From a virus: a DNA stretch of 38,933 nt. How positions within the stretch are numbered: the stretch's first letter is position 1; each line of letters opens with the position of its first letter. Under the pieces are notes generated by a model that saw only the letters and a program-made list of their open reading frames with translations, searched no databases and was not told the origin of the DNA. Positions 1 through 38,933 of this stretch are shown in pieces. A program made the position numbers and the translations under genes. Location: positions 1 to 38,933 of IMG/VR virus record IMGVR_UViG_3300017709_000007; one strand, 5' to 3'.

Positions 1-813
1 ACTGTACCAGAAACGTTTACCACGGTTGACGGTGAAGGTGATATAATCTTTGCAATGAATGCTCGAGATACAAGCGGTGATGAGCATGCTGATGATAGTG
101 TATTAAATGCGTCAAATAATGAAGTAGATGAGTTTCCACATTTTCGCTCTAGATTTGATTTACCTGCCAATGATACTTGGTATCTGCTTGTAGGATTTCT
201 TCGACCTGAAGACAATACTACAACAACCACGTTATCTGATTCGTTTGGAGGAATGTATGATACAAGTGGAATCAGAGTAAATACTACAATCGACGAATAC
301 AAGTATCTTTCAGACGTAAACGGTTTAGGCATACGCGCCTTTATTTATGGCAATAGTAGAAATATAGGTGATGAAGTTGAAATATGGGGCCCACGTATTG
401 ATGTAGTTGACGGAAAAGAACCTTCAGTTCAAGAATTAATTTTCCCTACAATTGATTCTGATATTCTTTACAATATAAAGAGTAGACCTTCTTCTCAGGT
501 TGTTTACAAACTAAATAATTTTTCTACAGGAGTGTTTGGTTTTACGTATTCTTCTGAAATATTTTCTATTGTAGCAAATGATATTAATTACGATAATCAA
601 ACCAATTATAACGAAAACTTAAAATTTATTGACACTACGAATATAGGATCTTATTACGACGTTACAATATCAGATATGGTTAACGTTGAAGAATCTGGTT
701 ACGTGGCTCAAACCGGCGAGCGCAAACGAAATGTGGTCAGTTTTTCTGGAGGAACTAATCAAGAAGGAGGAGATCAATCTGGAGGAACTAATCAAGAAGG
801 AGGAGGATATTAA
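1..813 (+). CDS. 3' end of an unknown virion structural protein (5' cut by window)
   Basis: The reading frame is open from base 1, so the 270 residues seen are a C-terminal part and the first ATG at 55 need not be the true start. I do not recognise the family. The visible part looks beta-rich and extracellular in composition: many N, T, S, D and G residues, no membrane segment and few cysteines. It contains a W-Y-L-L-V-G-F stretch near residue 60. The last 25 residues are a Gly/Gln/Glu tail holding two copies of S-G-G-T-N-Q-E-G-G. In T4 order gene 7 would lie just upstream of gene 8, so a baseplate or fibre role is plausible. That is inference from position only. Confidence 0.6.
   Translation, partial: TVPETFTTVDGEGDIIFAMNARDTSGDEHADDSVLNASNNEVDEFPHFRSRFDLPANDTWYLLVGFLRPEDNTTTTTLSDSFGGMYDTSGIRVNTTIDEYKYLSDVNGLGIRAFIYGNSRNIGDEVEIWGPRIDVVDGKEPSVQELIFPTIDSDILYNIKSRPSSQVVYKLNNFSTGVFGFTYSSEIFSIVANDINYDNQTNYNENLKFIDTTNIGSYYDVTISDMVNVEESGYVAQTGERKRNVVSFSGGTNQEGGDQSGGTNQEGGGY
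745..805 (+). repeat. 28-nt direct repeat at the end of the first gene
   Basis: Bases 745-772 and 778-805 are identical, with a 33-base period. The repeat encodes the duplicated S-G-G-T-N-Q-E-G-G tail of the first protein. It also contains a GGAGG run, so the second copy provides the strong Shine-Dalgarno sequence (about 799-806) for the next ATG at 815. The duplication therefore placed a second SD-like copy inside the coding end. Confidence 0.85.
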
Positions 814-814
814 T

Positions 815-1201
815 ATGAGTTATCAGAAAAGACTTTTGGGACAACAATTAGGAGCATACGTTTATAAAGATCCGCGGATTGTTATAGCTAATCACGACCT
901 CGCAGAAGTTTCTGGAACATTTTGGACTACGGACCGTACTTCTACAGAAGGTCAAACAAAGACTGCTATAATACTCACTTTTCCAGCTGGTGAATCTTCA
1001 CAAGAAATTTTCTGGGGTGATGGGTCGAGTTCAGAAACGTTTAGTAGTGGCGCTAGTTTATCACACACCTGGCCTGCATCACTTGCGCTCGGCGCTGGTG
1101 AATCTTTATTCACGTCAGGCGCATTGACGCACACAACCAACAAATATATGAATGGAAATTATGTAAGAGGTTCTTCAAATTTTTATGCGAAACTTATATA
1201 A
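815..1201 (+). CDS. small structural protein with WGDG motif (unknown)
   Basis: This gene encodes 128 residues. The frame is open upstream to 686, but ATG 815 is preferred. It lies one base after the upstream stop codon and has an AGGAGG-type ribosome site 8-10 bases before it, whereas the upstream part only reads the neighbour's Gly-rich tail out of frame. Residues 65-90 hold F-W-G-D-G followed about 17 residues later by S-H-T-W. This spacing resembles the D-W-G-D-G to H-x-Y pair of PKD-like beta sandwiches, also seen in the 861-residue protein at 24176. The position between an unknown structural gene and gene 8 suggests a baseplate or fibre-attachment part. The function is unknown and the PKD link is tentative. 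Confidence 0.75.
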   Translation: MSYQKRLLGQQLGAYVYKDPRIVIANHDLAEVSGTFWTTDRTSTEGQTKTAIILTFPAGESSQEIFWGDGSSSETFSSGASLSHTWPASLALGAGESLFTSGALTHTTNKYMNGNYVRGSSNFYAKLI

Positions 1202-1204
1202 ATA
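1197..1204 (+). promoter_or_regulatory. late promoter box for gp8
   Basis: An exact TATAAATA match to the T4-family late promoter overlaps the stop codon of the upstream gene. A start about 6 bases downstream would give an approximately 35-base leader before the gp8 ATG at 1245, with a purine run (AGAAAG, 1232-1237) as the likely ribosome site. Confidence 0.7.
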
Positions 1205-1244
1205 AAACTATTAACAATACAACTAATTTTTAGAAAGAAAAACA

Positions 1245-2816
1245 ATGGCAGCAATTATTACAGATGATTTTAGACGGAATTCAACGGCGTTTTTGTTGAA
1301 AGATATCACAGATCAAAACACAGGAGCTACAGATTCAGCTAACGATTCTGGATCTGATTTTGAGTATTTTATTGGGATAGGCAAATCAGATGCATGGGAT
1401 AACGATGCAATAGGTAATGATGAAACTAATCAAAACTTCTCAACGCCTTTGCCTACTGGAAGCGTAATTGAATCGAAAGAAGTTATTGATAACTTGATTG
1501 GTGCTATTGCAGTTGATACTAGTGAGGCGTATAACATTATACCTCGTGTCGATTGGTCTGCAAACCGTAGATATAAACGTTGGAATGAAAATGATCCTAC
1601 AATGTTTGATGTTAGCACAGCGGGTGGTAATACGTATTATCCTTGTTACGCGATATACGACAATAGAATTTATATCTGTTTAGATAACAACTCCGACGCT
1701 GGATTTATTGCAGGTGAATACGTGCCCGGTCTATCTACTAATTCCCCAAAAACTGTGTCAGGTGGAACATCTACAAGCTCAGCTACTCGTACACCAGAAG
1801 GTCCATTTAGTGATGGATATATTTGGGCCTATTGCGCGGATTTAAATATAAGCTCTAAGTTCAATACTGATCAATTTGTTTCTATTTCATCAACTGCGAC
1901 AGGAACTGCGACAGACGCTACAACAGCGAGTGGCGGTATGGTATACGGATTTGAAATTTTAGATCCTGGAAGTGGAATTAGTGGAACTGCTTTTAAATTG
2001 CTTTTAAATGACAATGATGGCACTGCAAATGAAATAGCTCTTACAGTCGATAATAGCGGAGCTAGCAGCTCAGCAGCTGGAGTTGTCATGGACTTGTACT
2101 CAAATGCTACTCAGTTCAAAGGAAATACTAATGGCACCGTTAGAGCATCTGTTGTACCAGCAGCTGGTACAACTGCCACTGTTCTTCCCGTGATTCGACC
2201 ATTAGTTGCGCCTATCCTTGGATTTGGTCATACACCAACTGCTGATCTTCCTGCATTTTATGCAGGCCTTGCGGTAAATTATAATGGTGATGTTAAAGGA
2301 GAATTACCGACAGATATTTCATATCGTCAAATTTCTCTTTTAAGAAATCCTACTCGCACAGAAGATGATACTTCGGCGGCCGCTATCGCAGCTGCGGCGG
2401 CCGGTGATGGTAATTATGGTGTCAAAGAAGTTTATAATACACTTCGCAAATTACAATTTGCAAATACCGCAAATATTTCTGGTCTTTCTGCTGGTGATAT
2501 TATTACGCAAGTTATTTCTACGGCGCAGACTACGGCCGGCATCACTGTGGCTGCTAAAGCATTTGTTGACTACGTGGATGAGACGAATGATTGCATATAT
2601 TTTCACCAAAATGAAAGCAGTTTAATTAATCAACACGAATTTACTGCAACAGGAGAAGTTACGCTCGGCGCTTCAAGCACTGCAGTGCCTTATACTGGAC
2701 TTGTTGAACCAGAGTATACGTCTTATACCGGCGAAGTATATTTTCTAGAAAACAGAAAACCTATTCGAAGAGCATCTGCTCAAGAAGAGGAAATTAAATT
2801 AGTAATACAGTTCTAA
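1245..2816 (+). CDS. gp8: baseplate wedge subunit gp8
   Basis: This is the T4 gp8-type baseplate wedge protein, which in T4 is a dimer joining gp10, gp7 and gp6 in each wedge. Recalled T4 gp8 landmarks appear in order: F-I-G-I-G-K-S-D-A-W (residues 42-51), P-L-P-T-G-S-V, I-I-P-R-V-D-W (about 98-104), T-P-E-G...D-G-Y-I-W (about 183-196), Y-R-Q-I-S-L-L-R-N-P (about 360) and G-E-V-Y-F-L-E-N-R-K-P-I near the C-terminus. At 523 residues it is much longer than T4 gp8 (334). The extra length lies mainly at residues 215-330 and 385-480, both Ala/Thr/Gly-rich and probably added surface domains. It has a late promoter at 1197, a purine-rich ribosome site, and ends 3 bases before the next gene. Confidence 0.88.
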   Translation: MAAIITDDFRRNSTAFLLKDITDQNTGATDSANDSGSDFEYFIGIGKSDAWDNDAIGNDETNQNFSTPLPTGSVIESKEVIDNLIGAIAVDTSEAYNIIPRVDWSANRRYKRWNENDPTMFDVSTAGGNTYYPCYAIYDNRIYICLDNNSDAGFIAGEYVPGLSTNSPKTVSGGTSTSSATRTPEGPFSDGYIWAYCADLNISSKFNTDQFVSISSTATGTATDATTASGGMVYGFEILDPGSGISGTAFKLLLNDNDGTANEIALTVDNSGASSSAAGVVMDLYSNATQFKGNTNGTVRASVVPAAGTTATVLPVIRPLVAPILGFGHTPTADLPAFYAGLAVNYNGDVKGELPTDISYRQISLLRNPTRTEDDTSAAAIAAAAAGDGNYGVKEVYNTLRKLQFANTANISGLSAGDIITQVISTAQTTAGITVAAKAFVDYVDETNDCIYFHQNESSLINQHEFTATGEVTLGASSTAVPYTGLVEPEYTSYTGEVYFLENRKPIRRASAQEEEIKLVIQF

Positions 2817-2819
2817 ACT

Positions 2820-5800
2820 ATGTCTATTAAAGCTTATGATGGTAAGCCTTATAATGATGATTTTAATACATCATCATTAGAAGGAAAAAACTACTTGCGT
2901 ATTTTATTCAAGCCTGGACTAAGCGTTCAAGTTCGCGAATTGAATCAAATGCAGTCTATGCTGCAATCTCAAATTGATAAATTTGGAAAAAGCGTTTATA
3001 AAGAAGGGGCTATTTTAGACGGAAGTACCTACTTCACCGACAACACCGATTTTATTGATGTAACACTCTTACCCACGCCTGCACCCCTGCTGATGTCAAA
3101 TTTGGATTTAACAAATGGTGTGATTCTTCGTGTTACTGGGGCTGATAATTTCGATATATCTGCTGAAATCTATGCGCATCAAATTCTTTCAACCGCTACA
3201 AATTCTGTAAGATTTTTTATACGTTATAGCTCTTCAGGAATAGATGCAGATAACGCGACCTCTTCGTCAACTAACACTGAAAGATTCGCGAGTAATGCTT
3301 CTTTAGCTTTAGCTACTGGTACTGGAATCACACTAGGCAGTGATAGTGTCATTACATCTGGTGGTGATTTTGGTGTAATGACAAACCGCGGCTACGCAGG
3401 ACGAATTACCACTGATGTTGGTGTATTCTTTGCTCGAGGGTCTTTTATATATAACGATTCTATAAAATACACGTTTATTGAAAAGCCTAATGCTAGCGAC
3501 ACTGTTGCTGATAAGGACTTTCAAATCACGGGTAAAGCTGTTTTTAGACTTGATGAGTCTGCAGTTGGTGCATTAACTGATACAACTCTTTATGATAACG
3601 CAGAAGGTACACCTAATACTGGAGCGCCGGGCGCTGATCGTTACACAGTTGCACTCGTACCTTTGTTTTTAACTGAACAAACTGAGCTTACAGGCATTGC
3701 AAACAACACATCTGTTTTAGCTTCTACAACGAGCGGCAGTGCACTTATTAATTATTTAGATCTTTTAGATGTTGACAGCAGTCAGTACATTGCACCTGCT
3801 CGAACTGAGTATTCGCAACTTGATTCTAAATTAGCAGTACGTACTTCAGAAGAAAGTGGTAACTACACAGTACGGCCTTTTAAAGTTTCTGTAAGAGAGC
3901 ACTTAAATGATGCTGCAGGAAACGGCGGAAGATATTTGTCGACTGATACTATTGTAGGTGACGAGGCAAAATACATTACTACAGTTGAACCTTCGGTTGC
4001 GTATGTAGACGGTTATCGTGTTCCTCTTGAAGAAACACTAGAAATTGCTGTTGATAAAGCACGGACTATTTCGCCAGCCGAAACAACATTTGGTTCTGCA
4101 AAGATTGGTAACTATATTGAAGTGAAAAATTTAGTTGGTCTACCCGATGTGGCCAACCCAAGTGAAACATACCAATTTTACAAGTATATCGATCCGAACG
4201 CGCCCGCCACTGGCCTGGAACTTTTTACTCCATCAGTTACTTGCAGAATCCGTTCAGTCGAAATCGGTGGAACCGTGAGTGAGGTGACCGCGGGCTCCGG
4301 AAATATATACCGCCTCTACATCTACGACTTGAGCGATGATATTCCACGTGATGCACTACAACTTACAGGAAGTGGCGCGGCGAGCGGTAAGAGTTTTGGT
4401 TGTACATTAATGGACACAGACGATTCTGCACCTACGCCAATTTTTGATTCTGCTAATAACAAGAATATAATCCCATTAGCTTACAACACAGTTCAATCTG
4501 TTTCAAAGGATTTAACAAGTACTCAAGCTTTTGAAAGTGAAGTTGTTATTCGCGGAGTTCAAACTGGTATTACTCCTACTGCTGCAGGGTCCGTTACGCT
4601 TAGTGTCAACGGTTTAACTGGTAAGACTAACACCGCAGGAAGATTTTTTAATGACTCAGATAACGCGTATGTTGTAATCAAAGAAAGTAACGGAAGTGCT
4701 GTAGCTGCAACCTTTACTTCACTCAGTGGAACGAACAATAGCAACGTTACACTTTCAAACTGTGGAAGTACTGCTGTCACTGTTATTGCTCCTGTAAAAC
4801 TTAAATTAGGACCTGGTGGTTTAACCTCTAAAACAAAGTCACTTCAAACACGTTCGACCGGAGCTACTGCTGGGGCTGATAATATGGTAGAAATTACTGC
4901 TTCTGATACAAGCGCTGCCGAACTTTTTGAACAAGTACAAAGCGCAGGAAGCGTTACAACAAATACTATTTTAGATTTAGATAACTATGACATTATAGAA
5001 ATTGATAAAGTAGTAGAAGATGATGGAACCGTGATTCCTTCTAGTCAATATGAACTAGATAATGGCCAACGCGATGGTCTTTATAAAGTTGGTAAAATCA
5101 AATATACTGGATCAACTGCGCGCACTGGTTTTAATGTAGATTACAAATATTTTACACACGGCCCTGGCGATTTCTTTGATGTGAGTTCTTATAGTATACC
5201 GTATGCCGACATTCCACAATACAAAGGCGATTATCTTTCAGACGTATTAGACTTTAGACCTAAGGACATTGCAGGAGCCGGTACATTAGCACTTGATCCA
5301 AATAGTCCTACTAAAGTAACTTTAAACTATTACCTTTCTCGTTTAGATAAAGTTGTAGTTAACAGTGTAGGAGATTTTAGTGTAATAAGTGGTGAGCCTG
5401 CTAATGATCCTGAGTCTCCTGCGTTGCCTGCAAATTCGATGGGCCTGAACAACATTTTTGTTCCTGCATATACACGTTCTGCAAAAGATATTCAACTGCG
5501 CTTGATTGATAATCGCAGATTTACAATGCGAGATATCGGTCGACTTGAGAAGCGTATTGAAAATCTTGAGTATTACACTTCATTGTCTTTACTTGAAAGA
5601 GAAGCAAACGGTAAACAAATTCTCGACGCAAACGGTGAAAGATTTAAGAACGGTATTCTTGTAGATAGCTTTCAAACACAAGGCATCGCTGATGTGCTTG
5701 ATCCAAAATTGAAAATATCATTTGACACTAGAAAAGGAGAGCTGCGGCCTCAATATACTCTTAACAATAATAGACTTCGATTTACGGGTGTGAATGGTCA

Positions 5801-8039
5801 AGATGATGCTATAACTTCTGGCAATGGAAACAATTCGACTCTTTTGAGTTTGCCATATACTCACGAACCTTTAGTTACTCAAGACACTGCAAGTATTGAT
5901 ATTAGTGTTAACCCTTATGATATTGCAACTTGGAATGGTGTAGTTGAATTATCTCCTGCAAGTGATGAATGGATCGAAACAGAATCGAGGCCTGTCGTGG
6001 TTTATAATATCAATGGTGGGCTTGATGCTCTCGCAAACTCTTTAAACGAGAGCGATGCTCTCGTTACTATGTCTGATGTTTGGGAAACACATAGCATCGG
6101 TAAAAAGATAGATCAAACTACTCGAAGACTGTCTGAGGCTGAAAAAGCGGCAGGCGGCTTTGGAGGCTCGCTGCCTGTTAGAGAAATTACGAAAACCTTT
6201 GAAACAACAGAAATGCGCGAAGGAATTAAAAACAAAGCAGTTGTAAATACAGTTGAAACAAATTTAGGTGATCGTGTTGTCGATGTAAGTTTTATACCGC
6301 TTATTCGTTCACGCAGAGTTTATTTCAAAGCGCAAATGCTAAAACCAAATACTCGTGTTTATGCTTTCTTTGATGGAATTAACGTAAGTCAATTTTGTAC
6401 TAAAGCCGCATTTGTAAAACACTCAGAAAATTCTACTGTTGATACATCTACGCTTAATGCTGCTGATCCATTGGCTACCTTAAGTGTATCACGGGTTGAG
6501 TTAGTGACTGATGGACAAGGCGATCTTGAAGGATTCTTTGTTATTCCAAAAAATGATACATTTGAATTTAATACTGGAGATCGTAGGTTTAGACTTACTG
6601 ATTCAGATACAAACTATCTAGCAAACACTACTACGTTTGCCCAAACTACGTATACTGCGAGTGGTTTATTACAAACCAAAGAAGCACAGATAGTTTCTAC
6701 ACAGCAAATACAAATCCAATCGACCGAAGAAAGAGTACAAGAACTTCGTCCAGGCATTCTTAAAACAACCAAACTCGAGTATTACGATCCTCTTGCGCAA
6801 TCATTTATGATTGGTGATATTAATACAGGCGTATACTCTACTAAAATAGATTTATACTTTAGGAAGCGTTCAGAGAACGTACCTTTAACAGTGCACCTAG
6901 TTACTGTCGAGAATGGCGTACCTACACAAAAAATTGTACCTTTCTCTAAAGTAACTAAAAAGGCTGACGACGGAGCTGGTAATCACGAAGTTTCTATTAG
7001 TGAAGATGCATCGGCCGCTACTACGTTTGAATTTGAATCTCCTGTTTATCTTTCAGCCGGTGTTGAATATGCAATTGTTGTAATGTCTAACTCACCTGAT
7101 TATCGTTTATGGATGTCAGAAGTTGGTGGAACTGACGCTACTACTGGTACAAGAATTTCGAAAAATACATACATGGGTGTATCGTTTAAATCGCAGAATG
7201 CTTCTACGTGGACGCCTGATCAGAATAAAGACTTTAAGATGAAGATTCATCGGGCCAAATATACTAACTTGAGTGGCTACACTTATCGCGTAGATCCAAT
7301 GCTTAATGCTAATGGTGATTCGATTGATTTCTCTACACTTCGTTTAATATCTCAGGAGTTAAACTTTGCTGAAACGAGTACTTCATATTCATTGCGCCTC
7401 GGATCTGCTGAAGATCACGTTATAAATCCTGAAGCTAATAAATATTTTGGTGAAGTAAAGACGATTACTGCTGCTCCATCAGGCTCAGGCGCTCCTGCGG
7501 TGACTCCAGCTGGAACTGAAGGTGCAGTTAATATTACACTTACAAGTACAAGTGATTACGTAAGTCCAGTTATTGATTTAGATCGGCTTTCATTATTATC
7601 TATTGATAATATCATAACAAACGAAATAACGGTTCAAACAACACCTGGCAATACCGACGCAGCATTGGCGACTGATACAGAATTAAGTGCTAATCATGGT
7701 GCAGCAACCGCGCGGTATATTACCCGCGAAGTCGAATTGAATAACGCTGCCGATCAGTTAAATGTAATAATGCTTGCGAATAAACCATCAGAACTAACTA
7801 ATATTAGAGTGTATGTACGAGTTAAGTCTACTGATACACGTATTCGGGATGTTGGATTCACGAAGGTTGAACCAAATGCACCTTTGTTAATTGACTCTAG
7901 TATTAATTTTGGAGAAGCTGAGTACTTATTTGAAAACACTGAACCTTTCACTTCTTTCCAAGTGAAGGTTGTATTTACGTCAGAAGATACAGCATTCGCT
8001 CCTCGTATCAAAGACTTTAGAGCAATTGCAACTATTTAA
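2820..8039 (+). CDS. DUF4815-family baseplate/virion structural protein, 1739 aa
   Basis: The N-terminus has the landmarks I associate with DUF4815 of T4-like marine phages: Y-N-D-D-F near residue 12, then Y-L-R-I-L-F-K-P-G-L-S-V-Q-V-R-E-L-N-Q-M, and K-S-V-Y-K-E-G-A-I-L. The rest is a very long, beta-rich, soluble chain. A short charged segment near residues 900-925 (R-D-I-G-R-L-E-K-R-I-E-N-L) could form a helix or coiled coil. A conserved-looking block Y-Y-D-P-L-A-Q-S-F lies around residue 1321. The gene sits where T4 has genes 9 and 10, so it probably contributes to the baseplate periphery and fibre attachment. This is position-based, because the family's exact role is not something I can assign. 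ATG 2820 follows the gp8 stop by 3 bases with no clear Shine-Dalgarno, suggesting coupled translation. Confidence 0.8.
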   Translation: MSIKAYDGKPYNDDFNTSSLEGKNYLRILFKPGLSVQVRELNQMQSMLQSQIDKFGKSVYKEGAILDGSTYFTDNTDFIDVTLLPTPAPLLMSNLDLTNGVILRVTGADNFDISAEIYAHQILSTATNSVRFFIRYSSSGIDADNATSSSTNTERFASNASLALATGTGITLGSDSVITSGGDFGVMTNRGYAGRITTDVGVFFARGSFIYNDSIKYTFIEKPNASDTVADKDFQITGKAVFRLDESAVGALTDTTLYDNAEGTPNTGAPGADRYTVALVPLFLTEQTELTGIANNTSVLASTTSGSALINYLDLLDVDSSQYIAPARTEYSQLDSKLAVRTSEESGNYTVRPFKVSVREHLNDAAGNGGRYLSTDTIVGDEAKYITTVEPSVAYVDGYRVPLEETLEIAVDKARTISPAETTFGSAKIGNYIEVKNLVGLPDVANPSETYQFYKYIDPNAPATGLELFTPSVTCRIRSVEIGGTVSEVTAGSGNIYRLYIYDLSDDIPRDALQLTGSGAASGKSFGCTLMDTDDSAPTPIFDSANNKNIIPLAYNTVQSVSKDLTSTQAFESEVVIRGVQTGITPTAAGSVTLSVNGLTGKTNTAGRFFNDSDNAYVVIKESNGSAVAATFTSLSGTNNSNVTLSNCGSTAVTVIAPVKLKLGPGGLTSKTKSLQTRSTGATAGADNMVEITASDTSAAELFEQVQSAGSVTTNTILDLDNYDIIEIDKVVEDDGTVIPSSQYELDNGQRDGLYKVGKIKYTGSTARTGFNVDYKYFTHGPGDFFDVSSYSIPYADIPQYKGDYLSDVLDFRPKDIAGAGTLALDPNSPTKVTLNYYLSRLDKVVVNSVGDFSVISGEPANDPESPALPANSMGLNNIFVPAYTRSAKDIQLRLIDNRRFTMRDIGRLEKRIENLEYYTSLSLLEREANGKQILDANGERFKNGILVDSFQTQGIADVLDPKLKISFDTRKGELRPQYTLNNNRLRFTGVNGQDDAITSGNGNNSTLLSLPYTHEPLVTQDTASIDISVNPYDIATWNGVVELSPASDEWIETESRPVVVYNINGGLDALANSLNESDALVTMSDVWETHSIGKKIDQTTRRLSEAEKAAGGFGGSLPVREITKTFETTEMREGIKNKAVVNTVETNLGDRVVDVSFIPLIRSRRVYFKAQMLKPNTRVYAFFDGINVSQFCTKAAFVKHSENSTVDTSTLNAADPLATLSVSRVELVTDGQGDLEGFFVIPKNDTFEFNTGDRRFRLTDSDTNYLANTTTFAQTTYTASGLLQTKEAQIVSTQQIQIQSTEERVQELRPGILKTTKLEYYDPLAQSFMIGDINTGVYSTKIDLYFRKRSENVPLTVHLVTVENGVPTQKIVPFSKVTKKADDGAGNHEVSISEDASAATTFEFESPVYLSAGVEYAIVVMSNSPDYRLWMSEVGGTDATTGTRISKNTYMGVSFKSQNASTWTPDQNKDFKMKIHRAKYTNLSGYTYRVDPMLNANGDSIDFSTLRLISQELNFAETSTSYSLRLGSAEDHVINPEANKYFGEVKTITAAPSGSGAPAVTPAGTEGAVNITLTSTSDYVSPVIDLDRLSLLSIDNIITNEITVQTTPGNTDAALATDTELSANHGAATARYITREVELNNAADQLNVIMLANKPSELTNIRVYVRVKSTDTRIRDVGFTKVEPNAPLLIDSSINFGEAEYLFENTEPFTSFQVKVVFTSEDTAFAPRIKDFRAIATI

Positions 8040-8040
8040 T

Positions 8041-8250
8041 ATGAAAAGACTTTTAGTAAAAGAAAATAAAAAATTAGAAAGAGATACTCATACTAAAGCA
8101 ATACTATCTAATGACTGTGATGGTTATAAAGCAGCAATAGCACGAAGATCTTTAAGAAAAGGTAAAGAAAAAGAATTTAACGAGTTAAAAAATAAAGTAG
8201 ATAATCTCACAACTCTTGTTGAAAAGCTTGTCGAAAAATTAGATAAATAG
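8041..8250 (+). CDS. small coiled-coil protein, 69 aa (unknown)
   Basis: ATG 8041 lies one base after the stop of the DUF4815 gene. The frame stays open back to 7969, but that part overlaps the neighbour, so 8041 is preferred. The protein is highly charged and Lys-rich. Its last 25 residues form a short leucine-zipper-like heptad run (L-K-N-K-V-D-N-L-T-T-L-V-E-K-L-V), suggesting oligomerisation. The middle has C-D-G-Y-K-A-A-I-A-R-R. I do not know a function. Its place between the baseplate gene and the first fibre gene suggests a small connector or assembly factor. The stop codon overlaps the late promoter box of the next gene. Confidence 0.75.
   Translation: MKRLLVKENKKLERDTHTKAILSNDCDGYKAAIARRSLRKGKEKEFNELKNKVDNLTTLVEKLVEKLDK
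8242..8249 (+). promoter_or_regulatory. late promoter box, 5 nt from the fibre gene ATG
   Basis: GATAAATA is a one-base variant of TATAAATA, fitting the NATAAATA late promoter form. It ends 5 bases before ATG 8255. Bases 8240-8260 are identical to 10247-10267 in front of the next fibre gene. No Shine-Dalgarno lies between the box and the ATG. Confidence 0.6.
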
Positions 8251-8254
8251 AATT

Positions 8255-10246
8255 ATGGCAGTATATTATATAAATGGAATAAGTAATTCAGGTGCTACTT
8301 TTGGAACAAGTGGATATTATTATCCTTTGTATTTAACTGCGGCTGAAGCAAACTCAGCTGTTGATAATACTTTAGGCACTTCACATCCTCACACATTTGA
8401 AGAAGCGCCAAACATTACTTTTTATATGCCAGTTGAAGATGCACAACATGCACAAGCAACTGCGCCTTCTGGATCTTACAGCAGTGAAGTTTATGTTTCT
8501 TATACAAGTCCTATTGCTGAAGAAGATGTTGAAGAAATTGGATTTGGTGTTCTTGCAGGTGATACATTCAATTCTTGGAGAAAGAAGACAAATGATGTTG
8601 CCCGAGAAACAATTGCGAATAAAGCAGCTATATCTTCAGTTGATACACGATTAACACGTTTACTCAGTGTAACAGGTGGAGAAAACAATATCATGACTCT
8701 TACATCGAGTGATAATATTACTGGTGAAAAAGAGTTTGAAGGAATAGTAAAATTTAGTGCTGCCGATGATTCAACAAACGCAATTCAAGTTGGAGCTAAT
8801 GGTAAAATATATGTAGAGGCAAGTTCGTTTAAGTTTACAAAATCAATTGATCTACACACTGCCGGTGCAGAAATTAAAGCAAGCGATTTTGATGTTCCTA
8901 CTGGTAGAACAAAGTATGCTGGAGTTCAGTATACTTGGCCAAGCCAAGCTCCTGCTCCAGGTCAGATTCTAAAATCAGGCAGTGGAAATACTCTTAATTG
9001 GGCAACAGAAACCGCGGCAGAAGCAAACGTTGAAGCCTTTGTAATTGAAGATCCAAATCCTATTGGTTCAATTTACCAATGGACTCTTACAAATCCTCCA
9101 AGTAAGTGGTTACTCTGTGATGGTAGCGATGTTTATCGAGTTCCAACTGATGTTGATGGAGTTACTCAGCCAGGTTATCCTGATCTTTTTGGTGTTATTG
9201 GAAAAACATATAATTTATCGACTGATACGGGCGCTGATTTCACTGGAGAAACTCCTGTCAAATTCAGACTTCCTAACTTACAGGGGCGTGTTCCAATTGG
9301 AGTAGGAACTAATACTGATGCTATTGGTACCCAGGCTCAATTTACTCTTGGTCAAACGAATGCTGTTGTAGATGGTGTAACATTAAGCGGCGGTGAATAT
9401 CAGAATGATATAACACATACTATTACAATTGATGAAATGCCTCAGCACACGCATGATACTCCGTATGGAATGCTTACTGGAAATTATCAAGGGCCGCAGC
9501 AAAATGAGAATGCGGGAGGATACGATGGAGGTGGAAACTTCCACCTCGGAATTAGCGCGCTTGCGAGGACAACAACATCAGCTGGTAGTAGTGATCCATT
9601 ATCGATTACTACTCAAAACATTCAACCATTCATCGCACTTACCTACATTATTAAAGCTGAAGGCTCTACTATAGTTACTCAGAATGTTACTCCAAGTGAT
9701 GGTATATTAATTAATGATGAAGCAGCACAAACAAATCTTTTAGCAGCAGGAAGTGTTAATACTATTAAGATGGATGCTGATTCGAATGATTTTGAGTTTA
9801 GTGGTAATAGTCTTAAGCTAAAGGAAGAACCAACATCGCTTGGAACCAGTAGATTTTTTGGTAAAGCAGATTTTGTTTCTTCCTTTACACAGGTTGTAAG
9901 CACAGATACAGAATTCACCATTGTCCATGACCTAGGAACACAGGATTTGCATTATATTATGCAATTAAAATTCCCTGGAGGAGAAGTAATGCAATTAAAT
10001 CCTATGTTAACATACCCGTATTTTAATAAGATGAAACCGCAAGGAATTTCAGTTATAATAACAGATACAGAATTTAAATGTAAGTCAGGTAAAGGATTAG
10101 CTTTTTTTAGAACACAGGACGGTGAACAACTAGGTGTAGGCACGGATGATGATTTAGATGGACATGATACTACAACAGCTGGCAATGTCGATGATAATGA
10201 TGATCGAGAGGGTATATTATTTAGAATTATAGCATACAAATTTTAG
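8255..10246 (+). CDS. tail fibre protein with phage tail-collar domain
   Basis: This 663-residue protein has three parts. Residues 1-130 form an N-terminal section with D-T-F-N-S-W-R-K-K-T-N near residue 108; the motif recurs in the next fibre and probably marks virion attachment. The middle is a beta-rich shaft. Residues about 268-470 are a tail-collar domain like that of short tail fibres: P-I-G-S-I-Y-Q-W, W-L-L-C-D-G, F-R-L-P-N-L-Q-G-R-V-P-I-G, M-P-Q-H-T-H, then I-Q-P-F-I-A-L-T-Y-I-I-K-A. In T4 gp12 a His-x-His site binds metal in the trimer; H-T-H near residue 397 could do the same. About 190 more residues follow the collar domain and end in an acidic Asp-rich loop, an unusual extension that may be the receptor-binding tip. 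Confidence 0.82.
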   Translation: MAVYYINGISNSGATFGTSGYYYPLYLTAAEANSAVDNTLGTSHPHTFEEAPNITFYMPVEDAQHAQATAPSGSYSSEVYVSYTSPIAEEDVEEIGFGVLAGDTFNSWRKKTNDVARETIANKAAISSVDTRLTRLLSVTGGENNIMTLTSSDNITGEKEFEGIVKFSAADDSTNAIQVGANGKIYVEASSFKFTKSIDLHTAGAEIKASDFDVPTGRTKYAGVQYTWPSQAPAPGQILKSGSGNTLNWATETAAEANVEAFVIEDPNPIGSIYQWTLTNPPSKWLLCDGSDVYRVPTDVDGVTQPGYPDLFGVIGKTYNLSTDTGADFTGETPVKFRLPNLQGRVPIGVGTNTDAIGTQAQFTLGQTNAVVDGVTLSGGEYQNDITHTITIDEMPQHTHDTPYGMLTGNYQGPQQNENAGGYDGGGNFHLGISALARTTTSAGSSDPLSITTQNIQPFIALTYIIKAEGSTIVTQNVTPSDGILINDEAAQTNLLAAGSVNTIKMDADSNDFEFSGNSLKLKEEPTSLGTSRFFGKADFVSSFTQVVSTDTEFTIVHDLGTQDLHYIMQLKFPGGEVMQLNPMLTYPYFNKMKPQGISVIITDTEFKCKSGKGLAFFRTQDGEQLGVGTDDDLDGHDTTTAGNVDDNDDREGILFRIIAYKF

Positions 10247-10248
10247 TA

Positions 10249-10256
10249 GATAAATA
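10249..10256 (+). promoter_or_regulatory. late promoter box, 5 nt from the collar/RCC1 fibre ATG
   Basis: GATAAATA (NATAAATA form) ends 5 bases before ATG 10262, in the same sequence context as the box at 8242. No Shine-Dalgarno is visible. The 18 bases 10250-10267 also match 27019-27036 in front of gp13. Confidence 0.6.
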
Positions 10257-10261
10257 GAATT

Positions 10262-13200
10262 ATGGCAATACAAGAATCAGATATAATGGACTTTGGAAAC
10301 GGAATTATCGGCGACGATACTTTCGATGTTTGGCGTAAAAAGACCAACAGTCTTAAAGGTGAAATTGATCTAGTTAATACTACACTTACAGATAAGATCA
10401 ATACAGATGTTGCTGCGTTGAGACCATTGTATATTCCTATTGCAGGGAGCGCTACTTCGGTTTCAACCTCGTTGCAACTTACTTCTCCACTTACTCTTAC
10501 TAATATACTTAATATTAATGGAGCAACTCTAACAGGATCGATAACTGAACTGGCGTCAGATAAAGGATTTCATTCAAGTATTCAGTTATCAAGTCCTAGG
10601 GTAAGAGCTACATCTAAGTTGATCTTAGGAACAAAAGAATATACTGTTCCTTCATCTCCTGCAATTAACAACGCAGTACTTACATCTGCTACTACTGCAG
10701 GTGAACTTCAATGGCGTAATGCTGCAGAGCTTTTTGCGTCTGCGGGTGGTCTTCAACAAACTGCAGCGGTATTTGAAGAAGTTATGCCAGTTGGTACAGT
10801 TATTGCTTGCGCTGAAGATCCTAACGATTCTAACTTTTTGGAATGTAATGGTGGTTCTGTACCAAAGTCCGGCATATACAATAAACTATACCAAGTTCTT
10901 AAAGGGACGGGGGCCACTGCGCGCTATGGTGAAACAAACACGTCCTTTACTCTTCCTAATTACGAAGGAAGAGTACTAGTAGGAGCAGGTACTGCAGGAG
11001 GTGTTAACTTTGGAAATACTTTTGGTTTAGATGGAGGAGATGGTAACATCTCCTATAATACAAATAACCATACTCTTAACCGGGCACAAACCGGTTTACC
11101 TGAGTACACTGATAGCCATGCTCTTACATTAGGTCAAATGCCCAAGCACGACCACGTTTCTAATCGAAATACATATAACTCATATAATGGGCTTGTTAGA
11201 AAAAGTTCTAGTGGTTATAATAGTGGGAATGGCTTTGATAATACGGTCGGGGAAATAGATCAGAAAACTTCGACTAAGATACTGGAAGAAGGTAATAACG
11301 AATCTCACAGACATGGCATATCGATTACTAATGTCACAGGTCACAACCATTCCATCTCAGTCTCAACTTCAAAGCGTATTCAGCCTTATGTAACTGTTAA
11401 GTACTACATTAAAGCGGTTGAAAATTCTAAGGTAGATTTTAAGATTGACGTAAATAATAGTGGTCTAACATCTACAGACGGAGTAGGTACACCACAAAGT
11501 CTTATTTCTGTTTCTAATCAAATACATAGTTTAAGTGTAAATCCTGACAACACGAGTATTTCGGTTGTAAATGGTCAGGTCGCAATTAAAACGAATCCTA
11601 CAATACCAGGAGTTATTACAACAACGGGTACTGATTTTATACTTAAGAATCCTACTCGATTAGGAAGCAATTCGCACCTTGGTCGAGCACTTGTGCACGG
11701 AAATGGCAATGGGACTGGCGATCCTGTGTTAAATGGCTATGATCGTAAAACAGTTACAACCATAAATGATTCAGGTGTTGGCACAAATAACGATACTCTT
11801 ATTATTAATTATAGCGCTGTTTCACCAAATTCATTTGGCGATTATACAAATGGTGTAATTATAAATGGTACGAAAGCTATTATGTTTGAAGATGGAAGTA
11901 TTCTTCAATCCGGTGCACAAAAAAGAGGCAATTTTAAGAAACCAACAGAAACCGAATCTGGTAAACACCACACTGTAGCACCACAATATGGCGATGGATT
12001 TGCCTATATTGATGATGAAGATAATATTATCATTGGCGGCAATGGTAATGGTTATCGCGCTCGAGGCGCATCGAGTGACGATGGTCATACTTATCGAACA
12101 AAATCTATGTTGCCTGATGATGAAGTCGCAGATAAGCTATACGTGCAGTATTTTAATACTCACGTTATTGCAAAGTCGGGAAAAACATATTCTGTAGGTT
12201 ATGGTTACGGTGCCTCATCTACTTCAAGTCTTTATGCAGATCACACAACGGGTGTATTTCACACCTGGGGACGCAGTTTTTGCGAATCAAATAATTGCAA
12301 AATGAGTAAAATTGTCGCGACGGGCGATATAAGTAATTACGCCTCTTTTGCTCTCGATACTCAAGGATATTTTTGGGGATGCGGCGTTAATGGTGGTTAT
12401 GGTGTTTTAGCTAACGGCACCATCACTAACAGTTATGATGAACCTGCGACGTTTGATTCTGACAACACAATCATTGGAAAACGCGAATCTCTCGTGAATA
12501 GCGAAACAGCAACTGCAGGAGTACCTTATAATTTAGCGACAAATGCTTCAGGCGATAGCACAAGACAATACCTGGCACACCCAATGAATCCTATGCTTGA
12601 CGCAAGTGGTAATATCACGACTGATCCAACGACCGCGGTTTCGCTTTTAAAGGTTACCGATGCTACACACATAGGATCTTATTATCCCGGGATACACCTT
12701 GACACTGTTGCAATTTTAAGTGAAAACGGAACAGTGCACGTCGCAGGTTATTGCGACAATGGCCAAGACGGAGCAGGTTCTCATCCCGCGACTCAAGCAC
12801 ATTGGTCAACAGTACAAACAAGTGCTGGCGTACCTTTAGAAAATATTACAAAATTGTATTCTGGCGGAGAAGATTACACCACATATTTTGTCGCAATTGA
12901 TGAAGACTTCAACGCTTGGGGTTGGGGCTCCAACATAGAAGGCCAATTTGCTACAGGTACTACAGCTAACGTACACTACGCGAAAAAAATATGGGATAGC
13001 TCTACCAGAAATCGTAGAGCTAATTATGTTATAACAAATAATGCTGGTGGTAATGCTGGAACTGCTTCCGTTGAAGCTGTACTTATTATAGCTTCTCACC
13101 AAGATAGCGCTGGAGTCACAATAAATAAAGAATTTTATGCAGGTTTTACAGCAGCGATGTATCAGTTAACCCACAGCGTATTTAACACCTCTTTATATTC

Positions 13201-13591
13201 TATTCAAGATTTGTATTTCTCGAATGGAAACGCAAACAATTTTTACTATGTGTTAGCGAGAAACATCTCTACAAATAAACTTGAGCTTTGGTCGAGTGGG
13301 TCTAATGCCCACGGACAACTTGGATACCAAGACAAGAGCAGCCTGACTAACTTCGCAAATGTTAATACAACCTGGTGGTCCGAAGCGTATCGCGTAAATT
13401 TCAGGTCAGACTTACTCGAAAAGGTAGTTACTATTCACTGCTGTCGACAATACAACACCGGAGGAAATACTTTTGTTCACCTATCTGATGGAAGAATATT
13501 TGCTGTTGGTTACTTGCAATGGGGATTTGGCACGACCTATGGTACAGTTGCCGACTATAAATATCAGTTCTCGCCAATAGAAATGGATTAA
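10262..13591 (+). CDS. tail fibre: collar domain fused to RCC1-like repeats
   Basis: The protein is 1109 residues. Near residue 20 it carries D-D-T-F-D-V-W-R-K-K-T-N, shared with the preceding fibre. Residues about 170-390 form a tail-collar domain: P-V-G-T-V-I-A-C, F-L-E-C-N-G, F-T-L-P-N-Y-E-G-R-V-L-V-G, M-P-K-H-D-H, H-R-H and G-H-N-H histidine pairs, then I-Q-P-Y-V-T-V-K-Y-Y-I-K-A. From about residue 640 to the end come repeats of the RCC1 type (V-F-H-T-W-G-R, F-W-G-C-G-V-N-G-G-Y-G, V-H-V-A-G-Y-C-D-N-G-Q, A-W-G-W-G-S-N-I-E-G-Q-F, L-W-S-S-G-S-N-A-H-G-Q-L-G-Y, I-F-A-V-G-Y), suggesting a beta-propeller at the tip. The likely role is host-surface binding. The propeller call is from repeat pattern only. 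Confidence 0.8.
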   Translation: MAIQESDIMDFGNGIIGDDTFDVWRKKTNSLKGEIDLVNTTLTDKINTDVAALRPLYIPIAGSATSVSTSLQLTSPLTLTNILNINGATLTGSITELASDKGFHSSIQLSSPRVRATSKLILGTKEYTVPSSPAINNAVLTSATTAGELQWRNAAELFASAGGLQQTAAVFEEVMPVGTVIACAEDPNDSNFLECNGGSVPKSGIYNKLYQVLKGTGATARYGETNTSFTLPNYEGRVLVGAGTAGGVNFGNTFGLDGGDGNISYNTNNHTLNRAQTGLPEYTDSHALTLGQMPKHDHVSNRNTYNSYNGLVRKSSSGYNSGNGFDNTVGEIDQKTSTKILEEGNNESHRHGISITNVTGHNHSISVSTSKRIQPYVTVKYYIKAVENSKVDFKIDVNNSGLTSTDGVGTPQSLISVSNQIHSLSVNPDNTSISVVNGQVAIKTNPTIPGVITTTGTDFILKNPTRLGSNSHLGRALVHGNGNGTGDPVLNGYDRKTVTTINDSGVGTNNDTLIINYSAVSPNSFGDYTNGVIINGTKAIMFEDGSILQSGAQKRGNFKKPTETESGKHHTVAPQYGDGFAYIDDEDNIIIGGNGNGYRARGASSDDGHTYRTKSMLPDDEVADKLYVQYFNTHVIAKSGKTYSVGYGYGASSTSSLYADHTTGVFHTWGRSFCESNNCKMSKIVATGDISNYASFALDTQGYFWGCGVNGGYGVLANGTITNSYDEPATFDSDNTIIGKRESLVNSETATAGVPYNLATNASGDSTRQYLAHPMNPMLDASGNITTDPTTAVSLLKVTDATHIGSYYPGIHLDTVAILSENGTVHVAGYCDNGQDGAGSHPATQAHWSTVQTSAGVPLENITKLYSGGEDYTTYFVAIDEDFNAWGWGSNIEGQFATGTTANVHYAKKIWDSSTRNRRANYVITNNAGGNAGTASVEAVLIIASHQDSAGVTINKEFYAGFTAAMYQLTHSVFNTSLYSIQDLYFSNGNANNFYYVLARNISTNKLELWSSGSNAHGQLGYQDKSSLTNFANVNTTWWSEAYRVNFRSDLLEKVVTIHCCRQYNTGGNTFVHLSDGRIFAVGYLQWGFGTTYGTVADYKYQFSPIEMD

Positions 13592-13597
13592 TAAATA
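13590..13597 (+). promoter_or_regulatory. late promoter box, 5 nt from ATG 13603
   Basis: AATAAATA (NATAAATA form) overlaps the stop codon of the RCC1-like fibre gene and ends 5 bases before ATG 13603. No Shine-Dalgarno is visible. Confidence 0.5.
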
Positions 13598-13602
13598 AGA
13601 AT

Positions 13603-15132
13603 ATGGCATCACAAATACAACTAACAAGAAGTGGAACTCCAGGCGCTCAACCAACAGCCGCTGAAATGGAGCTTGGCGAATTGGCGTTAAATTACGCTGA
13701 TGGTAAACTTTATTTTAAGAATGATACTAATAATATTGAGTTGTTAAACTCAATGTCCAACATGAGTGGACAAAAAATTATCGTTAATGAGACTGATAAC
13801 CACATTGGTTTGAATACTACATCTCCTAATTTTCTACTTGATTTAGGAGGTGCGGTATCGAACCTTGATAATACTCTTCGTATTAATCAAACAACTGGCG
13901 GTACCGCGATTCGAATTGGTTCAGATGGTGTTCCAAGCGATGAAGATATTACGCTTTTAAGAGTTGATAACTTAGATGGCGAAACGAATTCGGCCGCAGA
14001 AGGTTTTTCTATCAAGTATCTTGGAACTAATTCTAATAACGAATTAGGAATTTTTACAGACAATGGTAGTTCCGAATTACAGACTTTAACGATTCTTCAG
14101 AATGGTAATATTGGCATTAGAAATAATACTCCTATTCATGAACTTGATGTCGCTGGAACAATACGAGTTACTAATAGCACTAACTTTATAACATTCAATG
14201 ACGGCGCGGAAGACATGGGCTTTATATTGAATAATGCAGGTAAGTTAGCAATTAATGCCGGTGGTACTACTGACGTTCTACAACTTCAAACGAATGGCGG
14301 CACACGAGTTCATATTGATAATAGCGGTAGGGTTGGTATAGGAACTACATCACCGGATCCTGGAGCGACCGTGCACGTGAGGAAGGGCGCGCCTAGATTG
14401 CTGTTAGATGGCTACGGAGCTGCTTCTGAAGATAGTGAAATTTCAAGAATTTCGGGTCTTTGGGATGGTACATATGTTGCTGATATTAGATTTTTAGCTG
14501 GTGATGATACTACAAATAAAGATAACGGAAAAATAGAATTTAGAACATACACATCAGATGGTAGTACTGATGCTCGAATGACTATTAATTCTACAGGTAA
14601 TGTTGGTATTGGAACTACATCACCGTCTGAAGCATTAGAAGTAGTTGGTAACGCGACCGCAGCAGAGCCTACTATAAGTACACATTTAACTACTAAGAAT
14701 TATGTAGATTCGCTAATATCTACGGTGCAACATACTGGCAGTGCCGTTACTCAAATCAGTGGATGCACTATATCAAGAACAGCCGCGGGGCTATATACAA
14801 TAACATTGGATGTTGATTCGGGACAATTACCAACAGCAGTTGCTGGTTTATCTATAGACTTTGCTACTGGCAGTTATAAGAACGATGCTGATCCACAATC
14901 ACTTGAAGGTGTTATTGTCACACAAGAAGCTACCTCCGGCGGTAACCATGGTAATATGAAAGGAGAATTTTCTATCTCTGCACAAACCATAAGTAATACT
15001 CGTGTTGATATAGAAATCGTTGAGCTAGCATCTTTCCGACAGTCCGCTGGAGGAGATGATAGTAATACATCGGCAGCATTTAAGAGGTTTAATGTCGATG
15101 CACCATTTCAGGTTTTAATAACCAACCGCTGA
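13603..15132 (+). CDS. tail fibre protein with VGIGTTSP repeats
   Basis: This 509-residue protein begins with a segment (L-T-R-S-G-T-P-G...E-M-E-L-G-E-L-A-L-N-Y-A-D-G-K-L-Y-F) typical of the N-terminus of phage fibres and tropism determinants. Its shaft has repeats ending in V-G-I-G-T-T-S-P (residues about 245 and 335), followed by a stretch like S-T-H-L-T-T-K-N-Y-V-D. The 2052-residue fibre has the same elements. The last 130 residues lose the repeats and look like a compact beta-rich tip. The role as a receptor-binding or side fibre is inferred from composition and cluster. The downstream accessory genes begin only 20 bases after its stop codon and are probably read from the same transcript. 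Confidence 0.75.
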   Translation: MASQIQLTRSGTPGAQPTAAEMELGELALNYADGKLYFKNDTNNIELLNSMSNMSGQKIIVNETDNHIGLNTTSPNFLLDLGGAVSNLDNTLRINQTTGGTAIRIGSDGVPSDEDITLLRVDNLDGETNSAAEGFSIKYLGTNSNNELGIFTDNGSSELQTLTILQNGNIGIRNNTPIHELDVAGTIRVTNSTNFITFNDGAEDMGFILNNAGKLAINAGGTTDVLQLQTNGGTRVHIDNSGRVGIGTTSPDPGATVHVRKGAPRLLLDGYGAASEDSEISRISGLWDGTYVADIRFLAGDDTTNKDNGKIEFRTYTSDGSTDARMTINSTGNVGIGTTSPSEALEVVGNATAAEPTISTHLTTKNYVDSLISTVQHTGSAVTQISGCTISRTAAGLYTITLDVDSGQLPTAVAGLSIDFATGSYKNDADPQSLEGVIVTQEATSGGNHGNMKGEFSISAQTISNTRVDIEIVELASFRQSAGGDDSNTSAAFKRFNVDAPFQVLITNR

Positions 15133-15152
15133 TAACTAATCGCTAATTTATT

Positions 15153-15611
15153 ATGGAGTTTTATCATTATATACATAAGTCGCCTGATACAGGTAATCTT
15201 ATGTTTACTACGTCTCCTAAAAAACTCATTATCTCTGAAACGCATATTGAATTAGGAAAAAAGGATATTGAAAAATACAGACTACATATAAAATATATTA
15301 ACTGCTGTTTTTTTGATGAGAATGGATCATTGTCCTACGATCACATAAAGGTACTGTCGCAAAAACTGTATAATTTGAGTATTGATGTTGATCAATACAT
15401 AAGGAAATTGCGAGAGCTTGTTGTCGAAGCTATAGGCTTGGAAAAACAAGAGTGCGCTAAAGAAATTGCTGAATCAATTAAATCTTTAAGTGACTTCGTA
15501 AATGATGATTTTTCAGGCATTAAAGATATTCAAGAAATTGATACTCTTACATGTCCAGAACTAAATATAGATTTTATTAGACATTATGCAAGCAAAATAT
15601 ACGGAATATGA
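15153..15611 (+). CDS. unknown protein, first gene of an accessory cassette
   Basis: This gene encodes 152 residues that I do not recognise. The composition differs from the neighbouring fibres: charged, Lys/Ile/Glu-rich and probably mostly helical after residue 60 (L-R-E-L-V-V-E-A-I-G-L-E...A-E-S-I-K-S-L). It has a C-C pair near residue 51, and no signal peptide or membrane span. ATG 15153 has no good Shine-Dalgarno. The gene overlaps the next by 26 bases, suggesting the two are made together. No late promoter box precedes it, so it is probably transcribed with the fibre gene upstream. Confidence 0.7.
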   Translation: MEFYHYIHKSPDTGNLMFTTSPKKLIISETHIELGKKDIEKYRLHIKYINCCFFDENGSLSYDHIKVLSQKLYNLSIDVDQYIRKLRELVVEAIGLEKQECAKEIAESIKSLSDFVNDDFSGIKDIQEIDTLTCPELNIDFIRHYASKIYGI

Positions 15612-16122
15612 TATACACGGCAAAGGTGTACCTAAACTGCATCACGCAGAAAAATTAGAAGCAGTTTTAAAACGTTTAACACCTAAAGGTGTATACGATA
15701 GATTAGAAAAAACAGTAAGGCGTGGAGATCCTAATCCAAATAGCCCGTGTGCAGTGAATGCATCTTTAGCAAAACTTTCTGACTCAGATATAATAGAGCT
15801 ATTACCTACGCTAAAAAAATGTTTTCCTACTTTAAGATTTAGAATAAGTGGTAAATTTATATATGGTCCTGGTGATAGCATTGATGAACATACTAATTCT
15901 AACGATCCGTCTAACACTCTTTACATAACATACGCTACAGGTGAGTCTAAATTCTCGTATCGGCATTCTTTAGACGAAGATTTAATCGATACTTATGATG
16001 TTACTAACGGCATTACACTAAGAGCATTTGAAATTACTGCGAGCGAGCCTTATACCTATCATAAAGTTGAGTGCAAATCAGGTTATAGAGTTTCAATCGG
16101 ACTAAGGTATGTTGATCTCTAA
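15586..16122 (+). CDS. putative Fe(II)/2-oxoglutarate oxygenase-like protein
   Basis: The 178-residue protein has a C-terminal half patterned like the double-stranded beta-helix oxygenases. G-P-G-D-S-I-D-E-H-T-N-S-N (H102, N104) is followed by a strand-rich stretch, then Y-H-K (H159), and nine residues later R-V-S (R168, S170). In known enzymes H-x-D/E plus a distal His bind iron and R-x-S binds 2-oxoglutarate. Here the acid position is Asn. An H-T-N-S-N motif is, as I recall, also present in related marine phage proteins. The N-terminal 80 residues are helical and basic. The target, if any, is unknown; adjacent fibres, host surface components or nucleic acid are possible. It overlaps both neighbours (26 and 14 bases). 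Confidence 0.5.
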   Translation: MQAKYTEYDIHGKGVPKLHHAEKLEAVLKRLTPKGVYDRLEKTVRRGDPNPNSPCAVNASLAKLSDSDIIELLPTLKKCFPTLRFRISGKFIYGPGDSIDEHTNSNDPSNTLYITYATGESKFSYRHSLDEDLIDTYDVTNGITLRAFEITASEPYTYHKVECKSGYRVSIGLRYVDL

Positions 16123-16465
16123 ACATCTTTTCAGCAATCACTCGCTAGGAAATGAATATATTGATATACACTTATTAGTCATGACTCTTAACGCAATAGG
16201 GGTTTTGAAATATGAAAATAATTATGATGTTATTAATACGCGCTGTAAAGACTTTCCTCTCAAACCCTCTGTTATATCTTTCTATGAAAATAACGGTGTT
16301 TGCAAAAATCCTATTGTTGTAACTGATGACGATTTTTGTTTAGATGGAAGACATAGAGTAGTATACAGAAAAGAAATAAACGATACCGTGTGCTCAGCGT
16401 ACATAGTGCCAAAAGAATACATACCATCTTTTATAAAAAGAAGAGCGGTTTCTCGGAATTATTGA
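16109..16465 (+). CDS. small ParB/sulfiredoxin-like protein
   Basis: This 118-residue protein has a core, N-P-I-V-V-T-D-D-D-F-C-L-D-G-R-H-R (residues 67-83) followed by A-Y-I-V-P, that resembles the ParB N-terminal/sulfiredoxin fold. There a G-x-H-R loop binds nucleotide and is preceded by a strand ending in P-I. Proteins of this fold include CTP-binding ParB, nucleases and sulfiredoxin, so the activity cannot be chosen from sequence alone. The length fits a single-domain version. The start at 16109 overlaps the oxygenase-like gene by 14 bases, pointing to coupled translation; a later in-frame ATG at 16181 is possible but would cut into the domain's lead-in. It is the last gene before the late promoter at 16487. 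Confidence 0.5.
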   Translation: MLISKHLFSNHSLGNEYIDIHLLVMTLNAIGVLKYENNYDVINTRCKDFPLKPSVISFYENNGVCKNPIVVTDDDFCLDGRHRVVYRKEINDTVCSAYIVPKEYIPSFIKRRAVSRNY

Positions 16466-16486
16466 TAATTGTTGCAGTAATACTAT

Positions 16487-16494
16487 TATAAATA
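16487..16494 (+). promoter_or_regulatory. late promoter box, 6 nt from ATG 16501
   Basis: An exact TATAAATA lies in the 35-base gap between the ParB-like gene and the LRR-like gene and ends 6 bases before ATG 16501. No Shine-Dalgarno is visible. Confidence 0.72.
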
Positions 16495-16500
16495 ACTAAT

Positions 16501-17394
16501 ATGCCAAGTATATCAGTCACAAATCCAGAGTTAATTACATCTATAGATCTAGGGTCTGCAACGCCTAAACTAGCAGGTGTTGTTGATGTAAGTAACTTTA
16601 GTACTCTTCAAATTATAAACGGCGATAATCAAGATTTAACCGGATTTCAAGGTGTTGAGAACATATCAACACTTACATCTGTAGATATATCTGATAATAA
16701 GATAGTTGGTGATTTACAGGATTTTTCTAACAATAGCAATTGTACTATTATAGATATCCGATCTAATAGATACAATGGTAATATGACTGCGGCATTGCCT
16801 ACAGGAATACAGAAATTTCTTGCAGCCAAGAATAATTTTGTAAGAGACAATAGTGGTACAATTCACAATTTTAGAAATCTTACGAACTTGGCGGTATATA
16901 TTACATCTAATCAAAGCGATAGTTTCGGTGTTAATTCAAATATCGACACTGGAGGAGATGCTACGCTCAACTGGAGCGGGCCTGGTCTATTGGCCAATAC
17001 TGCAGTTACAACGGCTGAAGGTATAGAAGGAGCAATACCAGAAAGTATTCGAATTTTAAATCTAAATAATACAAACATTTCGAAAGATTCGAAAAGAATA
17101 CTTTTAACACAACTTTACGATACGTTTGGTGCTCCCGTAGTTGCTGGCACTAAGGCCGCGAATTGGATTCAAACTACTGCGGTAAATGGAGTATTGTACA
17201 ATGGACAATCAGGAAACCCTACAGCCCAGATCAACGTAAACAATCAGCGCGGGATACATGACAACGCTAATCCGGCTGCAGACCACTGGCATAAATTGGT
17301 AGGAAAGCATTCCGCAGTTTCAATTTATGATGCGATGCAAGCATTAGTTAATGCTGGTTTTGATCTATACGGCTACGGAAGTACTACCCCATAA
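16501..17394 (+). CDS. leucine-rich-repeat-like virion-associated protein
   Basis: The 297 residues include irregular leucine-rich-like repeats between about residues 30 and 135. The units are L-Q-I-I-N-G-D-N-Q-D-L-T-G-F, L-T-S-V-D-I-S-D-N-K-I-V-G-D-L and T-I-I-D-I-R-S-N-R-Y-N-G-N-M; a further unit, I-R-I-L-N-L-N-N-T-N-I-S, lies near residue 182. The L-x-x-L/I-x-I-x-x-N spacing is what supports the call. The C-terminal third has no recognised domain. There is no signal peptide, which fits a virion part rather than a secreted protein. Set among fibre genes, a host-recognition or fibre-decorating role is likely, but it could also be a separate adhesin. Confidence 0.6.
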   Translation: MPSISVTNPELITSIDLGSATPKLAGVVDVSNFSTLQIINGDNQDLTGFQGVENISTLTSVDISDNKIVGDLQDFSNNSNCTIIDIRSNRYNGNMTAALPTGIQKFLAAKNNFVRDNSGTIHNFRNLTNLAVYITSNQSDSFGVNSNIDTGGDATLNWSGPGLLANTAVTTAEGIEGAIPESIRILNLNNTNISKDSKRILLTQLYDTFGAPVVAGTKAANWIQTTAVNGVLYNGQSGNPTAQINVNNQRGIHDNANPAADHWHKLVGKHSAVSIYDAMQALVNAGFDLYGYGSTTP

Positions 17395-17403
17395 AAATTT
17401 AAA

Positions 17404-17619
17404 ATGGCTATTCAAGAACATACAGAAGAAATAAACGATATTAATCTGACGTCAACGAAATGCGGGATTGTTTTATCGGATGATAATAAAATACTCAGTA
17501 AAAACGTAGGGTGTAGCATTCTGACTAAGAAAAAGGTTGTAACTGGTACACTTCTTCAAATAGACGCGTATATAGAAGATAATAGCTTGGAATATTACGT
17601 TCCTGAATGGGACGAATAA
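17404..17619 (+). CDS. small acidic protein, 71 aa (unknown)
   Basis: ATG 17404 lies 9 bases after the LRR-like gene and has no Shine-Dalgarno. The protein is acidic and probably beta-rich (C-G-I-V-L-S-D-D-N-K, V-V-T-G-T-L-L-Q-I-D-A-Y-I), with two cysteines. I recognise no family. The compact position between structural genes suggests it is real. It may be a small fibre-associated or chaperone protein, but nothing in the sequence shows which. Confidence 0.6.
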   Translation: MAIQEHTEEINDINLTSTKCGIVLSDDNKILSKNVGCSILTKKKVVTGTLLQIDAYIEDNSLEYYVPEWDE

Positions 17620-17655
17620 ATAAACATCTTATAGCACGGTGATAGCTATAATTAT

Positions 17656-17663
17656 TATAAATA
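17656..17663 (+). promoter_or_regulatory. late promoter box, 6 nt from ATG 17670
   Basis: An exact TATAAATA ends 6 bases before ATG 17670. A weak 7-bp inverted repeat (17629-17635 with 17645-17651) lies just upstream. No Shine-Dalgarno is visible. Confidence 0.72.
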
Positions 17664-17669
17664 GATAAC

Positions 17670-18017
17670 ATGGCTACTTACTCAAATTTATACATAGATC
17701 AAGGGTCGGACTTTACTGCGACCATAGACTTATCGCAGACAACTGGTTCTTTAAATCTGACAGGATACACCGGTGCAGGCACAATTGCAAAATCTTACGA
17801 TGGAACGAGTAAAGGAAGTTTTACTGTAAGCGTAGATTCTGCTGATAACGAGCTTGACATATCTTTAACCGCAGCTCAGACAGCTGGTCTTAAACCAGGA
17901 AGATATGTGTATGATGTTATAATAAAGTCTGCAGCTGGTGTGATTACTCGTGTTTTAGAGGGCCAGCTGAATGTTACGCCAGGCGTGACATTTGATTCTT
18001 CAGCCCCTGAGACATAA
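17670..18017 (+). CDS. conserved-type small beta-sandwich structural protein
   Basis: The 115 residues resemble a small protein common beside fibre genes in marine T4-like phages. The pattern is L-Y-I-D-Q-G-S-D-F-T-A-T-I-D-L near the start, L-N-L-T-G-Y, G-R-Y-V-Y-D-V-I-I-K-S in the second half, and V-L-E-G-Q-L-N-V-T-P-G-V-T at the end. The alternating hydrophobic pattern fits an Ig-like or BppU-N-like sandwich. A role at the base of the large fibre encoded 4 bases downstream is likely by context. I recall the family but not a demonstrated function. Confidence 0.65.
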   Translation: MATYSNLYIDQGSDFTATIDLSQTTGSLNLTGYTGAGTIAKSYDGTSKGSFTVSVDSADNELDISLTAAQTAGLKPGRYVYDVIIKSAAGVITRVLEGQLNVTPGVTFDSSAPET

Positions 18018-18020
18018 GAA

Positions 18021-21000
18021 ATGGCAACTATTAAATCAACTGTAGTAACAGATAATAGGATTAACGCCAATGTTAGTCCGCCTTCTAAAATAGTACCAAA
18101 AAATGTGGTGCTTCATGACGTAACTGCGGCATCTGTTGGTTTAGAAAACGTAGATAACACGAGTGATATTAATAAACCTGTATCTACTGCTACGCAAACT
18201 GCTTTAGATTTAAAGGCAAATCAAAGTACAACTTACAGCAAGACAGAAGTTGATGCTGAAGTGACAGCAGCAGAAACTGCAGCTTCTTCGGCCTTGACGG
18301 CCCACGCTAATTTAACGAATAATCCTCACAGTGTTACTAAAACTCAAGTAGGATTAGGTAATGTTGAAGATAAATCAGCAGCGACAATCATCGGCGAAAT
18401 AGTTGATAGTGATATACCGAGTACAATAACACGAGATAGCGAACTAAGTGCTCATACGTCTTTAACTAATAATCCTCACAGTGTTACTAAAACTCAAGTT
18501 GGATTGAGTAATGTTGATAACGAATCTAAAGCGGTCATGTTCACAGACCCGACATTTACTGGTAATCCACAATCAAACGCGGCACCAACTTCAAACGATC
18601 ATTTAACAAATAAAACTTATGTAGATGCTCAAGTAGCAGGTGTAGTTGATTCTGCTCCTGAAGCATTAAACACTTTGAATGAATTGGCCGACGCACTCGG
18701 CGATGATCAAAATTTTGCTACTACAACCGCTACGTCGATTGGAGAAAAATTAGCGAAGGCAAGTAATTTATCAGACTTAGCAAATGTTGCTACTGCAAAA
18801 ACCAATTTAGGATTAGGTAATGTTGAAGATAAGTCGGCTGCTACTATTATAAGCGAAATAGTTGATTCAGATATACCAAGCACGATCGCAAGAGATTCAG
18901 AACTAACAGCGCACACGTCCTTAACTAATAATCCTCATAGTGTTACTGCAACACAAGTAGGATTAGGTAATGTTACGAATGAGTCGAAGTCTACAATGTT
19001 TACGGGTGCAGTATTTACTGGTGACCTAACATCTGACACAGATACTTTATTTGTCGATTCAACAAATCATCGAGTAGGTATAAGAACAACATCTCCTACT
19101 TGCGCTCTGGACATGGATGGCCATTTTAGGTTATTAGTATCACCAGAAAATCGTATTGATGGCCAGGCTTCAGCTTTAATTAAAGGTACAAATGGACGCG
19201 CTGCAAATTTAAGAGTTGTAGGTCCAGTTACAGTAACACACGATTTATTTAAAAACAGTGGTGATACTGGTGGTTTTGCAGATAACTCAAATCACTTTCA
19301 TACTGTACAAAAGATTAATCGTATTACCCAACAATCTGGATCGGGTACTCCTAATGAAAGAGTACAAGAACAATACTACGCTATTGAGAATAATAATCTT
19401 AAAAATAATAAAGCTGCATTTTGGAATTGGCACCGAGTGTCAAAAGAAGTTTCTAGTACTTCAGTAAGTTTAACAAATTTAGTTGGATGGGACGTTTCGG
19501 GCATTCAAGATAGCTCTAATCGAACTGCTACATCGCAAGTATTATTTCCAACAGGTGGTGCTGAAGCCACTACTTTTACTTTCGACACTGCTGGCAATAA
19601 CCCATTTGCGTTAAACGACGTATTACGAATTACCGTTAATATAGATTTCGAAGGTGCAATTGTAGCAGCAACCAATTTTGCTAAAGTTACTGCAGTAAGT
19701 GGTACAACCGCAACCGTTGTTCTTTATGGCGGTAACTATAAAACAACTGACGAGGTTGCAGATGGAAATAGTCAGACTGCAGTCACTACGGGGTTTTCTA
19801 TTAAGAAAATTGATACAGCTCAATACATGCCACTTGCATCAGGCACTGGCATCGATGTATTGAGTGACTCTACTCGAACAACTACTACTGACACATTTAA
19901 GATTACTTTTGCCAGCGCACACGGACTTGAATTAAACGACACAGTTTCAATTATCACAGATAACACTGGAGGATTTCAGGCTGCTGAAGTAGCATTCGTA
20001 AAAAGTGTAGGTTCTACTACAGAAGCAACATTTGTTTATGGCCGAGTCTTTGAACCAGCGAGTAGGTTAGCACTAAGTGATATTGGAAATAGCTCAGTTG
20101 TCGGGGTGTTAAAAGGAACACTTGATGGTCTTCATAGATTTACTGCAGGTGACCAGCTAATGCACTTTAATGCAGATAACGAAGGCAGGTATAAGAGTTA
20201 TCAAATAGGACCAGGTTCTGAAGTTGGTGCAGATTGTATTGCAATCGGTAAGAACGTTTATAATAAAGACGCTTCGACTATTAAGATTGGTTATGATAAT
20301 GCAATGCTCGACGTACGGTCAGATGGCATTGTAGTTGATGGTAAGGTTGGTATAGGAACTAATACACCGACTGAAGCATTAGATGTTGTCGGAAATATTA
20401 CAGTAAGCGGAGATATTACAACAGCTAGTGATATCAATACAGTAGACTTAAAAGTAAGCGGTACTTCATTTTTAGAGAATGAGGTAATTGTAGGTTCTAA
20501 TCAAACAAGGACAGAAACACCAGATGCTAATATGCATATTGTTGATCCTGGTATCGCAAGACTCCACATTGTAGGAAATAACTCAGGCGGAGAACAAGGG
20601 ACTATAGCCTTTTATAAATCAACCGAAGATGCCTTTGCTGGTATTACGGGTGTTAACACCGGTGTAGGTGCAGGTGATTTACACTTTAAAACTGACGATG
20701 GTACTGCTCATAGCACTAAAATGGTTGTTCAAAGCGATGGCAATGTTGGTATAGGAACTACATCGCCTGCTGAAGCATTAGAAGTTAATGGAAGTATTAA
20801 AGTTACACCTGTAACATATGCAGGTAACCAAGATGCTTATATTCTAAAGAGTGGAGCTTCAAATAACGCAAGTTGGGACGGGATTGGTTTTAAGTTTAAG
20901 TCTGACGCGACTGGAAATCCTTTCATGACCGCAGCGTGGCACGATGGTACTGACACAATGACATGGAAAGGTGATAAGGTTGGTATAGGAACTAATTCAC

Positions 21001-24000
21001 CTACCGAACTATTAGATGTTGCAGGAAATATTACTGCAAGTGGAAGTGTAACTGCTGCAACACCAACTGCAAGTACACATTTGACTACAAAGGCTTATGT
21101 CGATGCTCAAATAACAGGAGCAGGGACTTCAGCTTCTTCTGGATTAAGTGCTCATACATCTTTAACCAATAATCCACATAGTGTTACTAAAGCACAAGTT
21201 GGATTAGGTAATGTTGAAGATAAATCGTCTGCCACAATACGTAGTGAAATAGTTGATTCAGATATACCAAACACAATAACACGAGATAGCGAACTAACTG
21301 CACATACTAGTTTAACTAACAATCCTCATAGCGTAACTAAGGCACAGGTTGGATTAACTAATGTAGAAGATAAGTCAGCTGCTACGATCATAGGAGAAAT
21401 AGTTGATAGTGATATACCATCTACAATAACAAGAGACAGCGAATTAAGTGCTCATACGTCTTTAACTAATAATCCCCATAGCGTAACTGCGACTCAAGTT
21501 GGATTAGGTAGTGTTGAAGATAAATCTTCTGCCACAATACGTAGTGAAATAGTTGATGGTGATATACCAAGTACTATTACTCGAGATAGCGAACTAAGTG
21601 CACATACTAGTTTAACCGATAATCCTCATAGTGTAACGAGAGCACAACTAAACATTGATACAACCGATACTGTAACGTTTGGTGGTGTAAATGTATCTAC
21701 TGCTCCAACGTCTGGTAATCATCTCACAAATAAAACTTATGTAGATGCTCAAGTAGCAGGTGTAGTTGATTCAGCTCCAGCCGCATTAGATACTTTAAAT
21801 GAATTGGCAGCAGCTTTAGGTGATGATGCTAGTTTTGCAACTACGACTGCTACGTCGATTGGAGAAAAATTAGCGAAGGCAAGTAACTTATTAGATTTAA
21901 ATAATGTTGCTACCGCAAGAACTAATTTGGGACTAGGCACTGCAGCAACTACTGCTTCAAGTGATTATGCTCCTGCGGCGGGTTCTTCTAGTATTACAAC
22001 TGTTGGAACTATAGGAACAGGAACGTGGCAAGGTACGGCGATTGCAGATGCTTACGTAGGTGATTTAACGACAAGTAAAATCACTTCAGGCACTTTTGCC
22101 GATGCCAGAATTTCATCATCCAGTGTAACACAACACTCGGGTGATATTACAAGTGTAGGAACATTAACATCTGCTACAATATCAGGCACCTTAACAACGC
22201 ATAGTATAGCAGGTGGAACTTCAGCTGGTTCGGTTGCACCTATAGTTATTGAAGGTGGAACTTGCACCAGCACAGGTGCACTTGGTGGCGGTACTCTCGT
22301 GCTTGAAGGTGGTGAATCACCCAATAATACAGCATACCACGGTGATATTGTGATAGGACCATTTCACACAGGAGGTATTAATATTGGTAAACAAGCTGTT
22401 ACTACTACACAAGTTTTTGGTGAATTCAGAGTTGATAGCGATACTAATGCTAATCCATTTACATTAAAAGTTGATACTGCAAATGACAGAGTTGGAATTA
22501 ATAAAGATGCACCAACTGAAGCATTAGATGTTGTAGGAAATATCACAGCAAGTGGAAGTGTAACTGGCGCTACATTAGCAGGAACTCTTTCAACAGCTGC
22601 TCAACCAAACATTACAAGTGTCGGCGATTTAACTGACTTGACAGTAGACACAGACACTTTAGTCGTCAACGCTAATAACAACTATGTCGGCATCAATAAA
22701 GCTGTTCCTACTGCCGCATTAGATGTAGTCGGAGACGTAGACGTGACTGGGGAGGTTGAAGCAAATTCTGTTCAATCCAATTTTTATTATGGAGGAACGG
22801 CTGCTTTTGCAGCGACAAGTATATCTGGGGATTTGACGGTAAACGGAGATGCTAGCATAAGTGGAGACCTTACTTATTCTGGAACGGGAACTTTCAATGT
22901 GGCAGGAGACATAGACGTAAGTGGAAACCTTGATGTAAGTCAAGTAATCGACTGTCCCCAGATAGATGCAACTACAGCAAATTTTGGAATCGGAACAATT
23001 GATAGTTCTGATGTGGCATTTCCGGATGCATTGACTTTTTCAGTTGATACAGATACCTTTGTAGTTAATTCGAGTACAGATAAAGTTGGTATTAATGTTG
23101 CATCACCAACGTCTGCTTTACACGTAAAAAATACAAGTTCAGGCAATGTTCTTCGTCAACTTCGATTACACAATGATTCGACCACTGCTGGTACTGGTAC
23201 AGGTATAGCATTTACTAATAGCTCATCTGAAACTTTTGTTAGCGCGTCCATAGATTCTGTTAGAGATACTACCACCGCAAATGGTAATCTAGTATTCTCT
23301 ACTCGAGCAGATGCCACTGCGAATGATGATAATGCTGTTATTGAAAGAATGCGTATTAACCCTACGGGTGAAGTTGGTATTGGTAAGACTGCTACTACTG
23401 GAGTTGAATTAGATGTTAGTGGCGATATCGCTGCGAGTGGTAACTTAAGTATCGATACTAATATTTTAAAGGTTGATACAACGTTAAACAAAGTTGGTAT
23501 TAAACATACACCTGTGGCTGCTTCGGCTGATTTACACGTAAATGGTTCGATGATAGTTGCCAGTGGCGTCGAAAAAGGTTTAAGCATTATTCCAGGTGCA
23601 TATCAATATAGCATAGGCGATATAGATGGTGGAGAGAACGGAACTTATTTAGAAATAGATTCTGTTAATACATTTGCTAGATTACATGGTGGAGGTCTTG
23701 CCATAGGTAAAGCTTTAACGACTGGAAAAACATTAGACGTTGCCGGAAACGCATTAATAAGTAACTTGGAAGTTGACGGTACTTTATCTGTACCTGGAGA
23801 GATAAATACATCATCCGATATTGAGTGCACTGGTGGAGCTGGTATTAATGCAACTGGAACTATAGAAGCAAAGGGATATTCATTAAATGCAGATACATTT
23901 ACAGTTGTATCGACTACCTCTACACTTGCAGCATCTACGAATGGATTAACAGTGATATTACAAAACACTGGTCCTATCACTATCACACTTCCAACATTGG

Positions 24001-24179
24001 CAGCTGGTCATGTAACAACATTTATATCAGAAACTATTCACGGAGTTACATTTGTTGGTGCTACAGGAATTACGGTGAATTCGTTTCAAGGAGCTAATAC
24101 TACTGCTGGACAATTTGCTCAATGTCAAGTAATATACAAAACAACTACAGCCGCATTCCTTGGAGGTAATTTAGTATGA
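18021..24179 (+). CDS. giant repeat-rich tail fibre, 2052 aa
   Basis: This is a long fibrous adhesin. Residues 20-330 carry three A-H-x-x-L-T-N-N-P-H-S-V-T units, and residues 1040-1215 carry four more at an exact 50-residue period. Between and after them lie about nine V-G-I-x-T-T-S-P-like shaft units, each followed by an A-L-D-V-x-G-N stretch. Residues about 370-740 hold a non-repetitive region with a histidine-containing segment (N-S-N-H-F-H) and a strand-rich part. The last 95 residues form a compact domain (I-L-Q-N-T-G-P-I-T-I-T-L-P) like the C-terminal tips of other marine phage fibres. It probably trimerises as a long tail fibre. It starts 3 bases after the previous stop and shares ATGA with the next gene (4-base overlap). 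Confidence 0.82.
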   Translation: MATIKSTVVTDNRINANVSPPSKIVPKNVVLHDVTAASVGLENVDNTSDINKPVSTATQTALDLKANQSTTYSKTEVDAEVTAAETAASSALTAHANLTNNPHSVTKTQVGLGNVEDKSAATIIGEIVDSDIPSTITRDSELSAHTSLTNNPHSVTKTQVGLSNVDNESKAVMFTDPTFTGNPQSNAAPTSNDHLTNKTYVDAQVAGVVDSAPEALNTLNELADALGDDQNFATTTATSIGEKLAKASNLSDLANVATAKTNLGLGNVEDKSAATIISEIVDSDIPSTIARDSELTAHTSLTNNPHSVTATQVGLGNVTNESKSTMFTGAVFTGDLTSDTDTLFVDSTNHRVGIRTTSPTCALDMDGHFRLLVSPENRIDGQASALIKGTNGRAANLRVVGPVTVTHDLFKNSGDTGGFADNSNHFHTVQKINRITQQSGSGTPNERVQEQYYAIENNNLKNNKAAFWNWHRVSKEVSSTSVSLTNLVGWDVSGIQDSSNRTATSQVLFPTGGAEATTFTFDTAGNNPFALNDVLRITVNIDFEGAIVAATNFAKVTAVSGTTATVVLYGGNYKTTDEVADGNSQTAVTTGFSIKKIDTAQYMPLASGTGIDVLSDSTRTTTTDTFKITFASAHGLELNDTVSIITDNTGGFQAAEVAFVKSVGSTTEATFVYGRVFEPASRLALSDIGNSSVVGVLKGTLDGLHRFTAGDQLMHFNADNEGRYKSYQIGPGSEVGADCIAIGKNVYNKDASTIKIGYDNAMLDVRSDGIVVDGKVGIGTNTPTEALDVVGNITVSGDITTASDINTVDLKVSGTSFLENEVIVGSNQTRTETPDANMHIVDPGIARLHIVGNNSGGEQGTIAFYKSTEDAFAGITGVNTGVGAGDLHFKTDDGTAHSTKMVVQSDGNVGIGTTSPAEALEVNGSIKVTPVTYAGNQDAYILKSGASNNASWDGIGFKFKSDATGNPFMTAAWHDGTDTMTWKGDKVGIGTNSPTELLDVAGNITASGSVTAATPTASTHLTTKAYVDAQITGAGTSASSGLSAHTSLTNNPHSVTKAQVGLGNVEDKSSATIRSEIVDSDIPNTITRDSELTAHTSLTNNPHSVTKAQVGLTNVEDKSAATIIGEIVDSDIPSTITRDSELSAHTSLTNNPHSVTATQVGLGSVEDKSSATIRSEIVDGDIPSTITRDSELSAHTSLTDNPHSVTRAQLNIDTTDTVTFGGVNVSTAPTSGNHLTNKTYVDAQVAGVVDSAPAALDTLNELAAALGDDASFATTTATSIGEKLAKASNLLDLNNVATARTNLGLGTAATTASSDYAPAAGSSSITTVGTIGTGTWQGTAIADAYVGDLTTSKITSGTFADARISSSSVTQHSGDITSVGTLTSATISGTLTTHSIAGGTSAGSVAPIVIEGGTCTSTGALGGGTLVLEGGESPNNTAYHGDIVIGPFHTGGINIGKQAVTTTQVFGEFRVDSDTNANPFTLKVDTANDRVGINKDAPTEALDVVGNITASGSVTGATLAGTLSTAAQPNITSVGDLTDLTVDTDTLVVNANNNYVGINKAVPTAALDVVGDVDVTGEVEANSVQSNFYYGGTAAFAATSISGDLTVNGDASISGDLTYSGTGTFNVAGDIDVSGNLDVSQVIDCPQIDATTANFGIGTIDSSDVAFPDALTFSVDTDTFVVNSSTDKVGINVASPTSALHVKNTSSGNVLRQLRLHNDSTTAGTGTGIAFTNSSSETFVSASIDSVRDTTTANGNLVFSTRADATANDDNAVIERMRINPTGEVGIGKTATTGVELDVSGDIAASGNLSIDTNILKVDTTLNKVGIKHTPVAASADLHVNGSMIVASGVEKGLSIIPGAYQYSIGDIDGGENGTYLEIDSVNTFARLHGGGLAIGKALTTGKTLDVAGNALISNLEVDGTLSVPGEINTSSDIECTGGAGINATGTIEAKGYSLNADTFTVVSTTSTLAASTNGLTVILQNTGPITITLPTLAAGHVTTFISETIHGVTFVGATGITVNSFQGANTTAGQFAQCQVIYKTTTAAFLGGNLV
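18297..19010 (+). repeat. first NNPHSVT repeat cluster
   Basis: Three NNPHSVT-type coding repeats begin at 18318, 18468 and 18927. The first two are 150 bases apart. The third follows an inserted block (about 18540-18800) related to 21660-21920. Each unit reads on into V-G-L-x-N-V and often I-V-D-S-D-I-P-S-T-I. Confidence 0.85.
18606..18766 (+). repeat. duplicated block, copy 1 (partner at 21726-21886)
   Basis: Bases 18606-18652 are identical to 21726-21772, and 18729-18766 to 21849-21886, both at a constant offset of 3120 bases. Identity at the DNA level over 47 and 38 bases, not only in protein, points to recent duplication or gene conversion within the fibre gene. Confidence 0.85.
21148..21660 (+). 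repeat. second NNPHSVT repeat cluster, 150-nt period
   Basis: Four units begin at 21168, 21318, 21468 and 21618 with an exact 150-base period. Most carry V-G-L-x-x-V-E-D-K-S, E-I-V-D-x-D-I-P and I-T-R-D-S-E-L. The fourth is cut short and leads into the duplicated block at 21726. Confidence 0.87.
21726..21886 (+). repeat. duplicated block, copy 2 (partner at 18606-18766)
   Basis: This is the second copy of the block described at 18606. It encodes N-K-T-Y-V-D-A-Q-V-A-G-V-V-D-S-A-P and then A-T-S-I-G-E-K-L-A-K-A-S-N-L. Confidence 0.85.
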
Positions 24180-26761
24180 GTTTCTTACCAAATATAAGTC
24201 CAGGCAACGTTAGACAAAGACTACCATCGTCATTCGTATATGACAACGATCTTAGATGGGAACGCCCCACAGAGTGGCTTGACTTAGGGATAATCTCTGC
24301 TTATGGAACCGACACAGTTCCAGAAAAAGTTAAAGGCTTGGCAGCAGTTTATCCTAATGATGAAGCTCCTGCTCACAACTATGTAGCCTTTCACTTCGAT
24401 ACTACTGATGATTCAACTATTCTTGTAGATTGGGGTGACGGCAACCCAGCAGAAACGACTCACGAATCTAATTTTCGTAGTGATGTCGATGGGTATACTG
24501 GAGACTCGCACGGAAGCGTTTCGCGAGTTGCATCGCATAATGGCCAAAATGATGTTTTGCTTTATCAATCTGGTAGCAGTGGTCGAGATGGGATTAAGAA
24601 TGTCAATGCGCACATAACTCCTGGTAATGCTTACACACTTACCTTTGACTATTATGCTGATGCTTCGTTTAGCGGTGTTTGGGGAGTTCAATACTCGTAT
24701 GCGAACGTAATCAGCATAGCCAGCAATTTTCCTACTATTGTGACAGGCGCGTGGACTTCAGTCTCTTTGACTATACCAGCAACTCGACCAGCTGGTGCAT
24801 ATACAACACTGAGGATACGACCTCAAGCTGATGCAAATAGTGTTTACGCTAATACAGCAACAGGTGATCAAATTGGATTTAGAAATATAAAGGTTGTAGC
24901 GAACAATTCTGGCTCTGGTTATTACTATAAAGAAAATGTTGATAATCATCACGTTTATGACTATGACGCAATAACATCAAATACCACTACAGCCAAAACG
25001 ACTCCATTCAGAGGATATAGACAAGCAATATTCGAAGTTACACTAACTGGCTCTGCTAAGTTTAGTCAAATAAATTTCGATGTCGATGGCCCATTTACAA
25101 CTCATACTAATTATCTTTATAGAAGAGGATCGTCAATATTAGATATATTTGTAAGTACAAGTGAGGCCACTAATATCGCTATAAGCGACAACAGACCTCT
25201 TACTATATGTGAACAGATAGAACTTAGAAACACAAGCTCAAACAGATTAACGGGCCCTGCAAATATTTATAACGGCGCCAAGTGTTTGCAATCAATACCG
25301 TTTGTCCCGTGGGTTTACAATGCTGGAGCAAGAAGTTATTTGTATGCCTTTGCGTATTGTCAATCATTAAAATTCTTACCAGATGATTTTGCTAGCGATG
25401 ATAAGTACTGGTTTAAAAATGCTACCACCTTTAAACAAGCCTTTGATGGTTGCGTTAGCTTACAATATATTCCAGAAGGTGCATTTGGCAGTTCTGAACA
25501 AGCTAGTTGCGTCGAATTCTATTTGATGTTTAGGGATTGTCGATCATTAAGATATATTCCATACTTAGGAGTAAGAACTGGCTCTGGCACAGACACGCGA
25601 CTCGATTATGTATTTACTAATTGCTATGAGCTACAAAAAATACCAGAAGGATTTTCTATTCAAAGAGCGAATTCAAATGATATTGATCGGCTTTTTTATG
25701 CCTGCAGAAGCGTTACAGATTGGTCTTCTATTTTTGATGGTACCACAGATGTGATAGGAAATATGAATTTATCTAGCGGTATTCATATTGAGCAAACTTT
25801 TTCTAGTTGGACTAACATAGAAGAATTTCCATTTGTAGGTCAGTTTACAAAATGCGACAACGCAGAAAACGCCTTTAGCGGTTGCACTAAAATAAAACGG
25901 TTTAACTCTCAGTACGATCATTTGGACTTTTCTAACATCACAATGCTCGAAACTTGCTTTAATGCTTGTTCTAATTTAGAAGAATTACCAGAAATAAAGG
26001 TTAGGTCTTTAACAGCTAATAATGCGCTGTTTAGCACATTTTATGCATGTAGGAAATTAAGAAAAATTAAATTTACTGGAATGATAGCTGGGCCAGGAAA
26101 CGGAGAATATTATAGGCTATTTTATACTAACTACTCTCTTACTACCATTGATGGAATAGATTTTTCATTTGCTACAGAGACGAGCGATTATTATCAAACG
26201 TTTCATTTGTGCAAAGATATTAATGCCATAAGATTTCCTGGCACATTTAGAGCTGGTTATGCAAGCCCAAGAATAAACGTAACTGTCAATGGTCATGCAG
26301 CTTTAAGCGGCGAGTATCAAATTAATGCTAACGGATTAGGTTATAGTCAAGTTGGCGGTGATGGAATTCTTAGCGCTTCTAGCTCGACTATAAATGCAGA
26401 TGGAGACCTTGGATATCAATGGACCTTTATAGATGGTTCTGACGGATCTCCTAGTCATAGCACAACTACTTATGAAGCTAATATGCAAAACACTCCATGG
26501 GCAGCTACTTGGCCAGCGAATACATTAACGTTCTCAGAGGTTATGACAGGATTTAAATATACTGTATCAGGAAACTCTGGTGATGGCTTACGCTATAGTC
26601 CTATTAAACGCACACAGATGCTAGAAATTTTTAATCAGTTACACACAGTAAGCTATAGCGCTACACTCGATGTAAGAAACAACACTTATACTGCAGATTT
26701 GACTGCTGCAGATAAAGCGATAGCAACAGATAAAGGTTGGACTTTATCGGTATCATACTAA
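24176..26761 (+). CDS. BspA-like LRR adhesin with carbohydrate-binding-like insert
   Basis: The protein is 861 residues. V-D-W-G-D-G (84-89) and H-H-V-Y-D-Y-D (about 258-264) look like the two halves of a PKD-like sandwich. Between them, residues about 104-242 have the pattern of a jelly-roll carbohydrate-binding module (Y-T-L-T-F-D-Y-Y-A-D, G-A-W-T-S-V-S-L-T-I-P, T-L-R-I-R-P-Q, I-G-F-R-N-I-K-V). Residues about 350-695 are BspA/DUF285-type leucine-rich repeats with recurring F-x-x-C-x-S/K-L-x-x-I-P units. A non-repeat segment follows, then a cap ending T-A-A-D-K-A-I-A-T-D-K-G-W-T-L. The likely role is host-surface recognition. Translation is probably coupled to the giant fibre through the ATGA overlap. 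Confidence 0.72.
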   Translation: MSFLPNISPGNVRQRLPSSFVYDNDLRWERPTEWLDLGIISAYGTDTVPEKVKGLAAVYPNDEAPAHNYVAFHFDTTDDSTILVDWGDGNPAETTHESNFRSDVDGYTGDSHGSVSRVASHNGQNDVLLYQSGSSGRDGIKNVNAHITPGNAYTLTFDYYADASFSGVWGVQYSYANVISIASNFPTIVTGAWTSVSLTIPATRPAGAYTTLRIRPQADANSVYANTATGDQIGFRNIKVVANNSGSGYYYKENVDNHHVYDYDAITSNTTTAKTTPFRGYRQAIFEVTLTGSAKFSQINFDVDGPFTTHTNYLYRRGSSILDIFVSTSEATNIAISDNRPLTICEQIELRNTSSNRLTGPANIYNGAKCLQSIPFVPWVYNAGARSYLYAFAYCQSLKFLPDDFASDDKYWFKNATTFKQAFDGCVSLQYIPEGAFGSSEQASCVEFYLMFRDCRSLRYIPYLGVRTGSGTDTRLDYVFTNCYELQKIPEGFSIQRANSNDIDRLFYACRSVTDWSSIFDGTTDVIGNMNLSSGIHIEQTFSSWTNIEEFPFVGQFTKCDNAENAFSGCTKIKRFNSQYDHLDFSNITMLETCFNACSNLEELPEIKVRSLTANNALFSTFYACRKLRKIKFTGMIAGPGNGEYYRLFYTNYSLTTIDGIDFSFATETSDYYQTFHLCKDINAIRFPGTFRAGYASPRINVTVNGHAALSGEYQINANGLGYSQVGGDGILSASSSTINADGDLGYQWTFIDGSDGSPSHSTTTYEANMQNTPWAATWPANTLTFSEVMTGFKYTVSGNSGDGLRYSPIKRTQMLEIFNQLHTVSYSATLDVRNNTYTADLTAADKAIATDKGWTLSVSY

Positions 26762-26770
26762 TATAACATT

Positions 26771-27022
26771 ATGGAAGAAGAAAAAGGATTTTACAAACTA
26801 GAAGTAGGCACCAAAAAGACAGTAATGATTCATGGAATACACCTACTCAATAAGAACTACACATTACATATATCTCAAAAGGATACGTACACTTATCCAG
26901 TAGATGGCTGGACATACTTTGATACTTTATCAGAAGCTTGTACGTTTTTTAGTTTAAACGAAGAAGAACATAGAGAATATTTGTTTCCTACTGATTTACT
27001 TCCTACTGAAGAAATGTTATAA
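26771..27022 (+). CDS. small unknown protein, 83 aa
   Basis: ATG 26771 comes 9 bases after the LRR adhesin stop and has no clear Shine-Dalgarno. The protein is acidic, probably alpha/beta, with W-T-Y-F-D-T-L-S-E-A-C-T-F-F and an acidic C-terminus. I do not recognise a family. It closes the adhesin cluster, and its stop codon overlaps the late promoter of gp13. A fibre-assembly or neck-associated role is possible but unsupported. Confidence 0.6.
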   Translation: MEEEKGFYKLEVGTKKTVMIHGIHLLNKNYTLHISQKDTYTYPVDGWTYFDTLSEACTFFSLNEEEHREYLFPTDLLPTEEML

Positions 27023-27025
27023 ATA
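27018..27025 (+). promoter_or_regulatory. late promoter box, 5 nt from gp13 ATG
   Basis: An exact TATAAATA overlaps the stop codon of the upstream gene and ends 5 bases before ATG 27031. It likely opens the gp13 to gp17 transcription unit. No Shine-Dalgarno is visible. Confidence 0.75.
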
Positions 27026-27030
27026 GAATT

Positions 27031-27783
27031 ATGGCACAACCTAATACAAGACAAAAATTAATAGATTACTGCTTAAGATCTTTAGGTCATCCTGTAATTG
27101 AAATAAACATTGATGAGGATCAGCTCGAAGACCGCGTAGATGAAGCAATGCAATACTATCAAGAATACCACGGTGATGCGGTTGTTCGTAATTTACGTAA
27201 ACATAAGGTAACACAAGATAATATTGATAACGGCTATATTAGTATAAACAATGATCAAAATATTCTTTCAATAAACAATGTTTTTAACACTAGTAATTCA
27301 CAAACAAGTGGAATTTTTTCAGTAGATTATCAAATACATTTAAATGATATATTCGACTTGAATGGAGCTCACGGCGGTATTGTAAATTACGAAATGACAA
27401 AACAATACATGTCTTTGATTGACCGTAATGTTAACGGAATGTACGAAATGATTGAGTGGTCACGGCATAAGAATCAAGTAAAATTTCACTCTGATACTTT
27501 AAATAATATGAAAGATCAATACGTGGTGTTTGATGGCTACGAAGCAATTGATCCTGAAACTTATACAGATGTTTATAATGATGCATTTGTTAAAAAGTAT
27601 ACTACTGCACTCTTCAAAAGACAATGGGGATTAAATCTGATTAAGTTTGAAGGAATGGTTTTACCTGGTGGTGTTACACTCAATGGTCGTCAGATCTTTG
27701 ACGATGCGAAAGAAGAGATTCAGCAGCTCGAAGAAACAATGCAGTTGAAACATGAAATGCCACCATTAGACTTTATCGGTTAA
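27031..27783 (+). CDS. gp13: neck protein gp13
   Basis: The T4 gp13-type neck (head-completion) protein joins the packaged head to the tail together with gp14. The N-terminal block R-Q-K-L-I-D-Y-C-L-R-S-L-G-H-P-V-I-E-I-N followed by D-E-D-Q-L-E-D-R-V-D-E-A-M-Q-Y-Y-Q-E-Y-H is the hallmark I recognise from marine T4-like gp13. At 250 residues it is shorter than T4 gp13 (309). It is directly followed by gp14 (6-base gap), the T4 order. Confidence 0.9.
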   Translation: MAQPNTRQKLIDYCLRSLGHPVIEINIDEDQLEDRVDEAMQYYQEYHGDAVVRNLRKHKVTQDNIDNGYISINNDQNILSINNVFNTSNSQTSGIFSVDYQIHLNDIFDLNGAHGGIVNYEMTKQYMSLIDRNVNGMYEMIEWSRHKNQVKFHSDTLNNMKDQYVVFDGYEAIDPETYTDVYNDAFVKKYTTALFKRQWGLNLIKFEGMVLPGGVTLNGRQIFDDAKEEIQQLEETMQLKHEMPPLDFIG

Positions 27784-27789
27784 TATATT

Positions 27790-28695
27790 ATGCCACGAAA
27801 TGTATATTTTTCTCAAGGAACTACACCCGAAAAAAGACTCTACGAAGATATTACGATAGAGGCTCTTAAGATATACGGGCATGATGTATATTACATCCCT
27901 CGTACTATCGTTAATACAAATGCGATCTTTAATGAAGACGCGTTAAGTAAATTTGGCGAAGCATTTCAGGTTGAAATGTATGTTGAAAACACTGATGGTT
28001 TTGAAGGCGATGGAGATCTACTTTCAAAGTTCGGTGTAGAAGTTCGAGATTCAATGACACTTGTTCTTTCAACAAGACGTTGGGAAGAGCTCGTAGGTAG
28101 ATTCCAATCAACACCAGAGGGTAGGCCACAAGAAGGTGATCTAATCTACTTTCCTCTCGTAAAAGGCCTATTCCAAATTAGCTTTGTTGAAGATGATTCT
28201 CCTTTCTATCAGCTATCAAATCTTCCTACATTCAAGTTAACATGTGAATTATTCGAATATGGCAACGAAGCGATTGACACTGGAATCGCTGAGGTTGATG
28301 CGTTTGAAACCGACTATGCTTCTCGTACAGAACTTATACTTGGCGCTGGTAGTGGAACATACCAGGTAGGAGAAGATGTAACACAGACAAACGCAACAAG
28401 TGGTATTACTGTTACAGGTGAAGTATCGACTGTAGGCACAGGTAAGATTGAAATATCAAGTCAAGTTGCGAGCGATGGAAGTAATACACTCTTTGCGCCA
28501 ACAAGCGCGGGTACAACAGGGAATATTATAGGTGCCACATCCACCGCTTCATACGAAATTACTTCAATAGATGCTTTCAACTCGATTGATAGTAATGATC
28601 CTTATGCAGATAACGAAGATTTTGAAACGATTGGGAATAACTTTATAGACTTTACTGAAACCAATCCATTTGGAGAACCAGACGTAATAAGCTAA
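27790..28695 (+). CDS. gp14: neck protein gp14
   Basis: This is a neck protein of the T4 gp14 type, recognised by P-E-K-R-L-Y-E-D-I-T-I-E-A-L-K-I-Y-G near residue 14, Y-Y-I-P-R-T, and S-M-T-L-V-L-S-T-R-R-W-E-E-L around residue 90. It has 301 residues against 256 in T4. The extra length is at about residues 190-255 (G-S-G-T-Y-Q-V-G-E-D-V-T-Q, then a Ser/Thr/Gly-rich stretch), likely a small beta domain exposed on the neck. There is no Shine-Dalgarno. The stop codon shares TAATG with gp15. Confidence 0.9.
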   Translation: MPRNVYFSQGTTPEKRLYEDITIEALKIYGHDVYYIPRTIVNTNAIFNEDALSKFGEAFQVEMYVENTDGFEGDGDLLSKFGVEVRDSMTLVLSTRRWEELVGRFQSTPEGRPQEGDLIYFPLVKGLFQISFVEDDSPFYQLSNLPTFKLTCELFEYGNEAIDTGIAEVDAFETDYASRTELILGAGSGTYQVGEDVTQTNATSGITVTGEVSTVGTGKIEISSQVASDGSNTLFAPTSAGTTGNIIGATSTASYEITSIDAFNSIDSNDPYADNEDFETIGNNFIDFTETNPFGEPDVIS

Positions 28696-29687
28696 TGTTT
28701 AACGGAAAACACTTTTATAACCAAACTTTGAAAAAGACAGTTGCTGTCTTTGGAACTTTATTTAACAATATAAAAATTGTAAGACAGGGGACTGGTGAAA
28801 CGCGGGTTCCTATAGCTTATGGACCTCGTAAAAAGTTTCTTGCGAGGATACAGGCCGATACTGCTGCAGCAACAGATAAATCTATTGCGATTAAACTTCC
28901 TCGTATGAGTTTTGAAATTACAGATATTAGCTTCGATACTGAGTCAAAGCTAAATAAATTTAACAAAAGAGTTTTGCCTATTAGCGGAGATGAAACCAAA
29001 TCTAATATAGTAAATCAAAGTGTTCCATACAATGTTAGTATGCAATTGAATATTTACGCCAAGAATCAAGATGATGTACTACAAATTTTTGAGCAGATTC
29101 TTCCTACGTTTGCGCCTGAGTACACGGTGGCTATTAAAGATATGGAAGGTCCTGGTACAGTGACAGATGTACCTATCGTATTGACTGGCACATCTATACA
29201 GGATGATTACGAAGGAGACTTTCAAACACGCCGTTCTATTATATACGCACTTGACTTTACGATGAAAGTAAGATTTGCAGGAGGAGTAAGTCAAGGCAAG
29301 ATTATAAGAACAGTAGATACGTTCTTTTATACTGATATTGAAAATCCTTCAGCACAGGTAAATAATAGCATTTCAGACACGGCGACTATAACAATTGATA
29401 ACGTTATTGGATCTTTGCGCGAAGGTCAGACAATGACGTTTGAAGGAATGCCTAGAACTTCCACATATATTCCTCCTACAATTATTGCAATTGCTGATAC
29501 TTTAACAAACGGTAAACCAAACAGTATAACAGTGAGCTCTAACCAAACTATTCCTGATAATACTAAGCTCACATTTATTAATAAAACTGGCGAAGAAAAC
29601 GTTAGGATCGCAGTTGATGCAGACGATGAACCGCCTTTAGACGATACGGATACTATTACAACAACCTTTGGATTTGATCATGGCTAA
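28695..29687 (+). CDS. gp15: tail sheath stabiliser / tail completion gp15
   Basis: The gp15 hexamer caps the finished tail and provides the connection to the head. The N-terminus F-Y-N-Q-T-L-K-K-T-V-A-V-F-G-T-L-F-N-N-I-K-I-V-R and then V-P-I-A-Y-G-P-R-K-K-F matches the T4 gp15 pattern. It has 330 residues against 272 in T4. The C-terminal 110 residues (from about A-T-I-T-I-D-N-V-I-G-S) look like an added beta domain. ATG 28695 overlaps the gp14 stop, and the gene end overlaps gp16 by 8 bases, so the neck-terminase genes are probably translationally coupled. Confidence 0.9.
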   Translation: MFNGKHFYNQTLKKTVAVFGTLFNNIKIVRQGTGETRVPIAYGPRKKFLARIQADTAAATDKSIAIKLPRMSFEITDISFDTESKLNKFNKRVLPISGDETKSNIVNQSVPYNVSMQLNIYAKNQDDVLQIFEQILPTFAPEYTVAIKDMEGPGTVTDVPIVLTGTSIQDDYEGDFQTRRSIIYALDFTMKVRFAGGVSQGKIIRTVDTFFYTDIENPSAQVNNSISDTATITIDNVIGSLREGQTMTFEGMPRTSTYIPPTIIAIADTLTNGKPNSITVSSNQTIPDNTKLTFINKTGEENVRIAVDADDEPPLDDTDTITTTFGFDHG

Positions 29688-30096
29688 AAATGAAATACTT
29701 AATGCACTCGAAAAGAATCTTGATATCATAGAAAAACCTAAGACAGAAGTCGATAAAGGTGAAATTATAAATGATACTGAGAAGGATATAGAATATTCTC
29801 GAGACAAAATGAAAGAACTGATTGATCAGTCCTCTGAGGCGATAAATCAGATGATGGCTTTAGCGGCTGAGTCAGAACATCCTCGTGCATTTGAGGTTTT
29901 GTCGAATATGATTAAAGATGCTAGCAACATGACACAAGATCTTGTTAAATTACAAAAGGTTAGAAAAGACATAACACAAGAAAAAGAAACTGCAGCCTCT
30001 AACACTACAAACAACGCAGTGTTTGTAGGTTCTACTGCTGAACTTCAAAAATTTCTGAAAAAGAATAACGAAATAAAAAACGTAACAGAAGAATAA
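29680..30096 (+). CDS. gp16: terminase small subunit gp16
   Basis: The small terminase subunit binds DNA and stimulates the gp17 motor. The 138 residues (164 in T4) are highly charged and helical, with a central region fitting the helical oligomerisation core (K-M-K-E-L-I-D-Q-S-S-E-A-I-N-Q-M and S-N-M-I-K-D-A-S-N-M-T-Q-D-L). The frame opens with TTG at 29668, but ATG 29680 is preferred because it gives the normal M-A-K-N start and an 8-base overlap with gp15. Assignment rests on the helical character and the fixed order before gp17. Confidence 0.85.
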   Translation: MAKNEILNALEKNLDIIEKPKTEVDKGEIINDTEKDIEYSRDKMKELIDQSSEAINQMMALAAESEHPRAFEVLSNMIKDASNMTQDLVKLQKVRKDITQEKETAASNTTNNAVFVGSTAELQKFLKKNNEIKNVTEE

Positions 30097-30102
30097 TATA
30101 CT

Positions 30103-31680
30103 ATGGCTGGTGATGGTTACATGGGCAATGCGCTTGTTAAGGGCGACAATGTCAATCAAGATTTTACAAAGGAAGAAGTTGCTGAATACATGAAGTGTAT
30201 GAGCAGCCCAGAGTATTTTGCAACTAAATACATTAAAGTGATTGCGCCGAGTAAGGGACTGGTAGATTTTAAACCTTACTCATATCAAAAGAAACTTTTT
30301 AAAACCTTTAACGAAAATAGGTTTAATATTGTTTTAGCCTGTCGTCAATCAGGCAAATCTATTACATCGGTCGTATATATTCTATGGTACGCAATATTTA
30401 ATCCTGAAAAAACAATTGCTATTCTAGCAAATAAGGGAGCTACCGCACGAGAAATGCTAGGTAGAATTACTTTAGCACTTGAGAATTTACCTTTCTTTTT
30501 GCAGCCTGGTTGTAAAGAATTGAACAAAGGCAATATCACCTTTGCGAATAACGCAAAGATTATAGCATCTGCCACATCTGGAAGTTCTATTCGGGGTCTA
30601 TCTATTGACTTACTCTTTCTTGACGAGTTTGCCTTTGTTGAAAGAGATGCAGAGTTTTATACATCTACGTATCCAGTAATTTCAGCAGGTGACGAAACAA
30701 AGGTTATCATTACCTCTACTGCGAACGGTGTAGGTAATATGTTTTTTAAAATATATGAAAGTGCGCAGAAAGGAATTAACGAATTTAAACATTCGCGGAT
30801 TGATTGGTTCGATGTTCCAGGAAGAGACGAAAAGTGGAAAGCAGAAACAATCGCGAATACATCAGAATTGCAATTTGAACAAGAGTATGGTAATAACTTT
30901 TTAGGAACTGCGAATACACTTATCGCTTCAAATAGTTTACTTGCTCTTAAGCCTGAGCATCCTTTGAAAATAGAAAGAAACGTTAATTATTATCAAGGTC
31001 CTAAAGAAGATCATACGTACATTATGACAGTAGACGTTTCAAAGGGTCGAGGGCAGGATTATTCTACCTTTACTGTAGTTGATATCACGACTGGTATGTT
31101 TGAGCAGGTTGCTACATTCCGTGATAACATGATATCTCCAATGATTTTTCCTGATATCATTGTTAAAGTCGCGAAGATGTACAACGAAGCTTTAGTGATT
31201 ATTGAAAATAACGATGTAGGTCAAGTGGTATGTAATGATGTGTATTACGAATATGAATACGAAAATACCTTTGTAGAATCTACTGTAAAACGAGGAGGCG
31301 TTGGTGTTACAATGACCAAAAGAGTAAAACGTATTGGATGTTCTAATCTAAAAGATTTAGTTGAATTGGGTAAGATACAAATACCAGATGCAGATACAAT
31401 ATCTGAGTTATCTACATTTGAAATAAAAGGATCATCATATGAAGCGACACAAGGAAATCACGATGACCTCGTTATGAATCTTGTAATGTTTGCATGGTTT
31501 GTTTCTTCAGAAGCATTTGGTGATATATCTACAGTGGATTTAAAAGAAATGCTTTTTGCAGAAAAGATGAAACAGATCGAAGAAGATGTACCACTCTTTG
31601 GAGAAATAGGCGATGGTAGATCATATGGAACAGTTTATGACAAAATGGTGAATGATGTAAGAGAGTGGGATAATCTCTAA
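30103..31680 (+). CDS. gp17: terminase large subunit gp17 (packaging ATPase-nuclease)
   Basis: This is the motor that translocates and cuts DNA at the portal. The ATPase domain has Walker A C-R-Q-S-G-K-S (residues 80-86), Walker B L-L-F-L-D-E (170-175, with D174 and E175) and coupling motif T-S-T-A-N-G (204-209). The RNase H-like nuclease domain has V-D-V-S-K-G-R-G-Q-D-Y (310-320, first metal Asp D311), I-I-E-N-N-D-V-G (366-373, E368) and H-D-D (453-455). These cover the three acidic metal positions of the T4 enzyme. It has 525 residues against 610 in T4, shorter at both ends, and no visible intron or intein. Confidence 0.96.
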   Translation: MAGDGYMGNALVKGDNVNQDFTKEEVAEYMKCMSSPEYFATKYIKVIAPSKGLVDFKPYSYQKKLFKTFNENRFNIVLACRQSGKSITSVVYILWYAIFNPEKTIAILANKGATAREMLGRITLALENLPFFLQPGCKELNKGNITFANNAKIIASATSGSSIRGLSIDLLFLDEFAFVERDAEFYTSTYPVISAGDETKVIITSTANGVGNMFFKIYESAQKGINEFKHSRIDWFDVPGRDEKWKAETIANTSELQFEQEYGNNFLGTANTLIASNSLLALKPEHPLKIERNVNYYQGPKEDHTYIMTVDVSKGRGQDYSTFTVVDITTGMFEQVATFRDNMISPMIFPDIIVKVAKMYNEALVIIENNDVGQVVCNDVYYEYEYENTFVESTVKRGGVGVTMTKRVKRIGCSNLKDLVELGKIQIPDADTISELSTFEIKGSSYEATQGNHDDLVMNLVMFAWFVSSEAFGDISTVDLKEMLFAEKMKQIEEDVPLFGEIGDGRSYGTVYDKMVNDVREWDNL

Positions 31681-31691
31681 ATCCAATTATT

Positions 31692-31699
31692 TATAAATA
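31692..31699 (+). promoter_or_regulatory. late promoter box for tail sheath gene
   Basis: An exact TATAAATA lies 12 bases after the gp17 stop. It predicts a leader of about 60 bases before ATG 31767, with AAAGGA at 31753-31758 as the ribosome site. This long leader and good SD contrast with the start-adjacent boxes elsewhere. Confidence 0.75.
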
Positions 31700-31766
31700 G
31701 AACTATTGAAAAAACTCTTATTATGATTCACTTATTAATTAAAACTACATTGAAAGGAAAACAAAC

Positions 31767-33539
31767 ATGGGATTCTTAGTATCACCAGGAGTCGAGGTAA
31801 ATGAAATCGACTTAACAAACGTGATTCCCGCAATCTCTACCTCTATTGGTGGATACGCAGGTCACTTTAACTGGGGACCTTCCGGAGAATTGATTAACAT
31901 CAGCTCTGAGAAAGATCTCCAAGCAAACTTTGGTACACCTGACGCCGCACACTCTGTGTCGTTCTTGGTTGCTGCAAGTTTTTTAAAATACGGAAACTTT
32001 TTAAAGGTTTCTCGCGCAGTTCCAGATGGTGCTACTAACGCTGTTGTAGGAAATAGCAGTGCCGCTGTTGCAAGCGGACCAATTGGCAATCTAGATGCAT
32101 TCGAAAACCTGGCCACCGACGCAAATGAGTACTTTATTGCTCGTTGCCCAGGCGCTTATGGTAATAGCCTTCAAGTTGTTATCGGATGGAGCGGTCAAGC
32201 GAATGATACATCGGGACTAACATCTGCAGCGACATCTGTAACAGATGATTATATCGTTGATAATTTCGATTTCTTACCTACTACTACAGACGCAGGTGCA
32301 GCTGCTGGTATAGAGGGTGATGAAATTCACGTTCTCGTTCTTGACGAAGACGGATTGTTCACCGGTATAAAGGGTAGTATCCTTGAAAAATACCAAGGTT
32401 TGTCTCTTGCTGAAGGCGCGAAACTCGATACTGGCGCAAGTAATTACTACAAAGATGTAATTAACGCTGGTTCACAGTATCTTTTTGCAAATAAGCTTAG
32501 TGATCTATTCACTGGTGCAGATGCGGCGTTTAGCACTAATAATATAGTACTGGAATCAGGCGAAACGCTCGATGATGGTGCAAAAGACTTGTCCTTTACA
32601 CTTGGTGTAGACGGTACAGCTTCTACAGCCGACGTTGTAGGCACAGGTACATCTACGGATAGCTTCCGTGGTCTTCAATTATTCGAAGATGCTGAATCCG
32701 TAGATGTTAACTTGCTTTTTGCAAGTCCTATGGCCAGTTCAGCCGATCAAAAGACAATTGAAAATAAAGTACTGCAAATCGCTGCAGCTCGTAAAGATAT
32801 TCTTGGTTGTGGTTCAGCTCCGATTGATCTACACACAAAATCAAGCGATTCGACTAAGCTAACTCACATCAAAGGTAACGTTCCAACTGCAACATCGAAT
32901 TACTTTACGACAACAGGTTCTACCGTGTATGTCTATAATAAGTATCTTGATCGTTATGATTGGATTACAACTAGCGGTTATATTGCTGGTCTTTGTGCTA
33001 ACACAGATGATGTAGCAGAACCTTGGTTCTCACCTGCTGGTTTCAATCGTGGTCAAATTCTTGGTGCAGCTAAATTAGCTTTTAATCCTAAGAATACCGA
33101 TCGTGATGCTTTGTACAAAGCAGCAATTAATCCTATCACTAATTTTCCAGGACAAGGAATTGTACTGTTTGGTGATAAGACCTTCACTCAAAAACCTTCT
33201 GCATTCGATCGTATTAATGTACGCCGCTTGTTCATGGTTCTTGAAAAGGCAATTGCTACCGCAGCTAAATTCCAACTGTTCGAATTGAACGACGAATTTA
33301 CTCGTGCGATGTTCAGAAATATGACAGAGCCTTTCCTACGGGATGTAAAGGGTCGTCGTGGTGTTACTGACTTCTTAGTTGTATGTGATGAAACGAATAA
33401 CACGGGTCAAGTGATTGATACCAACCGCTTTGTGGCTGATATCTATATCAAACCTGCTCGTTCGATTAACTTCATTACTCTTAACTTCATTGCAACCCGC
33501 ACTGGCGTTGAGTTCTCTGAAATTGTTGGCACTAACTAA
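31767..33539 (+). CDS. gp18: tail sheath protein gp18
   Basis: This contractile sheath subunit polymerises around the gp19 tube and contracts on infection. The N-terminal S-P-G-V-E-V-N-E-I-D-L-T and I-G-G-Y-A-G-H-F-N-W-G-P are classic gp18 landmarks. Near the C-terminus are R-A-M-F-R-N-M-T-E-P-F-L-R-D-V-K-G-R-R-G-V and the final R-T-G-V-E-F-S-E-I-V-G strand. In known sheaths the terminal strands link neighbouring subunits. It has 590 residues against 659 in T4, with the variable middle (about 140-320) forming the outer domains. The strong SD, separate promoter and long leader fit high expression. Confidence 0.96.
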   Translation: MGFLVSPGVEVNEIDLTNVIPAISTSIGGYAGHFNWGPSGELINISSEKDLQANFGTPDAAHSVSFLVAASFLKYGNFLKVSRAVPDGATNAVVGNSSAAVASGPIGNLDAFENLATDANEYFIARCPGAYGNSLQVVIGWSGQANDTSGLTSAATSVTDDYIVDNFDFLPTTTDAGAAAGIEGDEIHVLVLDEDGLFTGIKGSILEKYQGLSLAEGAKLDTGASNYYKDVINAGSQYLFANKLSDLFTGADAAFSTNNIVLESGETLDDGAKDLSFTLGVDGTASTADVVGTGTSTDSFRGLQLFEDAESVDVNLLFASPMASSADQKTIENKVLQIAAARKDILGCGSAPIDLHTKSSDSTKLTHIKGNVPTATSNYFTTTGSTVYVYNKYLDRYDWITTSGYIAGLCANTDDVAEPWFSPAGFNRGQILGAAKLAFNPKNTDRDALYKAAINPITNFPGQGIVLFGDKTFTQKPSAFDRINVRRLFMVLEKAIATAAKFQLFELNDEFTRAMFRNMTEPFLRDVKGRRGVTDFLVVCDETNNTGQVIDTNRFVADIYIKPARSINFITLNFIATRTGVEFSEIVGTN

Positions 33540-33547
33540 TATAAATA
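33540..33547 (+). promoter_or_regulatory. late promoter box for tail tube gene
   Basis: An exact TATAAATA starts immediately after the gp18 stop codon. The ATG at 33570 is preceded by AAAGGA at 33555-33560, so the predicted mRNA has a short leader containing an SD. Confidence 0.72.
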
Positions 33548-33569
33548 ATATAAGAAAGGATAAACAATT

Positions 33570-34097
33570 ATGGCAACTTTAGGAGTAGATGATTTTAAAT
33601 CAAAGTTAATCGGTGGGGGCGCACGTCCTAACCTTTTCAAAGCAATCGTTAATTTTCCAGGATACGCTGGAGGTGATACAGAACTCGCATCTTTCATGTG
33701 TAAAGGTGCACAGTTACCAGGCTCGCAAATTGCTCAGCTTGATGTACCATTTCGTGGTCGTCAGTTGAAAATTGCAGGTGACCGTACATTCGAAAACTGG
33801 TCAATTACAGTTATCAATGACACTGGTATGGAAATCCGTAACGCTATGGAACGTTGGATGAATGGTATGAATGAGCATGTGAATAACACAGGTTTAGCCA
33901 ATCCTACAGACTATCAAGCGGATATGGGAGTTCAACAGCTCGATAAAGCAGGAAATGTTACTAAGGAGTACACCATTCGTGGTGCATATCCAATTAATGT
34001 TTCTGGAATCGATTTGAGCTATGACACCAATGATTCAATTGAAGAATTCACAGTTGAACTGGCTTACCAATATTGGGAGTCTGGTACAACTTCGTAG
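33570..34097 (+). CDS. gp19: tail tube protein gp19
   Basis: The inner tail tube subunit assembles as stacked hexamers on the baseplate. The 175 residues (163 in T4) contain R-P-N-L-F-K-A-I-V-N-F-P near residue 20, K-G-A-Q-L-P-G-S-Q-I, P-F-R-G-R-Q-L-K-I-A-G-D-R-T-F-E-N-W-S-I around residue 70, and L-S-Y-D-T-N-D-S-I-E-E-F-T-V-E-L near the end. All are typical of T4-like tube proteins. It follows the sheath gene, has its own promoter and SD, and is followed by a strong hairpin, consistent with a separate abundant message. Confidence 0.95.
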   Translation: MATLGVDDFKSKLIGGGARPNLFKAIVNFPGYAGGDTELASFMCKGAQLPGSQIAQLDVPFRGRQLKIAGDRTFENWSITVINDTGMEIRNAMERWMNGMNEHVNNTGLANPTDYQADMGVQQLDKAGNVTKEYTIRGAYPINVSGIDLSYDTNDSIEEFTVELAYQYWESGTTS

Positions 34098-34119
34098 TTT
34101 TAATTAATTAATACATATC

Positions 34120-34152
34120 CGATAAGTGGAGGTCCAACCCCTCCACTTATCG
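34120..34152 (+). terminator. 13-bp stem-loop after the tail tube gene
   Basis: Bases 34120-34132 pair perfectly with 34140-34152 around a 7-base loop. The stem is GC-rich at the loop end. No uridine run follows, so it is not a textbook intrinsic terminator. It may act as a terminator with other factors, or protect the 3' end of the gp18/gp19 mRNA. The next late promoter starts only 4 bases after it. Confidence 0.6.
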
Positions 34153-34155
34153 TGA

Positions 34156-34163
34156 TATAAATA
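34156..34163 (+). promoter_or_regulatory. late promoter box, 5 nt from portal ATG
   Basis: An exact TATAAATA lies just after the hairpin and ends 5 bases before ATG 34169. No Shine-Dalgarno lies between. The GGAGG inside the hairpin is 37 bases upstream and is base-paired. Confidence 0.75.
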
Positions 34164-34168
34164 ACATT

Positions 34169-35671
34169 ATGGAAATATTCGGATACGAAATTAGTAAAAA
34201 ACTTAAGAAGACGGAGAAAGAATTTGTATCTCCTATTCCTAAGGCAAACAATGATGGCGGCTCAACAGTAACTGTTGGTGGTGGCTACTACGGACAATAT
34301 GTAGATTTGTCTGGAACTACTACTGTTTCAGATCACGAATTAATTATAAAATATCGAGAATCAGCGCAGCAGCCAGAATGTGATGCCGCGGTTTCAGATA
34401 TTGTAGACGGTGCTCTTTCAGCATCGGACACATCTTCGCCAGTTGATCTTGCGATGAACGATCTAGATCAGCCCGATAATGTAAAAAAACAAATTTTAAA
34501 TGAATTTAATAATGTGGTTCAACTTTATAAGTTTAATCGCATGTCAGAAGACTATTTCCGTAATTGGTACATTGACGGAAAATTATACTTTAACGTTATT
34601 ATTGATCCAAATAATCCACAGAAAGGGATCGCAGAATTACGACCAATCGATTCTACGCACATTAGTAAAGTAAAGGAAGTTCAAAAAGTAACTGATCCGA
34701 AGACTCAAGTAGAATACGAAAAAATAGTAGATGAGTATTATGTCTATTCGCCTGACATAAATAATGGACAAGCAACAAATGGCGTTAAGTTTGCAAAAGA
34801 TGCTGTTATACAAGTCAATTCAGGTTTGTACGACTCATCGCGACAGCGAGTAATTAGTCACCTGCATAAAGCAATGAAGCTTGTAAATCAGCTTCGTTAT
34901 ATGGAAGATTCGTTAGTAGTGTATCGTGTTTCAAGAGCACCTGAACGTAGAATTTTCTATATTGATGTAGGCAATTTACCAAAGGGAAAGGCCGAAGAAT
35001 ATGTACAGCAGGTTGTATCTCGTTATCGTAATAAGATGGTGTACGATGCAACAACCGGTGATGTAAGTGATGATCGGAAACATATGTCTATGCTAGAAGA
35101 TTTTTATCTTCCGCGTAGAGAAGGTGGCCGAGGTACAGAAATTACAACACTTGGTGGTGGAGAAAATCTTGGCCAGATTGAAGATGTGCAATTCTTTCAA
35201 AAGAAACTTTACCGTGCTTTAAACGTACCAGTTTCAAGATTAGAACAAGAAAGTTCTTTTACGATTGGCCGTGCAAGTGAAATATCACGAGAAGAAGTAA
35301 AATTCCAGAAATTCGTTGATAGATTACGGAAACGTTTTTCGCGGATGCTTATCGAAGCACTTCGTATTCAACTTGTTCTTAAAGGTGTGATCACCGAACA
35401 GGATTGGAGTACTATTGAGGAAAAGATTAACATTGACTTTGCAGAAGATAACTACTTTTCTGAGTTAAAGGAGTTTGAAATCTTGAGAGAAAGATTAGAA
35501 ATGGCTCAACAAATGGAAGATCTTGTTGGTAAGTATGTTTCTAATAAGTATGTTCGCCAGACTGTTTTAAAGCAATCTGAAGAAGATATTGCGAGACTAG
35601 ATCAAGAAGTAGAAGACGAAAAGCCTGAAGAAGGCGAAGAAGGCGAAGAAGAGGATGATTTAGACATCTAA
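34169..35671 (+). CDS. gp20: portal vertex protein gp20
   Basis: The portal is a dodecameric ring at one capsid vertex that initiates prohead assembly and serves as the DNA channel. Recognisable blocks are Y-R-E-S-A-Q-Q-P-E-C-D-A-A-V-S-D-I-V near residue 65, Y-F-R-N-W-Y-I-D-G-K-L-Y-F-N-V-I-I-D around 132, R-A-P-E-R-R-I-F-Y-I-D-V-G-N-L-P-K around 254, and N-V-P-V-S-R-L-E-Q-E near 352. It has 500 residues against 524 in T4. The C-terminus ends in an acidic tail (E-E-G-E-E-G-E-E-E-D-D). It heads the head-gene unit 20-21-22-23. Confidence 0.95.
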   Translation: MEIFGYEISKKLKKTEKEFVSPIPKANNDGGSTVTVGGGYYGQYVDLSGTTTVSDHELIIKYRESAQQPECDAAVSDIVDGALSASDTSSPVDLAMNDLDQPDNVKKQILNEFNNVVQLYKFNRMSEDYFRNWYIDGKLYFNVIIDPNNPQKGIAELRPIDSTHISKVKEVQKVTDPKTQVEYEKIVDEYYVYSPDINNGQATNGVKFAKDAVIQVNSGLYDSSRQRVISHLHKAMKLVNQLRYMEDSLVVYRVSRAPERRIFYIDVGNLPKGKAEEYVQQVVSRYRNKMVYDATTGDVSDDRKHMSMLEDFYLPRREGGRGTEITTLGGGENLGQIEDVQFFQKKLYRALNVPVSRLEQESSFTIGRASEISREEVKFQKFVDRLRKRFSRMLIEALRIQLVLKGVITEQDWSTIEEKINIDFAEDNYFSELKEFEILRERLEMAQQMEDLVGKYVSNKYVRQTVLKQSEEDIARLDQEVEDEKPEEGEEGEEEDDLDI

Positions 35672-35695
35672 AGCCCTTCTTAAAACCAAAAAAAT

Positions 35696-35703
35696 TATAA
35701 ATA
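35696..35703 (+). promoter_or_regulatory. late promoter box, 5 nt from ATG 35709
   Basis: An exact TATAAATA ends 5 bases before the ATG of the 54-residue gene. It is the last clear late promoter before gp21-gp23. No Shine-Dalgarno is visible. Confidence 0.75.
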
Positions 35704-35708
35704 GATAT

Positions 35709-35873
35709 ATGAGTGATACAACACAGAAAGTTTTTAACAATATTGTTAAAAACAACAAAGTAGGTTCTGCCAAAGCATTTGGAGAAGCAATTCGTGATAA
35801 ACTAAATGATGCCCTTGAAGTTCGTAAAGTAGGACTTACATCAGAAATTTACAATAAAACGAAAGAAAAATAA
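35709..35873 (+). CDS. small basic protein, candidate prohead core protein (67/68 position)
   Basis: This 54-residue frame was read directly from the sequence. It runs M-S-D-T-T-Q-K-V-F-N and includes F-G-E-A-I-R-D-K-L-N-D-A-L-E-V-R-K around residues 24-40. It is helical and Lys-rich. T4 has the small prohead core genes 67 and 68 at this place between 20 and 21. The A-x-x-D-K-L-x-D-A-L-E-x-R-K pattern recalls small core proteins of other T4-like phages. Its own start-adjacent late promoter and a 1-base gap to the next ATG support a real gene. The core-protein role is inference. Confidence 0.65.
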   Translation: MSDTTQKVFNNIVKNNKVGSAKAFGEAIRDKLNDALEVRKVGLTSEIYNKTKEK

Positions 35874-35874
35874 T

Positions 35875-36162
35875 ATGACTATTCAACCTTTAAGTATTGC
35901 TGCTGCAGCATCACTGACTGCCGGTGCTTCAACAATTAGTAGCGCATCGTTAGTATTGGTGCAAAACACGAGTTCTGCAGTTAAATATGTTAACATCGAA
36001 GAAAAGGCTACTGGAACTCGTAAAGCAAGTGTTATGATTCCTGCTGCTAGTAACTTAATAATTAAAAAGAGTGCAAGCGACGAAATATTTGCATCTGCCG
36101 CTGCTGCCGGAACTGGTGCAGCAACAGGCGTATTATTTACAAAAGTAGGATACGCAAACTAA
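35875..36162 (+). CDS. small Ala/Ser-rich beta protein, 95 aa (unknown)
   Basis: ATG 35875 lies one base after the previous stop. The protein is rich in Ala, Ser and Thr with alternating beta strands (S-L-V-L-V-Q-N-T-S-S-A-V-K-Y-V-N-I-E) and few charges. It resembles a small capsid-decoration-type or structural fold rather than the helical core proteins of T4. It overlaps gp21 by one base (TAATG). I recall similar short proteins in this position in marine T4-like phages but no proven function. A head-decoration or core role is possible. Confidence 0.65.
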   Translation: MTIQPLSIAAAASLTAGASTISSASLVLVQNTSSAVKYVNIEEKATGTRKASVMIPAASNLIIKKSASDEIFASAAAAGTGAATGVLFTKVGYAN

Positions 36163-36806
36163 TGAAGCTAATTACAGAACATTTAGAATCGGTAGATTAT
36201 ATCACCGAAGCAAACGATAAAGGTGAAAAGAATGTTTTCATCGAAGGCGTTTTTATGCAAGCGGAGAAACAAAACCGCAATAATAGAATTTATCCTAAAG
36301 ACGTACTGTCTGAAGCAACTGCTAAGTACGTTAAGGAGCAGGTTAAAACTGGAAGAGCCGTTGGTGAATTGAATCACCCAGAAGGCCCACAGATTAACCT
36401 TGATAAAGTTTCACACAGAATTACCTCATTAAAATTTGAAGGTAACGATGTTGTTGGAAGAGCGCTGATACTAGATACACCTATGGGTAAAATAGTGAAA
36501 GGACTCGTCGAAGGCGGGTGCAAGTTAGGCGTCTCAAGTCGTGGTATGGGTACTGTTGAGCAAAAGGAAGGCAAAACATATGTTAAGGACGATTTCGTTC
36601 TTGCTACTGTTGACATTGTCCAAGATCCTAGCGCTCTATCTGCTTTCGTTGAAGGCATTATGGAAGGCGTAGAATGGATATGGGAAAATGGCATTCTTAA
36701 GCCTCAGCAAATTGAAGAATACGAGACTGAAATTAAAAGGGTTCCTATGGGTCGCATTAGCGAAGCACAGGAAAGAATCTTTAGTGATTTCCTCTCCAAA
36801 CTCTAA
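36162..36806 (+). CDS. gp21: prohead maturation protease gp21
   Basis: This serine protease cleaves the scaffold and capsid proteins inside the prohead. The catalytic histidine is in G-E-L-N-H-P-E-G-P (H72) and the serine in L-G-V-S-S-R-G-M-G (S125/S126). The third member is probably an Asp in the V-D-I-V-Q-D-P-S block near residue 150, as in the herpesvirus-like prohead protease fold. The length of 214 residues is nearly the same as T4 gp21 (212). Translation is coupled to the upstream gene through TAATG. Probable targets are gp22 and gp23 downstream. Confidence 0.95.
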   Translation: MKLITEHLESVDYITEANDKGEKNVFIEGVFMQAEKQNRNNRIYPKDVLSEATAKYVKEQVKTGRAVGELNHPEGPQINLDKVSHRITSLKFEGNDVVGRALILDTPMGKIVKGLVEGGCKLGVSSRGMGTVEQKEGKTYVKDDFVLATVDIVQDPSALSAFVEGIMEGVEWIWENGILKPQQIEEYETEIKRVPMGRISEAQERIFSDFLSKL

Positions 36807-36833
36807 TTCAAAAAAATAAGGAAACTTAATTAT

Positions 36834-38330
36834 ATGTCAAACGATAATGAACAAATCATTGAAGACGTAGAAGAAAAAGATCTTGTTGTTGAATCAGAGG
36901 TTGAGGTTTCCGAGGAGACTGAAGTCACTGAACAAGAACAACCTTTATCAGATACGGTCTTAGAAGTACTTCTTGGCGAAGCTAAGAAGAAAAACGAAGC
37001 TGAAGAATCCGAAGAGGATGAAGAAGTTTCTGAAGAAGAAGACGAAGATGAAGAATTAGAAGAAGCTAAAGTATCTGAAGAAGACGAAGAAGAATCCGAT
37101 GAGGACGAGGAAGAAGTTTCCGAAGCCAAAGAAGACGACGAATCTGATGAGGACGAGGAAGAAGTTTCCGAAGCCAAAGAAGAGGAAGAAGAAGTCGAAG
37201 AAGAAGAATCTGACGAAGATGAGGAAGAAGTTTCCGAATCTGCTGAAGATGAAGAAGAATCCGATGAAGTCGAGGAAGAAGAAGAGTCTGACGAAGATGA
37301 AGAAGAAGTTGAATTGCCAGAAGTTAAAACCAAAGCAGGTATTCTTGCTGCAAGTTTTGACGCTCTTAAAGGCATGAAAAAGTCAAATCTAGTTGCTGCA
37401 TATGAAGCAATTAACATGACTGAGGAAGAAGAAGACGAAGTTGAAGTTCCTAAGACTAAAGCTGACATCATTAATGCAATGTATGGTCAACTTAAGGCGA
37501 TGAAGAAAGACGACATTATGGCTTCTTATAAATCAATCATGGCATCATACAACAGCGCGAAAAACGAAGAAACTGAAGCAGATTCATTTGCATCAGATTT
37601 GAAAGTTCTCGCTGAAGCAGATCAAGGATTGACTGAAGACTTCAAAGCTAAAGCTTCTATCTTGTTTGAAGCTGCTGTCGCAGATAAAGTAAATAGTATC
37701 CAAGAAGAACTTGAATCTCAGTACACTGAAGATCTACAAGAAGAAGTAACTTACGTTCGTGAGTCACTTGTTGAAAAGATCGATGATTACTTGAGTTTCG
37801 TAGTTGAATCTTGGATCGAAGAAAATCAGGAGTTTGTTGATAACAAACTGCGCACTGAGATTACAGAAAACTTCATGACTGCACTGCAAGGTGTATTCAC
37901 TGAACACTATATCGAAGTTCCTGCCTCTAAAGTTGATCTTGTAGATGAACTTTCAGAAGAAGTTGCTGAAGTAAAAGAATCTCTAGCAAATGCTGAAGCC
38001 GAAAAGAGTGAGCTTGCGAGTCAAGTTGTAACTCTTCAACGTGAAAAGATCATTAGCGAAGCGTCCACTGATTTAGCATCAACCGAAGCTGGTAAACTTT
38101 CTTCACTTGTTGAAGATACCGAATTCGTAGATGCTGATACTTTTAGTGCTAAGGTAGCAACTATCAAAGAAGGATTCTTTAAAGAGTCAAAACAATCTGA
38201 AGAACTTGTAGAATCTCAAGATTCAACAGTAACAGAAACACAAACAATCGTAGAAGGTGCGGTAGATCCACAAGCTAAACTCCCTAAGGATATGGCTAAG
38301 TATGTACAACACCTTTCACGTTTCAAATAA
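36834..38330 (+). CDS. gp22: prohead scaffold core protein gp22, acid-rich
   Basis: This is the main internal scaffold, degraded by gp21 during maturation. Residues about 45-160 are extremely acidic, with E-S-D-E-D-E-E-E-V-S-E-A-K-E repeats. Two K-T-K-A-x-I...A/Y...L-K-x-M-K-K-x-x-x-x-A-x-Y units follow at about 165 and 207, then a long helical region with an extended coiled coil (V-D-E-L-S-E-E-V-A-E-V-K-E-S-L-A near 380). At 498 residues it is almost twice T4 gp22 (269). Many L-x-E triplets could be gp21 cleavage sites. The ribosome site is AAGGAAA at 36818-36824. No late promoter box is seen in the 27-base gap upstream. Confidence 0.92.
   Translation: MSNDNEQIIEDVEEKDLVVESEVEVSEETEVTEQEQPLSDTVLEVLLGEAKKKNEAEESEEDEEVSEEEDEDEELEEAKVSEEDEEESDEDEEEVSEAKEDDESDEDEEEVSEAKEEEEEVEEEESDEDEEEVSESAEDEEESDEVEEEEESDEDEEEVELPEVKTKAGILAASFDALKGMKKSNLVAAYEAINMTEEEEDEVEVPKTKADIINAMYGQLKAMKKDDIMASYKSIMASYNSAKNEETEADSFASDLKVLAEADQGLTEDFKAKASILFEAAVADKVNSIQEELESQYTEDLQEEVTYVRESLVEKIDDYLSFVVESWIEENQEFVDNKLRTEITENFMTALQGVFTEHYIEVPASKVDLVDELSEEVAEVKESLANAEAEKSELASQVVTLQREKIISEASTDLASTEAGKLSSLVEDTEFVDADTFSAKVATIKEGFFKESKQSEELVESQDSTVTETQTIVEGAVDPQAKLPKDMAKYVQHLSRFK
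37092..37250 (+). repeat. acidic coding repeats inside gp22
   Basis: Near-identical units begin at 37092, 37140 and 37206 (spacing 48 and 66 bases). They encode E-S-D-E-D-E-E-E-V-S-E with small variations. The first two are almost identical in DNA, indicating recent tandem growth of the acidic segment. Confidence 0.8.
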
Positions 38331-38378
38331 ACCCAAATTAACATAACATTCTAACAACAAAAAAAGGAATTAATTAAA

Positions 38379-38933
38379 ATGTTTAACGCAGAAAAAGAAA
38401 TCAAAAAATGGGCTCCAGTGCTTGAACACACTGACGAAGCTCCTATCACAGACAGCTACAAGAAGGCTGTAACAGCTAAGCTCCTCGAGAACACTGAAGT
38501 TGCTCTTAGAGAACAAGCCGTTGCATCTAACTTTGGCTCTCTTCAAGAAGCAGATGGTAACATGAATACGTCGGCAGTATCCAACTTCGATCCAGTACTC
38601 ATCTCTCTTGTACGCCGTGCAATGCCAAATCTCATCGCTTATGATGTAGCAGGTGTCCAGCCAATGTCTGGTCCTACTGGTCTTGCTTTCGCAATGAAGG
38701 CTAAATTCGGTGATGGTAATGCAATTACTGGTGCACCTTCTGGTGCTCAGCCTGAAGCTCTCTTCAACGAAGCTGACACAGACTTCTCTGGTACAGGTAC
38801 ACACGCTGGTGATTTGTTTGACTCTCCTGAAGCTGGTATCACAACTGGTACAGGTCTAGGCACAAACGGTGCTGAAACAGCTAACATTGGTGCAGAAATG
38901 GGCTTCTCTATCGAGAGAGCAAGTGTTACAGCT
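38379..38933 (+). CDS. gp23: major capsid protein gp23 (3' cut by window end)
   Basis: The first 185 codons of the T4-type HK97-fold major capsid protein are present, and the frame is open to the last base. Landmarks are K-W-A-P-V-L-E near residue 11, F-D-P-V-L-I-S-L-V-R-R-A-M-P-N-L-I-A-Y-D near 70, and G-V-Q-P-M-S-G-P-T-G-L-A-F-A-M around 91. Residues L55-Q56-E57 followed by A58 match the L-x-E gp21 cleavage rule and sit close to the T4 cut after E65, so the mature protein probably starts at A58. The SD AAGGA (38364-38368) lies 10 bases before the ATG. No late promoter box is visible in the 48-base gap after gp22. Confidence 0.95.
   Translation, partial: MFNAEKEIKKWAPVLEHTDEAPITDSYKKAVTAKLLENTEVALREQAVASNFGSLQEADGNMNTSAVSNFDPVLISLVRRAMPNLIAYDVAGVQPMSGPTGLAFAMKAKFGDGNAITGAPSGAQPEALFNEADTDFSGTGTHAGDLFDSPEAGITTGTGLGTNGAETANIGAEMGFSIERASVTA

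Follow-up and report, generated by a model that had tools for sequence, protein, structure and literature searches.

A three-gene cassette beside a fibre tip domain in uncultured marine T4-like phages, a candidate system for tip maturation

Mobile modules that combine a tail fibre with an accessory gene are already a known kind of phage element. In the V22/A5 module of Alteromonas phages, a tail fibre is accompanied by its cognate chaperone and has a role in host recognition (PMC10579305, PMC7289586). The locus described here shares with that module a fibre with accessory coding capacity downstream, common to distantly related phages of marine origin. It differs in having three genes rather than a single chaperone gene, which adds a predicted oxygenase-fold protein and a ParB-fold protein, and in being tied to a specific tip domain.

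The proteins of the locus can likewise be set beside described enzymes. With its predicted double-stranded beta-helix, in which five AlkB positions are in register, the product of the second gene resembles the 2OG/Fe(II) oxygenases AlkB, PHD2 and Tpa1, but it carries HxN instead of HxD, and its sequence matches no family significantly. An analogy may be drawn with AspH, an active protein hydroxylase that also does without the acidic iron ligand (PMC13168262), although AspH has two histidines only, with water in the acid site, whereas the phage protein has an asparagine there, and no sequence relation is claimed. Short (~100 aa) single-domain proteins of the ParB-CTPase fold exist in phages (PMC12704722), and the third protein resembles these, for example the DGHHR protein of phage ACP17, in its length of about 100 aa, its presumed Box I helix-loop and its Box II GxxR. 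Unlike them, it is found without ParA, HTH or dimer domain and sits in a fibre cassette. Finally, the T4-like marine cyanophage P-SSM2 encodes 2OG-Fe(II) oxygenases beside its baseplate genes (PSSM2_105 and _108), but these belong to PF13759/PF13640, do not lie by a fibre tip and show no profile relation to the protein considered here.

Genomic setting of the cassette

The stretch analysed, hereafter the window, is a virus contig of 38,933 bases that corresponds to the structural part of a T4-like myovirus genome. At 1-8 kb lie the baseplate wedge genes, followed by fibres and by genes for the head-tail adaptor, head closure and sheath stabiliser, after which come terminase, sheath, tube, portal, protease and scaffold. 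An initial, sequence-only reading of this DNA had singled out three overlapping genes at 15153-16465, lying between a fibre gene and a late promoter, and this arrangement is confirmed: three open reading frames occupy the same strand, overlapping by 26 and 14 nt, and begin 20 nt after the end of a tail-fibre gene whose C-terminal portion is the fibre tip domain FTD (Table 1).

Table 1. Positions in the window of the cassette genes, the neighbouring fibre gene and promoters, and candidate functional residues
Feature	Position	Strand	Description
T4-type late promoter TATAAATA	13556..13563	+	exact motif, upstream of fibre gene
Tail-fibre gene, carries FTD	13603..15132	+	509 aa; PHROG tail fibre matches
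Fibre tip domain FTD	14710..15129	+	C-terminal ~140 aa of the 509-aa fibre; profile search
Gene 1	15153..15611	+	152 aa, mostly helical, no known family
Gene 2	15586..16122	+	178 aa, predicted double-stranded beta-helix, 2OG-oxygenase-like
H102-T103-N104 (gene 2), HxN replacing HxD	15889..15897	+	invariant in 17/17 non-redundant sequences; aligns with AlkB HQD
H159 (gene 2), candidate distal metal histidine	16060..16062	+	invariant; in register with AlkB distal His
R168 (gene 2), candidate 2OG-carboxylate-binding arginine	16087..16089	+	invariant; His + 9, then R174; AlkB R204 register
Gene 3	16109..16465	+	118 aa, ParB/sulfiredoxin-superfamily single-domain protein
LDGRHR (gene 3), Box II / P motif GxxR	16340..16357	+	CLDGRHR invariant in all sequences
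T4-type late promoter TATAAATA	16487..16494	+	exact motif, 3' of cassette

Because one TATAAATA motif precedes the fibre gene and the next appears only after gene 3, with no further copy between them, the upstream promoter is likely to drive the fibre gene and the cassette together, probably as one late transcript. Most relatives in which the same strand continues also have TATAAATA within ~100 nt after the cassette. The contrast in composition with the fibres that the initial reading had remarked upon is real, the cassette having a GC content of 30-35% whereas that of the fibres is about 40%, but gp13 and the terminase, at 33-36%, are just as AT-rich. The gap thus separates globular from fibre proteins, and a foreign origin of the cassette on grounds of composition was rejected.

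Two further genes lie downstream of the cassette. The first (16501-17394) has its own late promoter and encodes a 297-aa leucine-rich-repeat-like protein, which matches PF23952 at 0.0043, below the cut-off, and has weak relatives in two contigs (G005 and G006), both cassette-bearing. The second (17670-18017) encodes a 115-aa protein of phrog_1084/3304 (L-shaped tail fibre assembly), and proteins of this type come after the cassette in several T4-like relatives.

Recurrence of the cassette and its link to one tip domain

A first search of IMG/VR with gene 2 yielded 10 contigs, each of which, as far as it extends, has gene 1 and gene 3 in the expected order, and profile scans raised the total to 22. 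Gene 1 lies directly upstream of gene 2 in 20 of these, and gene 3 lies downstream wherever the contig reaches. In most of the 20 contigs, genes 2 and 3 share 14 nt, and the overlap of gene 1 with gene 2 usually measures 26 or 38 nt. As several of the contigs are near-identical, they amount to ~13-14 independent lineages. Values of pN/pS fall between 0.13 and 0.5 for genes 1-3 in nearly all comparisons, showing that the genes are under purifying selection. Together with the order and overlaps, this makes the recurrence of the cassette more than chance, and the co-occurrence in relatives that the initial reading anticipated is borne out, the exceptions being two contigs of a single phage type. 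Gene 2 encodes the best conserved protein, with a mean identity of 61%, whereas gene 1 averages 43% and FTD 34%. A tandem duplicate of gene 2 is present within the cassette in two contigs (gene 1 - 2a - 2b - gene 3; L079:5971-7085 and L080:5971-7086), and both copies keep the EHTN motif. A tblastn search of 50,697 phage records gave only sub-threshold matches to genes 1-3 and no homologue, and a pattern scan of bacterial and archaeal genomes found neither gene 2 nor gene 3.

In the exceptional phage type (L081 and L082), gene 2 is 54% identical, retains EHTN and stands alone beside uvsX-/dnaB-like genes, the neighbours having been read by eye (L081:5211-5786, L082:473-1048). Gene 1, gene 3 and FTD were not found in these fragments. 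Gene 2 can therefore live alone, at least locally, and need not act on FTD. Another possible oxygenase-like open reading frame was noted by eye in the first of these contigs (L081:791-1462).

What the sequence-only reading lacked is the consistent partner of the cassette, which is one fibre tip domain; in this respect that reading, although partly supported, was incomplete. In each of the 19 contigs that can be assessed, the cassette adjoins a fibre gene with FTD at its C-terminal end. By profile search, a single convincing copy of FTD is present in 13/13 records, always directly next to the cassette, and the window has a marginal second match (E 0.01). More divergent loci (L079, L080, L084-L087) also show FTD beside the cassette. 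Conversely, an IMG/VR scan starting from FTD, which reaches only fairly close relatives, returns cassette-bearing contigs only, and FTD was not found in the phage records searched. The linkage is not just a matter of operon order, since in four contigs (L015, L017, L018 and L019) the FTD fibre gene is read from the opposite strand and converges with the cassette at the cassette's 3' end; in another (L020), fibre and cassette are placed upstream of gp6. FTD is fused to differing N-terminal parts, in a 219-aa short fibre, in the 509-aa fibre and in fibres of at least 1,800 aa. It contains invariant aspartates, one of them in a GG-x-D loop.

Comparison with backbone genes indicates how the module has spread. 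One contig (G003) shares only 33% identity with the window in terminase and 29% in tube, but 81% in gene 2, which argues that FTD and the cassette travel as a mobile module; in two others (G009 and G011), the identity to the window is 63% for terminase and 64% for gene 2. The spread of the module is thus mixed, with transfer between distant phages in some instances and inheritance along with the backbone in others. Among genes 1-3 and FTD, pairwise distances are correlated (Spearman 0.78-0.91), a correlation that partly reflects shared ancestry. In sum, conserved order and overlaps, near-strict neighbourhood to FTD in either orientation and spread across distantly related phages define a module in which accessory genes accompany the same fibre domain across unrelated phages.

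Predicted features of the three proteins

The AlphaFold2 model of gene 2 is a double-stranded beta-helix of moderate confidence (pLDDT 66.7, pTM 0.69). Its closest structural matches by VIA-align are AlkB (Z 9.8 over 130 residues), ALKBH7 (9.7), PHD2 (9.4) and Tpa1 (9.2), and the best 50 entries are all 2OG oxygenases; these scores lie above the 7-8 typical for orphan models, though not by far. Foldseek returns a mix of cupins and 2OG enzymes, and no family match was obtained in Pfam, PHROGs or NCBIfam. The initial description of this protein as oxygenase-like therefore holds for the best matches of the model but not for the iron motif, which is HTN rather than HxD. Among 17 non-redundant sequences, with identities as low as about 45%, the carboxylate position is without exception asparagine, and the pocket motifs EHTN, HK and GYR-S-G-RY are invariant in the same set. 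Accordingly, where an iron triad of the form HxD/E...H would be expected, HTN...H is found, whereas a basic residue for the 2OG carboxylate appears to be supplied by the candidate R168. Gene 2 is for this reason classed only as a protein that would work like a 2OG/Fe(II) oxygenase, not as a canonical member of that superfamily.

In a profile alignment with seven AlkB proteins, H102, N104, H159, R168 and R174 fall on AlkB H131, D133, H187, R204 and R210, which we take to be the HxD, H, R, R pocket positions of that enzyme. PHD2 has an H...H...R arrangement with the same spacing of nine residues from the histidine to the arginine. The hhalign score against AlkB is not significant, being reached by 18 of 100 shuffles, and homology of gene 2 to AlkB or to the cyanophage oxygenases was set aside as not significant by profile. 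In enzymes that obey the 2-His-1-carboxylate rule, the carboxylate of HxD is the usual iron ligand; HxN removes it, and gene 2 may thus not be an oxygenase. The protein hydroxylase AspH, however, works with two histidines only (PMC13168262), so that by analogy HxN would be no proof of a dead enzyme. D107 was considered as a replacement carboxylate and rejected, because it is not invariant (N in a duplicated copy); E101, D97 and D138 are possible replacements. A literature search for HxN oxygenases and for hydroxylation of phage fibres returned nothing relevant.

For gene 3, the ParB-like assignment of the initial reading is upheld by profile comparison. Against eight phage ParB-like DGHHR proteins, hhalign gives a probability of 94% and a score of 48.6, compared with a shuffle maximum of 20.1 and with scores of 9-14 for unrelated profiles. 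By sequence alone, the best phage match is the ACP17 DGHHR protein, at an E value of 0.1. The DGHHR family itself matches PF08857 (ParBc_2) at 0.0025 and, weakly, SerK. Of the features expected of the ParB/sulfiredoxin superfamily, the GxxR box and the profile relation are thus both present, and a helix-loop as in ParB-CTPase folds is presumed from the sequence to precede the box; the AF2 model has a pLDDT of only 41.7. A phage fusion of ParB with DUF1983, a domain frequent at the C termini of RBPs, binds ATP (PMC12704722). Among the DGHHR relatives, the gene of Acidovorax phage ACP17 (L045:1405-1992) overlaps a fibre-like gene of lectin/cell-wall-anchor type, and that of Stenotrophomonas phage Bhz51 (L050) adjoins a baseplate hub gene.

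Homologues of gene 1 that are 25-54% identical occupy the same place in relatives, and the sequence pattern points to helices after a short N-terminal part. Its most conserved stretches are IKYI(D/N)CC, LRxLxxEA, DFSxI and the C-terminal end, KxY. Weak matches in Pfam, PHROG and PDB were set aside as coiled-coil or helical noise, and identity with the V22-type chaperone was rejected (hhalign probability 0.6%).

A proposed role in tip maturation, and alternatives

The best explanation for these observations is that the genes constitute a maturation cassette for FTD and form the accessory portion of a mobile module for host recognition. The translational coupling of genes 1-3 suggests that the three proteins work together. 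Given the near-strict linkage to a single tip domain, their action on that domain seems, by association, rather probable. A conserved pocket of metal/2OG type next to a putative NTP-binding protein suggests, in turn, that the action is chemical. Gene 2 would use its HxN...H...R site to modify a residue of FTD oxidatively or, if it is not catalytic, would bind such a residue through the same pocket, the candidates including its invariant aspartates, for example the one in the GG-x-D loop. Gene 3, as a putative NTP-binding protein of ParB/sulfiredoxin type, could provide a nucleotide-dependent step, either phospho-transfer or a switch, and the helical gene 1 product may serve as an adaptor or chaperone that presents the fibre. 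This whole chain is a hypothesis to which we assign a probability of roughly 0.45.

The main rival, tenable if not favoured, is that the three proteins fold, trimerise or cap FTD without chemistry, in the manner of Tfa/gp38-type or Alteromonas V22/A5 chaperones, and that this is why they travel together with the fibre. It is the main rival because modules of a fibre and its cognate chaperone are established in distantly related marine phages (PMC10579305, PMC7289586). The position directly behind the fibre gene would suit such a role, as would the helical character of gene 1, which is unlike that of enzymes, and HxN could mark a dead enzyme. A chaperone set would not, however, need an invariant metal and arginine pocket, yet the polar pocket residues of gene 2 are invariant and its product is better conserved than both gene 1 and the tip itself; moreover, gene 3 keeps its NTP-binding GxxR box, and gene 1 is unrelated by profile to the V22 chaperone.

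It is improbable, by comparison, that the cassette encodes host-directed or small-molecule enzymes, for modification of nucleotides or metabolites or for anti-defence, that hitch-hike by the fibre in moron-like fashion. The lone gene 2 near uvsX/dnaB-like genes is consistent with such a role, nucleic acids are frequent targets of AlkB-like folds, and numerous ParB-fold proteins of phages have links to methyltransferases or defence (PMC12704722). Near-strict linkage to a single tip domain, in either orientation and on different phage backbones, argues against it, as does the position of the cassette among late genes. That the proteins are virion parts, such as adhesin subunits at the fibre tip, is very improbable: although they are late genes inside the fibre block and the beta-helix fold is also known from virion proteins, their charged globular composition without fibre repeats, the pocket-type conservation of gene 2 and the NTP motif of gene 3 speak against it.

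In its most far-reaching form, the maturation hypothesis describes a dedicated system of three proteins for post-translational modification of the receptor-binding tip, in which an enzyme of oxygenase fold with a natural HxN iron site, coupled to an NTP-dependent enzyme of ParB fold, would install a metal site or an altered residue on the tip and spread with it as a host-range cassette; so specific a version is doubtful. As far as the databases and literature searched show, the combination of three genes, an HxN oxygenase-fold protein, a ParB-fold protein and one tip domain is undescribed, and we know of no described example of receptor-binding tips that are enzymatically matured by cognate cassettes. 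Should the chemistry hold, these phages would provide one, and the limits of the 2-His-1-carboxylate rule could be probed with an HxN oxygenase found in nature. For uncultured marine T4-like phages, the tip and its three genes would, even as a chaperone set, amount to a portable host-recognition unit whose precise partner domain, FTD, is available for experiments.
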